From assembly GCF_000759885.1 (NCBI RefSeq), contig NZ_JNAH01000004.1, positions 1 through 64,000 on the forward strand: a stretch of 64,000 bases of DNA. The letters are read 5' to 3'. The notes beneath the pieces are model-generated. The model did not search any database. It was not told where the DNA came from and saw only the letters and a list, made by a program, of their open reading frames with translations. This document shows positions 1 to 64,000 of the stretch, piece after piece (within the stretch, counting starts at the first letter, position 1; the number at the start of each line of letters is the position of its first letter). Made by a program: the position numbers and the translations under genes. The stretch comes from Prochlorococcus marinus str. GP2. Lineage in GTDB: Bacteria; Cyanobacteriota; Cyanobacteriia; PCC-6307; Cyanobiaceae.

Positions 1-379
1 AGAGAGTAAGTTACCTCCAAAGGTAAAGGAGGATACTTCTGATAAAAAGCAAGAACTACCGCCACTACCAAATCTCAATATTAAGGAGAAGAAGGTAGAG
101 AGTAAGTTACCTCCAAAGGTAAAGGAGGATACTTCTGATAAAAAGCAAGAACTACCGCCACTACCAAATCTCAACATTAAGGAGAGGAAGGTAGAGAGTA
201 AGTTACCTCCAAAGGTAAAGGAGGATACTTCTGATAAAAAGCAAGAATTACCGCCACTACCAAATCTCAACATTAAGGAGAAGAAGATAGAGAGTAAAAA
301 TGAAAATAAAGAAAGTAAGAGTGGATTAAAAAATAAAAAGAATTTTAAAATTGATACTTCTTTTCTAGATAATGACTAA
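1..379 (+). CDS. C-terminal end of a tandem-repeat protein (partial)
   Basis: The frame is open from base 2 to the TAA at 377-379; the 5' end lies outside the window. What is visible is three near-identical 32-residue repeats rich in Lys, Glu and Pro (core ESKLPPKVKED and LPPLPNLNIKE), followed by a 29-residue Lys/Asn-rich tail ending SFLDND. There is no hydrophobic segment and no recognisable domain in this part, so it is probably an extended, disordered region. The stop codon overlaps the end of the convergent pilC gene by four bases. Function unknown; closeness to the pilus genes is suggestive only. Confidence 0.75.
   Translation, partial: ESKLPPKVKEDTSDKKQELPPLPNLNIKEKKVESKLPPKVKEDTSDKKQELPPLPNLNIKERKVESKLPPKVKEDTSDKKQELPPLPNLNIKEKKIESKNENKESKSGLKNKKNFKIDTSFLDND
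2..289 (+). repeat. Three 96-base tandem direct repeats
   Basis: Units begin at bases 2, 98 and 194, each 96 bases (32 codons), differing by only a few substitutions (such as AAG/AGG near the end of the second unit). A fourth unit is cut short after ESK. The array may continue beyond the left edge. Near identity at the DNA level indicates recent duplication or ongoing homogenisation. Confidence 0.95.
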
Positions 380-1539
380 CCCATTTGATTAATTAAATCA
401 AACATAGGTAAATAAAGAGATATAACAATTGTTCCAACAATAGCTGCGACTACAAATATGACCATAGGTTCCATCGCCTTTGTCAAGACTGTAACTGCTT
501 CTTCAACTTCTCTCTTGTAGAAATTAGATAAGTTTTCAAGCATAAATGATAATGCTCCAGTCTCTTCACCTATCTTGATCATAGATATTAATAATCTTGG
601 AATTACTTTCGCATTTGATAAAGATACGCTCAATTCTTGCCCTTGAGTGACAAGAGATATAGCTCTTCGTAAAGCAATTTTTATTATCTCATTATTTGAA
701 GCATTAATACATCTTTCTAATCCTTCTACTAGAGGAATACCTGAATTTATTAATGTACTTAAAGTATCAGACATTGATGCAAGTTCAGATTTTAATATCA
801 AGTCACCAAAAAGTGGAACTTTTAAAATCAAACGATCAAAGAACTCGCGACCTTGTTGACTCGCATATGAAGTTTTGAATAGATATAAAACTATAAAAAT
901 TATTATCGGAGCTCCAATTGCAAAAGTCGGGGAAGTTACAAATTTGGAAAGAGTTAACATAAAGCCAGTTAGAGCAGGCAATTCTGCACCCATGCCTTTA
1001 AACATTTCATCAAATGTTGGCACTATAAAAATCAATAAAGCAAGACTTATTGTTACTGCTAAAACTAGAATGGCTATTGGATAAATTAATGCCCCTGTTA
1101 TTTGTCCTTTAATTTTACTTTGAGCTTCAAGTAAAAGGGCTAACCTATCTAAAACTTCTGATAAAATTCCTCCAGCTTCTCCAGCTTCAATTAACCCTAT
1201 CGTAATTGGAGCAAATATCCTTGGGTAAGAATTTAAACATGAAGATAACTCTTCTCCACTATTGAGTTTCTTTGAAATATCAAAAATACATGCTCCAAAT
1301 TCTTTATTTGTCATATTCTCAGCAAGTAATTCTAATCCTTGTGATAATGGAACTCCACTTTTTAGCATTACTGCCATTTGTCTAAAGAAAACCAAAAGAT
1401 CATTCTGAGGCACTTTTAGTTTTGTATTTGGGGGATAATCAAGATATGACTCTTCTCCAAATACGATCCCAAATACTTTTATTGGAGGTGTTCTCTGGAT
1501 TGAATTAGTTTCAACTATTGATTTGCCATACTCTGCCAT
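376..1539 (-). CDS. pilC: Type IV pilus inner-membrane platform protein PilC
   Basis: A 387-residue GspF/PilC-family protein, the inner-membrane platform on which the PilB and PilT motors act. Two T2SSF repeats are visible (about residues 45-170 and 250-370), each opening with the family pattern FFRQMAVMLKSGVPLSQGLE or a related version (SMSDTLSTLINSGIPLVEGL) and each followed by hydrophobic segments (about 150-180, 205-225 and 355-380). The length is usual for the family, so it appears intact. It is the last gene of the pilT-pilB direction block; its start is two bases downstream of the pilT stop, which points to one transcript and coupled translation. The 3' end overlaps the convergent repeat-protein gene. 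Confidence 0.95.
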   Translation of the reverse strand: MAEYGKSIVETNSIQRTPPIKVFGIVFGEESYLDYPPNTKLKVPQNDLLVFFRQMAVMLKSGVPLSQGLELLAENMTNKEFGACIFDISKKLNSGEELSSCLNSYPRIFAPITIGLIEAGEAGGILSEVLDRLALLLEAQSKIKGQITGALIYPIAILVLAVTISLALLIFIVPTFDEMFKGMGAELPALTGFMLTLSKFVTSPTFAIGAPIIIFIVLYLFKTSYASQQGREFFDRLILKVPLFGDLILKSELASMSDTLSTLINSGIPLVEGLERCINASNNEIIKIALRRAISLVTQGQELSVSLSNAKVIPRLLISMIKIGEETGALSFMLENLSNFYKREVEEAVTVLTKAMEPMVIFVVAAIVGTIVISLYLPMFDLINQMG

Positions 1540-1541
1540 AA

Positions 1542-2585
1542 TTAAAATTTAATAGCTTTTTTATTTGAAGCTTTACCTAAAGCTTCTTCTTGTGTAATTA
1601 ATCCATCTGAATATAAATTATTTAAACACTGCTCAAGTGTATTCATCCCTTCTTGGCTGCCTGTCTGAAGTTGAGAATATATTTGACTTACTTTCTTCTC
1701 TCTTATTAAATTGCCAATGGCTGGTGTATTGACCATTAACTCATAGGCTAATGATCTTTTCCCTTTGGTATTTTTGCATAATGTCTGAGACATTATTCCA
1801 GCAAGAGAAGTTGATACTTGTAGCCTTGCTTGTTCTTGTTGATCTGCTGGGAAAACATCTACTATCCTTTCAACAGTTTTAGCAGCTGAGGAAGTATGTA
1901 ATGTGCCTAAAACTAAATGGCCAGTTTCTGCGGCTGTAATTGCAAGCTGGATTGTCTCTAGATCTCTCATCTCTCCAATATAAATAACATCTGGATCTTC
2001 TCTTAATGCAGCCCTAAGAGCTGTAGAAAATGAATTTGTATCTCTTTTGACTTCTCTTTGATGAATTATTGAATTTTTAGTATGGTTGAAAATAAATTCA
2101 ATAGGATCTTCAATAGTTAATACATGCCTACATTGGGTTTCTAACATACAGTTGATAAATGCAGCCAAAGTAGTTGATTTGCCTGAACCAGTTGGACCAG
2201 TGCAAAGTACGAGACCTCTGTGCAATTTGGATAAGTTTATAAATGAATCAGGTAGTCCTAAATCTTGCCATTTTGGTAGATCATTAGGCAGGAGTCTTAG
2301 AGTGAGGCATCTTTTTTCATTTGCAACGTAAGCATTTATTCTTAATCTTGATAGACCTTCTAATCCTATAGAGGTATCTAAGTCTGCTGTTTGATTAAAT
2401 TCTTCTAATTTAACTTCTCCTAATAACTCCAGCAATAATTGATCCATATCATCAGATTCAAGCTTTTGAGGACTTATTTTTATATCAGAATTAACTCGCA
2501 CTGCGATAGGCGCTCCTTCCTCAAGATGTATATCAGAAGAACCCGCTTGTATTGCGAAACTTACTATTTCTCTTGCAATGGACAT
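1542..2585 (-). CDS. pilT: Type IV pilus retraction ATPase PilT
   Basis: A 347-residue secretion ATPase that powers pilus retraction. The Walker A motif GPTGSGKST is at residues 130-138, followed by the Asp box, the Walker B region DPDVIYIGEMRD and the His box region TGHLVLGTLHT. Near residue 290 is AIGNLIRE, close to the AIRNLIRE signature that separates PilT from PilB-type ATPases. It starts with ATG nine bases downstream of pilB and ends two bases before pilC. Retraction is needed for twitching and DNA uptake; whether this strain does either cannot be read from the sequence. Confidence 0.95.
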   Translation of the reverse strand: MSIAREIVSFAIQAGSSDIHLEEGAPIAVRVNSDIKISPQKLESDDMDQLLLELLGEVKLEEFNQTADLDTSIGLEGLSRLRINAYVANEKRCLTLRLLPNDLPKWQDLGLPDSFINLSKLHRGLVLCTGPTGSGKSTTLAAFINCMLETQCRHVLTIEDPIEFIFNHTKNSIIHQREVKRDTNSFSTALRAALREDPDVIYIGEMRDLETIQLAITAAETGHLVLGTLHTSSAAKTVERIVDVFPADQQEQARLQVSTSLAGIMSQTLCKNTKGKRSLAYELMVNTPAIGNLIREKKVSQIYSQLQTGSQEGMNTLEQCLNNLYSDGLITQEEALGKASNKKAIKF

Positions 2586-2594
2586 CTTAAGAAT

Positions 2595-4259
2595 TTATAA
2601 ATCTGTCTTACATACTCTAATTAATTCTGCAGTGGTAGTTAAGTGATCTTTAACTAACTCAACACCATATTGAGTCAGAGTAAGCATATTGTTTTGAGTT
2701 ACAGCAATTTGTTCGACTTCTTTATCAGTTTTACCCTCTGATATCGCATTTTGGATTTTACTATCTACTAGTAAAAGTTCATATGCACCAATCCTCCCTT
2801 TATAACCCGACCCTAGACATTGAGGACAAAGTGTATTTTCTTTTTTTCTTTTATTTTTTTCTTCTGCTGAAAGGGTATTTGCGTACATAATTGGCGTATT
2901 TTTCCCAATTTGAAATTCTCTGGCTTCACTCTCTGATATTGGTCTTTTTATACCACATCCTGTACAAACCCTTCTTAATAATCTTTGAGCTAAAACACCT
3001 CTAACACTTGCATTTAATTTATATTTGGGGACATCCATATCTAAAAGTCTTGTTAATGAACTTGTTGAAGAATTAGCATGAAGGGTTGTAAAAACCAAAT
3101 GACCTGTCTCAGCAGCATCCATTGATGATTCAGCTGTTTCTGGATCCCTTGTCTCTCCTATAAGAATAACGTCAGGATCCTGCCTTAAAAAAGTTCTTAG
3201 AATCATTGCAAATGTTTGACCTTTAGCTCGGTTAACCTGAACTTGGTTTATGTCACCACCCATCTCATATTCAATAGGATCTTCTGCCGTAACAATGTTC
3301 GTATCTCCTGTATCTTTCTCTTGTAATGCTGCAGCAAGAGTAGTGGACTTCCCGGAACCTGTTGGGCCTGAAACAATAACAATTCCATTTGTCGCGTTCA
3401 TTATTCTTCGGAAATCTTTTCTAACACTTTCAATATGAATTAAGGTATCAAGATTCAAAGTTGATGCATCACTATTTAGTATCCTGAGTACCATTTTTTC
3501 TCCATGCTTTCCTGGTACTGTTGAACAACGAAATTCAAGTTTATTACCTTCAAATTTTCTAAGAATTTTTCCATCTTGACTTGCTCTCCTTTCTGCAATA
3601 TCCATCATTGCCATGTTTTTCAAACATGCAACTAATTGTATTCCGGGCTTTCTTGGTAAACCCATAAATTTTTGCATAACACCATCTTTCCTTACCCGGA
3701 TTTTATAACTATCTTCTCTAGGCTCAATATGTATATCAGATACTCCTTCAGTCGTTTTTGCATATATGAGGACACCTCCAGCAGCTTTTTGAATTTTACT
3801 CTCCATCATTTCTAATGCTAAATCAGCACTATCTATCTCAACCTCACTTGACTCATCATCATCATCAAATTCAAATTTAATGCCATTAGGATCATTATCT
3901 GTAGTTTGTTTTATAGCCTCAAGGACTGCATCTTCATCAAATTGCGATATCTCAATACTTTCTCCACTAATAAATCTCTCTTCAGAAGCATCATCAAGTA
4001 TTTCTTGAATTTCTTCTTGAGATTTTTCTACAAATTCGCACTTTAAATTATCACCAGATTGTAAGATTCTTTGCTTTATTGGCTCCGCAATGGTTCCTAA
4101 ATAGGAATAATTAGCAATTGCTATTTTTAATATTCCAGGATTCATAGGCAAACTGGGTTCCACATAAAGTGGAACTACCAAGTTATCCCTACACCATTGC
4201 AGAGAAAAATATTTATCAACTAATTTTCTTACGCTTGTAGCTGTATATTGCTTAGCCAT
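2595..4259 (-). CDS. pilB: Type IV pilus extension ATPase PilB
   Basis: A 554-residue GspE/PilB-type ATPase that drives pilin polymerisation. The N-terminal 150 residues form the variable PilB N-domain, including a very acidic stretch near 130-140. The ATPase core has Walker A GPTGSGKST at about 298-306, the Walker B region DPDVILIGETRD and a His box. A zinc-binding Cys quartet (CTGC and CPQC) near residues 435-480 is typical of PilB and absent from PilT. The start codon lies three bases downstream of the preceding pilin-like gene, and pilT follows closely. Confidence 0.95.
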   Translation of the reverse strand: MAKQYTATSVRKLVDKYFSLQWCRDNLVVPLYVEPSLPMNPGILKIAIANYSYLGTIAEPIKQRILQSGDNLKCEFVEKSQEEIQEILDDASEERFISGESIEISQFDEDAVLEAIKQTTDNDPNGIKFEFDDDDESSEVEIDSADLALEMMESKIQKAAGGVLIYAKTTEGVSDIHIEPREDSYKIRVRKDGVMQKFMGLPRKPGIQLVACLKNMAMMDIAERRASQDGKILRKFEGNKLEFRCSTVPGKHGEKMVLRILNSDASTLNLDTLIHIESVRKDFRRIMNATNGIVIVSGPTGSGKSTTLAAALQEKDTGDTNIVTAEDPIEYEMGGDINQVQVNRAKGQTFAMILRTFLRQDPDVILIGETRDPETAESSMDAAETGHLVFTTLHANSSTSSLTRLLDMDVPKYKLNASVRGVLAQRLLRRVCTGCGIKRPISESEAREFQIGKNTPIMYANTLSAEEKNKRKKENTLCPQCLGSGYKGRIGAYELLLVDSKIQNAISEGKTDKEVEQIAVTQNNMLTLTQYGVELVKDHLTTTAELIRVCKTDL

Positions 4260-4262
4260 TTT

Positions 4263-5423
4263 CTATCTCTTATTCCAGCATATACATTCTTTATAAGCCC
4301 ATTTAAGCATAGCGTTATCACAAATTGGTGGCTTAGGAAAGGGGGTACACGTTGGAGGAGGAGGAGGAGGAGGAGGAGGAGGAGGAGGAGCAGCTCCGCA
4401 TGTATCTTTATATTCTGAATATTCAACCTGGTTACCATCACATATCCATATTTTATCCCCACAAGGTTTGGGACCACCCTCTGATTTTACTGGGTTATAT
4501 TTATACTCCCCCTCCGTCTTCAGCCTATCTTTTTGGTAATTATATTCGCAAGCTTTTTCGTACCATTTATCTGGTTCATTCCATTCACTCCCAGTATGAA
4601 ACCAAAACCTTTGATCCCCACATGCTACTGTTGTCTCTCCAGAAGCAGGGCTGATGTAGGTAGAATTATTTTTATTCTTTTGATTTTTCGCCCATTCTGT
4701 ACATTCTTCACCTAATTCTCTTTCACGTGCCTTTTCTATTCCTCCATTGCACGAAACTACTTCACCTTTATAAAGGCAAACTGGTTGAATGCATTTTTTT
4801 TCGACACTATCCCATCTCGAAGTTTGTCCTACAAATCCAGAGACAAGCTTTTTTTTATAATCTTTTTCACAATTTTCTTCTGCTATTTGTAGACGTTCCA
4901 ATTCCGCAAAATATGCTTCCTGTTCTGGTGATAGACCACAAAGTTGTCCAGCCCAACCTTTACATGAGTTAAGAGCTTTCGGATCATTTGATGGAGTAGC
5001 TCTCTTTTGAACTCCTGCTGGTGAAACTATAAAAGAAAAGGCGTATAAAAACTTCTCTTCTTGATCTGCAGGGATTATTCTTGTGAAACTACATTTTGAT
5101 TTTTCTTGTTCACCCCCAAAACCATCAATCTTATAACCTAAAGTCAATAATTTCTCATTATCTATAGTGTCAGGCCTTGCTTCTTCTCTAAATGTTTGAA
5201 TCTCAGTCGCAATTCTTAATTTCCCTAAACATTCAGCTGCATATGAATTCATTAAAGCTTTAGCTTCTTCAATTCTGTTAAGTTTAAGAGTATTTAAGAA
5301 TGCTGGGAAAGAAAATGCCAAAATCGCAGATAAACCAGCTAAAACTACAACAAGCTCTACAAGTGTAAATCCTACTTGTTCTTTATCTTCACTTATGATT
5401 TTGCTATCTTTGGATATTTTCAT
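4263..5423 (-). CDS. Large Cys-rich pilin-like protein with poly-proline tract
   Basis: A 386-residue protein with a class III/type IV prepilin leader: a short hydrophilic N-terminus, then GFTLVELVVV at about residues 18-27 (cleavage after Gly, conserved Glu at +5), so it should be processed by PilD and join the pilus or pseudopilus. The rest is secreted and unusual: about 20 Cys residues spread over the C-terminal 270 residues suggest many disulfides, and a run of 12 prolines at about 350-361 precedes a short Cys-containing tail. It is more than twice the length of the major pilin, so a minor pilin or tip adhesin is the likely role. It sits directly upstream of pilB in the same operon. Confidence 0.85.
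   Translation of the reverse strand: MKISKDSKIISEDKEQVGFTLVELVVVLAGLSAILAFSFPAFLNTLKLNRIEEAKALMNSYAAECLGKLRIATEIQTFREEARPDTIDNEKLLTLGYKIDGFGGEQEKSKCSFTRIIPADQEEKFLYAFSFIVSPAGVQKRATPSNDPKALNSCKGWAGQLCGLSPEQEAYFAELERLQIAEENCEKDYKKKLVSGFVGQTSRWDSVEKKCIQPVCLYKGEVVSCNGGIEKARERELGEECTEWAKNQKNKNNSTYISPASGETTVACGDQRFWFHTGSEWNEPDKWYEKACEYNYQKDRLKTEGEYKYNPVKSEGGPKPCGDKIWICDGNQVEYSEYKDTCGAAPPPPPPPPPPPPTCTPFPKPPICDNAMLKWAYKECICWNKR
4354..4390. repeat. GGA trinucleotide microsatellite encoding poly-proline
   Basis: About twelve uninterrupted GGA units on the + strand, read as CCT proline codons in the minus-strand pilin-like gene. Copy-number change by slippage would keep the reading frame and only alter the length of the proline spacer. 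Confidence 0.9.
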
Positions 5424-5509
5424 TTAATATCCATAAGTTTCGAGTAATTTAAATTATATTATTCTTTAAGAATTAATGCAATAAATGAATAAATATAGCT
5501 TAAAAATAG

Positions 5510-6019
5510 CTATTTTAAATTCATAATTATTATATAGTTTTCATCATCTAAATTAATATTTATTGTCTCTAGAGAGGGGCTTATATTTTTTACAACAGCC
5601 TTTGGAGGGAGTAATTTGGTATTTATATCTCCAATTGAATCAATATCAATTATTCCTTCTTTGTTTTTGTATTCAACAAAAGCATAATCTTTATTATTAA
5701 GTGATAAGAAACCTTTTAGTTTGAAATCAGGAATCGATCTATTTGAATCGTTACCAAAAGATGAAAATGGATCTTTTTTCCCATATTTTATTGAACTGGT
5801 AATATCCTCCTTTTTATCCAATGAAATTAAATTTAATTCAACTTCTTTACTTTCTTGAATGATTTCATTTTGATTATCAATAGACTTGGCCGGTTTTGGA
5901 ATAGTATTTTTGAAACTAGATAAATCTAAATCAACATTACTTGGACTTTTGCTGCAGCTAGAAATCAATATGATTCCTGAAAGAGTAAATAAAAAGTTTT
6001 GTAATGAATATTTTTTCAT
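5510..6019 (-). CDS. PilP-like lipoprotein of the pilus cluster
   Basis: A 169-residue protein starting MKKYSLQNF, with a hydrophobic signal and the lipobox-like sequence LISSCS (Cys near residue 22), so a lipoprotein is predicted. After a linker rich in Ser, Asn and Lys, residues about 80-165 carry KKDPFSSF, then LKGFLSLNNKDYAFVEY and a short beta-rich end with GDINTKLLPPKAVV. This order (DPF, LKG, then a small beta domain) resembles the PilP pilotin-like lipoproteins that link inner- and outer-membrane pilus parts; this is inference from pattern and position. An ATG 15 bases further upstream (6034) would fall inside the terminator hairpin of pilA, so the ATG at 6019 is preferred. Confidence 0.65.
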   Translation of the reverse strand: MKKYSLQNFLFTLSGIILISSCSKSPSNVDLDLSSFKNTIPKPAKSIDNQNEIIQESKEVELNLISLDKKEDITSSIKYGKKDPFSSFGNDSNRSIPDFKLKGFLSLNNKDYAFVEYKNKEGIIDIDSIGDINTKLLPPKAVVKNISPSLETININLDDENYIIIMNLK

Positions 6020-6052
6020 AAAAAAAAATCTCAAGATTTTAGTCTTGAGATT
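6019..6052 (-). terminator. Rho-independent terminator after pilA
   Basis: A perfect 10-bp stem (6027-6036 with 6043-6052, six-base loop) followed on the minus strand by a run of U encoded by the A-tract at about 6019-6028. It lies 19 bases past the pilA stop and directly abuts the start of the PilP-like lipoprotein gene, so it can both end pilA transcripts and attenuate the downstream gene. Confidence 0.85.
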
Positions 6053-6070
6053 CGAATGGTTTTGATGATA

Positions 6071-6571
6071 TTACCAAGTACCTGCCCCTTTGCCATCTGC
6101 AGCAGTTGCAGTACATCCAGCTCTTTCACCATGAGAACATGTTTTTACAGCGACACCATCACCATCCATATAAATTTCGAAGTCAGAATCATTCGCATTA
6201 CTATCAGCATCAGCAATTGCTCCGAAACAAGAATCACCACCCTGAGGAGGATCGCCTGCTCTTTGCTTTACTTCAAAACCTCTAAATGCTTTTGGACTGG
6301 CGAAGGATTTTGCAGCTGAAAATGTTGTTGCTGAATTCTCTGCTTGAAGAACAAAACATTCTTTTATTCCGTTAACCAAACCGTTTTGCACCGCTGATGC
6401 TCTAGCATTTGCTTGGACATTAGTAAATGAAGGTATTGCTACTGCGGATAGAATAGCTAAAACAGCAATAACGACGACAAGTTCAATAAGTGAGAAACCT
6501 TCTTCTCCGGGCTTTGTAGACAAGGTTTTTTGAACTCTTTTATTTTTAAGAAAAACTTCTATTAATGTCAT
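6071..6571 (-). CDS. pilA: Type IV pilin PilA-like
   Basis: A 166-residue prepilin. The leader (about 24 residues, ending GEEG) is followed by FSLIELVVVIAVLAILSAVA, the hydrophobic N-methylated helix with the conserved Glu at position 5 of the mature protein. The mature domain is small, with four Cys (near 72, 114, 144 and 152) that could form disulfides, and an Ala/Gly/Asp-rich C-terminus. Size, leader and adjacent strong terminator all fit the major structural pilin. It faces away from pilD, the peptidase that would process it, across a 110-base AT-rich divergent promoter region. Confidence 0.88.
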   Translation of the reverse strand: MTLIEVFLKNKRVQKTLSTKPGEEGFSLIELVVVIAVLAILSAVAIPSFTNVQANARASAVQNGLVNGIKECFVLQAENSATTFSAAKSFASPKAFRGFEVKQRAGDPPQGGDSCFGAIADADSNANDSDFEIYMDGDGVAVKTCSHGERAGCTATAADGKGAGTW

Positions 6572-6681
6572 AATTACTAGGAAGTAGTAAATGTAATACT
6601 AAAAATTATATACATTAAGTAAAAAAATTACAATTATTTTATGTTTATATTAAAAATATATACGTTAATTTATCAATTGAA

Positions 6682-7500
6682 GTGATTGAAATCATTCAAA
6701 ACATTTATAAATTAGTTTTAGGTTTGTGTGTTGGTAGTTTTCTAAATGTTGTAATCTTTAGGCTCCCTCAAGAGATATCAATAATTAATCCAAGAAGTTT
6801 TTGCCCAAACTGTAAAAATAAAATTATTTTTCGTGAAAATATTCCAATTATCAGTTGGATATTACTTAAAGGTAGATGTTCTTTTTGCGGCACAAGTATA
6901 AATATTAGATATCCATTAATCGAAATTTTAACTGGAATTCTTTTCCTTGTTTTTTCAGAATCTTCACCTGAATTATATAATTTTAATCAAAATTTATTTA
7001 TTGAAAATATATTTTCTTGGCTGTTTTTATCTATTCTTTTAGTAATAAGTTTTATTGATATTGATTATTTCTGGGTGCCACAGTCTTTAATTAATTTTGG
7101 ACTTTTAAGTGGATTTTTTAATCTCTGTTTAATAGGAATTTATAATAATAATAATATTCTTTCTATTTACCTTTTTGAAGGCTTAATAGCATCGATAGTA
7201 AGTTATTTGTTTTTTGAAATAATAAGAATTTCTGCAAAAGTAATATACAAGCGTGATGCCCTAGGAAAAGGCGATTCTAAGTTAGTCTCTATGATTTCTA
7301 TTTGGCTTGGTCCGCTTGGAATTATTTTAAGTTTAGGAATTTCTTATGTTATAGCGGCTGTACTAATAATAATTTTGCTTAAATTAAAAAAAATTAAAAA
7401 AGGTCAAATGATACCCTTTGCTCCTTTTCTTTCTATAGGGGGATTAATAATTTGGTACTTTGGAAATCAACCTTTACTAAGATTTATATATAGTTTTTAG
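6682..7500 (+). CDS. pilD: Prepilin peptidase / N-methyltransferase PilD
   Basis: A 272-residue membrane peptidase that cleaves and N-methylates prepilins. The N-terminus has GLCVGSFLNVVIFRLP, followed by the zinc-binding cytoplasmic loop with two CxxC pairs (CPNC near 41 and CSFC near 67) and ENIPIISW between them. The catalytic aspartates are visible in FIDIDYFWVP and in the GxGD motif GKGDSKLVS. About eight hydrophobic segments follow. GTG is the first plausible start and places the first helix correctly. It is the only + strand gene of the pilus block and is divergent from pilA. Confidence 0.93.
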   Translation: MIEIIQNIYKLVLGLCVGSFLNVVIFRLPQEISIINPRSFCPNCKNKIIFRENIPIISWILLKGRCSFCGTSINIRYPLIEILTGILFLVFSESSPELYNFNQNLFIENIFSWLFLSILLVISFIDIDYFWVPQSLINFGLLSGFFNLCLIGIYNNNNILSIYLFEGLIASIVSYLFFEIIRISAKVIYKRDALGKGDSKLVSMISIWLGPLGIILSLGISYVIAAVLIIILLKLKKIKKGQMIPFAPFLSIGGLIIWYFGNQPLLRFIYSF

Positions 7501-7517
7501 ATTTAATTAATTAATAT

Positions 7518-8225
7518 TTATTTGCAGAATTTATTTAGTAATTTAATTGCTGCACCATCAATTTTTGAATAAGTAAATGCTTCTCTTTCAATGTTTATTA
7601 ATTCCTCAGGATTTTGGCTATAAAAATTGTGTAAATTTAAATTTATATTTTTTGAGAATTCTAGTGGTAGGCCTATCCTTTTTGGGAAGTCTCCTCGATT
7701 ACCACTATTACAACTCTGAGAGACATGAATAACTTCATGTCTTAATACGTTGAGAAATGTAGGAGACCCCATGTTAATAGTTCTGTAATTTATCATTATT
7801 AAATCTTGGATTGGGACCCAAAGACCTAGAGTCTCATTTCCTATATTTGCCAATTTATTATTGATTTTTAATTCATTAATTCGTTTTAAAAGAGTTAATA
7901 TTTTTTTTCTATCATTTTTGTAGAAATCACTTCCTAGTGAGATCCTTTTTTTTATTTCTTTTAAATTGATATCACTTTCTCCTGGCCTCTTAATATAGGA
8001 ATAATAAGACGAGCCATCGATTTTGTTGACCAATTTAGGGGTTAATTTTTTATCTGCCTTAGAAAGTCTTAGCATTAAGTCATTTAAATTAATCGATTCA
8101 ATCTTCATAGAATTTTTTTCTAACTTATTAATTGAATTCTTGTTGGATGTAGGCGAACAAGATAATAATAAAAAGATGGAAAATAAAAATATTAGAAAAT
8201 TAAATTTCCTAGATATAAATGACAT
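7518..8225 (-). CDS. Lipoprotein with HExxH zinc-protease-like motif
   Basis: A 235-residue protein with a hydrophobic N-terminus ending in a lipobox (LLLSCS, Cys near 23). Near residue 163 is LRHEVIHVSQSC, which contains the HExxH zinc-metallopeptidase signature (HEVIH), followed by Glu-rich sequence NPEELINIEREAF that could supply the third zinc ligand. A periplasmic, membrane-anchored metalloprotease is therefore possible but not shown. Its start overlaps the stop of the transglutaminase gene by one base, so it is probably the last gene of the MoxR-DUF58-transglutaminase operon. Confidence 0.7.
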   Translation of the reverse strand: MSFISRKFNFLIFLFSIFLLLSCSPTSNKNSINKLEKNSMKIESINLNDLMLRLSKADKKLTPKLVNKIDGSSYYSYIKRPGESDINLKEIKKRISLGSDFYKNDRKKILTLLKRINELKINNKLANIGNETLGLWVPIQDLIMINYRTINMGSPTFLNVLRHEVIHVSQSCNSGNRGDFPKRIGLPLEFSKNINLNLHNFYSQNPEELINIEREAFTYSKIDGAAIKLLNKFCK

Positions 8226-10207
8226 TACTTTTCTCTAAGTCTAAATTTAGAAATATTGGAGTAGGCTTTTTTTAATGCAATAAAAGTTAAAATTTTTGTT
8301 TGATAGAAGCTCATTTTTAAAAAAAGAATTATTAATTTCTGGGTTGAAAATTTATCATTACTAAATTTATAGGAATTATAAATAATATATATTTCTTTAA
8401 TTTCTTTTTCTAGATGGGGGTAAGAATCTAAAACTCTTAAGCAAAACGATTTGAGTGTTTCTCCTTTTTTTTTGGTGATACTGAAAGTTTTTAATAAAGA
8501 TAAATATATATTTAAATTTAATCTTAAGAGTCCAATCTTTTTTTTGTTTTCAAGTAATAAAAGACTAATAATGGTTAGAAATAATAAAAAAGCAAAAAAT
8601 AAGATCGAAATTAAACGATTAAATACTAGATTTTCTGAGAATTTTATTATTTTGAATCTTCTATTAATTATCTCAGCTATATAGTTAATATCTTGTTCGA
8701 TTCTGGTTAAATTAAAGATATATTTTAGATTAATATTTTTTGCAAATTTTCTTAATCTTGATTCATCTTTATTTATCAGTAATGTTGATGCCTTAATTCG
8801 TTCAGGGAATACCCACGAAGTGGGATCAACTCTTATCCAACCTTTATTTTCAATCCATATTTCGTTCCATGCATGTGCGTAAGTATTATCAATCAGAAGA
8901 TAGTTTTTATTTTTTGCATCTTTAAATATTTCACCTCCTTGAAAACCAATTACTACTCTCGCTGGAATATTTGCATATCGCATTAACAATGCAAAACTTG
9001 CTGCAAAATGTTCACAAAATCCTCTTTTTTTTTGAAAAAGAAAGTCATCATAAGGTGATTTTTTACTCATATTTCCTGGGTTTATTGAATAAGTAAAACC
9101 CCCTTTCAAAAACCATTCTCTTGATTTTCCTAATATTTCCTCTGGAGTAGATGATTCATTTAACCATTTTTTTGATAATTGAAAAAGTAATTTATTTTTT
9201 ATCTCACTATTTAGGCTTATTTTTTGGGGAGCAATTTCTCTCCATGCGTTTTTTTCATGAATAATTTCATATTGGTCTCTTTTATTTAATTTTTTGCTTC
9301 CAAGAAGAACACCTTTTTTAGTTATTGATAAATTTTCACTTTTAGAATTTCCTTTACCACTCCATGGCCTTTGCATAATGTAGTTAGGCTCTAATATCCA
9401 TCTTTCACTTTTTAACATTTCTCTATTAAAATTTTCTTCTACAATGTTTTTCTGGATAATATTTTGTTTGTTGAATTTTGAAGTTGATGTCCAAGTATTA
9501 TTTTTGAATCTATCTAAGACATATACTCTCCAATATCTATTTTCTGGTTTTGGTAATTGATCACTAAAAAAGACACGAGCTACTAATTCTCCATTTTGAG
9601 CTAGTGAATTTATATCGCCAGGTCTTAATTCATCATTTAGGCCTGTTTTTGCTGTTGTTTTGAAATTCTGCCTTAACCATGGTTTAGGAGATGGAATATT
9701 AATAAAAGAAATTAATGTTAGAGGTAAAAATGAAATTAAAATTAAAAGTTGTTTAAATATGTTTTCACTTTTATATTTATTAAGAACTAATAAACTATTT
9801 ATCAGTAAAATTAAAGAAAATATATGAATTAGATTAGAAATAAAACCTATATTGAAGAGCGAACTAGTTCCAATACAGAGAAATAATAATAAAATTATAT
9901 TTTTGTTATTGAGATTATTCCTTACTTCAATCATTTTTATTGATGTAAGTAACCATAACAAATTATTTAATGCAAGAAACCAATCTTCAGAGTTACTGAT
10001 AACGATAAAATAACAATTGAATATCCAAATAATAAATTCAACTATAAAAATTTTATTTATAGCTTTTTGGCTTAATTTAGAAAAAATTGAAAAATATAAA
10101 TTTGGCCCTAAAAAAATAATTACTGAAATTAAAAAATTTTTATTAATAAATAAATTTGCAAATAAAAATATATAAATACATAAAATAGTTATATTAAATC
10201 TTTTCAT
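8225..10207 (-). CDS. TgpA-type membrane transglutaminase-like protein
   Basis: A 660-residue protein with about six N-terminal hydrophobic segments (residues 1-165), a periplasmic region, and a transglutaminase-like domain at about 360-470. The catalytic triad is visible: Cys in KRGFCEHFAASF, His in NTYAHAWNEIW and Asp in WIRVDPTSW. A further membrane helix near 530-550 is followed by a cytoplasmic DUF4129-like tail. This is the layout of TgpA (DUF3488/DUF4129) proteins, which are conserved next to DUF58 and MoxR genes. The biological substrate is unknown in general. It overlaps the DUF58 gene by 14 bases. Confidence 0.88.
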   Translation of the reverse strand: MKRFNITILCIYIFLFANLFINKNFLISVIIFLGPNLYFSIFSKLSQKAINKIFIVEFIIWIFNCYFIVISNSEDWFLALNNLLWLLTSIKMIEVRNNLNNKNIILLLFLCIGTSSLFNIGFISNLIHIFSLILLINSLLVLNKYKSENIFKQLLILISFLPLTLISFINIPSPKPWLRQNFKTTAKTGLNDELRPGDINSLAQNGELVARVFFSDQLPKPENRYWRVYVLDRFKNNTWTSTSKFNKQNIIQKNIVEENFNREMLKSERWILEPNYIMQRPWSGKGNSKSENLSITKKGVLLGSKKLNKRDQYEIIHEKNAWREIAPQKISLNSEIKNKLLFQLSKKWLNESSTPEEILGKSREWFLKGGFTYSINPGNMSKKSPYDDFLFQKKRGFCEHFAASFALLMRYANIPARVVIGFQGGEIFKDAKNKNYLLIDNTYAHAWNEIWIENKGWIRVDPTSWVFPERIKASTLLINKDESRLRKFAKNINLKYIFNLTRIEQDINYIAEIINRRFKIIKFSENLVFNRLISILFFAFLLFLTIISLLLLENKKKIGLLRLNLNIYLSLLKTFSITKKKGETLKSFCLRVLDSYPHLEKEIKEIYIIYNSYKFSNDKFSTQKLIILFLKMSFYQTKILTFIALKKAYSNISKFRLREK

Positions 10208-11141
10208 GATTGAAGTAAGCTAGCATTGTGAGGCATTTTTGATAATGCTTTTCACTTTTATTTGGGGTGATGAATTCATTTTTGCTAAGTAATATTCCAA
10301 AAACTTTATTATTTTGATAATGATTATAAATTTCAAAACATAAATGCTCAAGTGCTTTTTCAATTGGTAAGTTTTTGTTTAATAACAACCATTTATCATT
10401 AGTATTTTCATTAGCAAAGTTTTTTGATAAAAGAATTCTTGATCTTGCCATGGATTTCCAATGAATGGATGATTTTCTTTCCCCTTCTCTGTAAGGCTTT
10501 ATATTTATAAATTGATCTCCATTTTTATTGTTGAAATTTTTATTTTTATTTTTGTTACCTTTAAAGTTTTGTTTATTTATCTTTCCTTTTTTTTTCTGTG
10601 GTGCAACTACGAAATTTTCAATTGGTAGCCAATAGAACCAACAATTAAAAAGAGAAAAAGGTGAAGATGATTCACCATAAATTATGTCTGGATTATATAT
10701 ACCTCTTTTCTTACCTTTTATTGGTAGAGATTCAATTTTTCTTTCTACAATTTTTTCTATGAAAATAAATTTATTTTCTTCATTAAGAAATTTTAGTTTA
10801 ATATTGTTTCTAATTTTTTTTGTATCCAGGATAATTCGATATTTAATTTCAGAATTAGCAAAATTAATTTTTTGATTTATTGATATAAGTTCTAGGCCAT
10901 GAATATTGAAATGCGTAAGAAATAAGCTTATTACAAAAACTATAATCATTAAATATGATATAAAAACAGTTAGATTATTCTCTAAGTTAATTCCTAAAAT
11001 ATATATAGTAATTAAGGTAAGGATCCAATAAAGTCCAAAAAGATTTGGAAAGATATAAAGATTTTTAAAACCTAGTACTATTTTCCCAGACTTTTTATAA
11101 AATTTTCTATAAAACCATTTATTTTGATTAACGAATTGCAT
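10194..11141 (-). CDS. DUF58 membrane protein
   Basis: A 315-residue protein with two hydrophobic segments (about 32-52 and 56-75) and a DUF58 domain. The family hallmark is visible as INIKPYREGERKSSIHWKS at about 213-231, which matches the DUF58 pattern R.Y..GD..R.IHWK.TAR. It overlaps both neighbours (MoxR ATPase and transglutaminase), the typical three-gene arrangement. In other bacteria these trios are linked to envelope or stress functions; no specific role can be given here. Confidence 0.88.
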   Translation of the reverse strand: MQFVNQNKWFYRKFYKKSGKIVLGFKNLYIFPNLFGLYWILTLITIYILGINLENNLTVFISYLMIIVFVISLFLTHFNIHGLELISINQKINFANSEIKYRIILDTKKIRNNIKLKFLNEENKFIFIEKIVERKIESLPIKGKKRGIYNPDIIYGESSSPFSLFNCWFYWLPIENFVVAPQKKKGKINKQNFKGNKNKNKNFNNKNGDQFINIKPYREGERKSSIHWKSMARSRILLSKNFANENTNDKWLLLNKNLPIEKALEHLCFEIYNHYQNNKVFGILLSKNEFITPNKSEKHYQKCLTMLAYFNHEKI

Positions 11142-12024
11142 CCACTTCTTGAATTATTTTTTCAGATAGTGAAGAAGAATCAATATATCCATTATCCAAT
11201 CTATGTTCAGCGACTGATTTAAAAATGTATTGAACGTGATCCGGTGTAACGTCAGTGGCACCATTTACATAAGCACATGCTTTTGATGCATTTATAACTG
11301 CAATCGCGGCTCTTGTGCTTAATCCCCCTTCCCTGAGTCTTCTACTTTCTGAAAGTAAATCTAATATGTATTCATAAATTTCATTTGATAATTTTTTATT
11401 AATTAACTCTTTTTGAATAAATATGAGATCATCTTTAGACATTATTTGTTTGATTGCACTGGGAGTTTTATTCTCTCCCTTTAAAATCTCTTTTTCAGCT
11501 TCTCTATTTGGTTTCCCTAGAGATATCCTCATTAAAAATCGATCTAATTGAGATTCGGGGAGAGGTGATGTACCGACTTGATCTAAAGGGTTTTGAGTTG
11601 CGATTACGAAAAATTGAGAAGGTAGTTTCATCGTTACACCTTCTATATTAATTTCATTGTCATTCATTGCTTCCAGTAAGGCGCTTTGTGTTCTTGGACT
11701 GGCTCTATTTATTTCATCTGCTAAAAAGAAATTACTGAAGATTGGGCCAGGCTCAAACTGGAAAGATGACTTTTCTGAATTGAATACATTTATACCGATA
11801 ATATCTGAAGGTAAAAGGTCACTTGTAAAGTGTACAGATTTTGAATTTAGACCAAAGCATTTAGCAAGAGTTTTAGATAAGGTCGATTTCCCTGTCCCAG
11901 GGAGATCTTCTATGAGTAAGTGACCTTTAGCCAAAAGACATATAACTGCCAATTTAATTTGTTTTTCATTACCAAGAATTACTTTATTTAGTTCATCTAA
12001 AAGTGAATTAATTTTTTCTTTCAT
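11128..12024 (-). CDS. MoxR-family AAA+ ATPase
   Basis: A 298-residue AAA+ ATPase of the MoxR/RavA class, thought to act as a chaperone for maturation of partner complexes. Walker A is GTGKST (in EDLPGTGKSTLSK, about residues 37-49), Walker B is FFLADEINRA near 102-111, sensor 1 is VIATQNP near 147 and the Arg finger region is LPESQLDRFLMR. The C-terminal lid domain follows (STRAAIAVI). First gene of the operon with the DUF58 and transglutaminase genes; the start ATG lies about 60 bases after the terminator of the upstream peptide gene. Confidence 0.92.
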   Translation of the reverse strand: MKEKINSLLDELNKVILGNEKQIKLAVICLLAKGHLLIEDLPGTGKSTLSKTLAKCFGLNSKSVHFTSDLLPSDIIGINVFNSEKSSFQFEPGPIFSNFFLADEINRASPRTQSALLEAMNDNEINIEGVTMKLPSQFFVIATQNPLDQVGTSPLPESQLDRFLMRISLGKPNREAEKEILKGENKTPSAIKQIMSKDDLIFIQKELINKKLSNEIYEYILDLLSESRRLREGGLSTRAAIAVINASKACAYVNGATDVTPDHVQYIFKSVAEHRLDNGYIDSSSLSEKIIQEVDAIR

Positions 12025-12083
12025 AATTGAAAGTAAAGTTTCTATGTTATACCCATCATAATTATCTTTTATAAATGTAACTG

Positions 12084-12118
12084 CAAAAAAAAACTCCCTA
12101 AGTTATAGGGAGTTTTTT
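12084..12118 (-). terminator. Rho-independent terminator of the riboswitch-peptide gene
   Basis: An AACTCCCTA / TAGGGAGTT stem with a short loop, flanked by an A-run on the left and a T-run on the right, so it can work in both directions. It closes the short transcript of the 33-residue peptide and insulates it from the MoxR operon. Confidence 0.85.
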
Positions 12119-12132
12119 AAAAGTTGTAAGAT

Positions 12133-12234
12133 CTAACTAGTGTAAGATTTACCTCTATAAGTAAGTTCATTATGCTGTTTTTTTACAGCTTCCTTGTTTT
12201 GAGTGTACTTTTGTCCTCTGTAAATAAGAGTCAT
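12133..12234 (-). CDS. 33-residue DUF4278-like peptide under riboswitch control
   Basis: A 33-residue peptide beginning MTLIYRGQKY. Two copies of a short motif are visible (LIYRGQKY at 3-10 and LTYRGKSY at 24-31), the kind of L.YRG..Y motif that defines the DUF4278 cyanobacterial small proteins. There is no membrane segment. It stands alone between a riboswitch-bearing leader and a strong terminator, an autonomous regulated unit. Short peptides of this kind are the usual downstream gene of the downstream-peptide (glutamine-II) RNA motif, and an involvement in nitrogen status is the natural inference; its molecular target is not known to me. Confidence 0.85.
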   Translation of the reverse strand: MTLIYRGQKYTQNKEAVKKQHNELTYRGKSYTS

Positions 12235-12242
12235 TTTTTAAG

Positions 12243-12312
12243 CTCCGGTTTCGCTTAAGTCCCCGTTCCATGGCCTAAGTCGATTTGCGGCTTGCTAAAC
12301 GCAAGTTGAACG
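12243..12312 (-). ncRNA. Glutamine-II riboswitch (downstream-peptide motif)
   Basis: The 5' leader of the 33-residue peptide is markedly richer in G+C than its surroundings. It contains CGTTCA (12312-12307) pairing with GGAACG (12269-12264) to close the main stem, an inner GC-rich arm, and then GGGACTTAAGCGAAACCGGAG split over the pseudoknot region, ending in the CCGGAG Shine-Dalgarno sequence 8-9 bases before the ATG. This order (CGUUCA, GGAACG, GACUUAAGCGAAACCGGAG) matches the conserved core of the downstream-peptide RNA, known to bind L-glutamine. Placement of the ribosome-binding site inside the pseudoknot implies translational control. A separate 5-bp hairpin lies just upstream at 12319-12332. 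Confidence 0.85.
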
Positions 12313-12332
12313 TTTTTGGTAGCGGTTGCTAC

Positions 12333-12347
12333 AAATTTATACTAACA
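12333..12347 (-). promoter_or_regulatory. Likely promoter (-10) of the riboswitch transcript
   Basis: On the minus strand, TTAGTATAAAT lies immediately upstream of the hairpin and riboswitch, giving a good -10 element (TATAAA). No convincing -35 box is seen at the standard distance. A start site near 12330 would place the short GTAGC/GCTAC hairpin at the very 5' end of the RNA. Confidence 0.5.
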
Positions 12348-12541
12348 TCTGAGAAAATTATTTGTCTAGGTCTTTAATAAATAAACTTAATATTTTTATT
12401 ATGAAATTAGGCTCCTACTAAAAATATATATGTTTATTTTTATGAAGTTTCTTGCAGGTTACATTTTGTTCGTTTTTCAGAAGTATTTTTTATTTAATGA
12501 ACTTTTAAATGTAAAATTCTTAGGATTATAAAATTTGTTTT

Positions 12542-12736
12542 ATGTTTTCTAAAAGCAAAAAACCTACAGTAAAAAAATCTGCAATAGTTGAAGAAACTCC
12601 ATTATTTGCTCAATTACTACCATTCGCAAATAGAATGAATGATAAGGTTCAATTAGTAAATGCTTTGGCTTTTACTTTTATTATGGGATTCTCAATTTTT
12701 GGAATTGCTTTATGGAAACTCTCAGCGCTGACCTAA
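12542..12736 (+). CDS. Small single-helix membrane protein, unknown
   Basis: A 64-residue protein with a Lys-rich N-terminus (MFSKSKKPTVKK), then an amphipathic part containing FANRMNDK, and one transmembrane helix at about 39-58 (ALAFTFIMGFSIFGIALWKL). The general shape is like a small photosystem- or Hli-type protein, but the chlorophyll-binding ExxNGRxAM motif is absent, so it is not called as Hli. It overlaps the convergent downstream gene by four bases. Not recognised further. Confidence 0.7.
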   Translation: MFSKSKKPTVKKSAIVEETPLFAQLLPFANRMNDKVQLVNALAFTFIMGFSIFGIALWKLSALT

Positions 12737-12999
12737 TTCTTTAATTTTTGCAAAGCTTCAATTTTTGATTCTTTATTTTTAATTATGGTTATTAACCATT
12801 TAGAGGCAACCCCTCTAGATATTGATCTATTTTTTAAAAATCTACATATATAAATATGTAGATTTTTTTCGTTTTTGGAATTAAATTTTTCTTCAAATTC
12901 TAATATATCCGCTTCTAGCGTTCTCTTTTTAAGCTCATCAACTAAGGCATGGCTTGAGGAATCATTAAATAGGTTCCCAATATTTAAGCTTAATGTCAT
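12733..12999 (-). CDS. Hypothetical 88-residue protein
   Basis: A soluble, charged protein (MTLSLNIGNLFND start) predicted to be largely helical, with no Cys pair, signal or membrane segment. It lies downstream of nrdJ on the same strand with an 87-base gap and converges with the small membrane protein gene. No family recognised. Confidence 0.6.
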   Translation of the reverse strand: MTLSLNIGNLFNDSSSHALVDELKKRTLEADILEFEEKFNSKNEKNLHIYICRFLKNRSISRGVASKWLITIIKNKESKIEALQKLKN

Positions 13000-13086
13000 A
13001 AATAGTTTATGTACCTATTAAAGAGGTAGCCGTAAATCCAATTTTTAAAAACTAATTTATATTTTTTATTTACAAATAATCTAATA

Positions 13087-15420
13087 TTAATCTTTTGGTT
13101 TGGCCAGAGGAAGAAGACACTTATCTGAATCACAACCCGCTGGTCCTGCTTCAGATAGTTCTCCAACATCATATTTATTAAGAGCGTCAAAGAAATCACT
13201 ATTGACTTTCCTCTCTAATACTTTATTTTGCAATGATATATATTCCTCTTTGCTTATTGGTTCAAAAGGTAACCTCGGGAAAGTAGCGTTAGCACTAAAT
13301 CGAGCCAACAATGCCGCTGAAATATATCCTTCATTATTTTCTATTGCATTATGAATAGCTTTTGCTAAATCCTCGATTTCATTTTCTCTAAATTCTACGG
13401 TTGCAGAGGTATTATGCTCTGTGTAAAATTTCTGCACTTGCATGTAAAAATCAAATTGAGCTAATGCTGAGAAATTATTGATGTCTATTTGGTCTGCGCC
13501 CTTTATGTTTGCCCAACTAACTTCTGTAGGTATTTCAACTAACCATTCTGTACATCTTGGATCAAATGGATTATCGAGCAAGCATCCATTTTCATCTTTA
13601 TCTGATTGAGATGGAACAACTGAGTAACCATAATCCATGCAAGCTAAAGCAATTGGGTCATTTTTCCTGAAAGTTATTCTTCTTATGAATCTTTGAGCCT
13701 TTGGAGGATGCCATCCTGGAGCTGCTCCAGTAAGAAGACTCTTAGTTCCCGCTGGCTGTACTGTTGTGCATCTATTTGGTCTTCTTAGATTATGCTTATC
13801 ACAATATTCCCATACAGTTTCTTTTACTATTTTTCTCCAATAATCTAGGAATTTAGCTTCCTTTTCTTTGAAGGCCTTCCCTTCTTCGTTATTTGGCCTT
13901 CCTGCTTCCCACCATTTCAACCATGGCGTCCCAAAGGCATGGACACAAAAATCAAATAATCCAGTGAAACTTACTCCCACAATAGGATCATATTCCCTAC
14001 TTTTTCTGTAACGCTCAACTTCAAATTCATGGTTAAGTAAGCATGCTACAGAAAGAGCCGCTGCTTTAAAAGCCTTTTTTTGCTCTTCAAAATTTCCTGG
14101 ATCAATTTGATTTAAATGAACTTCAGCTAAATTGCAGTGGAAATCATTTCCCAAGATCTCACCACAAGGGTTAAGTCCATATCTGCTCATCCTGTGGTCC
14201 AACTCTTCTTCTGAAAATGGACCATAACTACTATTTATCCAATTTCTCGCTTCATCCTTACCTTGTTCTGAGTAGATTTCAATAAATTCTTTTCTCAATT
14301 CATCATCCTTGAGAATATCTGCATTTGATCTTGCGATTGCTTCTGGAGCAAATTGAATAGCTCCCTCCCCGGAATAGAATTGTTTCGTTACTGCATCTAA
14401 AACAGTTTGGTAAGTTGGTTTAGTATGGTAAACCCTAGTATGATTAGCCATCCTTAGGGCATCTTTTTCAGGATCTATTCTCCAATTACCATTCTCATCT
14501 TGACTCCATAAATTTTCTTTCGCAGATGCTGCTTCCTTATCATCTGAAGCAAATTGTCTCATTCCAGCACTTCTTCTTATATTCCCAGCAACTATGGTTA
14601 CTGCAGCTTCATCAATTAATAAACAACACTCTACAGTACTTAATTTCCTTCCTATCGCTTTTCCAAGAAGTGATGCGACTCTAGAGTAAAGATCTTTCAG
14701 TTTGATAGGATTTGCCATACCACCAAAACCTTTTAATGATTCTCCAGCAGGCCTAATATCTTCCAAATCAATATAAACATCAATTTCTCTTGCAAGATTC
14801 TCGTTACTTGATGCCTCAAGAAGATATTTATAGCTATCTACCCATCCTCTTCTGCTATCTCCAACTTTGATATGTAGGTCTTTACCTTTGATTTCTAATG
14901 ATGATTTTTCTTCCCTTTGATCTTTAGGAGTGATTCCAACTTCGCTAACTCTTTTAATGTTTATTTTGTTTATTACAGTAGGTAAATTGTTTATAAAATG
15001 AGGCTCAATTATTGCACCTGTGCCACAACCCATCATTGCTAAGTCCATCATTAAAGCAAAGGCTTCCCAATCAATTAAATTTGTTGAAGTACAGTTGTAT
15101 GCCCCGGAAAAATTTTGGTTTTTATTAATCCAAGGAGTTCCTCCAATCCATAACCATCTCCCTGATGGTTGAGCTTTTTGGTTGCTTTGCATCTCTCTCA
15201 TCAGGATCAATTCTTCATCAGAAAGTTTTCCTAATTCTTTTAAGCCTGATAAATTCCTTTGGCCTACTTCGCTCCAGTTCTCCCTTTTGCCAGATGAAGT
15301 TTTTCTACTGTAAGATCTGAAAAAAACTGGATAAGCAGCTGGAGCAGTCTTTGGAAAATCATCTTTTTTAAGATTATTGGAATTGCTCTCTGAAGAAGCT
15401 TTATTTGGTGCAACAGTCAC
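13087..15420 (-). CDS. nrdJ: Adenosylcobalamin-dependent ribonucleotide reductase (class II)
   Basis: A 777-residue class II reductase that makes deoxyribonucleotides using B12 as radical source, so no NrdB subunit is needed. Visible signatures are the N-terminal Cys region GAYNCTSTNL, MGCGTGAIIEP, the radical-site loop GLNPCGEILG, QPAGTKSLLTGAAPGWHPP for the phosphate site, and the redox-active C-terminal pair GCDSDKCLLP. The GTG at 15420 (reading MTVAPNKAS) is chosen; an in-frame TTG at 15483 would add 21 residues of unlikely hydrophobic sequence. The 130-base gap to the divergent methyltransferase gene has no obvious cobalamin riboswitch. Confidence 0.93.
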   Translation of the reverse strand: MTVAPNKASSESNSNNLKKDDFPKTAPAAYPVFFRSYSRKTSSGKRENWSEVGQRNLSGLKELGKLSDEELILMREMQSNQKAQPSGRWLWIGGTPWINKNQNFSGAYNCTSTNLIDWEAFALMMDLAMMGCGTGAIIEPHFINNLPTVINKINIKRVSEVGITPKDQREEKSSLEIKGKDLHIKVGDSRRGWVDSYKYLLEASSNENLAREIDVYIDLEDIRPAGESLKGFGGMANPIKLKDLYSRVASLLGKAIGRKLSTVECCLLIDEAAVTIVAGNIRRSAGMRQFASDDKEAASAKENLWSQDENGNWRIDPEKDALRMANHTRVYHTKPTYQTVLDAVTKQFYSGEGAIQFAPEAIARSNADILKDDELRKEFIEIYSEQGKDEARNWINSSYGPFSEEELDHRMSRYGLNPCGEILGNDFHCNLAEVHLNQIDPGNFEEQKKAFKAAALSVACLLNHEFEVERYRKSREYDPIVGVSFTGLFDFCVHAFGTPWLKWWEAGRPNNEEGKAFKEKEAKFLDYWRKIVKETVWEYCDKHNLRRPNRCTTVQPAGTKSLLTGAAPGWHPPKAQRFIRRITFRKNDPIALACMDYGYSVVPSQSDKDENGCLLDNPFDPRCTEWLVEIPTEVSWANIKGADQIDINNFSALAQFDFYMQVQKFYTEHNTSATVEFRENEIEDLAKAIHNAIENNEGYISAALLARFSANATFPRLPFEPISKEEYISLQNKVLERKVNSDFFDALNKYDVGELSEAGPAGCDSDKCLLPLAKPKD

Positions 15421-15554
15421 GATAAAAAAAATGTATGTAAATAACCTGTACTGGAAGAATAACTCTACCTGTGGCGTCTGCAACCATTCTTACCACTATT
15501 TAACGGTTTGTGTAGAATTATGTTTAATATGAAATCTTTGTTTCAAGAAAGGAT

Positions 15555-16250
15555 ATGGAAAGAATCCCTGAACCTGAATTAATGTTAGAAAAAAAACAAG
15601 TCATTTCTTATGACGAAGCTGATTTTTCAGAAGGGGAAGTTAATCTAATCAATCAAATAAATTATTATCTTTTGAGAAAAAATATTTCTTTAGGTGAAAA
15701 AGATTTAATAGTTGATTTAGGATGCGGCCCAGGAAATATTTCTGAGAGGTTAGCAATAAAATGGCCTAATACTGAAGTAGTTGGTATAGACGGTTCTAAA
15801 GAGATGATTTTGAGAGCAGAATATAATAAAAGTATTTTTACTAATCAAAAAAAATTAAAAAATTTACGCTACATTTGTTCTGACATCAAGGACATTAAAT
15901 CAAAGAATTTCTTACTTAAAAAAAGAATTAGTTTGCTTGTAAGCAACAGTTTGATTCATCATGTTACTAATCTTGAAGATTTCTTCAACACAATAAGAAG
16001 TTTGTCTAGTAATACAACTGTAAATTTTCACAAGGACTTAAAAAGGCCATTAGATGAAAAGTCTGCTTTAGAACTCAAAGCACAATGTTCAAAAAAATAT
16101 AATGAGATATTAACAAATGATTATTATGCATCTTTAAGAGCTTCTTACTCTTTTAAAGAGTTAAAAAATTTCACTTTGGAGAATGATTTATCCTCTTTAG
16201 ATGTGTTTGAAGAAGGTGATAATTATTTAATAGTCTATGGTAATGTTTAA
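15555..16250 (+). CDS. Class I SAM-dependent methyltransferase
   Basis: A 231-residue Rossmann-fold methyltransferase. Motif I is VDLGCGPGNISER (about residues 54-66), followed by the acidic VVGIDGSKEMI of motif II, and a post-I region SDIKDI. The loop LVSNSLIHHV resembles the family motif IV. The substrate cannot be deduced. It is followed after 31 bases by prfC on the same strand. Confidence 0.85.
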   Translation: MERIPEPELMLEKKQVISYDEADFSEGEVNLINQINYYLLRKNISLGEKDLIVDLGCGPGNISERLAIKWPNTEVVGIDGSKEMILRAEYNKSIFTNQKKLKNLRYICSDIKDIKSKNFLLKKRISLLVSNSLIHHVTNLEDFFNTIRSLSSNTTVNFHKDLKRPLDEKSALELKAQCSKKYNEILTNDYYASLRASYSFKELKNFTLENDLSSLDVFEEGDNYLIVYGNV

Positions 16251-16281
16251 GAACTAAGTGAAAGGCACTTATATTATATAA

Positions 16282-17919
16282 ATGAGCTTAGGTACTAAAA
16301 TTCTAAATAATAAAGAAATACTGGATGCGGTAAATAAAAGAAGAAATTTTGCTATTATTTCTCATCCAGATGCTGGGAAAACGACACTTACTGAGAAGCT
16401 TCTTTTGTATGGAGGCGCCATTCAACAGGCAGGAGCAGTAAAAGCTAGAGGTAATCAGAGAAAAGCTACCTCAGACTGGATGGAACTTGAAAAACAAAGA
16501 GGTATTTCTATTACATCAACTGTATTGCAATTTGAATATGAAAGATCAGTAATCAATCTATTAGATACACCAGGACACCAAGATTTCTCCGAAGATACTT
16601 ATAGAACATTAGCTGCTGCTGATAATGCAGTTATGTTGGAAGATGCTGCTAAAGGACTAGAACCTCAAACTAGAAAATTGTTTGAAGTTTGCAAGATGCG
16701 AAAAATACCAATATTTACTTTTATAAATAAAATGGATAGACCAGGAAGAGAGCCATTTTCTTTACTCGATGAAATTGAATCAGAACTTGGATTAAATACT
16801 TTGCCTATTAACTGGCCAATTGGGAGTGGCGAGGAATTTAGAGGGGTTATTGATAGATTTTCGAGGGAGGTGATTTTATTTGATAAAGCTGTGAGAGGGA
16901 AACAATCGAATGAGAAAAGATTAAGTCTTGAAGATAAAGAGCTATTAAAATATGTAGAGAGAGATTTACTTCAAAACGCACTTGAAGAATTGGAGGTTCT
17001 TGACGAGGCAGGATCGAAATTTGAAAAAGAAAATGTTTTTAATGGCTCTTTAACCCCAGTTTTCTTTGGATCTGCTATGACTAATTTTGGTGTAAGACCA
17101 TTTTTAGATAGTTTTTTAAAAATGGCACAAAAACCAACTTCAAGAAATAGTAATAAAGGGGATATTGAACCTGCAAGCGATGAATTTAGTGGGTTTGTTT
17201 TTAAGCTTCAGGCAAATATGGATCCAAAGCACAGAGATAGGGTCGCTTTTATAAGAGTTTGTAGTGGTAAATTTGAAAAGGATATGTCAGTTAAACATTC
17301 TAGAACTGGGAAAACAATCAGATTATCAAGACCACAAAAAATATTTGGGCAAGATAGAGAAGTAGTTGATGATGCCTATCCTGGAGATGTTATTGGTTTA
17401 AATAATCCAGGTATGTTCTCTATTGGAGATACTCTTTATACTGGTTCTCATTTGGAATATGAGGGCATACCCTCCTTTAGTCCTGAAATATTCAGCTGGC
17501 TTAGAAATCCAAATCCATCAGCATTTAAAAACTTTAGAAAGGGTGTTAATGAACTTCGAGAAGAAGGTGCTGTTCAGATTCTTTATGACTTTGATGAGAG
17601 TAAAAGAGACCCTATACTCGCAGCTGTCGGTCAATTGCAGTTGGAGGTAGTAACTCATAGATTAAAAAGTGAATATGGTGTAGATGCAAATCTTCAAGCA
17701 ATGCCATATCAATTGGCTAGATGGATTTCTGATGGTTGGCCAGCCATTGAAAAACTAGGCAGAATATTCAATTGTAAAATAGTTAAAGATTGTTGGAATA
17801 GGCCAGTTATTCTTTTCAAAAATGAGTGGAATCTAAATCAATTTGTTGAGGACAATAATCAATTAAATTTAAACAAAGTTGCTCCCGTTGTTAGTGGAGT
17901 CGAACCAATTGTTTTATAA
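16282..17919 (+). CDS. prfC: Peptide chain release factor 3
   Basis: A 545-residue GTPase that recycles class I release factors after termination. The G domain shows G1 [15 protein letters not shown] (about 27-41), G2 [10 protein letters not shown]3 [14 protein letters not shown] and G4 NKMDR. Domain II and the C-terminal domain follow in normal order. Length and motifs match bacterial RF3 (the DAGKTT and SEDTYRTL forms separate it from EF-G and TypA). Confidence 0.95.
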
Positions 17920-17970
17920 AGTCTTAATGGATTATAAAATTAGTTAATCTGTTATTATTGGTTAAAAATT

Positions 17971-18645
17971 TTGGATTCAAACAGTAGTCAAAACAATAAC
18001 GAAAAATCACCTTATGAAATTTTAGGTGTAAAAGAAGGGGCTGCTTTTGAGGATATTCAGAAGGCTAGAGATATTAAAGTTAAAGAGGCTGGTGAAGATT
18101 TAATTTTAAAAGCGAAAATAGAGTCTTCCTTTGATCAATTACTAATGGGTAGTTTGAAAGCCAGGCAATCAGGAAATGTAAGCTATGAAGCTGTGAGTGC
18201 CTCAAAAAAAGAAAAACAAATTAATCAAGTTACAATTAATAATTTCCCACTGCTTTCTAAGATAAAAAATTTTAATAATAACTCTAAGAATTCAAGTCAG
18301 TATAGTCTGCCAAAAATAACCACCCCCTCATTTGATAATCTTTCAATAAAAATATCTGTTGGGCTATTATTTTTAATTTTGTTATTTATCAGTCCAGACT
18401 CTAATAATAGAATTTTACTCTCTATCTCAACATTAATACTTACCTATACTCAAATTAAATCAGGGAAAAGATTTATAGGTTCTCTGGGTTGGAGTGTTAC
18501 TTTTCTCTCGATAGGATTAATATTTGGCGGATTGCTTGAAAACAACTCTTTCATTCAAGAAGTATCAAACAACTCTTTATCAATACAAAAAATTCAAAGT
18601 ATTCCAGCCATGGTTATTTTATGGCTAGGCATAATTTTTTTATGA
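17971..18645 (+). CDS. CPP1-like J-domain-related membrane protein
   Basis: A 224-residue protein starting with a degenerate J-domain-like region ([20 protein letters not shown], about residues 13-32, without the HPD tripeptide), a Ser/Asn-rich linker, and three or four hydrophobic segments from about 125 to the end. This is the architecture of the cyanobacterial and plastid CPP1 (chaperone-like protein of POR) family, implicated in stability of protochlorophyllide oxidoreductase. The start is TTG; no ATG or GTG lies nearby in frame. Its 3' end overlaps convergent hslO by six bases. Confidence 0.8.
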
Positions 18646-19548
18646 TTGATTTTCTATCAATGATTTAATTTCTTCATAATTTATAAGATATTTATTCTTA
18701 CAAAATTCACAAACTAACTCTGCTTTGCCATCTTTCTTGAGGATGTCCTTCAACTCGCTCTTATCAAGCATTCTCATAGCATTCAAACTTCTTTGTTTGG
18801 AACACTTGCATTTAAAACTAACTTCTTGTGAACGAGCTTTTTCAGAGATTGATTTATCGTCAATATCGGGAAATATATTTCTAATTAAAGAAAGAAGATT
18901 ATCTTTTGACTTAAATAGGTCTTCGCTGAAAGAATTAATTTCTTTACATCTTTCTTCAAGTAGTGAGACAAGTAGAGGGTCAGTATCTTTTTTAGGTAGA
19001 ACTTGAGCTAATAAGCCCCCGCTACAAATAACACTTTTATTTTGAATTTTTTCTCCAATAAATACAGCAGAGGGCGTTTGCTCTGAGTGATATAAATATG
19101 AAGCTAAGTCTTCAGCAATATTACCGTTTACTAATTCAACAGTGCTTGTAAAGGGTTCTCCAAAACCACTATCTCTAATTACATTTAAATATCCTGTACC
19201 TATTGCTTTTGTAAAATCAAAAGAATATTTATTATTATCTATTTTGACTAAGTCTAATTCTAAATTAGGATTCCCTACATAACCCCTGACTTTTCCGTCT
19301 CTACCTGCATCAACTAGTAATCCCTTTAAAGGTCCGTCAGATCTAACTCTTAAAGTAACTCTCCCATGCATTATCTTCATCGAGCTTGCTAAAAGCAGTG
19401 AAGCACTAAATGCTCTGCCTAAGATACTGGTGGTTAAATAAGAAAGACCGTGTCTTTTTTTTGCTTCTAAAGAAGATTCTGTTGTTAAGACCGCAACTAA
19501 TCTTATTCCTCCATTGGCTGCAGTAGCCCGTACTATCCTATCCTGCAT
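18640..19548 (-). CDS. hslO: Redox-regulated chaperone Hsp33
   Basis: A 302-residue holdase chaperone activated by oxidative unfolding. The N-terminal substrate-binding domain begins [20 protein letters not shown]. The C-terminal zinc centre is visible as CKC (in FKCKCSKQR) and CEFC, the CxC-CxxC switch of Hsp33. It overlaps the upstream ABC ATPase gene by 11 bases, so the two are co-transcribed. Confidence 0.95.
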
Positions 19549-20185
19549 GATTTTCTTTCATGAAATTTTTGATTTTCCCTTTTTCCAAGAATAATATCCT
19601 AGAAGGAATTCCCTCAAATATGGCAGGTTCATGGGTAACAATAATAATTGTATTTTTATTTTTTAAATCCAGAATTAAATTCTTCACATCATTTCTCATT
19701 GAATAGTCTAATCCAGCAGTTGGTTCATCAAGTAAAAGAATTGAGGGGTTTCTAAGTAGTTGAACTGCTACAGCTAAGCGCCTTTGTTGTCCGCCACTTA
19801 GCTGTTCTGGTGGTTGAGTCAGATTAATTTTTTTCAAACCAACTTTATTTAAAACTATTTCTATATTTTTTTCTCTTAAAGATTTATGGCCTATTTTTAA
19901 CTCTTTCCCAATGGTTGTACCTATAAAGTATCTTTCAGGAAATTGGAATACTACTCCACAAAACCATCTTCTTTGTCTAGGAGACAAAATTTTATTTTTC
20001 CAAGTAATTTTTCCTTTTTGTGGATTCGTTAATCCGCTTATTATTTCGAGTAGTGTTGTTTTCCCAGAACCACTATTGCCGCAAATTAAAATAATTTCAT
20101 TTTCATGAACTTTTAAATTTAAATTGTCTATTATTTTTCTTTCACCAGTTTGGGGTTGATATGATATTTCTTTTAAATCAAGCAT
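19538..20185 (-). CDS. ABC transporter ATP-binding protein
   Basis: A 215-residue ABC ATPase with Walker [10 protein letters not shown] (about 36-44), Q-loop [10 protein letters not shown], signature [11 protein letters not shown] and Walker [13 protein letters not shown], then the H-loop THEP. The [10 protein letters not shown]-loop and overall size resemble the energy-coupling-factor (CbiO/EcfA) group. No membrane partner is adjacent, so the substrate is unknown. It lies just upstream of hslO on one transcript. Confidence 0.88.
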
Positions 20186-20268
20186 TATTAATTAAGTTTT
20201 AGGTATGAATTTGAATCTAGTAATAACTTACTTATAATAGTTGTAGATCTAAAAAGATATTAGTCAAT

Positions 20269-20712
20269 ATGAATATTATTTTTAGGGAAGTTGATCCTTT
20301 TAATTGTTGGATATGGATCAGGTTTTCAGAGTCACCAACTCAAGATGAAAAAAATTATTTAGATGGTGTTTTTGATAGTTGGTACGTTTTAGGAAGGTTA
20401 GGTGGATTTAACTCTGAAAATTTGCAAACTCATGAAGAGGGTTCCGATCTAAGTTGGATGTCCTACGATAATGAACAAAAAAATGCATCTCTTCCAGCCT
20501 TAATGCATAATTTAGGAATTATGGAATATCAAAACCTGTGGGGAAGATGTTGGGTTGATTTTGGAACTTCAGACTCCATTTCAATAGATATATTAATTAA
20601 TTCTTTGAATGAGATATCAAATAATTATGTAAAAATTGAAGAGTTAATTATTGGGGGTGAAAATAATGATTGGGCAATTGAAGAACATGAGGATTTAGTT
20701 TTCAAAGATTAA
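20269..20712 (+). CDS. DUF3531 family protein
   Basis: A 147-residue soluble protein beginning MNIIFREVDPFNCWIWIRF, which together with WYVLGRLGGFNSENLQ and WGRCWVDFGTSD fits the DUF3531 family found in cyanobacteria and plastid-bearing eukaryotes. Rich in Trp and acidic residues; no catalytic motif is evident. First gene of a likely operon with rsmE (nine-base gap) and the DUF92 gene. Confidence 0.8.
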   Translation: MNIIFREVDPFNCWIWIRFSESPTQDEKNYLDGVFDSWYVLGRLGGFNSENLQTHEEGSDLSWMSYDNEQKNASLPALMHNLGIMEYQNLWGRCWVDFGTSDSISIDILINSLNEISNNYVKIEELIIGGENNDWAIEEHEDLVFKD

Positions 20713-20721
20713 GTGTTTTAG

Positions 20722-21495
20722 ATGGAAGACTTAACAAGATTAATTATTTCCCATGAGAGAATTGAAAATATTAAGAACAATAATTTAGAACTTTCTAAGG
20801 AAGAGGCTCATTATTTAAATAAAGTAATGAGGATAAAAAATGGAAAAGAAATATTTATAGCAAACGGAGAGGGTTTATTATGGAAAGCTATAAAAGTTAA
20901 AAATGATTGTTTAGAAATAATTCAATTAAATAAACCTTACTTATTTCAAGAACAAGAAACATACTTATTAGGAATAGCTGTTGTTATACCAAAAAGTGGT
21001 TTTGAGGATATTTTAAAAATGTGTACTGAAATAGGAATTGATTTTATACAGCCATTATTTTCAGAAAGACAGGTAAACAAAAATTTAAATTTTTCTAGAA
21101 AACTTTTGAGATGGAATTTAATTATCAAAGAAGCAGTTGAGCAAAGTGAGAGATTATGGAAACCATCTATTTTAAATGGAATGGATATTATTGAATGGAT
21201 AAAAAGTAGAGATAATCAAGAAAGAGTTTCAATTTCCATAACTAGAGAAGAAACACTATATGACTTAAATCAATGGTTAAGAAAACAACAAGAATTTGGA
21301 AATAAAAAAGGAGGTATTTTTTGGAATGTAATTGGTCCTGAAGGAGGTTGGTCCTCTAAAGAAATTGATTTTTTTAATAAAAATAACATTACCTTTGTTA
21401 AACTTTCCGACACTATCTTAAGAACTTCGACAGCTAGTATTAACGCATCATCAATTCTAAATCAGTGGAGAATTGATTTGAAATTAACGAATTAA
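20722..21495 (+). CDS. rsmE: 16S rRNA (uracil-1498-N3)-methyltransferase RsmE
   Basis: A 257-residue SPOUT methyltransferase that modifies U1498 of 16S rRNA. The N-terminal PUA-like part contains EAHYLNKVMRIKNG, and the C-terminal SPOUT knot shows IGPEGGWSSKEIDFF and LSDTILRTSTASI, both diagnostic of RsmE. It starts nine bases after the DUF3531 stop and ends six bases before the DUF92 gene. Confidence 0.93.
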   Translation: MEDLTRLIISHERIENIKNNNLELSKEEAHYLNKVMRIKNGKEIFIANGEGLLWKAIKVKNDCLEIIQLNKPYLFQEQETYLLGIAVVIPKSGFEDILKMCTEIGIDFIQPLFSERQVNKNLNFSRKLLRWNLIIKEAVEQSERLWKPSILNGMDIIEWIKSRDNQERVSISITREETLYDLNQWLRKQQEFGNKKGGIFWNVIGPEGGWSSKEIDFFNKNNITFVKLSDTILRTSTASINASSILNQWRIDLKLTN

Positions 21496-21501
21496 ATAAA
21501 T

Positions 21502-22248
21502 ATGGATTTAATTAGAAATCAATTTTTAATAGGTTTTTGCATTAATTTTATTTTGATTTATATATTTTGTAAGATTCCTTTGATGACTAAAAGTGGTTGG
21601 GTAAGTGCAGGCATCTTAGGCACAATTTTGTGGGGATGTTTGTCTTGGCAGGGATGGATGTCAGTTGTAATTTATTTATTATTTGGATCTCTAGTTACCA
21701 AAATAGGTTTTAAATATAAAAAAGCACAAGGAATTGCTGAAAAAAGAGGCGGGAGAAGAGGTCCTGAGAATGTATGGGGCTCTGCAGCTACAGGATTATT
21801 TCTTGCCATTATGACCAAATTTTTTCCTGCCAACATAGTGATGTTTAAAGTAGGTTTTGCTGCAAGTTTTGCTGCAAAGTTGGCGGATACTTTTGGTAGC
21901 GAAATTGGGAAAAGATTTGGTAAAGACACATACTTAATTACTTCACTTAAAAAGGTGGATAGAGGAACTGAAGGAGGAATAAGTATAGAAGGAACATTAG
22001 CTAGTTTTTTGGGATCAATATTTATGGCTTTTATAATGCTTCGTCTATCAATTATTTCTACAAAATATCATTTTATAGTTGTTGTAGTTTCTGGGTTCTT
22101 GGCAACACTTTCTGAAAGTATTATTGGTGCTAAATTTCAAAATAAATATAAATTAAGTAATGAATTGGTAAATTCAATTCAGACAAGTATTGCTTCTGTT
22201 TTTGCTATCTTTGCTCTTATTTTATATTCATATTTTTTAAATCAATAA
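21502..22248 (+). CDS. DUF92 membrane protein (VTE6-like phytyl-phosphate kinase)
   Basis: A 248-residue protein with about six membrane helices and the DUF92 (TIGR00297) signature: KRGGRRGPENVWGSAATG near residue 80, LADTFGSEIGKRFGK near 130 and a GTEGGISIEGTLAS loop near 155. The plant homologue VTE6 phosphorylates phytyl-phosphate to phytyl-diphosphate for tocopherol and phylloquinone synthesis. That role is plausible in a cyanobacterium and is inferred by homology only. Confidence 0.85.
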   Translation: MDLIRNQFLIGFCINFILIYIFCKIPLMTKSGWVSAGILGTILWGCLSWQGWMSVVIYLLFGSLVTKIGFKYKKAQGIAEKRGGRRGPENVWGSAATGLFLAIMTKFFPANIVMFKVGFAASFAAKLADTFGSEIGKRFGKDTYLITSLKKVDRGTEGGISIEGTLASFLGSIFMAFIMLRLSIISTKYHFIVVVVSGFLATLSESIIGAKFQNKYKLSNELVNSIQTSIASVFAIFALILYSYFLNQ

Positions 22249-22261
22249 TATTTGGAAAGAC

Positions 22262-22906
22262 CTAGGATTCCTTCCATTTTGTAAGAATTTGCCAGCTTTT
22301 AAGTCTTTGGAAAAGCCAGAAATGACCTTCGGAATTTAGATGAATTCCATCATTCGTAATCCAATTTTTACTCCTTTTATCAGAGTATATTTCTCTAAAA
22401 GTAGGAAGAAATGGGACATTCTGATTGAGGCATACTTCCTCCATTCTCCTTTCATAAGAATTACAAAAATCATTTGAGTACCATAGACATCCTGCAAACG
22501 GCATTTTGCTTTCGTCAACTGGTGTCAAACCAATAACAAATACATTTGTTTGAGAGTTCATTTCATTAATTAGCCTCTCTAGTCCATATTCAAATCCATC
22601 TATATCTAATTGATGTCTTCCATTTATCTGACCAATTGCTGCAGTGTCGTTAAGACCTACATTTAGTAGGATTGCTTTAGGTTTATTTCTTCTCGTTTCT
22701 CCTCTAGATGACCATTCTTTTTCCCATCTAGATGAAACTTTTTCTATCCCATCTCCCCTAACGCCAAGTTGATAAATAACTGGCCCATTTTGATTATTAC
22801 ACCAATCTTTTCTAAGCCTCTCACACCATCCACCACCCTCATTATCTCCCCATCCATAAACTGAACTATCTCCAATTACAACAAGCTGTTTTGGTAAACT
22901 AATCAC
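22262..22906 (-). CDS. SGNH/GDSL-type hydrolase
   Basis: A 214-residue esterase-like protein. Block I is VVIGDSSVYGWGD near residues 9-21 (nucleophile Ser), block II includes LGVRGDG, block III is NVGLNDTAA, and the catalytic Asp/His pair is seen in NDGIHLNSEGH near the C-terminus. No signal peptide, so it is cytoplasmic. GTG start. It follows the phnE gene on the same strand with a 49-base gap, but no functional link is evident. Confidence 0.85.
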   Translation of the reverse strand: MISLPKQLVVIGDSSVYGWGDNEGGGWCERLRKDWCNNQNGPVIYQLGVRGDGIEKVSSRWEKEWSSRGETRRNKPKAILLNVGLNDTAAIGQINGRHQLDIDGFEYGLERLINEMNSQTNVFVIGLTPVDESKMPFAGCLWYSNDFCNSYERRMEEVCLNQNVPFLPTFREIYSDKRSKNWITNDGIHLNSEGHFWLFQRLKSWQILTKWKES

Positions 22907-22955
22907 TATATCCGGAAAAAAATAATTACTTGATTTAACAAATTATTCTTACAAA

Positions 22956-24458
22956 TCAAGTTAAACTATTTTTGATTTTACCATTTATTATTTCACCAAC
23001 TATTGCGATGGAGCTATAAGCTATCAAAATTATGGTGACTTCTTGCCATGCGAAGGAACTTAGTGATTCTTGCAATTGCCAACCTAGACCAACACTTCCA
23101 ATAACCCCAACAATTGCAGTTTCTCTAATAATGATGTCAGATCTATAAGCGCAGTATGCTAGGTAACTTTTTGCTTGTTGAGAAAATAAACCTAAAAGCC
23201 AACTAGTCTTTTTTGAGATTCCTAGAGATTGCATTGCAATATAATTTCTCTTGTCTTGGCTATCTAAATTTGTAAAAAGTAATTTGCTAGTAATACCAGC
23301 ATTGTGGAGACCTAATGTTAAAGCTGCTAAAGATAAAGAAGGATTATTAAAAGTTAATAGAGTTAGAAGTATTATAGGTGTAGGTATTAAACGTAATAAA
23401 AATGCAAAAATTTTTATAAAAATTTTAGAACTATTGTTATTAAAAATTCCTATTACTAATGGAGGTATACTAATTGCGATTCCTGTTGATAAAAGACTTA
23501 AAATTATTGTTTCTAATATAAGTTTTAAGAAATCAAATAATCCTAAATCTGAGCTTGATTTAAATAGAGAACTAACGGAATTAAAATTTTCAAAATTATT
23601 ATTAAAAATAAAATAAAGAAAATATGAAAAAGAAAATAAAATTGTTATAAAAAAAACTGCAATAAAAAAAATAGATAGGATTTTATTTGTAGGATTAGAT
23701 TTTATTTTTTTGAATATTAATCCAGAAAGAATTATCAAAATTGCTAAGGACCATAAATAAGTCCATAACTCTCTAAAATTCAAAGTTTGGAAAGATAAAA
23801 AAATGCTGGTACCTATTCCTCCAATCCCAAAAATTCCTAAAATCACAGTACTTCTTATTGCACACTCTAATCGATATAAACCAAAGTTTTTAAATGTATT
23901 TATTATTGGATTCCATATTAAAGTTAGTAAAGAAGAAAATTTAGGTGCATTTATTTGATTTATAGATTCAAAACTTTTGTAGTCTATAGTTTCTAATTGT
24001 TCAGCAAAAACTTTTGAATTTACAGCAATATAAGGTATACATATAGCTATTATTCCTATCGAAAAATTTATTCCATATATTTGCATTAATATTATTCCCC
24101 AAACCACTTCGTGTATAGATCTAATTATTGTTAGAAAAACCCTTATTATGCGGTAGAAAAAATTTGGAATATTAAAGATTTTATAAAAAATATTTGAGGA
24201 AATTATTCCAAAAATTGCTCCAAAAATAATACTTACTAACCAACTAAAAAAACCAATTAAAATAGTTTCATTTAATCGCTTAATTACTGTAATAATAATT
24301 TCATTATCGATCTTGGGATTAAATGCAGAAATTAAGAATTCTTGGAATAATATAAATCCTCCAAAATGAATATTGTTTATTAATTGATACCCTAGAGGTA
24401 TGCATACCAAAATTGGAAGAAAAGATAATGAGGTATAGTTTAATTTTAATTTGTTCAA
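22956..24458 (-). CDS. phnE: Phosphonate/phosphite ABC transporter permease, double-length
   Basis: A 500-residue permease of the PhnE type but about twice the usual length. It contains two complete permease halves: the first ends near residue 240, the second runs from about 300 to 500. Both have recognisable coupling-loop regions (EQLETIDYKSFESINQINAP in the first, NYIAMQSLGISKKTSWLLG in the second). Together with PhnC and PhnD it would import phosphonate or phosphite. The start is TTG, four bases after the phnC stop. A fused tandem permease can form the whole membrane channel by itself. Confidence 0.88.
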   Translation of the reverse strand: MNKLKLNYTSLSFLPILVCIPLGYQLINNIHFGGFILFQEFLISAFNPKIDNEIIITVIKRLNETILIGFFSWLVSIIFGAIFGIISSNIFYKIFNIPNFFYRIIRVFLTIIRSIHEVVWGIILMQIYGINFSIGIIAICIPYIAVNSKVFAEQLETIDYKSFESINQINAPKFSSLLTLIWNPIINTFKNFGLYRLECAIRSTVILGIFGIGGIGTSIFLSFQTLNFRELWTYLWSLAILIILSGLIFKKIKSNPTNKILSIFFIAVFFITILFSFSYFLYFIFNNNFENFNSVSSLFKSSSDLGLFDFLKLILETIILSLLSTGIAISIPPLVIGIFNNNSSKIFIKIFAFLLRLIPTPIILLTLLTFNNPSLSLAALTLGLHNAGITSKLLFTNLDSQDKRNYIAMQSLGISKKTSWLLGLFSQQAKSYLAYCAYRSDIIIRETAIVGVIGSVGLGWQLQESLSSFAWQEVTIILIAYSSIAIVGEIINGKIKNSLT

Positions 24459-24462
24459 CTAA

Positions 24463-25203
24463 TTAATATATTTTCTCTAAATGAATCTTCTTTAAATTAT
24501 TTCTTTTGATATTGAAAAAAATTTTACCATCCCTTATTCCAATAACTTTATCGAAATCGTTCAGCAAATCTAATCGATGTAATGCAACTAATACCGCCTT
24601 TGGGGATTTTTTTGTATCATTTTTATCGACACTTTCTAGCATTAGGTTTTTAATTGATGTTATCAATTTGGGATCTAGATTATTAAAAGGCTCATCTGCA
24701 AGTAATATATTTGATTCTTGGATTAATGATCTAGCTATAGCCACCCTTTGTTTTTGCCCCCCAGATAGTTTTCTGATTTTTTTGTCGTAAATAGAGTTAT
24801 GAAGTCTACATAATTTCATATATTTATGCGCCTTCTTAAAAGAACTTATATTTAGTAAATTTTTAAAAGCGAAATAAAAATTGTTTTCCGCTAGTAGTCC
24901 GCAATTAACATTTTGTTCTGCAGAGAGATCCTCTATTAATCTTAAATCTTGCCATATAGTTGTTATTTTACTTTTCTGCTTTCTATCTAATTCCTCGAAA
25001 CTTTCATTGAATAATTTAACCTCACCTTGAGTTGGCTTTATAGTGCCATTAAGTACTGATATAAGTGTAGTTTTTCCTGAACCGCTTTTACCTAAAAGTG
25101 CAATTTTTTCCCCAGAATTTATTTTTAAATTTATTTTATTTAGGATCAGATCATTTTTGTATTTATAAGATATATTTTCTAATTCTAAGACAGTATTATT
25201 CAT
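24463..25203 (-). CDS. phnC: Phosphonate/phosphite ABC transporter ATP-binding protein
   Basis: A 246-residue ABC ATPase: Walker A LGKSGSGKTT (about 36-45), Q-loop TTIWQDLRLIEDLSAEQNV, signature LSGGQKQRVAIARSL, Walker B ILLADEPFNNLD and H-loop ALHRLD. The His-Arg-Leu-Asp end and gene context (phnD upstream, phnE downstream) fit PhnC. The start overlaps the phnD stop by four bases, so translation is coupled. Confidence 0.9.
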   Translation of the reverse strand: MNNTVLELENISYKYKNDLILNKINLKINSGEKIALLGKSGSGKTTLISVLNGTIKPTQGEVKLFNESFEELDRKQKSKITTIWQDLRLIEDLSAEQNVNCGLLAENNFYFAFKNLLNISSFKKAHKYMKLCRLHNSIYDKKIRKLSGGQKQRVAIARSLIQESNILLADEPFNNLDPKLITSIKNLMLESVDKNDTKKSPKAVLVALHRLDLLNDFDKVIGIRDGKIFFNIKRNNLKKIHLEKIY

Positions 25204-26093
25204 CTAATTTTATTTAATTTTCTCCCGATTTCCTCTATATTTTTGTATTGTTTTGATTCTGCGTTTATAAATCTTTTTGCATTGAACATATCTAGTATCT
25301 CTTTATGTGATTTTTGCTTTATATCTAAATTTAGAATTACTGATTTAAGTTCTTTTGTAAACCCTTCCCCGAATCTATTTTCAAGATCACCTTGAGCTAC
25401 CCAATGATAGTCAACATATTCTGGTGTGATCCAGAATAATTCTAAATTACTTGTTCTTTTGGGATTATTTTTAAGATTGTTTTCCCAAACCTGTTTATTT
25501 AAAGCTCCAGCATCAAATGCCCCACTATTAACTAAAGCTATAGTGGCATCATGACTCCCACTAAAACCTGCTTTTTTCCCTTTAAAATTTTTAATTTCTA
25601 CCCCTGCTTGATTTAAAAAATATTCTGGCATTAATCTTCCAGAAGTAGAGTTTTCAGAGCCAAAAGTAAATCTTAAATTCTTTAGTTTTTTAAGTCCTTT
25701 AATGTTTGAAATTGAGTTAATTTCTAAATTTTTGTTTACTATAAAAACACTTTTAAATTCCTTATCGATATCTCTTTGAGCTATGACAATTGAATTAGGT
25801 GTTTGTAATCTTGCTTGAACTCCTGATAAACCGCCAAACCAAACTAAATCTAAATCTTTAGTTCTAAATCCAGTTACTGCTGCAACATAATTAATAACAG
25901 GAATGTATTTAACTTCTACATCAAGTTGTTTGGATAATTCTTTTGAAAATAAATTAAATCTTTTGTCCAAAACATCTTGGTTTTGATCAGGTATTGCTCC
26001 AACTTTTAAAACTTTGGGATTTGAAAATACAGGTGATGAAAAAACAGAAAATAATAGAGATGAACTTAGTAGGAAATTCTTTAAATTAAACAT
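25200..26093 (-). CDS. phnD: Phosphonate/phosphite-binding periplasmic protein
   Basis: A 297-residue periplasmic binding protein with a signal peptide (about 24 residues, ending SSPVFSNP). PhnD-type features are VGAIPDQNQDVL near the mature N-terminus, DLVWFGGLSGVQAR near residue 80, FTFGSENSTSGRLMPEYFL and FSGSHDATIALVNSGAFDAG. In Prochlorococcus, homologues of this protein (PhnD1) have been studied as phosphite/phosphonate binders, so either ligand is possible. First gene of phnDCE; a short leader follows the upstream aminotransferase on the same strand. Confidence 0.92.
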   Translation of the reverse strand: MFNLKNFLLSSSLLFSVFSSPVFSNPKVLKVGAIPDQNQDVLDKRFNLFSKELSKQLDVEVKYIPVINYVAAVTGFRTKDLDLVWFGGLSGVQARLQTPNSIVIAQRDIDKEFKSVFIVNKNLEINSISNIKGLKKLKNLRFTFGSENSTSGRLMPEYFLNQAGVEIKNFKGKKAGFSGSHDATIALVNSGAFDAGALNKQVWENNLKNNPKRTSNLELFWITPEYVDYHWVAQGDLENRFGEGFTKELKSVILNLDIKQKSHKEILDMFNAKRFINAESKQYKNIEEIGRKLNKIR

Positions 26094-26105
26094 AACTTTT
26101 TTAAA

Positions 26106-27284
26106 TTAATAGTATTCGGAGATTGCTTTTTCAAGTCTCTGTAGTCCATCTTTTATTTTAATTTCTGAAGCTGCACAAGATATTCTTATACATTGATCAG
26201 CTCCAAAAGCTTTTCCAGGTACAACAACTAATCCGTAATCTTGAAGAGCTTTATTGCAGAAATCAACAGAAGTAATTGAGGAGTTGGGTAATTTTGGAAA
26301 TGCGTAAAATGCTCCGTTAGGTTCTTCAATATAAATACCATTTATATTATTAAGGCCCTCATAGAGAAGTCTTCTTCTTTGATCATAATGGCTATTTATC
26401 ATTGAGAAAAACTCATTATTAATTTTTAAAGCCTCTAAAGCACCTTTTTGAACAAAAGAGCAAACATTACTTGTACTTTGACTTTGTAATGCTGAGGATG
26501 CTTTGATTACATCTTTGGGACCTACTAAATAACCTATCCTCCAGCCAGTCATAGCCCATCCTTTCGCAAACCCATTTATTATAAAAATTCTATCTTTTAA
26601 GTCATTTGCCAATGAAGATAAACTGTAATGTTTAAATTCTTTTTTAAGGATTAGTTCGTAAATCTCATCAGAAAGAATATTGATATTTGGATTTTCTCTA
26701 GCTAAATCGGCAATTTGTAATAATTCTTCCTTTGACATAACTCTTCCAGTGGGGTTATTAGGAGAATTGATAATTATAAATTTAGTTTTTGAAGAGATTT
26801 TAGACTTCAAATCTTCCATATTTATTTTGAATCCATCTTCTGCGGAAGAATTTGTAAAAATTGGCTTCCCACCCGCCAATCTAACCATCTGGGGATAACT
26901 TAACCAATATGGAGAAGGAATAATAACTTCGTCTCCAGTATTTAAAAATACTTGGAAAAGATTATATATTGCTTGCTTAGCACCATTTGTGACCATTACA
27001 TTTTCAAATTCATAATTTAAATCGTTTTGAATTTGAAGTTTATTTGCAATTGCTTTTCGGAGATCTAAATTCCCTGCTGCGGGCCCGTACTTTGTAAATC
27101 CATTAAATATAGCTTTACTTGTAGCCTCTATAACTTCTTTTGGAGCATCAAAATCAGGTTCACCTGCACTTAAATTGCAAATATCTACTCCTTCTGCAGA
27201 TAATTGATTTGCTTTAGCACTTATCTGCAATGTAAGAGAAGGCTCAATTGAAAGTGCCCGATCAGATAAATTAACTTTACTCAT
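26106..27284 (-). CDS. PLP-dependent aspartate aminotransferase
   Basis: A 392-residue fold-type I aminotransferase, subgroup I-gamma. It shows the N-terminal NLSAGEPDFD, the PLP-phosphate region TNGAKQAIYNLF, NSPNNPTGRVM, SDEIYE and the Schiff-base Lys in GFAKGWAMTGWRIGYLVGP (near residue 235), with the substrate Arg in CIRISCA. The ATG at 27284 (MSKVNLSD) is preferred over an in-frame TTG 18 bases upstream. Product is most likely aspartate transaminase; prephenate-aspartate activity of related cyanobacterial enzymes cannot be excluded. Directly upstream of phnD (12-base gap), so transcription may run on into phnDCE. Confidence 0.88.
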   Translation of the reverse strand: MSKVNLSDRALSIEPSLTLQISAKANQLSAEGVDICNLSAGEPDFDAPKEVIEATSKAIFNGFTKYGPAAGNLDLRKAIANKLQIQNDLNYEFENVMVTNGAKQAIYNLFQVFLNTGDEVIIPSPYWLSYPQMVRLAGGKPIFTNSSAEDGFKINMEDLKSKISSKTKFIIINSPNNPTGRVMSKEELLQIADLARENPNINILSDEIYELILKKEFKHYSLSSLANDLKDRIFIINGFAKGWAMTGWRIGYLVGPKDVIKASSALQSQSTSNVCSFVQKGALEALKINNEFFSMINSHYDQRRRLLYEGLNNINGIYIEEPNGAFYAFPKLPNSSITSVDFCNKALQDYGLVVVPGKAFGADQCIRISCAASEIKIKDGLQRLEKAISEYY

Positions 27285-27446
27285 TGATTTATCGCTTTTC
27301 AAATATAACTTTTAATAATGACAAATGCATAAATTTACAATAAATAAAGGTATCACATAATGGTTTAAATTAGTTCATTTTCTTAATCTATTTTGTTTTG
27401 ATGTTTTGAGTTCTTAAGATAAAAATGTTTTAAATTTTTATTTTCG

Positions 27447-27950
27447 GTGAAAAGGTTAGTTATTGGGAGAGGAAGTGTATTTGCAGATTTGTTAATAATT
27501 GGTGAGGCACCTGGGGCACAGGAAGACTTAGAAGGAAAACCATATGTAGGTAAATCTGGTAAGTTATTAAATGAATTATTGATAAAAGCCGGGATTGACC
27601 ATAAGAAGGATGTTTATTTTTGTAATGTAATTAAATGTCGTCCACCAAATAATAGAAAACCCACTGATAGAGAAATCAATATTCATAAACCTTGGTTATT
27701 ACAGCAAATAAAGCTAGTTGATCCAAAAGTTATATTACTTACTGGTTCGACTGCTATGAGAGCTATTTTAGAAGTTAAAGATCCTATAAGTAATTTAAGA
27801 GGTCAATGGATTAAAAAAGATGGGAGAGAAATTATGGTAATTTTCCATCCATCTTATCTGTTGAGATTTCCCTCAAAAGAAATTAATAAACCTTACCATC
27901 TAACTTTGAAAGACTTAGAGAATGTAAGTGGTAAACTATATGCCGTATAA
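27447..27950 (+). CDS. Family 4-type uracil-DNA glycosylase-like protein
   Basis: A 167-residue UDG-fold protein. Motif 1 is GEAPGAQEDLEGKPYVGKSG near residues 19-38, KCRPPNNRKPT follows at about 69-79 and motif 2 is HPSYLLR near 140. In family 4 enzymes a 4Fe-4S cluster is held by four Cys, two of them in an N-terminal CxxC. Here the protein begins after that position, the frame is closed by a stop 27 bases upstream without a CxxC, and the fourth Cys is His (INIHKP). Only KCRPP keeps its Cys. Activity on uracil in DNA is therefore likely by fold, but without the usual cluster. GTG start. Confidence 0.85.
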   Translation: MKRLVIGRGSVFADLLIIGEAPGAQEDLEGKPYVGKSGKLLNELLIKAGIDHKKDVYFCNVIKCRPPNNRKPTDREINIHKPWLLQQIKLVDPKVILLTGSTAMRAILEVKDPISNLRGQWIKKDGREIMVIFHPSYLLRFPSKEINKPYHLTLKDLENVSGKLYAV

Positions 27951-27982
27951 TTTAGTGAATCCTTTTTGAATATCAAGAATTA

Positions 27983-29200
27983 ATGTCATTAACTCAATCA
28001 AAAGAGGTTAATAGTCTCTCCAAAAGATATTCAACTCATATTGAGAGAAGGATTACTAGAACAGTAATGGTTGGTGATGTAGCTATTGGAAGTGATTATC
28101 CAGTAAGAGTTCAATCCATGATAAATGAAGATACTATGGATGTCGAAAATGCTTATTTAGCTATTAAAAGACTTCATGATGTAGGTTGTGAAATAGTTAG
28201 ATTGACTGTTCCTTCCTTAGCACACGCAAAAGCAGTAGGAGATATAAAAGCAAAATTATTAGAAAATAATATCAATACCCCCTTGGTAGCTGATGTTCAC
28301 CATAATGGTATGAAAATTGCGATGGAGGTTACAAAACATGTTGATAAAGTAAGAATTAATCCTGGATTGTTTGTGTTTGAAAAATCAGATCCTACAAGAA
28401 CTGAATATACAGATGAGGAATTTGAAACTATTAAACAAACAATACTTAAAAGATTTACCCCTTTAGTTGAAGTTTTAAAGGCTGAAAACAAAGCTCTAAG
28501 GATTGGAGTTAATCATGGATCTCTATCTGAGAGAATGCTTTTTACTTATGGAGATACTCCATTAGGGATGACAGAATCTGCGATGGAGTTCGTCAAAATT
28601 TGTGATGAGCTTGATTTTCATAACATAATTATTTCCATGAAAGCTTCCAGGGCGCCCGTCATGATGGCAGCTTACAGAATGATTGCAGATAGGCTTGACT
28701 CGGAGGGATATAACTATCCCTTACATTTAGGAGTGACTGAAGCTGGAGATGGTGATTATGGAAGGATTAAAAGTACTGCTGGGATTGGAACGCTTTTAGC
28801 AGAAGGGTTAGGAGATACTATCAGGGTTTCTTTAACAGAAGCCCCAGAGAAGGAAATACCAGTCTGCTATTCAATTTTGCAATCTTTAGGACTAAGAAAA
28901 ACAATGGTTGAATATATCAGTTGCCCCAGTTGCGGGAGAACACTCTTCAATCTAGAAGAAGTTGTAGACAAAGTTAGGAACGCCACTTCTCATTTGACGG
29001 GCCTTGATATAGCAATAATGGGATGTATTGTTAATGGGCCAGGAGAAATGGCAGACGCTGATTATGGTTATGTTGGCAAAGGCAAAGGAACTATTGCCTT
29101 ATATAGAAGGAAAGAAGAGATAAAAAGAGTACCTGAAGATGAGGGGGTTAATGCTTTAATTCAACTTATCAAGGATGATGGGAAGTGGATTGATCCTTAA
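27983..29200 (+). CDS. ispG: 4-hydroxy-3-methylbut-2-enyl diphosphate synthase IspG
   Basis: A 405-residue GcpE enzyme, the penultimate step of the MEP isoprenoid pathway, using a 4Fe-4S cluster. Features are [14 protein letters not shown] near the N-terminus, [19 protein letters not shown] and [14 protein letters not shown] in the TIM barrel, and the cluster ligands in CPSCGRTLF and [16 protein letters not shown] near the C-terminus. Full length with no gaps. In cyanobacteria this supplies carotenoid and phytyl precursors. The start is 32 bases after the UDG-like gene. Confidence 0.96.
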
Positions 29201-29262
29201 GGATTTGTCAAATTTTTGAAATTATAAATAAAATCTTTTTATAATTAAAAATATCGAATTCA

Positions 29263-30597
29263 TTGAAGATAAGAAAATTGCTTAAAAAAAAATTTATAAT
29301 TCTTTTTGCGACAACCTTTTCTGGGCTGTTTTTAAATAATATTGCGGAAGCAACAGTTTTAAATAATAGTTATAAAGAAGTAATTGATCATGTTTGGCAA
29401 ATTGTATATAGAGATTTTCTTGATTCAAGCGGTAAATTTCAAAAATCTAATTGGATTAATCTAAGAAAAGAAGTTTTATCAAAAACATATTCAGACAGTA
29501 ATGAAGCATATGATGCGATTAGAGATATGCTTTCTAACTTAGATGATTCTTATACAAGATTTTTAGAACCTAAGGAATTTAATCAAATGAGAATTGATAC
29601 CTCTGGGGAATTAACTGGAGTTGGTATCCAAATAGTTAAAGATAAAGAATCTGATGATTTAATAATTATTTCTCCTATTGAGGGCACTCCTGCATTTGAT
29701 GCTGGAATTAAAGCTAGAGATAAAATACTATCTATAGATGATATTTCTACTGAAGGCATGAATATTGAGGATGCCGTGAAATTAATAAGAGGACAAAGAG
29801 GTACCAAAGTAAAGCTTGAAATTCTTAGAGGTTCTAAATCCTTTTTTAAGATTTTATCAAGAGAAAAAATTGAAATAAAATCTGTATCAAGTAAAGTCAA
29901 TCAAACCAAAAACGGCTTATTAATTGGCTATGTAAGGATTAAACAATTTAATGCAAATGCATCAAAAGAGACTAGAGATGCTATTAAGGATCTAGAAACA
30001 AAAAAAGTTGCAGGATATGTTCTTGACTTGAGAAGTAATCCAGGAGGTTTATTAGAATCAAGCATTGATATCTCAAGGCATTTTATTAACAAAGGAGTAA
30101 TAGTAAGTACAGTAAGTAAAGATGGTTTAAAAGAAACAAAAAAAGGAAACGGTCAAGCTCTAACAAAAAAGCCCCTAGTTGTCCTAGTTAATGAGGGTTC
30201 TGCCAGTGCTAGTGAAATAGTCTCAGGCGCAATAAAAGATAACAAAAGAGGAAAATTAGTTGGTAAGAAAACGTTTGGTAAAGGCCTAGTTCAATCTATG
30301 AGAACCTTAGTTGATGGTTCAGGTCTAACTGTTACAGTCGCTAAGTATTTAACTCCGAACGGCACTGATATAAACAAATCTGGAATTATTCCAGATATAG
30401 AAGTAAAAATGAATATCAACCCTATTCTCCAAAGAGAGATTGGAACTAGAAAAGATAAACAATATAGAGCTGGTGAAAAAGAGCTAATAAATATAATTAA
30501 TAGAAAGAATCAGATAAGCGAATTTAAGCCTGACACTACAAACCTTAATGCATTCCTAATAATTAATAAGAAAGAAAAAGTATTTTCATTAAATTAA
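29263..30597 (+). CDS. ctpA: C-terminal processing protease CtpA-like
   Basis: A 444-residue S41 protease with an N-terminal hydrophobic signal (about residues 8-29, ending NIAEA), so it acts in the lumen or periplasm. A PDZ domain spans about 110-200 (GELTGVGIQIV) and the protease core has the catalytic Ser in NEGSASASEIVSGAI and Lys five turns later in GKKTFGKGLVQS. The D1 precursor processing enzyme of photosystem II belongs to this family; other CtpB/CtpC-type paralogues exist, so the exact paralogue is uncertain. TTG start; ends convergent with nadA, overlapping by four bases. Confidence 0.9.
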   Translation: MKIRKLLKKKFIILFATTFSGLFLNNIAEATVLNNSYKEVIDHVWQIVYRDFLDSSGKFQKSNWINLRKEVLSKTYSDSNEAYDAIRDMLSNLDDSYTRFLEPKEFNQMRIDTSGELTGVGIQIVKDKESDDLIIISPIEGTPAFDAGIKARDKILSIDDISTEGMNIEDAVKLIRGQRGTKVKLEILRGSKSFFKILSREKIEIKSVSSKVNQTKNGLLIGYVRIKQFNANASKETRDAIKDLETKKVAGYVLDLRSNPGGLLESSIDISRHFINKGVIVSTVSKDGLKETKKGNGQALTKKPLVVLVNEGSASASEIVSGAIKDNKRGKLVGKKTFGKGLVQSMRTLVDGSGLTVTVAKYLTPNGTDINKSGIIPDIEVKMNINPILQREIGTRKDKQYRAGEKELINIINRKNQISEFKPDTTNLNAFLIINKKEKVFSLN

Positions 30598-31508
30598 TTA
30601 CTCATATCCAGCATTCTTTTTATTGGCACATAGGCTCTTCTTATTATTTCTGGGTCAAGTTCGATAGATGGGGAATTGTTTTTTAAACAATCTAGAATTT
30701 TTTCTAAAGTATTTAATTTCATATATGGACACTCGTTACATTTACAACCTTCTACATCTGGGACTTCAATAAAAATTTTGTTAGGTTCTTTCTTTTTCAT
30801 TTGATGAATTATTCCAGGTTCAGTAAGTACCATGTAAATTTTAGATGGATCTTTACTTACGAAATCAAGCAGCTTACTTGTTGATCCAATAAAGTCTGAG
30901 AGAATTAGTAAATTTTGACTACATTCAGGATGAGCAATTACTTTTGATCCTGGATTTTGATATTTTAATTTTAGAAGTGCTTCTTCACTAAATGATTCAT
31001 GAACAATGCAGCTGCCAGGCCATAATTTAAGATCTCTTCCTGAATTTTTCTGTACCCATCTCCCAAGGTTCTGATCTGGCGCAAATATTATCTTTTTATC
31101 TTTAGGTATCTTTTTAATTAATGAGACTGCATTACTACTTGTACATATCAGATCACTTTGAGCTTTTACTTCTGCAGTGCAATTTATATAACTTACGACA
31201 TAGTGATCTGGATTTTCTTCTCTGAATTTTTGAAATTTATCTGAAGGACAATCGTCTGCTAATGAGCATCCTGCGTCAATATCTGGTAATAGGACTGTTT
31301 TATTAGGGCTAAGTATTTTTGCGGTTTCGGCCATAAAGTGTACACCGCAAAAAATTATTATATCTGCGTCATTATTTGCAGCTTTCCTAGATAGATCTAA
31401 TGAATCGCCAATAAAATCTGCAATTTCCTGAATCTCTGGAGCTTGATAATAGTGCGCAAGAATAATTGCATTAGCTTTTTTGCAACGCTCCTTTATTTCA
31501 GAAATCAA
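30594..31508 (-). CDS. nadA: Quinolinate synthase A
   Basis: A 304-residue (or longer) enzyme that condenses iminoaspartate with DHAP to quinolinate in NAD synthesis, using a 4Fe-4S cluster. Visible features are NAIILAHYYQ near the N-terminus, FCGVHFMAETAKIL, DAGCSLADDCP, YINCTAEVKA, HPEC and GCKCNECPYM. TTG at 31508 is the only canonical start; the frame stays open 54 bases further with STAKQKSFQNEEDL, containing only CTG, ATC or ATA as possible initiators. Homologues usually have a short N-terminal extension, so the true start may be the CTG at about 31562. Convergent with ctpA. Confidence 0.9.
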   Translation of the reverse strand: MISEIKERCKKANAIILAHYYQAPEIQEIADFIGDSLDLSRKAANNDADIIIFCGVHFMAETAKILSPNKTVLLPDIDAGCSLADDCPSDKFQKFREENPDHYVVSYINCTAEVKAQSDLICTSSNAVSLIKKIPKDKKIIFAPDQNLGRWVQKNSGRDLKLWPGSCIVHESFSEEALLKLKYQNPGSKVIAHPECSQNLLILSDFIGSTSKLLDFVSKDPSKIYMVLTEPGIIHQMKKKEPNKIFIEVPDVEGCKCNECPYMKLNTLEKILDCLKNNSPSIELDPEIIRRAYVPIKRMLDMSN

Positions 31509-31611
31509 ATCCTCTTCGTTTTGAAATGATTTCTGTTTTGCAGTAGAAGTTATACTGGTCAGGATTTAGAATATCTCTAAATAGATTATATGCCTTTAAA
31601 TAGAAAAAATT

Positions 31612-32445
31612 CTGACAAATTTAAAAATTGCTATTGTTGGTGACTGTCATGGTCAATGGTCTGAATTAGACTTGAAAGTTTTATCGATTATCAAACCAAA
31701 TATTGTTTTATTTGTTGGTGATATTTCTGATGGAAGTGTCAAAATAATTAAAAAAATCAATGAGATCAAAATTCCTACTTTTGTGATTTTAGGAAATCAT
31801 GATAGAGGGAAAGATTCTACAGGCGAAACTCTCTCAAAGCAGATACGTGTTCTTGGTGAAAAATATTGTGCATGGGATTTGAAAGTTTTTAATAATCAAA
31901 TTAATTTATTGTCTGCTAGACCATGTAGTTCTGGCGGCGGCTATTATCTTTCAAAAGAAGTTAAAGGCGTTTATGGACCTATAACCGAAAATGATTCAAT
32001 AAATAAAATTATCAAATGTTCAGAAGAGACTGTTGAAGAAATACCTCTAATAATTATGTCTCATGCTGGTCCTTCGGGTTTAGGTTCAGAACCTAAAAGC
32101 ATTTGTGGGAAAGACTGGAAATTACCCTCTTTAGATTGGGGAGATAGAGATTTGTCTGCTGCTATTTCTCAAATACAAAAGAGAAGAAAAGTTGATCTTG
32201 TAATTTTTGGTCATATGCACAACCGGCTTAAAAGAAATCTAGGTTTAAGAGAGATGTTTAAAATTGATAGCGAAGGAACAATTTATTTCAATACTGCTGT
32301 AGTACCAAGATATAAAACTGATGAAGATGGGAAATTGCTAATTAACTTTTCATGGATTGAGTTTGAAAATAAGGAATTAAGGCATGTTTCTCATCGATGG
32401 TATTCAGAGTCTGGCGAAATTCGTGAAGAAGATAAATTTTTTTAG
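31612..32445 (+). CDS. Metallophosphoesterase (TIGR04168-like)
   Basis: A cytoplasmic calcineurin-type phosphoesterase. Metal-binding motifs are GDCHGQW, GDISDGS, GNHDRGK, MSHAGPSGLG and FGHMHNR in normal order. GDCHGQW, the first metal motif, lies upstream of the first canonical start (TTG at 31672), so translation must begin earlier. The frame is open from 31600 and contains no ATG, GTG or TTG there; CTG at 31612, reading MTNLKIAIVGD, fits the family N-terminus and is used here. The substrate is unknown. It is divergent from nadA. Confidence 0.82.
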   Translation: MTNLKIAIVGDCHGQWSELDLKVLSIIKPNIVLFVGDISDGSVKIIKKINEIKIPTFVILGNHDRGKDSTGETLSKQIRVLGEKYCAWDLKVFNNQINLLSARPCSSGGGYYLSKEVKGVYGPITENDSINKIIKCSEETVEEIPLIIMSHAGPSGLGSEPKSICGKDWKLPSLDWGDRDLSAAISQIQKRRKVDLVIFGHMHNRLKRNLGLREMFKIDSEGTIYFNTAVVPRYKTDEDGKLLINFSWIEFENKELRHVSHRWYSESGEIREEDKFF

Positions 32446-32468
32446 GATTAAATATCTCTGATCATATT

Positions 32469-33266
32469 TTAAGTATTTTTGGGCTTTTCATATCTTGAAA
32501 ATAATGTTTGAGATAAGATATAACCCGCAATTCCTGCGGCTGTAAAAGCTAAACCATTTTTAAATAAAGGTAATAAATCATTTGTTCTGGATATTATCGG
32601 TGCCAAACCAAAAATTCCAAATAACATTCCCCATAAAGGAGAAAGAAGAGCTAAAAATCCAATTGATATGACTTGACCTTCTTTTCTTGGAGCAGATGCG
32701 AAACCTGCTACTAAACCTCCGAGAATCGATGTACATAAAGTCCATATATATTGCTCTTTGGGTAGGCCAGGAACAACTTGGCAACCTCCTCTTTCGAGGC
32801 AAATCTTTACTGAATCTATTGCATCTAATACTGCACCATCCTCACCGTGATCTTTAACATAGTATTGGTTGCCAAATCTTGTTTGAAGTTCAACCCAAAA
32901 TAACCTTGGCATAAAATTAAAATAAGCCTCGCCTACGTTAAAGTTCAGCAAATTTCCCCCTCTAGGATCCGCAACTATCAACAAACTTGTCTCATCTAAA
33001 TCCCAATAGTCCTTTATTGCACTACCAGGAGAACTTTCAAACTGAGATAAATATTTAATTTTCCACCCACTTTCAATTTCTAGATTGTTGAGCTTTTCCT
33101 CTAAAGATTTTTTCTGATTAGGGCTTAATGTTTTAGCTAAATCAATTACTGGTGTTTTTTCTTCAGGTAAGAGATTTGGATTATTTATAGCGAAAACGGG
33201 TTTATGTGAAATTAAAACTAATATAGATAGAAATATTCCTAATAAATAGTTAATCTTTGAAGGCAT
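32469..33266 (-). CDS. TPM-domain membrane protein (Psb32/TLP18.3-like)
   Basis: A 265-residue protein with a signal peptide (about 26 residues, ending PVFA), a lumenal TPM domain at about 37-170 (VIDLAKTLSPNQKKSLEEKL, LLIVADPRGGNLLNF) and three membrane helices at the C-terminus (about 180-255). Psb32 and plant TLP18.3 share this domain and help repair photosystem II; equivalence is inferred. Convergent with the phosphoesterase gene and divergent from the MidA-type gene 31 bases away. Confidence 0.82.
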   Translation of the reverse strand: MPSKINYLLGIFLSILVLISHKPVFAINNPNLLPEEKTPVIDLAKTLSPNQKKSLEEKLNNLEIESGWKIKYLSQFESSPGSAIKDYWDLDETSLLIVADPRGGNLLNFNVGEAYFNFMPRLFWVELQTRFGNQYYVKDHGEDGAVLDAIDSVKICLERGGCQVVPGLPKEQYIWTLCTSILGGLVAGFASAPRKEGQVISIGFLALLSPLWGMLFGIFGLAPIISRTNDLLPLFKNGLAFTAAGIAGYILSQTLFSRYEKPKNT

Positions 33267-33297
33267 AAATAAGTTTTGTCTCTTTATATTTTCGCCG

Positions 33298-34488
33298 ATG
33301 AATAGCTTACCCGCGAATAATCCAGATTGGTTAGTAAAAAAAATAATAAAAATGGGTGGGACTATAAGTTTTTATGACTTTATGAATTTTGCATTAAATG
33401 ATCCTATTAATGGTTATTACGGAAGCGGTAAAGCTAAGTTAGGCGTTCGAGGAGATTTTGTCACATCACCATCTTTATCTGATGATTTTGCTTTTTTGGT
33501 TGGTAAACAAATAGAAGATTGGTTGATTCAGTTCAAAAGTAGTTTTTCATCTAATCAAACATTATCTGTAACTGAATTTGGAGCTGGAGATGGAAGCTTT
33601 ATGAGTGGATTAATTAAGTATTTTTTAGCAAACAACAAGAATTTTTTAGAAGGAGTTTCTTTTGTAATTATTGAACCTAATGAAGGGATGGTAGAAAAAC
33701 AAAAAAATAAATTGGAGGAATTTTTGAACTTAGGTATTGATATTTTATGGAAAGGTTTGGATGAAGTAGAGGAAAATAATATAAATGGAATAGTTCTAGC
33801 AAATGAGGTTTTGGATGCTTTGCCAGTAGAAAGAATAACCTTCTCAAAGGGAAAATTAATTCGACAAGCAGTTTCTATAGACAAAAAATCTCATAAATTA
33901 TTTTTTGATGAAATGCCAATTACACGTGAATTGGAAAAAAGTTTTGAACTTGCTAAAAGTGAGTTGGGAATAACTATTCCGCCTGAAGATGCTCTTGAAG
34001 GATGGACGACAGAATGGCATGTAGATAACTCAAAATGGTTAGAAGCTATTTATGGGAAAATCAATAATGGTATTTTATTGATTATTGATTACGCTAAAGA
34101 AGCTAAAAAATACTATAACTCTAAGAATTCTGATGGGACGATAGTTTCATATGAAAATCAAAAAATGAAGAATAATATCCTAGATTCTCCTGGAAATTGC
34201 GATTTAACATCTCATGTGTGCATTGAAACTTTAATTAATGATGCTGAGACTCTTGGATTTAATACTGATGGAATAACTAAACAAGGAGAGGCTTTGTTGG
34301 GGCTTGGATTAGCAGAGAGACTTTATGGGATTCAGAGAGAATTAAAGGAGAATTTATCAAATGCTCTTTTAAGAAGAGAGGCATTACTCAGACTAGTAGA
34401 TCCTGTTTGTTTAGGTGATTTTAAGTGGTTTGTTTTTAAAAAGTTTAATGAGAAGAAAATGAATATAAATTCAACCTGTTTGCGTTAA
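33298..34488 (+). CDS. MidA/NDUFAF7-type SAM-dependent methyltransferase
   Basis: A 396-residue DUF185 protein. The N-terminus has [20 protein letters not shown] and [20 protein letters not shown], both family hallmarks; motif I is [15 protein letters not shown] and [16 protein letters not shown] marks the substrate side. Mitochondrial NDUFAF7 methylates an arginine of complex I; whether the cyanobacterial homologue acts on NDH-1 is unknown. The 3' end overlaps convergent aroB by four bases. Confidence 0.9.
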
Positions 34489-35576
34489 GAAAAAAACTTT
34501 AAAAATAATGAATCATCTACGTCATCATATATATCAACAGCACCAATTTCTTTCGGTAATATAAATCTCATTTTGCCATCACGAACTTTTTTATCACCCA
34601 TAAGTATTGTTAGAACGTCTTCTTTATTTATTTTGGGAATCTCAGTAGGAAGATTATAACTCTCTAAGAGTATTCGCTGTCTCTCTAATTCTTCTTTAGA
34701 CCATAACCCTTTTTCAATTGCTATTTTCCCCGCAATATTCATACCAATTGATATTGCCTCACCATGCAGGAATTTGCCGTATCCACATAAATTTTCAATA
34801 ACGTGACCAAAAGAATGACCATAATTCAATATTGCTCTAACACCATTTTCATGTTCGTCTTGAGAAACAACATGAGACTTTGTTTTAATTGAACTATTAA
34901 TTATTTTAATTAAATATTCATTTTTGAGATTTATAAGTTCATTTTTGTTTTTTTCAATTTCTAGGTATTCGAAAAGTTCTTTATCTTTTATTACTCCGTA
35001 TTTTATTACTTCAGCCATGCCTGCGCTAAATTCTCTTTTGGGCAAACTTTTTAAGGTTTCTGGATCAATAAAAACTGCTTTAGGTTGATTAAAAGCTCCA
35101 ATTAAATTCTTACCTTTTGGATGATTTACTCCTGTTTTTCCTCCCACAGATGAATCAACCATTGATAATAATGTTGTTGGAATCTGAATATATTCGATAC
35201 CTCTCAGCCAAGTCGCAGCAGCAAAACCACTTACATCTCCAACAATTCCTCCTCCAAGGGCAATAATTATTGAATTTCTATCTAAGCCAAATTCAAATGC
35301 TACATCATATATTTCACTTAAGGTTTTTAAATTTTTATATGATTCTCCAGCCTTGATAAGGAACATTTTGGCCTGAAATTTATTATCTTTTAAATTATTT
35401 AAGAATTTTTCACCATATAAATTTGATATTTCTTTATTTGAAATCACAAGTATTTTTCTTGTCTTTGTTATTCCAATTTTTAAGAGTTCTTCGCTGATAT
35501 TATTCAGTATCCCTGCTTCTAGAGTTACTTCGTATGACTTATCACCTAATGGAACTAATATTTTTCTCTCATTCAC
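34485..35576 (-). CDS. aroB: 3-dehydroquinate synthase
   Basis: A 363-residue enzyme of the shikimate pathway converting DAHP to 3-dehydroquinate, needing NAD and zinc. Signatures are [20 protein letters not shown] (residues about 104-123), [30 protein letters not shown] and the zinc ligands in [12 protein letters not shown] and [10 protein letters not shown]. Full length. It is divergent from purK across a 125-base intergenic region. Confidence 0.96.
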
Positions 35577-35701
35577 AATTGATTACCTAGTTAAAATTTA
35601 TAAATATTTGGTATTGAATACTTTATATATTAGCAAAATCTAAGCTCTAGATCCTTAAAAATTCAGTTGTTAAGAATTAGAAATGGTAATAAAATCATGC
35701 T

Positions 35702-36892
35702 ATGAGTTTAAAAAAAAATATAAACGATATTAAGAAAAATTATTCCCTAGGAATAATTGGAGGTGGTCAGCTGGCATTGATGTTAACCGAGGCAGCAAAA
35801 AAAAGAGATTTAGAAGTATGTGTGCAAACAAAATCTTGTGATGATCCTGCTGGTTCAAAAGCAGATCATGTCATAGAAGCTGATCCTTTAAAGATAAGAG
35901 GTAATAAATCATTAATTAATGAGTGTGAAAAAATAATTTTTGAAAATGAATGGATAAAAATTGATAAATTAAATTTAATTGGCAATAAAGATATTTTTGT
36001 TCCAAGCCTTAATGCAATTAAACCATTAGTAGATAGGTTTTCTCAAAAAAAATTAATAGATAGAATGAATATTCCTTGTCCAAAGTGGATAAGTATTGAA
36101 GATTTTAAAAATCTCTCGGATGAGGAAATCAATAATTGGACTTTTCCTTTAATGGCAAAATCAAATAAAGGTGGATATGACGGCAAAGGGAACAGAAAAA
36201 TAAAGACAAAAGAAGATTTAGATTCTTTTTTAACAGAGAATAATTCTGATGAATGGTTAATAGAAGAATGGATAGAGTATGAAAAAGAACTGGCTCTTGT
36301 CGGTTCTAGAGATAGGACAGGTAAGATAAGATTCTTTCCAATAGTTGAGACATTCCAATCAAACCATGTTTGTGATTGGGTTCTTGCACCTGGAACAAAT
36401 GAATATGATTTGAACTTATTTGCAATAAATATTTTCTCTTCAATAGTCAATGAACTTAATTACGTTGGTGTTTTAGCTATTGAATTCTTCTATGGCGATA
36501 ATGGTCTTTTAATTAATGAAATAGCTCCTAGAACACATAACTCAGCTCATTTCTCTATTGAAGCTTGTACTTCAAGTCAATTTGATCAATATGTTTGCAT
36601 TTCTTCCGGGATAATGCCACCTGAAATTAAAATGAACTGTGAAGGGGCAATTATGATAAATCTTCTGGGATTAAAAAAGAATTTCCCAATCTCAATGGAA
36701 ACCAGAACTAAAATGTTATCTGAAATTGAGGGTTCTAATATTCATTGTTACGGCAAATCTCGAGAAATCCTGGGAAGAAAAATGGCTCACATTACATTTT
36801 TATTAAATGGTAAAACGCATTCAGAAAGATATGATGAGGCACAAGTTTTGTTAACTATGGTACGAGACATATGGCCATCTCCAAATGGATAA
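35702..36892 (+). CDS. purK: N5-carboxyaminoimidazole ribonucleotide synthase
   Basis: A 396-residue ATP-grasp enzyme of purine synthesis. The N-terminal GIIGGGQLALMLTEAA and the ATP-grasp parts MAKSNKGGYDGKGNRKI, IEEWIEYEKELALVGSR and INEIAPRTHNSAHFSIEAC identify PurK. Full length. The 6S RNA gene follows about 20 bases downstream, the arrangement known from other cyanobacteria. Confidence 0.95.
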   Translation: MSLKKNINDIKKNYSLGIIGGGQLALMLTEAAKKRDLEVCVQTKSCDDPAGSKADHVIEADPLKIRGNKSLINECEKIIFENEWIKIDKLNLIGNKDIFVPSLNAIKPLVDRFSQKKLIDRMNIPCPKWISIEDFKNLSDEEINNWTFPLMAKSNKGGYDGKGNRKIKTKEDLDSFLTENNSDEWLIEEWIEYEKELALVGSRDRTGKIRFFPIVETFQSNHVCDWVLAPGTNEYDLNLFAINIFSSIVNELNYVGVLAIEFFYGDNGLLINEIAPRTHNSAHFSIEACTSSQFDQYVCISSGIMPPEIKMNCEGAIMINLLGLKKNFPISMETRTKMLSEIEGSNIHCYGKSREILGRKMAHITFLLNGKTHSERYDEAQVLLTMVRDIWPSPNG

Positions 36893-36913
36893 AAAAATAA
36901 GTTAGAGTTAAGT

Positions 36914-37089
36914 CACTGGATCTTTGGTTAAGTTCTTCTTTATGTGCTCTGATCTGACTCTCTTTCGACATGAGGAGACTGTCGTGATGCGGTAGTAAAC
37001 CGATCTTGTAATCGGAAACGAAAGCCCACTTTGAATCCTCTTCTGGCATTTCCAGGTCGATGCAGCAGAGAACTGACGGGGATCCGGTG
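36914..37089 (+). ncRNA. ssrS: 6S RNA
   Basis: A 176-base segment directly after purK, much richer in G+C than flanking intergenic DNA and without a plausible reading frame. Its ends form a perfect 9-bp closing stem (CACTGGATC at 36914-36922 with GATCCGGTG at 37081-37089), followed inward by AGTTC with GAACT, and it contains further hairpins (CGACA/TGTCG, CCGAT/ATCGG, CTGG/CCAG). A long rod with a central bubble and the purK linkage fit cyanobacterial 6S RNA, which binds the housekeeping RNA polymerase holoenzyme. Exact ends are estimates; a few unpaired bases may extend each side. Confidence 0.85.
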
Positions 37090-37090
37090 T

Positions 37091-37138
37091 TACCTATCAA
37101 AATGCTTGCAATAACAGGCATTTGGTAGGTATTTTATT
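37091..37138 (+). terminator. Terminator of the 6S RNA gene
   Basis: A long imperfect stem (ACCTATCAAAATGC with GCATTTGGTAGGT, loop about 11 bases) followed by a T-rich stretch. It ends the 6S transcript before the small-gene region. Confidence 0.75.
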
Positions 37139-37201
37139 TTTTAGGAATACCTTAGTTGTTTTTATTCTCTGTCAGTGTAAATAATTTGTTTACTAAAATA
37201 C

Positions 37202-37252
37202 TTGACGATCCATTTCAAATGTATTTATATTAATAGTACACATGTATTACTA
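37202..37252 (+). promoter_or_regulatory. Promoter with LexA-like operator, first DUF1651 gene
   Basis: TTGACG at 37202-37207 is a -35 box, with TATATT 18 bases downstream as -10. Directly after it is TAGTACACATGTATTA, a near-perfect palindrome (TAnTACA-N2-TGTAnTA). It agrees at 12 of 16 positions with the Anabaena LexA box as I remember it (TAGTACTAATGTTCTA). The same promoter/operator layout occurs before the second DUF1651 gene at 39661. Confidence 0.65.
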
Positions 37253-37256
37253 ATTA

Positions 37257-37556
37257 ATGACTTTAGGAGGAGCTAATGTTTGGACTAATTTTTCTTACGG
37301 TTATCGTAATGAGTCCCCAAGTGGTTGGTTGCTTAGCCCAGACCGCAGCAGATTAATCTTATTTACAAGGAATAAAAAATCTCCAAGAAGTAGTATGAGA
37401 ATTTTTGCTCATACATATTATGCAAATGATCTTGGTGAGCCAAGGGCAATTAAATCATCAACTCAAATGTATTTGGATAATGCTTGGGATAAATGGCATG
37501 ACCTTCAATTAGAAGGTTGGACTTTTGAAGAACTTGAATTACCTGAATCAGTATGA
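37257..37556 (+). CDS. DUF1651 family protein
   Basis: A 99-residue soluble protein of the DUF1651 family, seen mainly in marine picocyanobacteria. Conserved parts are NVWTNFSYGYR, SPSGWLLSPDRSRLILFTR, HTYYANDLGEPRAIK and WDKWHDLQLEGW. No catalytic residues are evident. It is the first gene of a string of three overlapping small genes and paralogous to the gene at 39713. Function unknown; the shared LexA-like operator is the best clue to its regulation. Confidence 0.82.
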   Translation: MTLGGANVWTNFSYGYRNESPSGWLLSPDRSRLILFTRNKKSPRSSMRIFAHTYYANDLGEPRAIKSSTQMYLDNAWDKWHDLQLEGWTFEELELPESV

Positions 37557-37693
37557 CTAACTTAAATCCAATCAAAAAGAAACTATCAAAATTAGATAGA
37601 AAGATATCTATGCAAGACCCATCAAAATTATTAGCAGAATTTTTTAATGGTGTTGTCGTGGAACTTGATGAAGAATATAAACATGACTCATAA
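37553..37693 (+). CDS. Hypothetical 46-residue protein
   Basis: MTNLNPIKKKLSKLDRK start; a basic N-terminus and an acidic C-terminus (VELDEEYKHDS). The ATG overlaps the TGA of the DUF1651 gene (ATGA), and its end overlaps the next gene by 11 bases, so translational coupling is likely. No family recognised. Confidence 0.6.
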   Translation: MTNLNPIKKKLSKLDRKISMQDPSKLLAEFFNGVVVELDEEYKHDS

Positions 37694-37832
37694 AGAATTG
37701 ATAGATCAAGTTTCTGCAAATTTATTTAAACAAAGTGGAAAGTTAGAAAGCAGAAGATCTTGGTTGGCAATGAGAAATTATCTCGAACAATTAGATAGCG
37801 AACAACTTAAATCCATGCTTCAGGACCATTGA
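37683..37832 (+). CDS. Hypothetical 49-residue protein
   Basis: A small soluble, probably all-helical protein (MTHKELIDQVSANLFKQSG start, ending LKSMLQDH). ATG at 37683 is chosen because it overlaps the preceding gene and avoids a less likely upstream initiator at 37647. Third member of the DUF1651-led string; function unknown. Confidence 0.6.
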   Translation: MTHKELIDQVSANLFKQSGKLESRRSWLAMRNYLEQLDSEQLKSMLQDH

Positions 37833-37860
37833 TGATTTTGAAACTTTATTTATGAGTTAT

Positions 37861-37974
37861 TTATTTGGTTTTTATTTTTTTCTTAATTCTTAGAAAACTG
37901 TAAGTTCCAAAGCCAACCAAAAACATGTCCAAGTAAATATGCCAAGTAGGAAAAATCTGGTGAACTAATTCCAT
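37861..37974 (-). CDS. Small membrane protein, 37 residues
   Basis: MELVHQIFPTWHIYLDMFLV start with one hydrophobic segment (about 11-30) and a Lys-rich C-terminus. Its ATG overlaps the TAA of the truncated ligase gene by one base (TAATG), suggesting coupled translation. Unknown function. Confidence 0.5.
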   Translation of the reverse strand: MELVHQIFPTWHIYLDMFLVGFGTYSFLRIKKKIKTK

Positions 37975-38723
37975 TAGCTCTTTATTGCCACTTGCCAATA
38001 AGGATAATCTAAATTTGATTTTTCTCTAATTAATTGTAATTTTCTGGAATTTATCTTTACTACTATTCCATCTGTAGGATATTCCCTAAAAAGATTCCCT
38101 TCTAGCCATTTTTTTCTAAATACTTGAACTTGGCTTGTGAAGTTGCATGAAATATCCTGAGGGATTGTGAAGCGTAGCTTAGAAAGGCTCTTTTTGGATT
38201 CATATTGGTTAAGTGTTGAATTAAGTATTTGAAATGCGCAGAAGCTAAGACTTTCAGGAAATCCTTTTCTAGCTCTGAGAAATCCAGAAGCTATTCTCTG
38301 GGAGATGTTTGGACTTTGGTTGGGTGCGTATAATTCACCTCTAACTTGAAGCACTCCACGTAAAGGAAGATAATTGGGAATGTCTTTAACTTTTGTCAGT
38401 TTATTAGTAACGTCAGCTCCTTTTCTTGAAATTGCTTTATTCAAGATCCCATCACTATATTGCAAAGCAACAGCACAACCATCAATTTTAGGTTCAATTA
38501 ATAATTTGGTATCTGCTAATAATCCTTTCAAAAATTCATCTATTGAATCTTTTTCTAATGAAGGTAAAACTAGCTTATTTTTATTTTTAAAGTAATCACA
38601 ATTAGGGTTTGTTCTTAATAGATTCTTTTCAAGTTGGTCGAACTGCTTATCAGAAATTAAAGCATTGCCATTTCTATAATTATCGTCATACCATTCAATT
38701 CGTTCTTCTAAATAAGTCTTCAT
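37974..38723 (-). CDS. Stand-alone NAD+-dependent DNA ligase adenylation domain
   Basis: A 249-residue homologue of the N-terminal part of LigA. An Ia-like region is present (YDDNYRNGNALISDKQFDQL), then the nucleotidyltransferase motif I EPKIDGCAVALQY with the AMP-accepting Lys, motif III-like LQVRGELYAP, motif IV-like TDGIVVKINSRKLQ and motif V PYWQVAIKS at the very end. The OB-fold, zinc finger, HhH and BRCT parts of full ligases (about 670 residues) are absent. The ORF is otherwise intact, so it is a shortened protein rather than a decayed gene. It may be adenylated by NAD+ but joining DNA would need an OB domain. In line with two neighbouring small genes on the same strand. Confidence 0.85.
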   Translation of the reverse strand: MKTYLEERIEWYDDNYRNGNALISDKQFDQLEKNLLRTNPNCDYFKNKNKLVLPSLEKDSIDEFLKGLLADTKLLIEPKIDGCAVALQYSDGILNKAISRKGADVTNKLTKVKDIPNYLPLRGVLQVRGELYAPNQSPNISQRIASGFLRARKGFPESLSFCAFQILNSTLNQYESKKSLSKLRFTIPQDISCNFTSQVQVFRKKWLEGNLFREYPTDGIVVKINSRKLQLIREKSNLDYPYWQVAIKS

Positions 38724-38927
38724 TTAATATGATTTCTTAAGTTTTTGGCTAGGAACCCAATTTGATTTATTTATGATCCATTTTTCTCTATCTAAATATT
38801 TTAAAGTCCATAAAAGAAATGAAGAAATTTGTTTTAGAGATATGCCAATCACATATCTTGTTTTGGGACTTATTGATATAAATGCAAATAATAATATTAA
38901 AAAAATAAGTTGAATATCCTTAATCAT
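38724..38927 (-). CDS. Hypothetical 67-residue membrane protein
   Basis: MIKDIQLIFLILLFAFISIS start with one strong hydrophobic helix (about 5-22), then a basic, Trp-containing C-terminal half (KSNWVPSQKLKKSY). It stops directly before the truncated ligase gene, with no gap, so the two are probably one operon. Unknown function. Confidence 0.6.
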   Translation of the reverse strand: MIKDIQLIFLILLFAFISISPKTRYVIGISLKQISSFLLWTLKYLDREKWIINKSNWVPSQKLKKSY

Positions 38928-38957
38928 TTAAAAAATCAGCGTAATTTTTGAAACTTT

Positions 38958-39215
38958 TTAATTAATGCAATTCTTATAACCTTCAATCTTCGCTAGTTCA
39001 TCAATGTTCAAACCTGTTTCTTCTAATAATGTTTCTCCAATATCGTCTTTATTAAATTTAGTCAATGCTCCTTTAGTTGAGTATTTGATACATTCGTTTT
39101 TATATTTTACCTCTTTGACAACAGGATATAAATAAAAACCAAACAAAATGATAAAAGTTCCATAGGTTAAAACTTTTCTGTGGTTTTTCCACCATGTATA
39201 AAATTTATTGGACAC
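38958..39215 (-). CDS. Hypothetical 85-residue membrane-anchored protein
   Basis: Basic N-terminus (MSNKFYTWWKNHRK), one membrane helix at about 15-34 and a mostly charged C-terminal domain with two Cys (near 42 and 83). No family recognised. Confidence 0.6.
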   Translation of the reverse strand: MSNKFYTWWKNHRKVLTYGTFIILFGFYLYPVVKEVKYKNECIKYSTKGALTKFNKDDIGETLLEETGLNIDELAKIEGYKNCIN

Positions 39216-39284
39216 GAAAAATAACTATCTAACTTCTATTTTAAATTGATTGTCAATAAATTACTTAAATAATTGATGGACTTC

Positions 39285-39521
39285 TTAATTTATTGTTTTT
39301 TCATTAACAGATCTAATCCAAGAATAATATCTTGATTTTCTAATCCTTTGTTCTTTCGAGACTAATCTATCGGCAGATTCTAAAAGTGATTCTCCTTTCT
39401 CAACTTTTGTTGTAATAGAAATACCAAAACCTTTTGCTTCAATTTTTGGAGTGCCACCCTCTAAAAAAAATAGGAAAGACCAACCTTTATTCCATCCTAG
39501 ATAGAAGGGATTCCGATACAT
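39285..39521 (-). CDS. Hypothetical 78-residue protein
   Basis: MYRNPFYLGWNKGWSFLFFL start; a short aromatic stretch, then a Gly-rich beta part (GTPKIEAKGFGISITTK) and a basic C-terminus (EQRIRKSRYYSWIRS). No clear membrane helix or family. Confidence 0.55.
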   Translation of the reverse strand: MYRNPFYLGWNKGWSFLFFLEGGTPKIEAKGFGISITTKVEKGESLLESADRLVSKEQRIRKSRYYSWIRSVNEKTIN

Positions 39522-39660
39522 TATATTTTTTGAGTATATTCTTAAATCATATTTTCCTTTTTAAGAAGTTACTTGTATACACTATTACCAAATAAGAAGT
39601 TTACAACTGATTATTTCTGGGAAGTAATTTGAGTATTTAAATAATTACTTGCAGGAGGAC

Positions 39661-39706
39661 TTGACGTGGGCAAGTAGTACATTTATATTAATAGTACAAC
39701 TGTATT
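39661..39706 (+). promoter_or_regulatory. Promoter with LexA-like operator, second DUF1651 gene
   Basis: TTGACG at 39661-39666, TATATT after a 17-base spacer, then TAGTACAACTGTATTA at about 39692-39707. The block TTTATATTAATAGTACA-N2-TGTATTA is identical to that at 37.2 kb apart from the two central bases, while the 14-15 bases between -35 and this block are unrelated, as expected for conserved functional sites. Confidence 0.65.
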
Positions 39707-39712
39707 ATTTTC

Positions 39713-40003
39713 ATGACTTCAGGAGTTGCTAATGTTCGGACTAATTTTTATCGTGGCAGCCTTATTGACCCCCCAACTGGCTGGTTGTTTAACCAAAAGA
39801 GTGGTTTATTAATTTTTTTTGAGAGTTATAAGAAATCTGTATCTAATAACTTAAAAGTATATACTCACCTTTTCTTTGCAAATGAATTAGGTGAACCAGC
39901 CCAAATTAAAAATTCAAGAATTCACTCTATTGAATGTGCTTGTGAAACATGGAATGAATTAATTTCAGGAGGTTGGCAAATTGTTACTAATAAATTCCAG
40001 TAA
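39713..40003 (+). CDS. DUF1651 family protein, second copy
   Basis: A 96-residue paralogue of the protein at 37257, sharing GVANVRTNF, PPTGWLF, HLFFANELGEPAQIK and WNELISGGW. The sequences have diverged strongly while the promoter has not. It is followed two bases later by another small gene. Function unknown. Confidence 0.8.
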   Translation: MTSGVANVRTNFYRGSLIDPPTGWLFNQKSGLLIFFESYKKSVSNNLKVYTHLFFANELGEPAQIKNSRIHSIECACETWNELISGGWQIVTNKFQ

Positions 40004-40005
40004 TC

Positions 40006-40239
40006 ATGATCAAGGTAAATCCGTCAAAATGGGAATACCTAAAAGAATCTACCCTAAAACGAAAACGGACAAAGATTTGTATTACATGCAATCACTTTCG
40101 CTACAGCACTACAGAAACTTTTGCTACTATCTTGATTTGTCCAAGATACGAAAAACGCATACCACAGGGTGATCATTTAATTAAAGGTTGTGAGTATTGG
40201 CAAAAAAATAGGATGATTTTTTCTCCTGAAGCATCCTAA
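40006..40239 (+). CDS. Hypothetical 77-residue Cys-containing protein
   Basis: A basic protein with CITCNHF near residue 25 and further Cys in ILICPRYE and KGCEYW, a C-x2-C...C...C pattern that could bind zinc. Two bases downstream of the DUF1651 gene, so probably co-transcribed from the LexA-like promoter. No family recognised. Confidence 0.6.
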   Translation: MIKVNPSKWEYLKESTLKRKRTKICITCNHFRYSTTETFATILICPRYEKRIPQGDHLIKGCEYWQKNRMIFSPEAS

Positions 40240-40339
40240 TTATTCTCTAATTAAACTTTTCTATGCAGAGATATTTTATTATGTAAATAAAGCAATATTT
40301 TATACAACTCAAAAAATTCTTTTTAAGTAATTTGAAAAA

Positions 40340-40441
40340 ATGATTCAATTTTACTTTTCCATATTTTTATTAGTAGTGCTTACATTTTTTGCACTTTTAT
40401 TAGATGCACCAGAATTGGCTTCTTTAATACAAACATTTTAG
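40340..40441 (+). CDS. Small membrane protein, 33 residues
   Basis: MIQFYFSIFLLVVLTFFALL start; a single hydrophobic helix covering residues 3-21 and a short polar tail (DAPELASLIQTF). Size and shape resemble low-molecular-weight photosystem or cytochrome subunits, but it matches none that I know. A weak AAATCAG/CTGATTT hairpin lies about 10 bases downstream. Confidence 0.45.
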   Translation: MIQFYFSIFLLVVLTFFALLLDAPELASLIQTF

Positions 40442-40734
40442 AAAAAGATAAATCAGCATTTTTACTGATTTACTTTCTTTATATGTATGGCGTAGGTTTA
40501 ACTTATTGAATCGGAGGGATCAAATGATTGACAGTCCACCAGAGGAATCAGATTAAAAAAAATTTACATCTAAATAAAACTAATGCTAAATAAGGAATGA
40601 ATCTTCTATTAGAAATTCATTCCTTTTTTAATTATTTTAAAAACGTTAAATTATGAATATTAAATTTTTAAAATTAGAAAGTATTCATATTGAAATAATT
40701 AGATGTCAAAGTCACTTGTAGAAAGTGGCAAACT
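40442..40734. other. Non-coding interval with possible short transcript
   Basis: No convincing gene. It holds a weak AAATCAG/CTGATTT hairpin near 40452-40472, a ten-codon ORF (MIDSPPEESD, ATG near 40524) preceded by GGAGGGA, and a strong terminator at 40592-40628. The combination hints at a small RNA or leader peptide. Confidence 0.4.
40592..40628 (+). terminator. Rho-independent terminator
   Basis: A stem of AAGGAATGAAT (40592-40602) with ATTCATTCCTT (40615-40625), followed by a T-run. No gene ends near it on the + strand within 150 bases, which is why a short non-coding transcript is suspected. Confidence 0.8.
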
Positions 40735-40917
40735 TTACCTGAATCCAAAACCAGTTTTTTGTTCTTCCTTTTCTTCCCATTCATTCATAATTAGTTTTAA
40801 TAAACTTTTAACTTCTAAATTCGAAGTATCAGTATCTTTTTGAAGATTTATACAAATGTTTTTTATTTCTTCATAAGCATCATCTATTAATATTGTTTTT
40901 TGGTCTGGATTAGCCAT
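40735..40917 (-). CDS. Hypothetical 60-residue acidic protein
   Basis: A soluble, helical, acidic protein (MANPDQKTILIDDAYEEIKN start, ending EEKEEQKTGFGFR). Six bases downstream of the next small gene on the same strand. No family recognised. Confidence 0.55.
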   Translation of the reverse strand: MANPDQKTILIDDAYEEIKNICINLQKDTDTSNLEVKSLLKLIMNEWEEKEEQKTGFGFR

Positions 40918-40923
40918 AGAATT

Positions 40924-41121
40924 TTAAAATGCTCCATTACAGTTAAAACCACTGCAGTTAATAACCCTAAAAATATTCATTAAAAAGTTGTGGAATCTTT
41001 CATCATAAAAAAACGCCCAGGTTGTAAATATAGCAAAACCAGAGACCGCGAAAGCAGCATATTGGAGCCAATGTATACCAAAGCTGTCTAATCCATTTTT
41101 ATCAAAATCAGAGTTACTCAA
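40924..41121 (-). CDS. Hypothetical 65-residue membrane protein
   Basis: One membrane helix at about 19-38 (WLQYAAFAVSGFAIFTTWAF) and a short C-terminus with two Cys (CSGFNC). Probably co-transcribed with the 60-residue protein downstream. Function unknown. Confidence 0.6.
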   Translation of the reverse strand: MSNSDFDKNGLDSFGIHWLQYAAFAVSGFAIFTTWAFFYDERFHNFLMNIFRVINCSGFNCNGAF

Positions 41122-41217
41122 TTGTTTTTTTTCTTATAATAAAAATTTTTTTTTTAAAAGGCGAGTTTGTTTTGAACGAGAGATTTATTTTCTTTTAAAC
41201 TTTAATAAATTGATAAT

Positions 41218-41472
41218 TTAAATAAAACCAGGTATTATCCACCCAAAAAAACCGTAGTTCACTATTAAAGCTAAAAAACCAATCATAGCTAATCTCCCAT
41301 TTGTTATTTCTGCATTTTTCCAAAATTTACCCATATAATTTTTTATTTTTTTAGAATTTTTATCTATCAAATAATTTGGTTCTAAAGGTTCCTGTAGCCT
41401 TTTTAAGGCGTATAAGGAAAATTGAATTGTAATTGCTATGATAACAACTATAAAACTAGTAAGAGCATCCAT
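41218..41472 (-). CDS. hli: High-light-inducible (Hli/Scp) chlorophyll-binding protein
   Basis: An 84-residue protein (from ATG at 41472; another ATG at 41538 would add 22 residues). The chlorophyll-binding helix has EITNGRLAMIGFLALIVNYG at about 57-76, with the ExxNGR motif of Hli proteins, and ends GWIIPG. A second hydrophobic segment lies near the N-terminus (TSFIVVIIAITIQFSLYAL), which is not usual for one-helix Hlis. Hlis bind chlorophyll and carotenoid and protect photosystem assembly in high light. Confidence 0.88.
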   Translation of the reverse strand: MDALTSFIVVIIAITIQFSLYALKRLQEPLEPNYLIDKNSKKIKNYMGKFWKNAEITNGRLAMIGFLALIVNYGFFGWIIPGFI

Positions 41473-41538
41473 TTTTATATTCCCTATGAGATCGATTAGT
41501 AAGCCAAAGAATAAATGACAGTTGTTTGTATCAAACAT

Positions 41539-41811
41539 TTCCTTATTTCTGTGTTGTTGAAAGAGGAAACCTTAACTTGAATTATTAACAAATGTAACAT
41601 ATTTAAAAAAAAATAGTATGAATTCTTACTTTTTCTTTGGATTTCACATTATTAAAGACTAAAATGTCACATTTATGTATCAATTATATCCTAAGAGTAG
41701 TCTTAATTTAATTGCAGAATTGTACTTAAAGTTTTATTCTTCTAATCATATAAAGTTCAGAAGAATTTTTACTATGAACGTTAATTTAATATATATTTAT
41801 AACTAAATTTA
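41539..41811. other. AT-rich intergenic region, no gene seen
   Basis: The upstream region of the hli gene. Very AT-rich, with several poly-A/T runs; no ORF, hairpin or known RNA motif was recognised. It should contain the hli promoter (minus strand). Confidence 0.5.
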
Positions 41812-41931
41812 TTACTTCTGTTTGATTTCCGGAAGGTAAAATTTATTGCCTAATGTATAACCAATTGACATCAGTACGAACCCAACAAGTTGAGGTAAAT
41901 GAGAATTTGCTAGAGAGATTTTTTCAATCAT
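41812..41931 (-). CDS. Small membrane protein, 39 residues
   Basis: MIEKISLANSHLPQLVGFVL start with one hydrophobic helix (about 13-28) and a short basic C-terminus. Coordinates may be off by two bases. No family recognised. Confidence 0.5.
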   Translation of the reverse strand: MIEKISLANSHLPQLVGFVLMSIGYTLGNKFYLPEIKQK

Positions 41932-41982
41932 TTCTCAATCTATAAATTTCTATAATAATAAAAATTTTTTAATACTGTAAGT

Positions 41983-42156
41983 CTATTTTCTTTTTGATTC
42001 TTTAATTTCCCCAGATTTTTTTAACGAATTAACAAGCCTTTCATTTTCTGTTTTTAAATTTTCTAATGCAGATTTTGTGAATTGTTCTTTAGCCTCAAAT
42101 TTTGCTGAACTTATAACTTTTTTATTGGGCAATTTTTTCTTCTGTTCTGGATTCAT
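41983..42156 (-). CDS. Small coiled-coil protein, 57 residues
   Basis: A charged helical peptide (MNPEQKKKLPNKKVISSAKF start) with a heptad-like C-terminal half, LKTENERLVNSLKKSG. The same pattern, L..EN..LV..LKK.G, occurs in the 41-residue protein at 45956, so they look paralogous. Function unknown. Confidence 0.55.
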   Translation of the reverse strand: MNPEQKKKLPNKKVISSAKFEAKEQFTKSALENLKTENERLVNSLKKSGEIKESKRK

Positions 42157-42254
42157 ATTAAATATATTTTTAAAAATTTTAGAAGTTATTATTCTTGTAT
42201 TAGGTATTATTTTTTACAGTTTTCTTGTTAATAGTATTTGTTTACATAGACAAA

Positions 42255-42467
42255 TTAATCTTTATCTTGTGGGAGCCTTATCCATCCAGAAGTCCATTCT
42301 GATTTTAGTTTTGCCCATAGGATCCTTTTAATATCTTTTTTATTTTTGGTAGGAAAAATATCAACCCATCTATCTTCATTTTTACCACCATAAGCTTTAA
42401 CTTGAAAATGCCTATTACCATTAATAGTCTTTGGTGCTGTCCAACAAAGAGTAGGAGGCCATTTCAT
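42255..42467 (-). CDS. Trp-rich small protein (TIGR02450-like)
   Basis: A 70-residue protein with six Trp. KWPPTLCWTAPKTINGNRHF near the N-terminus and WTSGWIRLPQD at the end match the TIGR02450 Trp-rich family found in marine cyanobacteria and some proteobacteria. No function is established. Confidence 0.78.
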   Translation of the reverse strand: MKWPPTLCWTAPKTINGNRHFQVKAYGGKNEDRWVDIFPTKNKKDIKRILWAKLKSEWTSGWIRLPQDKD

Positions 42468-42491
42468 GAGAAATTTTAAAAGTTGAAAAAA

Positions 42492-42578
42492 CTAAAGGTT
42501 GCTTTGCCCAGTCAAAACTAAACCATAATAAGCAATCGTACCGAGGATAAGTACGATACCTAGTATTCTAATAATCAT
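42492..42578 (-). CDS. Very small membrane protein, 28 residues
   Basis: MIIRILGIVLILGTIAYYGL start; the peptide is almost one transmembrane helix. It could be a photosynthetic or regulatory small subunit, but it is not recognised. Placed between the Trp-rich protein and a broken ORF, all on the minus strand. Confidence 0.45.
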   Translation of the reverse strand: MIIRILGIVLILGTIAYYGLVLTGQSNL

Positions 42579-42648
42579 GCTTTAATATTTTTAAATTAAA
42601 ATTACATTAAAATGGTTTTATAAATTTGAGTTGAAGATTTAATATTTT

Positions 42649-42855
42649 CTAATTTTTACTTTTTTTATTTCTAACTATGGAGTGGCAAGATTCAGGATGC
42701 CATTCATTCTGAATTTTGCCAATAAAATCATAAATAAATGAATCGGGACATCCAGTTTCTTTTTAAAGTTCTGAAAGTTCTTCTTTAATGAATTCATATA
42801 CGCTTATTACCCCTAAATTTTCTTCTTGGCTGGGAGCCCATTCTTTATTATCCAT
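42649..42855 (-). pseudogene. Small gene interrupted by an in-frame stop
   Basis: The frame starts with ATG at 42855 (MDNKEWAPSQEENLGVISVY), reaches a TAA at 42765-42763 after 30 codons, and then continues in the same frame for 37 more protein-like codons (KETGCPDSFIYDFIGKIQNE and on through WHPESCHSIVRNKK) to TAG at 42649-42651. The downstream part, with Trp, His and paired Cys, looks like real protein. Either a recent nonsense mutation, a sequencing error, or two short proteins. Confidence 0.55.
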
Positions 42856-43036
42856 TAATATTGTTTAAATTATTTTCCACAATATCGTAATAGGTTATAT
42901 CTCCATAATCAGCATCCGAACAACATAAATCTCCATATAAATCCTCTAACAATTCGTACGCATCTGAATACTTATCAAAACTTTGAGCGGTTAATTCATC
43001 ATCTTTTCCATCAATTCTAACTATTTTGTAGGTCAT
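42848..43036 (-). CDS. Hypothetical 62-residue acidic protein
   Basis: MTYKIVRIDGKDDELTAQSF start; soluble, acidic, with a CC pair in DLCCSDADYGD. Its end overlaps the start of the interrupted gene by eight bases, so the two were probably translated together. No family recognised. Confidence 0.6.
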   Translation of the reverse strand: MTYKIVRIDGKDDELTAQSFDKYSDAYELLEDLYGDLCCSDADYGDITYYDIVENNLNNING

Positions 43037-43097
43037 ATCTTACTTAAATGCCAAAAGTATTTTTTTGATTCATTAAACTATCTTATAAATAAAAATC

Positions 43098-43304
43098 TTA
43101 TTTAGGAGTATTGGTTGGGTAAAGCTTTTGAATTTTATTTTTCTGAATTTCTATTTTTCTTTGTTCATATTTTTTTGCCATTATTTTTCTGATAAATAAT
43201 TGTGGGATAAGCCAAACTAATGCAATAGCTACAGCCATGAAAGCAGGATTTCTCCACGTTAACCTAATAATCTCTTGTATTAATTCTTGATTGGAAATTT
43301 CCAT
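43098..43304 (-). CDS. Hypothetical 68-residue membrane protein
   Basis: One membrane helix at about 20-38 (PAFMAVAIALVWLIPQLFI) followed by a strongly basic cytoplasmic tail. No family recognised. Confidence 0.6.
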   Translation of the reverse strand: MEISNQELIQEIIRLTWRNPAFMAVAIALVWLIPQLFIRKIMAKKYEQRKIEIQKNKIQKLYPTNTPK

Positions 43305-43476
43305 ACATTAAATTTCGATGATAAAAATATCTTGACTTTCTTTTAAAAATCTTTTAAACATCACAACCTATCATAACCTTAAAAAATCTTATAAGTAATT
43401 TTATAAATTTTTTCTTTTTCTAGTTTGTTTTTTTTTATATTTGGATTTAGATTAATTTTTTACTTTTAGTTTAAAG

Positions 43477-44142
43477 ATGCCGAATTATCTAATTACAGGA
43501 TCAAATAGGGGCATTGGATTAGAATTATGTAGGCAAATTCATAAGAGGGGAGATAATGTAATTGCAACGTGTAGGAAATCTTCAAAAGAACTTAGAGATT
43601 TAGGAGTCAGAATTGAAGAAAATATAGAAATTTCTTCTAATGAGTCCATAACAAATTTGTGTAAAAAATTATCTGGAGTTAATTTAGATTGTTTAATTCA
43701 TAATGCAGGAATTTATGAATATAATTCTTTCGAAAGCTTAGATAAAAAAAGTATTTTGCGTCAATTTGAAGTCAATGCACTGAGCCCAATATGTATGACT
43801 CAATCTCTTAAACATCTTTTAAAAAGATCTTCTAAAGTTGTTTTTATCACAAGTAGAATGGGATCTATTGAAGATAATACTTCTGGAAGTTCTTATGGTT
43901 ACAGAATGTCTAAAGTCGCCTTGTCCATGGCAGCAAAATCACTTTCTGTAGATTTATCTAGAGAAGATATTCATGTAGCTATTTTGCATCCTGGTTTAGT
44001 GAGTACAAGAATGACTGGCTTTACAAGAAATGGAATTAGCCCTGAAGAATCAGCAAATGGCCTTTTAAAACGTATTGATTCTTTAAATAAAAATAATTCG
44101 GGTACTTTTTGGCATGCCAACGGACAAGTTTTGCCCTGGTAA
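43477..44142 (+). CDS. Short-chain dehydrogenase/reductase
   Basis: A 221-residue SDR with NAD(P)-binding TGSNRGIGLELCRQ near the N-terminus, NAG in LIHNAGIYEY, catalytic Ser in VVFITSRMGS and the YxxxK pair in YGYRMSKVALSM. The compact size and the NRGIGLE motif resemble the sniffer/CsgA-like carbonyl reductase group. Substrate unknown. It stands alone between small minus-strand genes. Confidence 0.9.
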   Translation: MPNYLITGSNRGIGLELCRQIHKRGDNVIATCRKSSKELRDLGVRIEENIEISSNESITNLCKKLSGVNLDCLIHNAGIYEYNSFESLDKKSILRQFEVNALSPICMTQSLKHLLKRSSKVVFITSRMGSIEDNTSGSSYGYRMSKVALSMAAKSLSVDLSREDIHVAILHPGLVSTRMTGFTRNGISPEESANGLLKRIDSLNKNNSGTFWHANGQVLPW

Positions 44143-44258
44143 TGTCTTAACCTTTGATTGGAGAGATTTATATTGTTAATTTGTTAAAAAACTTTTAAAT
44201 TTTTAGCGAATTTCTTTCCTTGTTTAATTCTTTTAGTTATCTTTAAAAAAACATTAGT

Positions 44259-44270
44259 AAAGGAGGTGAT
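44259..44270 (+). promoter_or_regulatory. Extended Shine-Dalgarno sequence
   Basis: AAAGGAGGTGAT, three bases before the TTG of the 40-residue ORF when measured from its end, and centred about seven bases upstream. It pairs with most of the 3' end of 16S rRNA, whereas other genes in the window have weak or no such sites. Confidence 0.6.
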
Positions 44271-44273
44271 TCA

Positions 44274-44396
44274 TTGTCGTATCTACCGAAAAATGCGGTT
44301 ACCAAAGGGGCCGTGAATTCAGTATCTTCATCACATTCATCGGTCTCTTTTTCTTTAATTAAGAAAAAAGGTTTTATAATTAATAGATTTATATAA
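44274..44396 (+). CDS. Putative 40-residue protein with a near-perfect Shine-Dalgarno
   Basis: A TTG-started frame (MSYLPKNAVTKGAVNSVSSS...) ending at TAA 44394-44396. It is preceded by AAAGGAGGTGAT at 44259-44270, complementary over at least ten bases to the anti-Shine-Dalgarno end of 16S rRNA, exceptional for this AT-rich genome. The peptide is Ser-rich with a basic end and has no family. The region is also richer in G+C than its surroundings, so a non-coding RNA is the alternative. Confidence 0.5.
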   Translation: MSYLPKNAVTKGAVNSVSSSHSSVSFSLIKKKGFIINRFI

Positions 44397-44419
44397 AACA
44401 ATCACTTAATAATTAGTAG

Positions 44420-44453
44420 CTCTGCATCTCAAGTAGTTGCAGAGTTTTTTTTT
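44420..44453 (+). terminator. Rho-independent terminator
   Basis: A CTCTGCA/TGCAGAG stem (44420-44426 with 44438-44444), 11-base loop, then an eight- to nine-base T-run. It ends the transcript holding the 40-residue ORF or RNA, 24 bases after its stop. Confidence 0.9.
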
Positions 44454-44481
44454 GAATTTTAATAGTCTTTCAAAATTTACC

Positions 44482-44583
44482 CTATCTTTTTTGGCCGAAG
44501 TAAATTAAGGCTAAAAAAGATAAAGTGCTTACCACAGCGATTAAGTACCACCCAGTTGAGGAGTTGCTTGTTATTTCTGTCAT
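44482..44583 (-). CDS. Small membrane protein, 33 residues
   Basis: MTEITSNSSTGWYLIAVVST start; one helix at about 11-29 and a basic end (YFGQKR). Its ATG directly follows the TAG of the 29-residue protein. Last gene of a run of four adjoining small membrane-protein genes (45155 to 44482). Function unknown. Confidence 0.55.
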   Translation of the reverse strand: MTEITSNSSTGWYLIAVVSTLSFLALIYFGQKR

Positions 44584-44673
44584 CTATTTTGATTTATTGA
44601 AGGAATTTATTATTTGAGTGAAAATCACAATTGATATCATTAAAAAAACTAAAAGTATATAAGTTACGTTCAT
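44584..44673 (-). CDS. Small membrane protein, 29 residues
   Basis: MNVTYILLVFLMISIVIFTQ start; nearly all one hydrophobic helix with a basic C-terminal tail (NSFNKSK). Exactly adjoining its neighbours on both sides (no intergenic bases), strong support for a real operon. Unknown function. Confidence 0.55.
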   Translation of the reverse strand: MNVTYILLVFLMISIVIFTQIINSFNKSK

Positions 44674-44928
44674 TTATAGAAAAATGCTAATTATTAAAAA
44701 GATTATTCCTAGAACTACTGTAACAATTGCTCCATCAACTAATAAGTCTTTCCATGTATAACTTTTAAGCATTCTTTTTCGATCTTCCTCACTCATAAGG
44801 TTTTTCAACCAAGTCCAATCTAAAAGCTGAGTCAATGCAACACCAAAAATTAAATGACCAATCAAAATACCAATCAGATCAATCTTAGAAATATCTTTAG
44901 TGAGACTTGTAATTATAAAAAAGTCCAC
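44674..44928 (-). CDS. Hypothetical 84-residue two-helix membrane protein
   Basis: Hydrophobic helices at about 18-38 (IDLIGILIGHLIFGVALTQLL) and 64-83, separated by a charged loop (LMSEEDRKRMLKSYTWKDLL). Its start overlaps the stop of the upstream gene by one base. Unknown function. Confidence 0.65.
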   Translation of the reverse strand: MDFFIITSLTKDISKIDLIGILIGHLIFGVALTQLLDWTWLKNLMSEEDRKRMLKSYTWKDLLVDGAIVTVVLGIIFLIISIFL

Positions 44929-45155
44929 TAGCTTTTGTCTTTATTAGATAAAGCGCCACCTTCTTCTTTGTATTTTTCCCAAGCTTCGCTTATTTTTGCT
45001 TTAGATAAATTTTGTTTACCCTCAGAGAATTTATTTTTGAGATTATTAAAACTATTAGTCAGCTCTTTTTTTGTTGGTTCATCAAGAAAGTTTGATGTTA
45101 ATTTCCATAAGTACCAGCTACTAGCTAGAAGAAGAATTAATCCCAGTAATTGCAT
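44928..45155 (-). CDS. Hypothetical 75-residue membrane-anchored protein
   Basis: An N-terminal helix (MQLLGLILLLASSWYLWKLT) followed by a charged helical tail rich in Lys, Glu and Ser (KQNLSKAKISEAWEKYKEEG). First gene of the four-gene small membrane cluster. Unknown function. Confidence 0.65.
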   Translation of the reverse strand: MQLLGLILLLASSWYLWKLTSNFLDEPTKKELTNSFNNLKNKFSEGKQNLSKAKISEAWEKYKEEGGALSNKDKS

Positions 45156-45243
45156 GTTGGTTTTTTACTATGCTATAACTTTTTTAACGGTTTCGATAAA
45201 TAAATTTATTTAATACTCGAAGATTTTTTTGACATAAAAAAAT

Positions 45244-45399
45244 TTAAAACTTTAACCAGTGGAAAAATATTCTATCCAGCAACCATATAGTTAAACCCCC
45301 TTCTAGGAAAGCCAACCAGTACATCCCGTAATCAGAAAATCCCATTTGTTCTTTTACTGTTTTAATTAATTTTTTGTGGGCTTGAATGAGATCTTTCAT
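45244..45399 (-). CDS. Hypothetical 51-residue membrane protein
   Basis: MKDLIQAHKKLIKTVKEQMG start, a soluble basic part, then one aromatic-rich hydrophobic segment (DYGMYWLAFLEGGLTIWLL, about 24-42). Just downstream of the zinc-finger-like gene on the same strand. Unknown function. Confidence 0.6.
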   Translation of the reverse strand: MKDLIQAHKKLIKTVKEQMGFSDYGMYWLAFLEGGLTIWLLDRIFFHWLKF

Positions 45400-45415
45400 G
45401 AACAATCAAATTTTT

Positions 45416-45667
45416 TTAAACCTGCTGAATTTTTTTAACCAAAAAACCCTTCCCGTAGCAAGATAAACATGTTTTAGTCTCATCTAATGAAATTCTTAGA
45501 AAACCTGCTCCATTACATTTAAAACAATTTACCTTAGTGTTTGAATAGATTTTTGATTTAATTTTAGCAGCACGATTTAAGTAAGAAACAGTTTCTTTAC
45601 GACCGTTTGCCTTGGCGGCTTTGTTTAAAAGCTTTTTGTAGTTGACTTTAAGTTCTTGGATATTCAT
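45416..45667 (-). CDS. Small protein with DnaJ-type zinc finger motifs
   Basis: An 83-residue protein: a basic helical N-terminal half, then two CxxCxGxG motifs, CFKCNGAG (near residue 48) and CLSCYGKG (near 68). This is the zinc-binding pattern of the DnaJ central domain, also used alone in small proteins such as BSD2 and bundle-sheath-defective-like assembly factors. No J domain is present. A role in assembly or folding is possible; not shown. Confidence 0.75.
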   Translation of the reverse strand: MNIQELKVNYKKLLNKAAKANGRKETVSYLNRAAKIKSKIYSNTKVNCFKCNGAGFLRISLDETKTCLSCYGKGFLVKKIQQV

Positions 45668-45955
45668 TTTTTATAGAAACTAAAATGCGAATATAGGAAA
45701 AGCCAAATGTTTAAATAATTGAAAAACTTTTGATTTCCCGTCTATATTTCTAATCTGATCTCTTACTGAGATTAAAATAATATAACTAGGATTTGTCTTA
45801 TATGGTTGGTATCAAGAGTTTTAATTTGTATATTTAATAGAAAATTTATATTTGAAAACCTTAAACTATTTAGGGTGATCATTCAAGAAATATAATTTCG
45901 TCTTATAAAGAAAATTAAGAAATTTATTGTTTAAAAATATTTTTAAGCTCTAGGA

Positions 45956-46081
45956 TTATCCAGCCTTTTTAAGGTTTTTGACTAAAAAATCATTTTCTTT
46001 AGTTAAAACTTTAAGCTTAGATTTTTCCAACTCTTTAATAGTCTCGGAATTTAAATCCTTTTTTGTCTCATTTATATTCAT
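45956..46081 (-). CDS. Small coiled-coil protein, 41 residues
   Basis: A charged helix (MNINETKKDLNSETIKELEK start) ending LTKENDFLVKNLKKAG. It shares L..EN..LV..LKK.G with the 57-residue protein at 41983. Probably a short coiled coil; function unknown. Confidence 0.5.
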   Translation of the reverse strand: MNINETKKDLNSETIKELEKSKLKVLTKENDFLVKNLKKAG

Positions 46082-46614
46082 AGAATTGGAAATTAAAAAT
46101 TATTAAAAGACAAATGAAATCATAGAGATCTCTAAAAAAATTTGTGGATAGTTTTTCTTAAAAGAAGATAATATTTTATTTTGCACATAGAAATTCAAAT
46201 TTAATCAACATATTGTGGAAAACCCTGTTGAAAAATGCTTAAATAGTGGATAACTCTTCGGGAGCATTATCAAAACAAGCTTTTCTGGAAAAATTTTTAA
46301 GTATTAATATTTCATCAAAAAAAATAAAATATAGTTTAAAAAGCATCATAATCACTTGTTATAACAGTGGGATCATTCCTTTTTTTTAAAGATAAAAATT
46401 CTCTTCCAGAAGCACATGTTGATAAAAAATTTAAAAAGTTTTTTCTTTATATGTATCAATTTGAAAATTAAAGTGAAGAAAAATCAAACTAAACTTGAAA
46501 TTTTTAATTTTTGCCATAGCTGATCAAAAAATGTTTTAATTCGGTTTTCTCTATTCAAAGATTTTTCAAAACAAAAATTAATCAAATACATTTGAGATAA
46601 TTGAAAAATTTTAA
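46082..46614. other. 533-base non-coding interval with DnaA-box-like sites
   Basis: No ORF longer than a few codons is convincing on either strand. The left part (46143-46253) carries four same-oriented DnaA-box-like sequences; the right part is AT-rich and otherwise featureless apart from promoter-like sequence before the gene at 46615. Confidence 0.5.
46143..46253. promoter_or_regulatory. Cluster of DnaA-box-like sequences
   Basis: TGTGGATAG (46143-46151), TGTGGAAAA (46214-46222), TGTTGAAAA (46226-46234) and AGTGGATAA (46245-46253). These match the reverse complement of TTWTNCACA with none or one mismatch, and all point the same way. TTTTCCACA is the usual DnaA box form in cyanobacteria. 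No dnaA or dnaN is nearby, so this is not the expected main origin. Confidence 0.45.
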
Positions 46615-46851
46615 ATGACAGAAGAAAAAAAAGATTCAAAAAAATGTTCTGGAAAGAAAAACATCATGTTTGCCTACGGGTTTATACAACTGGGCTCTAG
46701 TTTCGTATCTGCAATAGCTTTAGTTGCAATCGCTTTTGGATTCTGTTCTGTAAAAAAAGAGTCTAAACTTTTCAATAAATGTGTTGTAGAAATTATTGAA
46801 GATGGTGGTACCAATTCTGAGGCCGTAAGGTATTGCAATGGGGGCAATTAA
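46615..46851 (+). CDS. Hypothetical 78-residue membrane protein
   Basis: A Lys-rich N-terminus (MTEEKKDSKKCSGKKN), one long hydrophobic segment at about 18-46, and a C-terminal part with paired Cys (near 62 and 74). Followed 20 bases later by another small gene on the same strand. No family recognised. Confidence 0.6.
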   Translation: MTEEKKDSKKCSGKKNIMFAYGFIQLGSSFVSAIALVAIAFGFCSVKKESKLFNKCVVEIIEDGGTNSEAVRYCNGGN

Positions 46852-46871
46852 AAGCCCTAAAGAACAATTAA

Positions 46872-47114
46872 ATGGATCCAACCTGTGATTTGATTATTGA
46901 CTCTTTAAAAGAGTTGCCAATTGGAGAAACTGATCATTTTATTTGGTTCATAACAGATATTGGCATTGTTGCCCTATTTAAAAGAGAGGAAGACTTTGAA
47001 ACTTATAGTTCGAGTGTCGAAAATGAGGCAAATAAAATTGCTTTGGATATAACTAAAGAAGTGAAAGAGTACTTAAAAATAAAAGAGAAACAGCTTTTCT
47101 TGTTTTATTCATAA
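46872..47114 (+). CDS. Hypothetical 80-residue soluble protein
   Basis: MDPTCDLIIDSLKELPIGET start; acidic, with a beta-rich middle (FIWFITDIGIVALFKR) and a helical C-terminus. Likely co-transcribed with the gene before it. No family recognised. Confidence 0.55.
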   Translation: MDPTCDLIIDSLKELPIGETDHFIWFITDIGIVALFKREEDFETYSSSVENEANKIALDITKEVKEYLKIKEKQLFLFYS

Positions 47115-47134
47115 TCTAGGATTTAGTTCTTAAT

Positions 47135-47329
47135 CTAGTAGGATGGCTCAAGGTTTAGCGCCGGCTCTATAATATTGTTTTCGCTTATTAATTCGTAGGT
47201 TAGCTCTTTATTTAGGGCATTTATATAAGATGTATAAAGTTTTCCCCAAACAAATTCAAATTCATCCTTACTTAAATTCTTGAAAAGAATTTCTCCTTTG
47301 AAGTAAATGTGATAAGAATCATTCATCAT
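47135..47329 (-). CDS. Hypothetical 64-residue protein
   Basis: A soluble protein with YHIYFKGEILFKNLSKDEFE near the N-terminus and an acidic C-terminus. Convergent with the 80-residue protein gene. No family recognised. Confidence 0.6.
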   Translation of the reverse strand: MMNDSYHIYFKGEILFKNLSKDEFEFVWGKLYTSYINALNKELTYELISENNIIEPALNLEPSY

Positions 47330-47424
47330 GGAAAATTAATCTTATCCTTTTTAACGCAGTGAAATATGTATGTAGTATTAGGTGCTACTAAAAAGAAATT
47401 TTTATTTAGAAGTTAGAAATACTT

Positions 47425-47736
47425 TTAGACTATCCGTGTATTCATTTTTTGTTTTTTGAATAATCCGACTGTCTCATCAAGATCCATACACGGCTGAATA
47501 CTTATATCCATTAACCTTCTCCAGGGATGCCATTGCTTCCAAATTGTCTCAAGAGAATCTGCACTTACTACAGAATGTCCAATCCCATTTTGAACCATAA
47601 AAATCCAAGAATGAACCTCATAGTTCTCAGGTCTATTTTGGGGACCACCTGATTCGTACCAATTAATTAGCATTTCTGCTCCTTCTTCTTGATCCTCGCC
47701 ATCTGTAAATTCGTAGGAAATCAAATACCTTTGCAT
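47425..47736 (-). CDS. DUF3303-like protein
   Basis: A 103-residue ferredoxin-like-fold protein. MLINWYESGGPQNRPE, WIFMVQNGIGHSVVSADSLE and WHPWRRLMDISIQPCMDLDE follow the DUF3303 pattern (W, Gly-rich turn, a Glu/Asp-W helix, C-terminal strand). Function unknown. Confidence 0.7.
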   Translation of the reverse strand: MQRYLISYEFTDGEDQEEGAEMLINWYESGGPQNRPENYEVHSWIFMVQNGIGHSVVSADSLETIWKQWHPWRRLMDISIQPCMDLDETVGLFKKQKMNTRIV

Positions 47737-48019
47737 ATAGATTATTATTAAAATCTTTAAACTATTTTAACTATAGATTTAGATATTGCCTCCTAATTTA
47801 ATTAATGCTATCAAGTTTATAGAAGCGATTGTTTTAAATGTCTGAAAGATTTGGGAAAATCAAAAAGAATATTTTGACTAATTTATCTTTTATAAATAGG
47901 ACAATCTTGAAGTATTTTCATAACCATGATCTGTTCGTATAGCTCCAGTTAAGAGATAAAATTTGATACTTTTTAAAATACCTTAAATTAGTTACCATAT
48001 TTGTACTGTTTAGATACCA

Positions 48020-48403
48020 ATGAAAAATAAAAAGGATCAAAGCGATCCAATTGATAATTTAGAGTATGAAAAAGTTCTAGAAGAAGAAATAATTAATTCG
48101 TACGAAAGTAAATTTCAGAAAGATACTGAAGAAGATATTAAAAAGATTAAATTTTACAGACTTAAAAGAACTCCATTAGAAATACTAAATAGGTCATTTT
48201 TCTTTTTCTTTATTGGAAGTTTTCTTTTCTCTTTGTTTTTAGCTTATTCAGAAAGTAAGTTATGGTTCATACTTTATGTAATAAGTGCATTGTCATGTGT
48301 TTTCTATACTCCTAACAGGAAGGCAATTAAAGAATTAATAGCAGCTTGGCCAAATATAGAGGATCTCATTAAAGGGAGGAGTTTGTGGAGAAAAGGCAAG
48401 TAA
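48020..48403 (+). CDS. Hypothetical 127-residue membrane protein
   Basis: A charged N-terminal half (acidic, with IDNLEYEKVLEEEIINSYES), two adjoining hydrophobic segments at about 59-95 and a basic C-terminus (GRSLWRKGK). Followed by two very small genes on the same strand with eight bases and then an overlap, an apparent three-gene unit. Not recognised. Confidence 0.65.
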   Translation: MKNKKDQSDPIDNLEYEKVLEEEIINSYESKFQKDTEEDIKKIKFYRLKRTPLEILNRSFFFFFIGSFLFSLFLAYSESKLWFILYVISALSCVFYTPNRKAIKELIAAWPNIEDLIKGRSLWRKGK

Positions 48404-48410
48404 AAAGATT

Positions 48411-48503
48411 ATGAAACCGTTAAATTCATTTAAAAAGTGGTTATTAAATATTCTTGTGCCATACATTGAGGGTACCAACAAGAAGAAAGAGGATAAAAAA
48501 TGA
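48411..48503 (+). CDS. Small hypothetical protein, 30 residues
   Basis: MKPLNSFKKWLLNILVPYIE start with a moderately hydrophobic middle and a very basic tail. Its stop overlaps the ATG of the next ORF (ATGA), suggesting coupling. Confidence 0.45.
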   Translation: MKPLNSFKKWLLNILVPYIEGTNKKKEDKK

Positions 48504-48637
48504 TTCTAATAAAGGTTGGAATTGTTGTTGAAATATTTTTGTTTGTTGTAGTTTTTTTATGGGTTAGGAAAATAAATAGAAAACAATCCAGGCAACCATC
48601 TCTATCAAAAAAAACAATAAAAAATCTCAAATTTTAG
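48500..48637 (+). CDS. Small membrane protein, 45 residues
   Basis: One strong hydrophobic helix (MILIKVGIVVEIFLFVVVFL), then a basic tail rich in Lys, Arg and Gln. The four-base overlap with the preceding gene supports it. Unknown function. Confidence 0.55.
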   Translation: MILIKVGIVVEIFLFVVVFLWVRKINRKQSRQPSLSKKTIKNLKF

Positions 48638-48713
48638 AATTTTGATCACAAAATAAGGAATTTTTATAAAGAGATCAAATTTATGGGAAAATTCTTTACT
48701 TTTTTCTCTCACT

Positions 48714-49112
48714 TTGTGTGTGAAATCGGTTAGAACAATTAAATCGTTCTTAAAAAATATGGTTTCTTCCATTCAAGGTCTTGCTCCAATAACCAATCCA
48801 TTAAATAGTGTCTTAATAGAAAAGAAACTCATAAATGTTGATCAAAAGTTTATTCAACTTGTTTCTCTGGCAGAAGGATTACCTCGTACAGAAGTCATTG
48901 AAAGTGGAAGGAATTATTGGAGAGGTGTTTGTAGAAGCTTGATTTTTAGATTTCCTGATGACCTTGAAATTTTAAAGCTTGATGTAAGAAGTTATGTAGA
49001 CAGATCAAAAGGAATCATTCAAATAAGATCTGCAGCAAGATTAGGTCAATCAGATTTAGGCGTTAATCTAAGACGAGCGGAATACTTGTTTAATCAATTA
49101 GAGAAATTTTAA
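48714..49112 (+). CDS. DUF1499 family protein
   Basis: A protein of up to 132 residues. The C-terminal half has VDRSKGIIQIRSAARLGQSD followed by LGVNLRRAEYL, the DUF1499 hallmark (S..R.G.SD.GVN..R). GTG at 48714 and at 48720 and ATG at 48759 are all possible; the last would remove 15 residues before MVSSIQGLAP. Function of the family is unknown. Confidence 0.8.
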   Translation: MCVKSVRTIKSFLKNMVSSIQGLAPITNPLNSVLIEKKLINVDQKFIQLVSLAEGLPRTEVIESGRNYWRGVCRSLIFRFPDDLEILKLDVRSYVDRSKGIIQIRSAARLGQSDLGVNLRRAEYLFNQLEKF

Positions 49113-49188
49113 TTAATCTGTTTTTTATAAATTTAAGGTTCTTTTTACTAAATAGTTGTGCTTTAATTCATAAGAATATTGAACTGAC

Positions 49189-49320
49189 ATGGTTAAGATA
49201 ATCTTAGTTGGAATAATTGTAGCTCTTGTGTATTCTCAACCTGACCTTCGTCTTACAGTCGCTGATTGGTTAAGAGCAGCTTCTGATTTTCTTATTGAAT
49301 CAGTACAAGTAAAACCTTGA
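49189..49320 (+). CDS. Small hypothetical protein, 43 residues
   Basis: MVKIILVGIIVALVYSQPDL start with one short hydrophobic segment and a helical C-terminus (DWLRAASDFLIE). Unknown function. Confidence 0.55.
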   Translation: MVKIILVGIIVALVYSQPDLRLTVADWLRAASDFLIESVQVKP

Positions 49321-49338
49321 ATAAATTTTAATGAAACA

Positions 49339-49425
49339 TTAAAAAAGACCTGAGACGGTAATCATTTGTTTAATGCATACAGCTACGAAAATAAATATTA
49401 TTATCCTGCTTAATATGTATTTCAC
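49339..49425 (-). CDS. Putative small membrane protein, 28 residues
   Basis: A GTG-started frame (MKYILSRIIIFIFVAVCIKQ) forming almost one helix with a basic N-terminus. Supported only by its shape and its place in a gene-free gap. Confidence 0.35.
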   Translation of the reverse strand: MKYILSRIIIFIFVAVCIKQMITVSGLF

Positions 49426-49502
49426 TTAAACAAATAAAAAGTTTTAGAAACATAATAGAAAATTTTTTTGAAATTTTTGAATAGTTAACGATAATAAGTG
49501 AT

Positions 49503-50558
49503 ATGAAGCTTAGATTATTTGAGTTCTATTTTATTAAAGACTATTTAAGGCCTTGGTTTGGTCTTATTTATTCTTTATTCTTTCTGTTTTTTTTAGGTGC
49601 AATTGGCTATCGAATAACAGAGGGATGGGAATGGAGTGATTGCTTATGGATGGTTCTGATCACAATAACTACTATTGGTTTTGGAGAAGTTCAACCTTTA
49701 AGTCCTGAAGGCAGGATAGTAACTGTTTTAGTAATCGTTGGCGGATTGATCTTTATTCAATTTACCTTTCAAAAAGCTGTAAGATTATTCGAATCTGGCT
49801 ATTTTCAAAGAGTAAACGAATTACGTTTTAAAAGACTTCTTAGAAAAATGGAAAATCATGTAATTTTGTGCGGATATGGGAGGGTAGGTCAGGAAATTTC
49901 TAACCAAATAAAAACGCAAAATATTCCAATTATTGTGGTTGAGAGCGATGAAGATAGAAAAAAGATTGCTGAAGAAAAAGGTTTAGAAGTTCTTTGTGCT
50001 GATGCAACTCTTGATGAGACTTTAAAACTGGCAGGATTAGAAAAATGCAAAAGTTTGGTTGTTACTTTGCCCAATGATGCTGCTAATTTATATGTGGTTT
50101 TAAGCGCTAAAGGGATAAGAAGTTCTATAAGAGTAATTGCAAGAGCTGGGACTGAAGAAGCCGCAAGTAAGTTGAGATTAGCCGGGGCAAGTATAGTTGT
50201 AAGTCCTTATATAGCTGCAGGAAGAGCAATGGCATCAATGGCTTTAAGACCAATAGCTATCGACTTCCTTGATCTGCTCGCAGGAAGTGAATGTGAAATT
50301 GAAGAATTTGAATTAAGTAATGATATTAGTCTTTTTGAAACAGCAGAGAAAAGATCACTTTCTGAACTTGGAATAGGAAAAAAAAGCGGTGCAAAAATTT
50401 TAGCTATTAAAGAAAATGAAAAGTTGTTCACTAATCCTGGTGGTAACTTTATACTTCAGCCAGGTCAGGTATTAATAGCATTTGGTAGTAAAGAACAACT
50501 AAATATTTTGAACGGATTATTAGGAAATCTTGTCGTAGCAGTAGAACTATTAAAATAG
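49503..50558 (+). CDS. Potassium channel with RCK/TrkA-N domain
   Basis: A 351-residue protein: two membrane helices (about 20-38 and 75-92) around a pore loop with the filter-like ITITTIGFGEVQP, close to the TVGYGD signature but with TIGFGE. The cytoplasmic part has the NAD-binding RCK_N domain (VILCGYGRVGQEIS near residue 119) and a C-terminal RCK_C/TrkA_C domain. Typical for a prokaryotic MthK-like K+ channel; the altered filter leaves ion choice open. Confidence 0.9.
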   Translation: MKLRLFEFYFIKDYLRPWFGLIYSLFFLFFLGAIGYRITEGWEWSDCLWMVLITITTIGFGEVQPLSPEGRIVTVLVIVGGLIFIQFTFQKAVRLFESGYFQRVNELRFKRLLRKMENHVILCGYGRVGQEISNQIKTQNIPIIVVESDEDRKKIAEEKGLEVLCADATLDETLKLAGLEKCKSLVVTLPNDAANLYVVLSAKGIRSSIRVIARAGTEEAASKLRLAGASIVVSPYIAAGRAMASMALRPIAIDFLDLLAGSECEIEEFELSNDISLFETAEKRSLSELGIGKKSGAKILAIKENEKLFTNPGGNFILQPGQVLIAFGSKEQLNILNGLLGNLVVAVELLK

Positions 50559-50612
50559 ATAGATCGAGATTAAGAATTAATAGCTAAATTAGTTGTGAGT
50601 GCAATAAATCAA

Positions 50613-50966
50613 ATGAAAATATTTAAATATCTACTTGTAATTCCTGTAATAACTTTAATAATTGTTTTTCAAACTTCTTTGCAAAATAGATTTCTAATGG
50701 CTTCTGATATTAGAGATGGAGAAACAATTTTTAGAAATGTTTGCGCAGGCTGCCATGTAAGAGGTGGATCAGTCGTTCTTAAAGGATCCAAATCATTAAA
50801 ACTTTCCGACCTTGAAAAAAGAGGAATAGCAGATGAGATTTCAATAGCAAAAATTGCTAATGATGGGATTGGTTTTATGAAGGGTTATAAAAATAAATTG
50901 AAGGAAGGAGAGGATAAGGTTCTTGCACAGTGGATTATTCAAAATGCAGAAAAGGGTTGGGAATAA
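50613..50966 (+). CDS. c6-type cytochrome (c553)
   Basis: A 117-residue class I cytochrome c. N-terminal hydrophobic signal (about residues 5-20), then the mature domain with the haem motif CAGCH in FRNVCAGCHVRGG, the likely axial Met in GIGFMKGY and a C-terminal AQWIIQNAEKGW helix, all in c6 order. It probably carries electrons on the lumenal side of thylakoids. GTG at 50595 would add six residues; ATG at 50613 places Lys before the hydrophobic core and is preferred. Confidence 0.85.
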   Translation: MKIFKYLLVIPVITLIIVFQTSLQNRFLMASDIRDGETIFRNVCAGCHVRGGSVVLKGSKSLKLSDLEKRGIADEISIAKIANDGIGFMKGYKNKLKEGEDKVLAQWIIQNAEKGWE

Positions 50967-51135
50967 ATGAAAAGCGTACTTCTTGCAAATTTTTTACTTC
51001 TATTAGCTGAGCTCTTAATGCCAATATATACATAATAATTTTATATATCAAAATAATTTGATTTATTTATCTTTTGATTTTTAAATTACTTCTTGGCTGT
51101 AATTTATATTTAACAGACTCGTTTCTCATTACAAA

Positions 51136-52107
51136 GTGGGCATTTTAAAAAAAATCTTTATTTTCTCTTCTGCTATCTCATTAGTTCTCTCTCAAGATGC
51201 GATTGCTTCAAAAAGATTAAGCGGAGCAGGTGCTACATTTCCCTCGAAAATTTATACTAGGTGGTTTTTTGACTTGGCGAAATCAGGCGGACCAAGGGTT
51301 AATTACCAGGCAATTGGTTCGGGCTCTGGAAGAAAAGCTTTTATAGACCAAACCGTAAACTTTGGTGCTTCTGATGATCCTATGAAGGCTAAGGATATAG
51401 AAAAGGTATCAAGAGGTTTAGTACAGATTCCTATGGTTGGAGGAACTATTGCTTTTGGTTATAACTATGATTGCGATTTGAAACTTACTCAAGAGCAAGC
51501 AGTACGAGTTGCAATGGGTATGGTTAAAAACTGGAAAGAATTAGGCTGTAAATCAGGAAAGTTAACTTGGATACATCGTTCTGATGGTTCAGGAACTACT
51601 AAGGCTTTCACAAACTCTATGGAAGCATTTTCTCCAACATGGATTTTAGGAACTGGTAAATCAGTTAAGTGGCCAGCAGGCGTTGGAGCAAAAGGTAATT
51701 CTGGTGTTGCAGGTGTAATTCAAAACACTCCAGGCACAATTGGTTATGTAAATCAGTCATATATTAAAGGTAATGTTAAGGCTGCTGCACTTCAAAATCT
51801 TTCAGGGGAGTTTCTAAAACCATCTGCAGAATCAGGAGCTAAAGCTCTTAATGGTATTACTTTAGATGAAAATCTTGCGGGTAAAAATCCTAATCCAACG
51901 GCGAAAGGAGCGTACCCTATAACTTCATTGACATGGATACTTGCTTACGAAAAAGGTAATGGTAGAAATACTAAAGCAATCAAACAAGCCCTTAATGCAT
52001 TGTTAAGTGATGAGTATCAAGATAAGGCTTCATCCCTTGGATTTATCCCCTTAAAAGGCAATATCCTTTTGAAATCAAGAGCTGCCGTTGAAAAAATAGG
52101 TAGTTAA
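51136..52107 (+). CDS. pstS: Phosphate-binding periplasmic protein PstS
   Basis: A 323-residue phosphate-binding protein with a signal peptide (about 24 residues, ending QDAIA). Family features: LSGAGATFPSKIYTRWFFDL, NYQAIGSGSGRKAF, FGASDDPM, IHRSDGSGTTKAF and NSGVAGVIQNTPGTIGYVN. GTG start. First gene of pstSCAB; the 170-base leader is AT-rich and no certain Pho box is seen. PstS is the usual phosphate-starvation marker in this group. Confidence 0.93.
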   Translation: MGILKKIFIFSSAISLVLSQDAIASKRLSGAGATFPSKIYTRWFFDLAKSGGPRVNYQAIGSGSGRKAFIDQTVNFGASDDPMKAKDIEKVSRGLVQIPMVGGTIAFGYNYDCDLKLTQEQAVRVAMGMVKNWKELGCKSGKLTWIHRSDGSGTTKAFTNSMEAFSPTWILGTGKSVKWPAGVGAKGNSGVAGVIQNTPGTIGYVNQSYIKGNVKAAALQNLSGEFLKPSAESGAKALNGITLDENLAGKNPNPTAKGAYPITSLTWILAYEKGNGRNTKAIKQALNALLSDEYQDKASSLGFIPLKGNILLKSRAAVEKIGS

Positions 52108-52212
52108 ATTTTTAGATAGATGTCAAATTATCATGACTTTCATATACCTTTAAGTCGTCTTAAAGTCTTTTACAGCATTTAGTAGTAGATTTATAGAGAT
52201 ATTCTTTTTTTA

Positions 52213-53160
52213 ATGGAAGAGAAATTAACTCTTTTCAAGAATCGTAAAAGATTCGGTATCGAAAAAAATATAGATATTATCTTCAAGAATACTGCCCTAG
52301 TCTTGTCTAGTTTCGTAGCAATAATACTTTTAGGAATTATTTTAGTAGTCTTTTTCCAGTCATTTGAATCTTTTTCAAGGTATGGTTTGAAGTTTTTAGT
52401 AACCTCTGAATGGAACCCAGTAAAAGATGAATACGGAGCTTTTACTGCAATTTATGGCACATTGGTAACTTCATTTCTTTCGTTATTAATAACTATCCCT
52501 TTGGGCGTTGGAACTGCAATATTTATTACCGAGGACTTTGTGCCGAAAGTTTTTAGAGAAATAATTGGTTCTTTTGTTGAATTATTAGCAGCTATTCCAT
52601 CTGTTGTATTGGGACTTTGGGCAATATTTGTAATGGAACCTTTTTTTAGAGCCTTTTTTGTCTTTTTACATAATTTCTTTGGTTGGATTCCTTTATTCAG
52701 TACAGAACCAACAGGTAGGAATTCTTTGTTAGCAATATTGATTTTAGTAGTAATGCTTTTGCCAATAGTGACTTCCATTGCAAGGGATTCACTTAATCAG
52801 GTTCCTAAAAAGCTTAGAAATGCAGCCTACGGAATTGGAGCAAGTAGATGGAAAACAATATTTTCAGTGATTTTACCGGCAGCATTATCAGGAATTATGG
52901 CAGGTGTTCTTCTTGCTTTAGGTAGAGCAATGGGAGAAACAATGGCTGTCACAATGATAATTGGTAATTCAAATGCATTTAGTTGGTCTCTATTATCTCC
53001 TGGATATACCATTTCCTCCATGCTCGCAAATCAGTTTGGTGAGGCTGATGGAAGTCAGGTTTCATCACTATTTTATGCAGCTTTTGTACTAATGATCCTA
53101 TCTTTAGTGGTCAATATCTTTGCGCAGTGGCTAGTTAAGAAATTTAGTCTCAAATATTAG
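52213..53160 (+). CDS. pstC: Phosphate ABC transporter permease PstC
   Basis: A 315-residue permease with six helices and the permease signature GIGASRWKTIFSVILPAALS near residue 210. AIPSVVLGLWAIFVM and GRAMGETMAVTMIIGN are typical PstC parts. Follows pstS by 105 bases and precedes pstA by six. Confidence 0.93.
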   Translation: MEEKLTLFKNRKRFGIEKNIDIIFKNTALVLSSFVAIILLGIILVVFFQSFESFSRYGLKFLVTSEWNPVKDEYGAFTAIYGTLVTSFLSLLITIPLGVGTAIFITEDFVPKVFREIIGSFVELLAAIPSVVLGLWAIFVMEPFFRAFFVFLHNFFGWIPLFSTEPTGRNSLLAILILVVMLLPIVTSIARDSLNQVPKKLRNAAYGIGASRWKTIFSVILPAALSGIMAGVLLALGRAMGETMAVTMIIGNSNAFSWSLLSPGYTISSMLANQFGEADGSQVSSLFYAAFVLMILSLVVNIFAQWLVKKFSLKY

Positions 53161-53166
53161 ATAATT

Positions 53167-54060
53167 ATGAATTCACTCTATTACCAGAAAAGATTATCAA
53201 GAAATATAGGAGATAAATTCTTTACTTCTTTATCAGTAATTTGTGCATTGATAGCAATACTCCCTTTGATTTTTCTAGTGACTTATATCCTTTACAAAGG
53301 TGGAGCTCAAATCACACCAGAATTATTTACTTTGGAACCAAATCCTCCAGGAGATGATTTGGATGCAGGAGGTATTAACCCTGCATTAATAGGTACATTA
53401 ATAATTACTACTATTGCTTCAATTATCGCCATTCCAGTAGGAGTTGGTGGTGGAATATATCTAGCTGAATACTCTAAAGGCGGAGCTTTTTCAAGATTTA
53501 TTAGATTCGGAGTTAATGTTCTGGCGGGAGTCCCCTCAATAATTGCGGGTGTCTTTATTTATGCCTTAATTGTTTCTACAAAGATCTTGTTTGGGAGTAT
53601 GTACAGCGGTTTAGCTGGAGGGATGGCGCTTTCAATATTGATGTTGCCTACTGTGATCAAGACCACTGACGAAGGTTTAAAGTTGGTACCAAATGAGTTG
53701 AGATATGCGTCTCTTGGTGTTGGAGCAAGTATGTATACCACCATATTGAAAGTTACTTTGCCCTCTGCCTTTAGGTCTATTGCTACTGGCGTTGTACTTG
53801 GTATCGCAAGAGCTGCAGGTGAAACAGCACCTTTGATATTTACGGCTTTATTCTCTTACTACTACATAACAGGCTTTGGCGACTTGTTTTATGAGATGGG
53901 CTCCTTGGCCGTATTGATATACAACTTTGCTCTAGAACCATACGATGCACAGAATAAACTAGCCTGGGCAGCTTCCTTTATTCTTGTTTTGTCGATACTA
54001 TCAGTAAATATATTTTCAAGGATATTGGCTGCTTTTACTGAGAAAACCAAGAGAGTATAA
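53167..54060 (+). CDS. pstA: Phosphate ABC transporter permease PstA
   Basis: A 297-residue permease: AGVPSIIAGVFIYAL, the coupling loop SLGVGASMYTTILKVTLPSA and IARAAGETAPLIFTALFSYY identify PstA. Six helices. Its TAA is directly followed by the pstB ATG. Confidence 0.94.
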   Translation: MNSLYYQKRLSRNIGDKFFTSLSVICALIAILPLIFLVTYILYKGGAQITPELFTLEPNPPGDDLDAGGINPALIGTLIITTIASIIAIPVGVGGGIYLAEYSKGGAFSRFIRFGVNVLAGVPSIIAGVFIYALIVSTKILFGSMYSGLAGGMALSILMLPTVIKTTDEGLKLVPNELRYASLGVGASMYTTILKVTLPSAFRSIATGVVLGIARAAGETAPLIFTALFSYYYITGFGDLFYEMGSLAVLIYNFALEPYDAQNKLAWAASFILVLSILSVNIFSRILAAFTEKTKRV

Positions 54061-54870
54061 ATGATTAAAACTAATAAAAAAATACCGAAGAATATCATTT
54101 TATCTCTTGAGAATGTTTCTATTAGTTATGGAACTTTTGAAGCTGTAAGAAATGTTTTTTGTAACTTTAAAAAAGGAAATATAACTTCCCTTATTGGTCC
54201 CTCCGGGTGTGGTAAATCAACTGTCCTTAGATCATTAAATAGGATGAACGATTTGATTCCTAATTGTTCGTTAAAAGGAACTGTCCTCTTTGATGGAACA
54301 AACATTTACGATAAAAGAGTAGATCCAGTTGAAGTAAGAAGAAGAATTGGAATGGTTTTTCAACAACCAAATCCTTTCCCGAAATCTATCTACGAAAATA
54401 TTGCATTTGGAGCAAGAATTAATGGATTTACTGGAGATATGGACGAACTAGTAGAAAGTTCACTGAGAAAAGCCGCTTTATGGGACGAATGTAAGGATAA
54501 ATTAAATGATAGTGGTTACTCTTTATCTGGTGGACAACAACAAAGATTATGTATTGCTCGAACGATTGCAATTGAACCTGAAATAATTCTAATGGATGAG
54601 CCATGCTCAGCTTTGGATCCTATCTCTACTTTGAAAATAGAAGAGACAATGCACGAACTTAAGAAGAATTACACAATAATAATCGTTACTCATAATATGC
54701 AACAGGCATTAAGAGTAAGTGATATGACTGCATTTTTTAATGCTATTGAGTATGAAGATGGTGATGGAGGGAAGGTTGGTTATCTTGCCGAATTTAATTC
54801 GACAAAGAAAATTTTTAACTCTCCAAAAGAAAAAACTACTCAGGAATACATATCTGGTAAATTTGGTTAA
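54061..54870 (+). CDS. pstB: Phosphate ABC transporter ATPase PstB
   Basis: A 269-residue ABC ATPase: Walker [10 protein letters not shown] (about 42-50), [11 protein letters not shown]-loop [20 protein letters not shown], signature [16 protein letters not shown], Walker [14 protein letters not shown]. The NPFP form is diagnostic of PstB. Last gene of the operon. Confidence 0.95.
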
Positions 54871-54977
54871 TGTTTAATTTTTACTTTTAAAAGAAAGATT
54901 TTTAGCTTTAAAACGGATAAAGGGTAGACAAACAGTATAAATACCTATATAGTTATTTCGAATTAGCAAGTTTATCG

Positions 54978-55067
54978 TTGAAAAACTACCCTTTTCTACC
55001 TTTCTTGATTTTTGCAGGGGCTCTTATAACAACTGCAACAATAGGATTACCTGTATTTACTTCATAA
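54978..55067 (+). CDS. Putative small membrane protein, 29 residues
   Basis: A TTG-started frame (MKNYPFLPFLIFAGALITTA) with one helix and a polar C-terminus. Just downstream of pstB, same strand. Shape resembles tiny photosystem subunits, but it is not recognised. Confidence 0.4.
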   Translation: MKNYPFLPFLIFAGALITTATIGLPVFTS

Positions 55068-55097
55068 TTTAAGAGTTTTTCTACTTCATGTAATCTT

Positions 55098-55253
55098 ATG
55101 GTTTCAATATTGAATAAAGAATTACTTGGAAGTCCTCATAAAACCTTAATAAAGGCAGATTTATTTGACTTTATAAAAAAAAGAGAGAATATGAATCTGT
55201 GTGGGAGTGAAAAATCTGTATTAAACCCATTTTTAAAATTGGTTAATTTCTAA
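55098..55253 (+). CDS. Putative 51-residue soluble protein
   Basis: MVSILNKELLGSPHKTLIKA start; mixed charged composition. The frame is intact and fills an otherwise empty gap, but no family supports it. Confidence 0.4.
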   Translation: MVSILNKELLGSPHKTLIKADLFDFIKKRENMNLCGSEKSVLNPFLKLVNF

Positions 55254-55263
55254 TTTATTTATC

Positions 55264-55410
55264 ATGGATAAAACTAAAGAACAGTTAGAAAAATTAAGAG
55301 AAGTAGCAGAAGCATCTCTTACAAAAACGGATGAACTTCAAAAAGTTTTGGCTCAAATCGAAGCTTTAATGTCTAGAAAAGAATCACAAACATTATTAAA
55401 GAAGAAGTAA
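55264..55410 (+). CDS. Small coiled-coil protein, 48 residues
   Basis: A highly charged single helix (MDKTKEQLEKLREVAEASLT, ending LLKKK) with heptad-like Leu/Ala spacing. Ten bases after the previous small ORF. Unknown function. Confidence 0.55.
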   Translation: MDKTKEQLEKLREVAEASLTKTDELQKVLAQIEALMSRKESQTLLKKK

Positions 55411-55590
55411 TTATTTAAAAAATAATTTTTAGTTTTGTACTTTTAATTACACCTCTACAAATTCATTGTAGTTATTAATTGGGTATGCAGAACCCGTTCC
55501 AAAGTTTTCTGTTAGGTCTCGGGGTCTTACCTTCTTTAAGTAAAAGACCTCTTTCAATCATTTGTGTTTTTAGAAATATTATTTGCTTGT

Positions 55591-55893
55591 TTAGTTGATA
55601 ACTTTATATATTTCTTTCTTGCAGACATTTACATCGAAGAATTCAGTGCTTACAATTTCTAAGCCTGTTTTTTCTGTAACCTCAACGGTCGCATTACATT
55701 CGTCTTGTTTAAGAGCCATGTAAATTGGTTTTTTATTGCTTACATCTAATTCAATATTAGATTTAGTATCTTCTTTATATTTTTCCATTACAAGTTTTAG
55801 GGCCTCTATCTCAACTGAAAAATTCTCATTAGCATTTGTCTTTAATGGAAAAATAATTAATGAAAAAAAAATCAAAGCTATAAATTTATTCAT
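55591..55893 (-). CDS. Hypothetical secreted protein, 100 residues
   Basis: A signal peptide (MNKFIALIFFSLIIFPLKTNA) with likely cleavage near residue 21, then a small acidic domain with two Cys (near 75 and 91) that could form a disulfide. No family recognised. Confidence 0.65.
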   Translation of the reverse strand: MNKFIALIFFSLIIFPLKTNANENFSVEIEALKLVMEKYKEDTKSNIELDVSNKKPIYMALKQDECNATVEVTEKTGLEIVSTEFFDVNVCKKEIYKVIN

Positions 55894-56105
55894 TTCTATA
55901 AAATGCGTCTAATTTTTTTATAACGTGGATTCTGAGGTAAAGAAAGGGTCATTAGATGTATATATTTTAAAATTGTCTATGTTTACTTATTAAAAACAAA
56001 TATATTTAAATTAATTGGTGAAAATGTTAATTGAGACTTCTAAGTATTAATAAGTATATTTAAATGCAAAATTTAATACAGATTAATAGGCTTTTGAGCT
56101 AACAA

Positions 56106-56750
56106 TCATAATTCAATTATTTCTTCTTCAGAAACAATTGCCCATTTTCTAAATGACTTTTTACAGGGATAGCCTCCCGTTAAGTCTCCAAATGCTGGCA
56201 AAAATAAAGTATTTTTATTCTTATCCATGGCAAAACACCTAAAAGATAAACTATCCCCTTTGTTTCTCAAATAGAGTTTTGGATGATAATGTCCACAAAT
56301 ATTCAAAATTCTATTATCAGCTAAATCAACTGGCTCATGACTGAAAATAATATTTTTTGTTTTTTTAATATCAAAAATTTTTATATTTTTAATATCACAA
56401 CCTGCATCATGATTTCCAAGGACAAGTTCAACATTAATTTGTAGTAGTTTAGGAAGATTTTCAACTTTTTTTTGAAGAGTTTTATCTATTGAAAATTTAC
56501 TGTGAAATAAATCCCCCAAAACTATTAACTTTTCAGGACTATGTTTTTTTACTATTTTTTTTATTCTTGTAAAGTTGTTTTCATCTGAATTATTAGTAAG
56601 AGGGATACCATTTTGCTGAAAATAATCAGCTTTCCCAAGATGAATATCGCATATCAACAATTCTTTTGTTTCAGGTAGAAATAAGGATCTTGAAGGAAGC
56701 ATCTCAAGCAATATATCTTCCCAATAAAATTTAAAAGAACTTTTTTTCAT
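56106..56750 (-). CDS. Ligase-associated DNA damage response phosphoesterase (PdeM-like)
   Basis: A 214-residue metallophosphoesterase. Motifs: ICDIHLGKADYFQQNGIPL near residue 32, LGDLFHSKF, LGNHDAG, SHEPVD and GHYHPKL. The DIHLGKA...GIP form is that of the ligase-associated endonuclease/phosphoesterase family (TIGR04123). It begins at the base after the helicase stop and is the last gene of the four-gene repair cluster. Confidence 0.88.
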   Translation of the reverse strand: MKKSSFKFYWEDILLEMLPSRSLFLPETKELLICDIHLGKADYFQQNGIPLTNNSDENNFTRIKKIVKKHSPEKLIVLGDLFHSKFSIDKTLQKKVENLPKLLQINVELVLGNHDAGCDIKNIKIFDIKKTKNIIFSHEPVDLADNRILNICGHYHPKLYLRNKGDSLSFRCFAMDKNKNTLFLPAFGDLTGGYPCKKSFRKWAIVSEEEIIEL

Positions 56751-59237
56751 TTAATCACTATATTTTTTTATAAGTTTTTCTACTCTTTTTTCTATTGGTT
56801 CATTGCTTAAAGTATTTTTAAGTCTTTCAACTAATAAAGGGAAAGCAAAAGGAGTTGGCGTTTTTATCTCGTTTAATAGCATTTTTAAATTTTTTAATCT
56901 TTCTAATGATCTAGATATTCTTTTATTTTCTAATTGATATTCTTTAACTTCTTGATGCGATTGTTTTATCAAAAGATGGCCTTCTTCATATTTAGTAAAG
57001 ACATCGTAGAAAAGACTTGAACTTATTTGAAGTTGAGAGGAGGTTTTTGTTTTAGTTGGATTATTTTGATTCACAAGTCCACTTATTTGGGCAATATTTT
57101 TAAATCTACGTTTTGTTAATTCTGAAAAATTAATTGCATTTTCTAGATCTTCTTCTAATTTTTTGTTATTCAAAAAGTAATCAGCTTCTGTTTTTATTAT
57201 GGAAAAATCATAATCTTCTGAGGTGGTTAAGCTGAATCCAAAATCATTGGCAGTAATACTAAATGTAGATTGTTTTAATTTTGCTAATCTCAAAGCCCAT
57301 AAAAATGCAATTCCTTCATTTACAAATTTGCCATCAAGTGTAAAAACAAAAAGATTTGATAAACCCTTGGTTTTATATATTTCTATGAGGAATTCATCAT
57401 TCTTTGGAATATTTGAAAGAACTTTTTGTTTCTTCAATATTGGGCGTAATGAATTGAGTTCTGGATTTAAGCAATCATAATTTTCTAGTCCGTTGCATAT
57501 ATCTATTTCTTTTCTCAAACTCTCACAAAGTAGATCAGAAATTGCCATTTGACCTCCAACCCATGCAGGAATTAGAGAACTTTTTTTTGTTGATTTTTTA
57601 ACGTACAAAATCATATCTCTTATTCTTACAAATTGAAGCATTTTGCCGGCAAAGTAAAATGTATCTCCGGGATTTAATTTTGAAGCAAAATTCTCCTCCA
57701 AATTACCTAAGGATTTACCTTTCGTATATTTGACATTCACAAATTTGTCACTTGTAATTGTCCCAATATTGAACTTATGCATTCTTATTAAAGATTTGTC
57801 TTTTACAAAATATTTAAAGTTTTCATTATTATTTTGTGATTCTTGTTTAACTATCTTTTTATATTTTGGGTATGCTTTAAGACATTTTCCTCCATATTCT
57901 AAAAAGTCAATACACCAATTCCAATCTTGATCCTTTAAGTTTCTATAACTCCAACAACTTTTAATTCTTTCTTTCTCAATTTTCGGATCAAAGCCATTCC
58001 CGCATGCCAAACTTATTAGATGTTGAAGCAAAACATCATAAGATAATTCAGGAAGTCTTATTTTTTCATATATTCCCCTTTTTATAATTCTTCTCATTGA
58101 ACTAATCTCAAATAACTCTAAAGAATTAGTAGGCATAAAAATTATTTTCGATTTTCCACCCGGTCTATGCGCACTTCTTCCTGCTCTTTGAATAAGTCTA
58201 GCGATATTTTTTGCACTACCAATTTGAACTATTTGGTCTACAGGTTGGAAGTCAACTCCCAAATCTAAAGAGCTGGTGCAAACTACCCATTTTATTAATC
58301 CGTCTTTAACCCCTTCTTCAACTCTTTCCCTATCTTCTTTATCAAGGGAGCCATGATGAAGTGCGATTTTGTCTTTCATCTCTGGGAGAAAAAATTTAAG
58401 ACATTGATACCATCTTTCAGATTGATTCCTTGTATTGGTGAATAATAAGGTACTTTTATTTTTATCCAATATTTTTAAAAGTGAAGAATGACTTCTAATC
58501 CCTAGATGACCACTCCATGGAAATGTCGTTTCCTCCTCTGGTAAAACACTTATAATTTCAATCTCTTTTTGAATATTTGTACTTATAATTTTGGGTTTAA
58601 TAGCGCTCATACCAACTATTGCTCTTGCCGCTTCTTCGATATTCCCTATAGTTGCAGACATTGCCCAAATTTGTAAATTTTTTATATTGCCTCTTAGCCA
58701 ACTTAATGATAATTCGCACTGGTTTCCTCTTTTACTACCCATCAATTCATGCCATTCGTCAATAATTATTGAAGACAAATCCTTAAAAAGATTATTTGAT
58801 TCTTTATTAGAAAGTAAAAGAGATAAAGACTCTGGAGTTGTAATAAGAATATTAGGTGGTTTAGCTAACTGCTTTTTCTTTTCATATGGTGTGGTGTCCC
58901 CATTCCTAATCTGAACAGTGATTTCTTTGTTAAAATGCAAAGCTGCTAACTGTATGGAATTTTTTAAATCTCTACTTAGGGCTTTTAAAGGCGTTATTAC
59001 CAATATATTCACACTTTTTTGATTTTTTGGATCTTCTATCTGTGATAGAGGCCCCATTAATGCAGCATAAGTTTTGCCGCATCCAGTGGGAACTTGTATT
59101 ATTCCATTCTCTCCATTTAAAAATGCTCTCCATGATTCGATCTGATAGGGTAATGGCTCCCATCCATTTGAGGAGAAAAACTGTTTAATTTTAGAAATTA
59201 AATAATTTTGCTTACTATTTTGCGTAATATTTTTCAT
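56751..59237 (-). CDS. Ligase-associated DEXH-box helicase (Lhr-like)
   Basis: An 828-residue SF2 helicase. Q-like LPYQIESWRAFLNG, Walker A PTGCGKTYAALMG near residue 43-55, Walker B IIDEWHELMGSKRG, motif III SATIGN, and the C-terminal RecA domain with LLFTNTRNQSERWY and QRAGRSAHRPGG. The later winged-helix/DUF-type regions follow. Size and the DEWH box fit the ligase-associated Lhr family (TIGR04121). Overlaps the ligase gene by four bases. Confidence 0.92.
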   Translation of the reverse strand: MKNITQNSKQNYLISKIKQFFSSNGWEPLPYQIESWRAFLNGENGIIQVPTGCGKTYAALMGPLSQIEDPKNQKSVNILVITPLKALSRDLKNSIQLAALHFNKEITVQIRNGDTTPYEKKKQLAKPPNILITTPESLSLLLSNKESNNLFKDLSSIIIDEWHELMGSKRGNQCELSLSWLRGNIKNLQIWAMSATIGNIEEAARAIVGMSAIKPKIISTNIQKEIEIISVLPEEETTFPWSGHLGIRSHSSLLKILDKNKSTLLFTNTRNQSERWYQCLKFFLPEMKDKIALHHGSLDKEDRERVEEGVKDGLIKWVVCTSSLDLGVDFQPVDQIVQIGSAKNIARLIQRAGRSAHRPGGKSKIIFMPTNSLELFEISSMRRIIKRGIYEKIRLPELSYDVLLQHLISLACGNGFDPKIEKERIKSCWSYRNLKDQDWNWCIDFLEYGGKCLKAYPKYKKIVKQESQNNNENFKYFVKDKSLIRMHKFNIGTITSDKFVNVKYTKGKSLGNLEENFASKLNPGDTFYFAGKMLQFVRIRDMILYVKKSTKKSSLIPAWVGGQMAISDLLCESLRKEIDICNGLENYDCLNPELNSLRPILKKQKVLSNIPKNDEFLIEIYKTKGLSNLFVFTLDGKFVNEGIAFLWALRLAKLKQSTFSITANDFGFSLTTSEDYDFSIIKTEADYFLNNKKLEEDLENAINFSELTKRRFKNIAQISGLVNQNNPTKTKTSSQLQISSSLFYDVFTKYEEGHLLIKQSHQEVKEYQLENKRISRSLERLKNLKMLLNEIKTPTPFAFPLLVERLKNTLSNEPIEKRVEKLIKKYSD

Positions 59238-60874
59238 GATATTTTTTTCATCAGTTTATAAGCATTCTCTAGGCTATCTGCATCATTAATTTTTTTATCT
59301 TTTCTCCATTTTGTTATTCTTGGAAATCTTACTGCTATGCCTGACTTATGACGTTTTGAAATTTGTATTTTCTCAAAAGATATTTCGAATACCATTTCTG
59401 GTTTTACCGATCGAACAGGACCAAATTTTTCTATTGTATTTTTCCTGATCCATTTATCTAGCTCTTTTATCTCAATATTCGTTAAACCAGAATATGCACT
59501 TGCAAATTTAATTAATTCTTGTTCTTTCCATAATGCAAAACTATAATCTGTATAAAGACCAGCTCTTCTACCGCTGCCGCCTTTAGCGTAAATTAGAACA
59601 GCATCCAGTTGCATAGGATCAACTTTATATTTCCACCAAATACCTTTTTTTCTCCCAGACGCATATATAGAAGTCTTTTTCTTAATTATTAATCCTTCAG
59701 TATTATTTTCTCGAGATTTTTCTTTATAAGTTAGAGCATCAGACCAATCTTTAGGATATATTAAATCACATATTTTGAAAATATCAGAGATATTATTCTC
59801 AGTTTGCTTTTGCCATTTTAAAAAATATTTTTCTAAATAAATTCTTCTATTTTCTAATTTAATTTCTCTTATATCTCTTCCATTAATCTCTAAAAGATCA
59901 TAAGCAATAAAAATGATTGGATATTTTATTTGGATTGATCTAGTAGGAGATTTTCTATTTATTCTTTTTTGAAGAAAAGAAAAATCAAATGCAATTTGTT
60001 GTTTAAAATTCCAAACTAATAATTCCCCATCAAGAACAAAATCATCTTTTATATGTGATATTTTCTCTACTAATTCTGGGAAAGATTCATTTACTAATTC
60101 TTGCCCTCTTGTCCATAAAGAAACATTGCCTGATCTTTTAATTAATTGCATCCTAATACCGTCGTATTTCCATTCAAATTGAAAATCATTTATTGAATTT
60201 TTGAAGATTTTATCTTCAATGGTATTTGCCAGTAGAAATGGAAATGGTTTGGAATTTAATTCTTGAAGATTGATATTCTTGTTAATTAAAAATTCATATG
60301 ATTCAATTGAAGGTTTGAAATTACCCATCAACCTATGAGAAATAATTTCTTCATCAATATTATTTAGTTTTGATATTGATTTTATGATTAATCCAATAGA
60401 GACTCCAACTCTAAAAGTACCTGTAAGAATTTTATTAAAAATTAGATGGTTATCTTCAGGCAATGTTTCCCAAAGATTTTTAATTTCTAAATTTTTCTCC
60501 ACCTCATCAAGTTTTGATAATTCAGGTATTATTTTGCTTAGTAATTCATTGAGACTTATATTTGATAATTTCTTATTTCTAGAATTAGTTTTATTTTTAA
60601 GTAATAACGTTATTACCTCAGCAGAATCACCAACTTTTAAATAACATGTATCAATTAACCATTGTGGATAATCATATAGTTGAGAAAAAATATTTTTTAA
60701 ATATCTTCCACTAATAAATCTCTTTCTACTTTTTCCAGTTAATAGATATATTGCCCATGAATTATTTATTGGTTCATTTGATAAAAAATAACTTTTTAAA
60801 ACTTCAATTTTATTATTTGTACTATTAATTGAATCAAGATCCGCAAATAATTGTGAAAAATTTTTTAAGCTCAT
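59234..60874 (-). CDS. ATP-dependent DNA ligase (ligase-associated cluster)
   Basis: A 546-residue ATP-dependent ligase. An N-terminal all-helical DNA-binding domain covers about 1-200, then the nucleotidyltransferase domain with motif I FEWKYDGIRMQLIKR near residue 226, motif III FVLDGELLVW, motif IV TEGLIIKK, motif V WWKYKVDP and an OB domain to the C-terminus. This is the TIGR04120 bacterial ATP-ligase type found with the helicase, exonuclease and phosphoesterase genes. Such ligases are separate from the housekeeping NAD-dependent LigA, which is not in this window. Confidence 0.93.
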   Translation of the reverse strand: MSLKNFSQLFADLDSINSTNNKIEVLKSYFLSNEPINNSWAIYLLTGKSRKRFISGRYLKNIFSQLYDYPQWLIDTCYLKVGDSAEVITLLLKNKTNSRNKKLSNISLNELLSKIIPELSKLDEVEKNLEIKNLWETLPEDNHLIFNKILTGTFRVGVSIGLIIKSISKLNNIDEEIISHRLMGNFKPSIESYEFLINKNINLQELNSKPFPFLLANTIEDKIFKNSINDFQFEWKYDGIRMQLIKRSGNVSLWTRGQELVNESFPELVEKISHIKDDFVLDGELLVWNFKQQIAFDFSFLQKRINRKSPTRSIQIKYPIIFIAYDLLEINGRDIREIKLENRRIYLEKYFLKWQKQTENNISDIFKICDLIYPKDWSDALTYKEKSRENNTEGLIIKKKTSIYASGRKKGIWWKYKVDPMQLDAVLIYAKGGSGRRAGLYTDYSFALWKEQELIKFASAYSGLTNIEIKELDKWIRKNTIEKFGPVRSVKPEMVFEISFEKIQISKRHKSGIAVRFPRITKWRKDKKINDADSLENAYKLMKKIS

Positions 60875-60876
60875 AT

Positions 60877-61863
60877 TTATTCGCTGAAGAAAAGAACATT
60901 TATTGATCCCTTTTCAATTAAATATTTACTTAAGGCTTCACTATCTCCATGATGAAAAAATACATTTTTTGCTTCTGAGTTTTTTACGACTTCTAGAATC
61001 CCATCCCAATCTGCATGATCAGAGATTGCGAATCCTTTGTCATATCCTGATCTTTTTCTTAGAGCTCTTATTGACATCCATCCACTCGCAAAGGCTGTTT
61101 GAATATTTTTGAAATTTTTTAAATATGAGCCTTTACTTAAAGATGGCGGTAACAATATTAAACTTCCTTTAAGTTCATCAATCTTTTTTTTATTTTCGAT
61201 TTTCATTGTATCTTTGATATCAATTCCAAGTTTTTTATAAATATTGTTCATTTTATGTATACTGCTGTGAGAATAAATATTACCTTTAAAACTTGTTTGA
61301 CTAATTTCGTTTAATAATCTTTGAGCTTTTCCAAGTGAATAGCAGAAAAGTAAAGAAGTTTTTTCTGGGGAATTAGTTATCCATTTTGAAATATCATTTG
61401 CTATTTTATTCGTTGCATCCCACTTAAATATTGGTAATCCAAAAGTACATTCACTTATTAAATAATCAGTTTTTACTATTTCATAGTTTTTGCAAGTCTC
61501 ATCTTCTTGAAGCTTAAAGTCACCTGAAATTAGCCATTTTTCTTCTGCAAAAATAAATCTTATTTGACTAGATCCAAGGATATGTCCGGAAGGATGAAAA
61601 GAAATATTTATGCCATTTATCTTGAATTCTTCTCCATAATCAAAAGTCTTAATTTTTATATTACCTTCAACTCTTTCTTTAAGAAGTATCGCAGTTTCGT
61701 TAGTAGAAATGTATTCTTCACAGCCAAATGTAAAGTGATCAAAATGAGCATGAGTTATTAGCGCTGTTTTTACTGGCTTACTTGGATCAATCCAAATATC
61801 GGCAAGTTCACAGTAAAGATTTCCATCTTTGTATCTAATTAAATCTTCTTTTTTAATTCTCAA
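60877..61863 (-). CDS. Ligase-associated MBL-fold exonuclease
   Basis: A 328-residue metallo-beta-lactamase/beta-CASP-like nuclease. Zinc motifs: THAHFDHF near residue 37, FHPSGHILGSSQIRF, SGDFKLQED and SDHADW; ECTFGLP and HHGDSEAL are further markers. Belongs to the ligase-associated 3' exonuclease group (TIGR04122, SNM1-like). First gene of the cluster; its stop is two bases before the ligase start. Confidence 0.9.
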   Translation of the reverse strand: MRIKKEDLIRYKDGNLYCELADIWIDPSKPVKTALITHAHFDHFTFGCEEYISTNETAILLKERVEGNIKIKTFDYGEEFKINGINISFHPSGHILGSSQIRFIFAEEKWLISGDFKLQEDETCKNYEIVKTDYLISECTFGLPIFKWDATNKIANDISKWITNSPEKTSLLFCYSLGKAQRLLNEISQTSFKGNIYSHSSIHKMNNIYKKLGIDIKDTMKIENKKKIDELKGSLILLPPSLSKGSYLKNFKNIQTAFASGWMSIRALRKRSGYDKGFAISDHADWDGILEVVKNSEAKNVFFHHGDSEALSKYLIEKGSINVLFFSE

Positions 61864-61898
61864 AACTACATCTCTAAAAATGAAGTTAATTTAGCTAA

Positions 61899-62312
61899 TT
61901 ATGCCCACGCTTGTTTTGATAAAGCTATGGCTGAAATTGTTATTAAAGCAATAACCACAACTCTGTTGCTCCAGTTAATCATGAATGATCTAATCATGTT
62001 AATGGAAACTCTATTAGATCGAAAAATTTTTTCATTATTAATTATTTTATCTTTCTCATTATTTTCTAAGAAATTTAAATTTTTGATCTCATTTATTAAT
62101 TTAGATTCGCAAGTTGAAAGTTGTTCTACTTGATTTAATACATCAATATCCTCTGGTTTTAATAAGGAATTTAATTCTTTAATTTGTCTTTCGTTTTTTA
62201 CAAGAAATTCATTAACTATCTCATTAGTTCCAAACCCCTTCTTTATATTTAAAAGAATTACATCTCTTTCCCATGATTTTTCGAGAGAATTTAAAATTTT
62301 GTTTATGCTCAT
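61899..62312 (-). CDS. Hypothetical 137-residue protein with C-terminal membrane anchor
   Basis: A charged, mostly helical protein (MSINKILNSLEKSWERDVIL start; many Glu, Lys and Asn) with one C-terminal helix at about 118-133 (VVVIALITISAIAL). Tail-anchored layout. 35 bases upstream of the repair cluster on the same strand, so possibly part of that transcript. No family recognised. Confidence 0.65.
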   Translation of the reverse strand: MSINKILNSLEKSWERDVILLNIKKGFGTNEIVNEFLVKNERQIKELNSLLKPEDIDVLNQVEQLSTCESKLINEIKNLNFLENNEKDKIINNEKIFRSNRVSINMIRSFMINWSNRVVVIALITISAIALSKQAWA

Positions 62313-62396
62313 TTTAAGTATTTTTACTTATAATAAATTATTATTTTTTTCTTCTGTGGCTTCTTTCTTCATGTAATAAGATAAAATTATTTTTAT

Positions 62397-62678
62397 TTAA
62401 GATTTGCGAATAAGTCTGTTTGCAAAATATTTTATTTTTACCTTTTCTACATTTTTCTTAGAACTGCTTTTGGTTTTAAGTTTATTTAAATTGATCACTT
62501 CATCTGACGCATTTTTGCCCGTTTCAAAATAACTTTTAATTTTTTCTATTTCTTCTTCATTTAATCTTTTTGTCGCACCTTTTGCGTTTATTCCTAGTTT
62601 CTTGCAGGCTAATAATATTCTATTACTTTCTACATTAAGATCTTTGGCAATACTGAAAATAGGAGTGTTGATAGACAT
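62397..62678 (-). CDS. Small protein with IF2_N-like domain
   Basis: A 93-residue protein whose first 50 residues (TPIFSIAKDLNVESNRILLA, then KKLGINAKGATKRLNEEEIE) resemble the IF2_N helical domain at the N-terminus of translation initiation factor IF-2. The rest is a basic tail. As a free-standing protein it could bind nucleic acid or partner proteins; role unknown. Confidence 0.7.
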   Translation of the reverse strand: MSINTPIFSIAKDLNVESNRILLACKKLGINAKGATKRLNEEEIEKIKSYFETGKNASDEVINLNKLKTKSSSKKNVEKVKIKYFANRLIRKS

Positions 62679-62774
62679 TATTTTCTTTACTATGAAATTT
62701 ATTATTAATAGTATATTTATAATTTAGAAATAAAAGATATTTTTAACTATTATTAATTTCAAAAACTTTTTTAA

Positions 62775-64000
62775 TTAGGCTACTTCATCTTCGAAATTAT
62801 TTAAATCATTAAACTTTTTCTTCATAGTTTGGTTATTTCTAGTTAATTTCTTTACTGTTAAATCTTGTGATTTGCTGTCTGCGGACAAAAGATGTTTTTT
62901 TGAGAGAACTAGAGCCTCTTTAGTTTTTTGTAAATGGGTTATTGATTTATCAATTTCTGAAATTGCATCATTAAATCTATCTTGGGCAAGTGAAACATTT
63001 TTACCAACAGCATTTTTGAATTGCTCAAGAGTACTCTCAAAATTAGTTATATCAAAATTCTCACGTTTCATTAAATCAATTTGTGATTTGTATTTTAAGG
63101 ATTCCATAGAGGCATTTCTTAATAGAGATATGATTGGTAAGAAAAATTGTGGTCTTATGACGTACATCTTTGGAAATCTATGAGAAACATCTACTATCCC
63201 AGCATTATATAGTTCACTATCTGGTTCTAGAAGCGATACGAGTACTGCATATTCACAAGATTTTTGTTTTCTATCTTTATCTAATTCCTTTAAAAAATCT
63301 TCGTTTTTTCTTTTATTAGTTCCATTTAAACTTTCATTCTTCATCTCAAACATTATAGATACGACTTCAGTTTTGTTTTCATCAAATTCTCTAAATATAT
63401 AGTCACCTTTACTTCCAGAGGTGACATCATTATCCTTTTCGAAATATGAGTTTTTAAACGCAGAAGCACGATTCAGATTAAATTGTGTTTCGCAATGGAT
63501 TTCTAATGTTTCTCCAACCATCTTTGTAGATAATCTAGATTTCATTTCTCTTAACTCCTGTATAGTCAGGTCTCTTTCACTAATTTTACTTTTATACTTT
63601 TCTTCAATTAATTTTTCATTAATTGAATGTTCAAGCCTTATCTTTTCAATAGAATTTGTTAATGATGAGTTCTCTTTTTCTAAATTAGTAACTGCTTCAT
63701 TAACTTTGTTTTTTAAAGTTAGTTCTGAAATTAAAGACTGGTTTTTAATTTCATCCTTCAATTTGATTAATTGATTATTCAGTGAATTAATTTTATTTGT
63801 TGCTTGATTTTTTAAATCATTAAGAGCATTTGTTTTCTTTTCTTCAGCTATTTTTAATTTAGATTCAAGAGTTTTGATCTCAGATTCTTTAATACGATTT
63901 TGCTCTATTAACTGTATTTTTAACTCACGTTTTAAAATTTCCAAAGCTTTTTTATTATCTTCTTGTGCTAATAGAAGTCTTTGTTCTATTTGCTTATTAA
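62775..64000 (-). CDS. DUF2130 family protein (5' end outside window)
   Basis: At least 408 residues, open to the window edge. A long coiled coil (rich in Glu, Lys, Leu; about the first 150 visible residues) leads to the DUF2130 domain, with SKGDYIFREFDENKTEVVSI and RKNEDFLKELDKDRKQKSCE, then DVSHRFPKMYVIRPQFFLP. DUF2130 proteins resemble restriction-endonuclease-like folds preceded by coiled coils; function is unclear. It ends TSKVA-like ...FEDEVA at 62775. Confidence 0.85.
   Translation of the reverse strand, partial: NKQIEQRLLLAQEDNKKALEILKRELKIQLIEQNRIKESEIKTLESKLKIAEEKKTNALNDLKNQATNKINSLNNQLIKLKDEIKNQSLISELTLKNKVNEAVTNLEKENSSLTNSIEKIRLEHSINEKLIEEKYKSKISERDLTIQELREMKSRLSTKMVGETLEIHCETQFNLNRASAFKNSYFEKDNDVTSGSKGDYIFREFDENKTEVVSIMFEMKNESLNGTNKRKNEDFLKELDKDRKQKSCEYAVLVSLLEPDSELYNAGIVDVSHRFPKMYVIRPQFFLPIISLLRNASMESLKYKSQIDLMKRENFDITNFESTLEQFKNAVGKNVSLAQDRFNDAISEIDKSITHLQKTKEALVLSKKHLLSADSKSQDLTVKKLTRNNQTMKKKFNDLNNFEDEVA

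Follow-up and report, generated by a model that had tools for sequence, protein, structure and literature searches.

The closest described system is Yfr6 of Prochlorococcus MED4, which Axmann and colleagues reported in 2005 as a transcript of 244 nt with a 33-aa frame from nt 97, located near nrdJ. Initially it was counted among the non-coding RNAs, and its mapped start is the G after a TATA element (PMC1242208). Nitrogen depletion lowered MED4 Yfr6, with the signal termed inconstant in a legend (PMC1242208). The class of its leader later received the name Downstream-peptide motif (PMC2864571). According to a review, glutamine turns this glutamine-II class ON and the class precedes DUF4278 genes (PMC6316151). 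ON switching is described also in the crystal paper, according to which glutamine is probably in competition with a structure that masks the ribosome site (PMC6698751). The review further describes DUF4278 as the N-terminal part of the glutamine synthetase inhibitor IF17, dispensable for inhibition, and calls glutamine synthetase regulation in Prochlorococcus unclear (PMC6316151). Cyanophages and other marine phages have likewise been reported to carry glutamine riboswitches (PMC2864571, PMC9004378, PMC9602691, PMC9964418).

The Yfr6 unit and its aptamer

Judged by its sequence, the unit on the minus strand of the window (the whole 64,000-nt stretch of DNA analysed) is Yfr6, an orthologue of the known Prochlorococcus gene, and was thus already known; frame length, transcript length, place of the ATG, the nrdJ neighbour and the leader class all match MED4 Yfr6. 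The predicted transcript is about 246 nt long, from about G12332 to about 12087, with the ATG at nt 99. The nrdJ gene lies 0.9 kb from the unit, where TIGR02505 (adenosylcobalamin-dependent ribonucleotide reductase) was recognised at 13090-15483 with 860.8 bits. The first-pass annotation had described a glutamine-II riboswitch controlling a 33-residue peptide, and as a whole this observation was confirmed. Its interpretation was supported in part: riboswitch and peptide stand, the placement of the Shine-Dalgarno sequence does not, and the reading of a third hairpin is revised below. As the unit is a described gene, the value of the present analysis lies in its additions, a control box and relatives in marine viruses. 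The box would join glutamine sensing and NtcA at a single promoter, and this in the genus dominant in ocean photosynthesis. Rfam searches also placed 6S RNA, Yfr11 and Yfr17 in the window, at 36910-37094, 40505-40630 and 46106-46369 (+), respectively.

The aptamer was found by RF01704 at 12315-12254 on the minus strand. The hit spans the whole 60-position model and scores 66.7 bits, above the cutoff of 33 (E 6.3e-14 for the 64-kb search), which settles the covariance-model check in favour of the riboswitch. The core sequences CGTTCA, GGAACG and GACTTAAGCGAAACCGGAG, on which the riboswitch had first been recognised, are all on the minus strand. P1 consists of 12305-12301 with 12295-12291 and P2 of 12279-12272 with 12262-12254; the pseudoknot pairs CGUUC (12312-12308) with GAACG (12268-12264), as checked in the letters.

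This genome contains four RF01704 copies, and in one of the paralogues (L003) the pseudoknot is altered on both sides to CGUCC/GGACG. Within the genus, the class is present in 148 of the 151 genomes searched, including all 52 of those at least 90% complete, and reaches up to seven copies per genome. Across the family it occurs in 76 of 121 genomes and in 24 of 34 genera. A scan of genome contigs with one 14-base pattern returned mostly chance matches in unrelated bacteria. One Prochlorococcus contig carries two 14-base copies of the riboswitch core about 1.4 kb apart (L087 1553-1566 and 2930-2943).

Promoter and 5′ palindrome

A candidate promoter was located at 12368-12339 on the minus strand. 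It consists of a -35-like TAGACA (12368-12363), a gap of 18 nt and a -10 element TAGTAT (12344-12339), which ends 6 nt upstream of the predicted start G12332. This pair is weak alone, as the promoter scan found 3 promoter-like sites against 2.1 expected in shuffles. At the predicted start begins the palindrome GTAGCaaccGCTAC (12332-12319, minus strand). The first-pass annotation had noted a third hairpin at the 5′ end and considered it an extra RNA element. The palindrome is indeed there, but an NtcA operator fits it better, with one locus and one scan speaking against the operator. Most likely, on sequence grounds, the palindrome is an operator of the form GTA-N8-TAC (GTAGCAACCGCTAC, 12332-12319), located at about +1 to +14, its transcription being incidental.

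The main evidence comes from 152 distinct cyanobacterial riboswitch loci, which are related and non-independent; they remained from 162 after setting aside 9 that the pattern did not parse and 1 duplicate. GTA-N8-TAC begins 17 to 23 nt upstream of CGTTC in 142 of them, while shuffles averaged 0.6 and never exceeded 3 of 152 loci. The box would lie at +1 to +14, since TANNNT ends exactly 6 nt upstream of it in 66 of the 142 box loci. Three of the four riboswitch copies of this genome have the box. The same GTAN8TAC was found in all 30 amt upstream regions, and the word GTAGCAACGACTAC, found also before riboswitches, in 3 of the 30. For the related gene PMM1846, a review names an NtcA motif (PMC6316151); no statement that the motif is general or lies on the start site was found in the literature searched, to which the primary ON-switch paper did not belong.

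Other counts argue against the operator. Among glnA upstream regions, only 2 of 30 contain the strict GTAN8TAC. Genome-wide, the form GTAGY-N4-RCTAC is no more frequent than the backward pattern (6 sites versus 5, per strand), and the other sites, 3 of the 6, fall inside long frames. The box is absent in 10 of the 152 loci, among them L202, which keeps the stem without GTA/TAC.

The palindrome could instead be a working hairpin of the leader RNA, protecting the mRNA or taking part in the switch. Transcription from G12332 would include it, its fold has 5 bp, and the stem is kept in most loci; in L202 the stem is altered on both sides to GCAGC/GCTGC. However, at the fifth stem pair C.A mismatches are more numerous than U.G wobbles, 8 to 3 among 44 distinct words and 16 to 3 among the 142 loci, which does not look like a preference for an RNA stem, as a wobble would keep that stem. 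Furthermore, only a spacing of 8 is common (142 loci, against 0 to 7 for other spacings), and a word of the box found before riboswitches is shared with amt upstream regions. Viral riboswitches also manage without the palindrome: GTAN8TAC stands at the host offset in 0 of 66 viral cases and elsewhere within 45 nt in 4 of 66. We therefore regard a working RNA hairpin as improbable and keep the operator as the preferred reading.

The peptide and its proposed translational switch

The 33-residue peptide with two L.YRG..Y motifs is encoded at 12234-12133 on the minus strand, as the first-pass annotation had it. It matches DUF4278 (PF14105) with 35.7 bits, above the cutoff of 25.3, over profile positions 1-34 of 57, and no NCBIfam match was found for the 33-aa peptide. 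The frame is under purifying selection, with dN/dS of about 0.09 among 49 distinct sequences. In the same number of distinct sequences, pN/pS is 0.13 for this frame, compared with 1.50 and 1.15 for the two alternative frames, so the peptide is a gene. It seems extremely unlikely that Yfr6 is mainly a regulatory RNA with an incidental frame, as its original cataloguing as a non-coding RNA (PMC1242208) might suggest, given these ratios and the above-cutoff Pfam match. The peptide itself is not new, being a DUF4278 protein known as the Yfr6 frame since 2005.

The YRG motif also occurs in two paralogues of this genome. The fourth riboswitch copy (L004 1503-1740, G000:C7) is without the NtcA box and is followed by a 53-aa frame without DUF4278, the start of which weakly matches phrog_545 (E 0.0019). 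The AlphaFold model of the peptide consists of two strand pairs, with a mean pLDDT of 69 and a pTM of 0.22, and is too weak to use; for the 57-aa paralogue, no solved structure was found.

Downstream of the frame, the hairpin AAAAAACTCCCT/AGGGAGTTTTTT overlaps a run of nine T (12118-12085, minus strand). The strong terminator proposed at first pass agrees with the 13-bp hairpin in the fold; the hairpin lies beyond the range of 12133-12347 that had been given for the unit, and it is absent from the minus-strand output of a simple terminator scan.

The Shine-Dalgarno sequence GGAG is at 12246-12243 (minus strand), 8 nt upstream of the ATG. It had been placed in the pseudoknot, which is incorrect, as it stands 3′ of the aptamer end at 12254 and outside the CGUUC/GAACG pairing. 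In minimum-energy folds calculated without the pseudoknot, the linker after P1 pairs with the segment bearing the Shine-Dalgarno sequence and extends P2. The pairs in the window leader are UCG/CGA and CCG/CGG, the latter including two Shine-Dalgarno bases; CCG of the P1-P2 linker (12290-12288, minus strand) is predicted from these folds to have CGG 12247-12245 as its partner without glutamine. The pairing is longer in other loci, e.g. AGUUCGA with UCGGACU.

We compared linker and Shine-Dalgarno segments in 30 representatives, less than 85% alike, drawn from 147 loci. Cognate segments were more complementary than swapped ones (-7.80 versus -6.49 kcal/mol), a difference matched in 4 of 20000 permutations; with 8 representatives the number was 233 of 20000. 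Controls (P1, either P2 strand, aptamer linker reversed) gave 1263 to 2727 of 10000. When the Shine-Dalgarno segment was reversed instead, the count was 107 of 10000, and base composition thus accounts for part of the signal. Viral riboswitches did not reproduce the result: with 21 representatives the number was 9658 of 20000, and 13 of the 66 viral cases were unparsed. The folds fit the remark in the crystal paper on a probable competition between glutamine and a structure that masks the ribosome site (PMC6698751), and the pairing of linker and Shine-Dalgarno segment without glutamine remains a model. A second candidate for the OFF state, a UUAAGC/GCUUAA hairpin over the Shine-Dalgarno sequence, reaches -5.0 kcal/mol in an isolated fragment; it is an alternative only, as it is absent from the minimum-energy fold of the leader. 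The idea that the CCG/CGG pairing is conserved in all loci was dropped, since its register varies between loci.

Taken as a whole, we consider it probable that Yfr6 is an mRNA combining an NtcA box, a glutamine ON switch, a linker step at the Shine-Dalgarno sequence and a DUF4278 peptide. When nitrogen is short, NtcA would block transcription by occupying the GTAN8TAC box that covers the start site. When glutamine is high, the aptamer would fold and translation would be on, as published for the class. The folds suggest that without glutamine the P1-P2 linker would pair with the Shine-Dalgarno segment and extend P2, and that glutamine would pull the linker into the pseudoknot and free the segment. 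What the peptide then does is a guess by family. By analogy, our best guess is that it acts by protein contact in nitrogen control, and it may contact a protein of nitrogen assimilation, as the small inhibitors IF7, IF17 and PirA do elsewhere in cyanobacteria. By structure the peptide is not an IF protein, as it lacks the remaining part of IF17: the frame ends after 33 aa and contains DUF4278 only, without the C-terminal inhibitory part. PirA is reported as absent from these cyanobacteria (PMC8092223).

In 2008 the discoverers suggested that Yfr6 is a toxin and its antisense RNA Yfr14 the antitoxin (PMC2518516). In MED4, Yfr14 (627811-628062) overlaps Yfr6, and its level goes up at an early stage of phage infection (PMC2518516). 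We find this very unlikely, as the riboswitch occurs in up to seven copies per genome in the genus, two paralogues of this genome also bear the YRG motif, and DUF4278 together with glutamine control points to nitrogen regulation. By a simple offset from Yfr6, the expected place of Yfr14 in the window is 12171-12422 (+).

Viral relatives and comparison with known systems

A pattern scan of marine viral contigs from IMG/VR gave at least 120 stretches, and the 80 loci analysed (L350-L429) contain 81 matches. Of these, 63 precede a short YRG frame, defined as a short frame with [YF]RGxx[YF] within 60 nt after the pattern match. All but one of the remaining 18 come from contigs whose G+C is at least 0.48, and these 17 look like chance. 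As a background, YRG occurs in 153 of 10898 short ATG frames of the same contigs, riboswitch-linked ones included (among the matches listed). Rfam recognised a glutamine riboswitch in 16 of 20 viral loci, 10 of type II and 6 of type I. The peptides behind viral riboswitches are often 16-18 aa long among the matches listed.

One viral riboswitch region matches 26 named phage records, and 19 of the 20 listed have no annotated feature under the match. RF01704 scores 48.1 to 52.0 in P-SSP7, P-GSP1 and 9515-10a, before unannotated frames of 17 to 18 codons. In P-SSP7 (NC_006882.2; L470 1503-1626), a 17-codon YRGxxY frame lies unannotated between psbA and the gene for the major head (capsid) protein. 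L471 and L472 likewise contain a glutamine-II riboswitch and then an unannotated YRGxxY frame of 17 to 18 codons. The Yfr6 peptide is matched by PHROG 545 and 5049, both with no assigned function (E 3.8e-6 and 6.2e-5). A blastn search of the window unit against phages gave no match, and tblastn of the peptide against phages gave 7 records with E of 6 to 7, not significant. We found no mention of YRG peptides of phages in the literature searched, outside of which most subscription journals lie.

It is tempting to speculate, although we hold it doubtful, that marine cyanobacteria and their viruses have in common a family of glutamine-gated YRGxxY micropeptides with Yfr6 at its host end, in which each motif would be a minimal binding hairpin. 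The host would gate the peptide by both NtcA and glutamine. Phages would have lost the NtcA box but retained the glutamine switch, and their peptide of some 17 residues, which lacks annotation in P-SSP7, P-GSP1 and 9515-10a, would thereby take over host nitrogen regulation when glutamine is plentiful in infection. If made, the viral relatives would count among the shortest phage proteins that a riboswitch controls, and they would provide a direct handle on how cyanophages steer the nitrogen use of their hosts.

Compared with the published phage glutamine riboswitches (PMC9004378, PMC9602691, PMC9964418), the aptamers are the same and are here found before YRG peptides; the viral cases differ from the host in having no GTAN8TAC at the host position (0 of 66). 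The unit resembles gifB/IF17 of Synechocystis in its glutamine riboswitch, N-terminal DUF4278 and NtcA repression, the role of NtcA in the unit being predicted, whereas the riboswitch there is of type 1 and IF17 has a further C-terminal part (PMC6316151). Within the RF01704 class, P1, P2, pseudoknot and linker all match, no difference in the aptamer was found and the NtcA box lies outside it (PMC2864571, PMC6698751). MED4 has trnS near Yfr6, while no tRNA gene was found in the 64-kb window. Otherwise MED4 Yfr6 differs from the unit in sequence details only, such as the ATG at nt 97 versus the predicted nt 99, and Yfr6 of MED4 and SS120 shares with it the length of about 244 nt, the 33-aa frame, the glutamine-II leader and, in MED4, the nrdJ region (PMC1242208).
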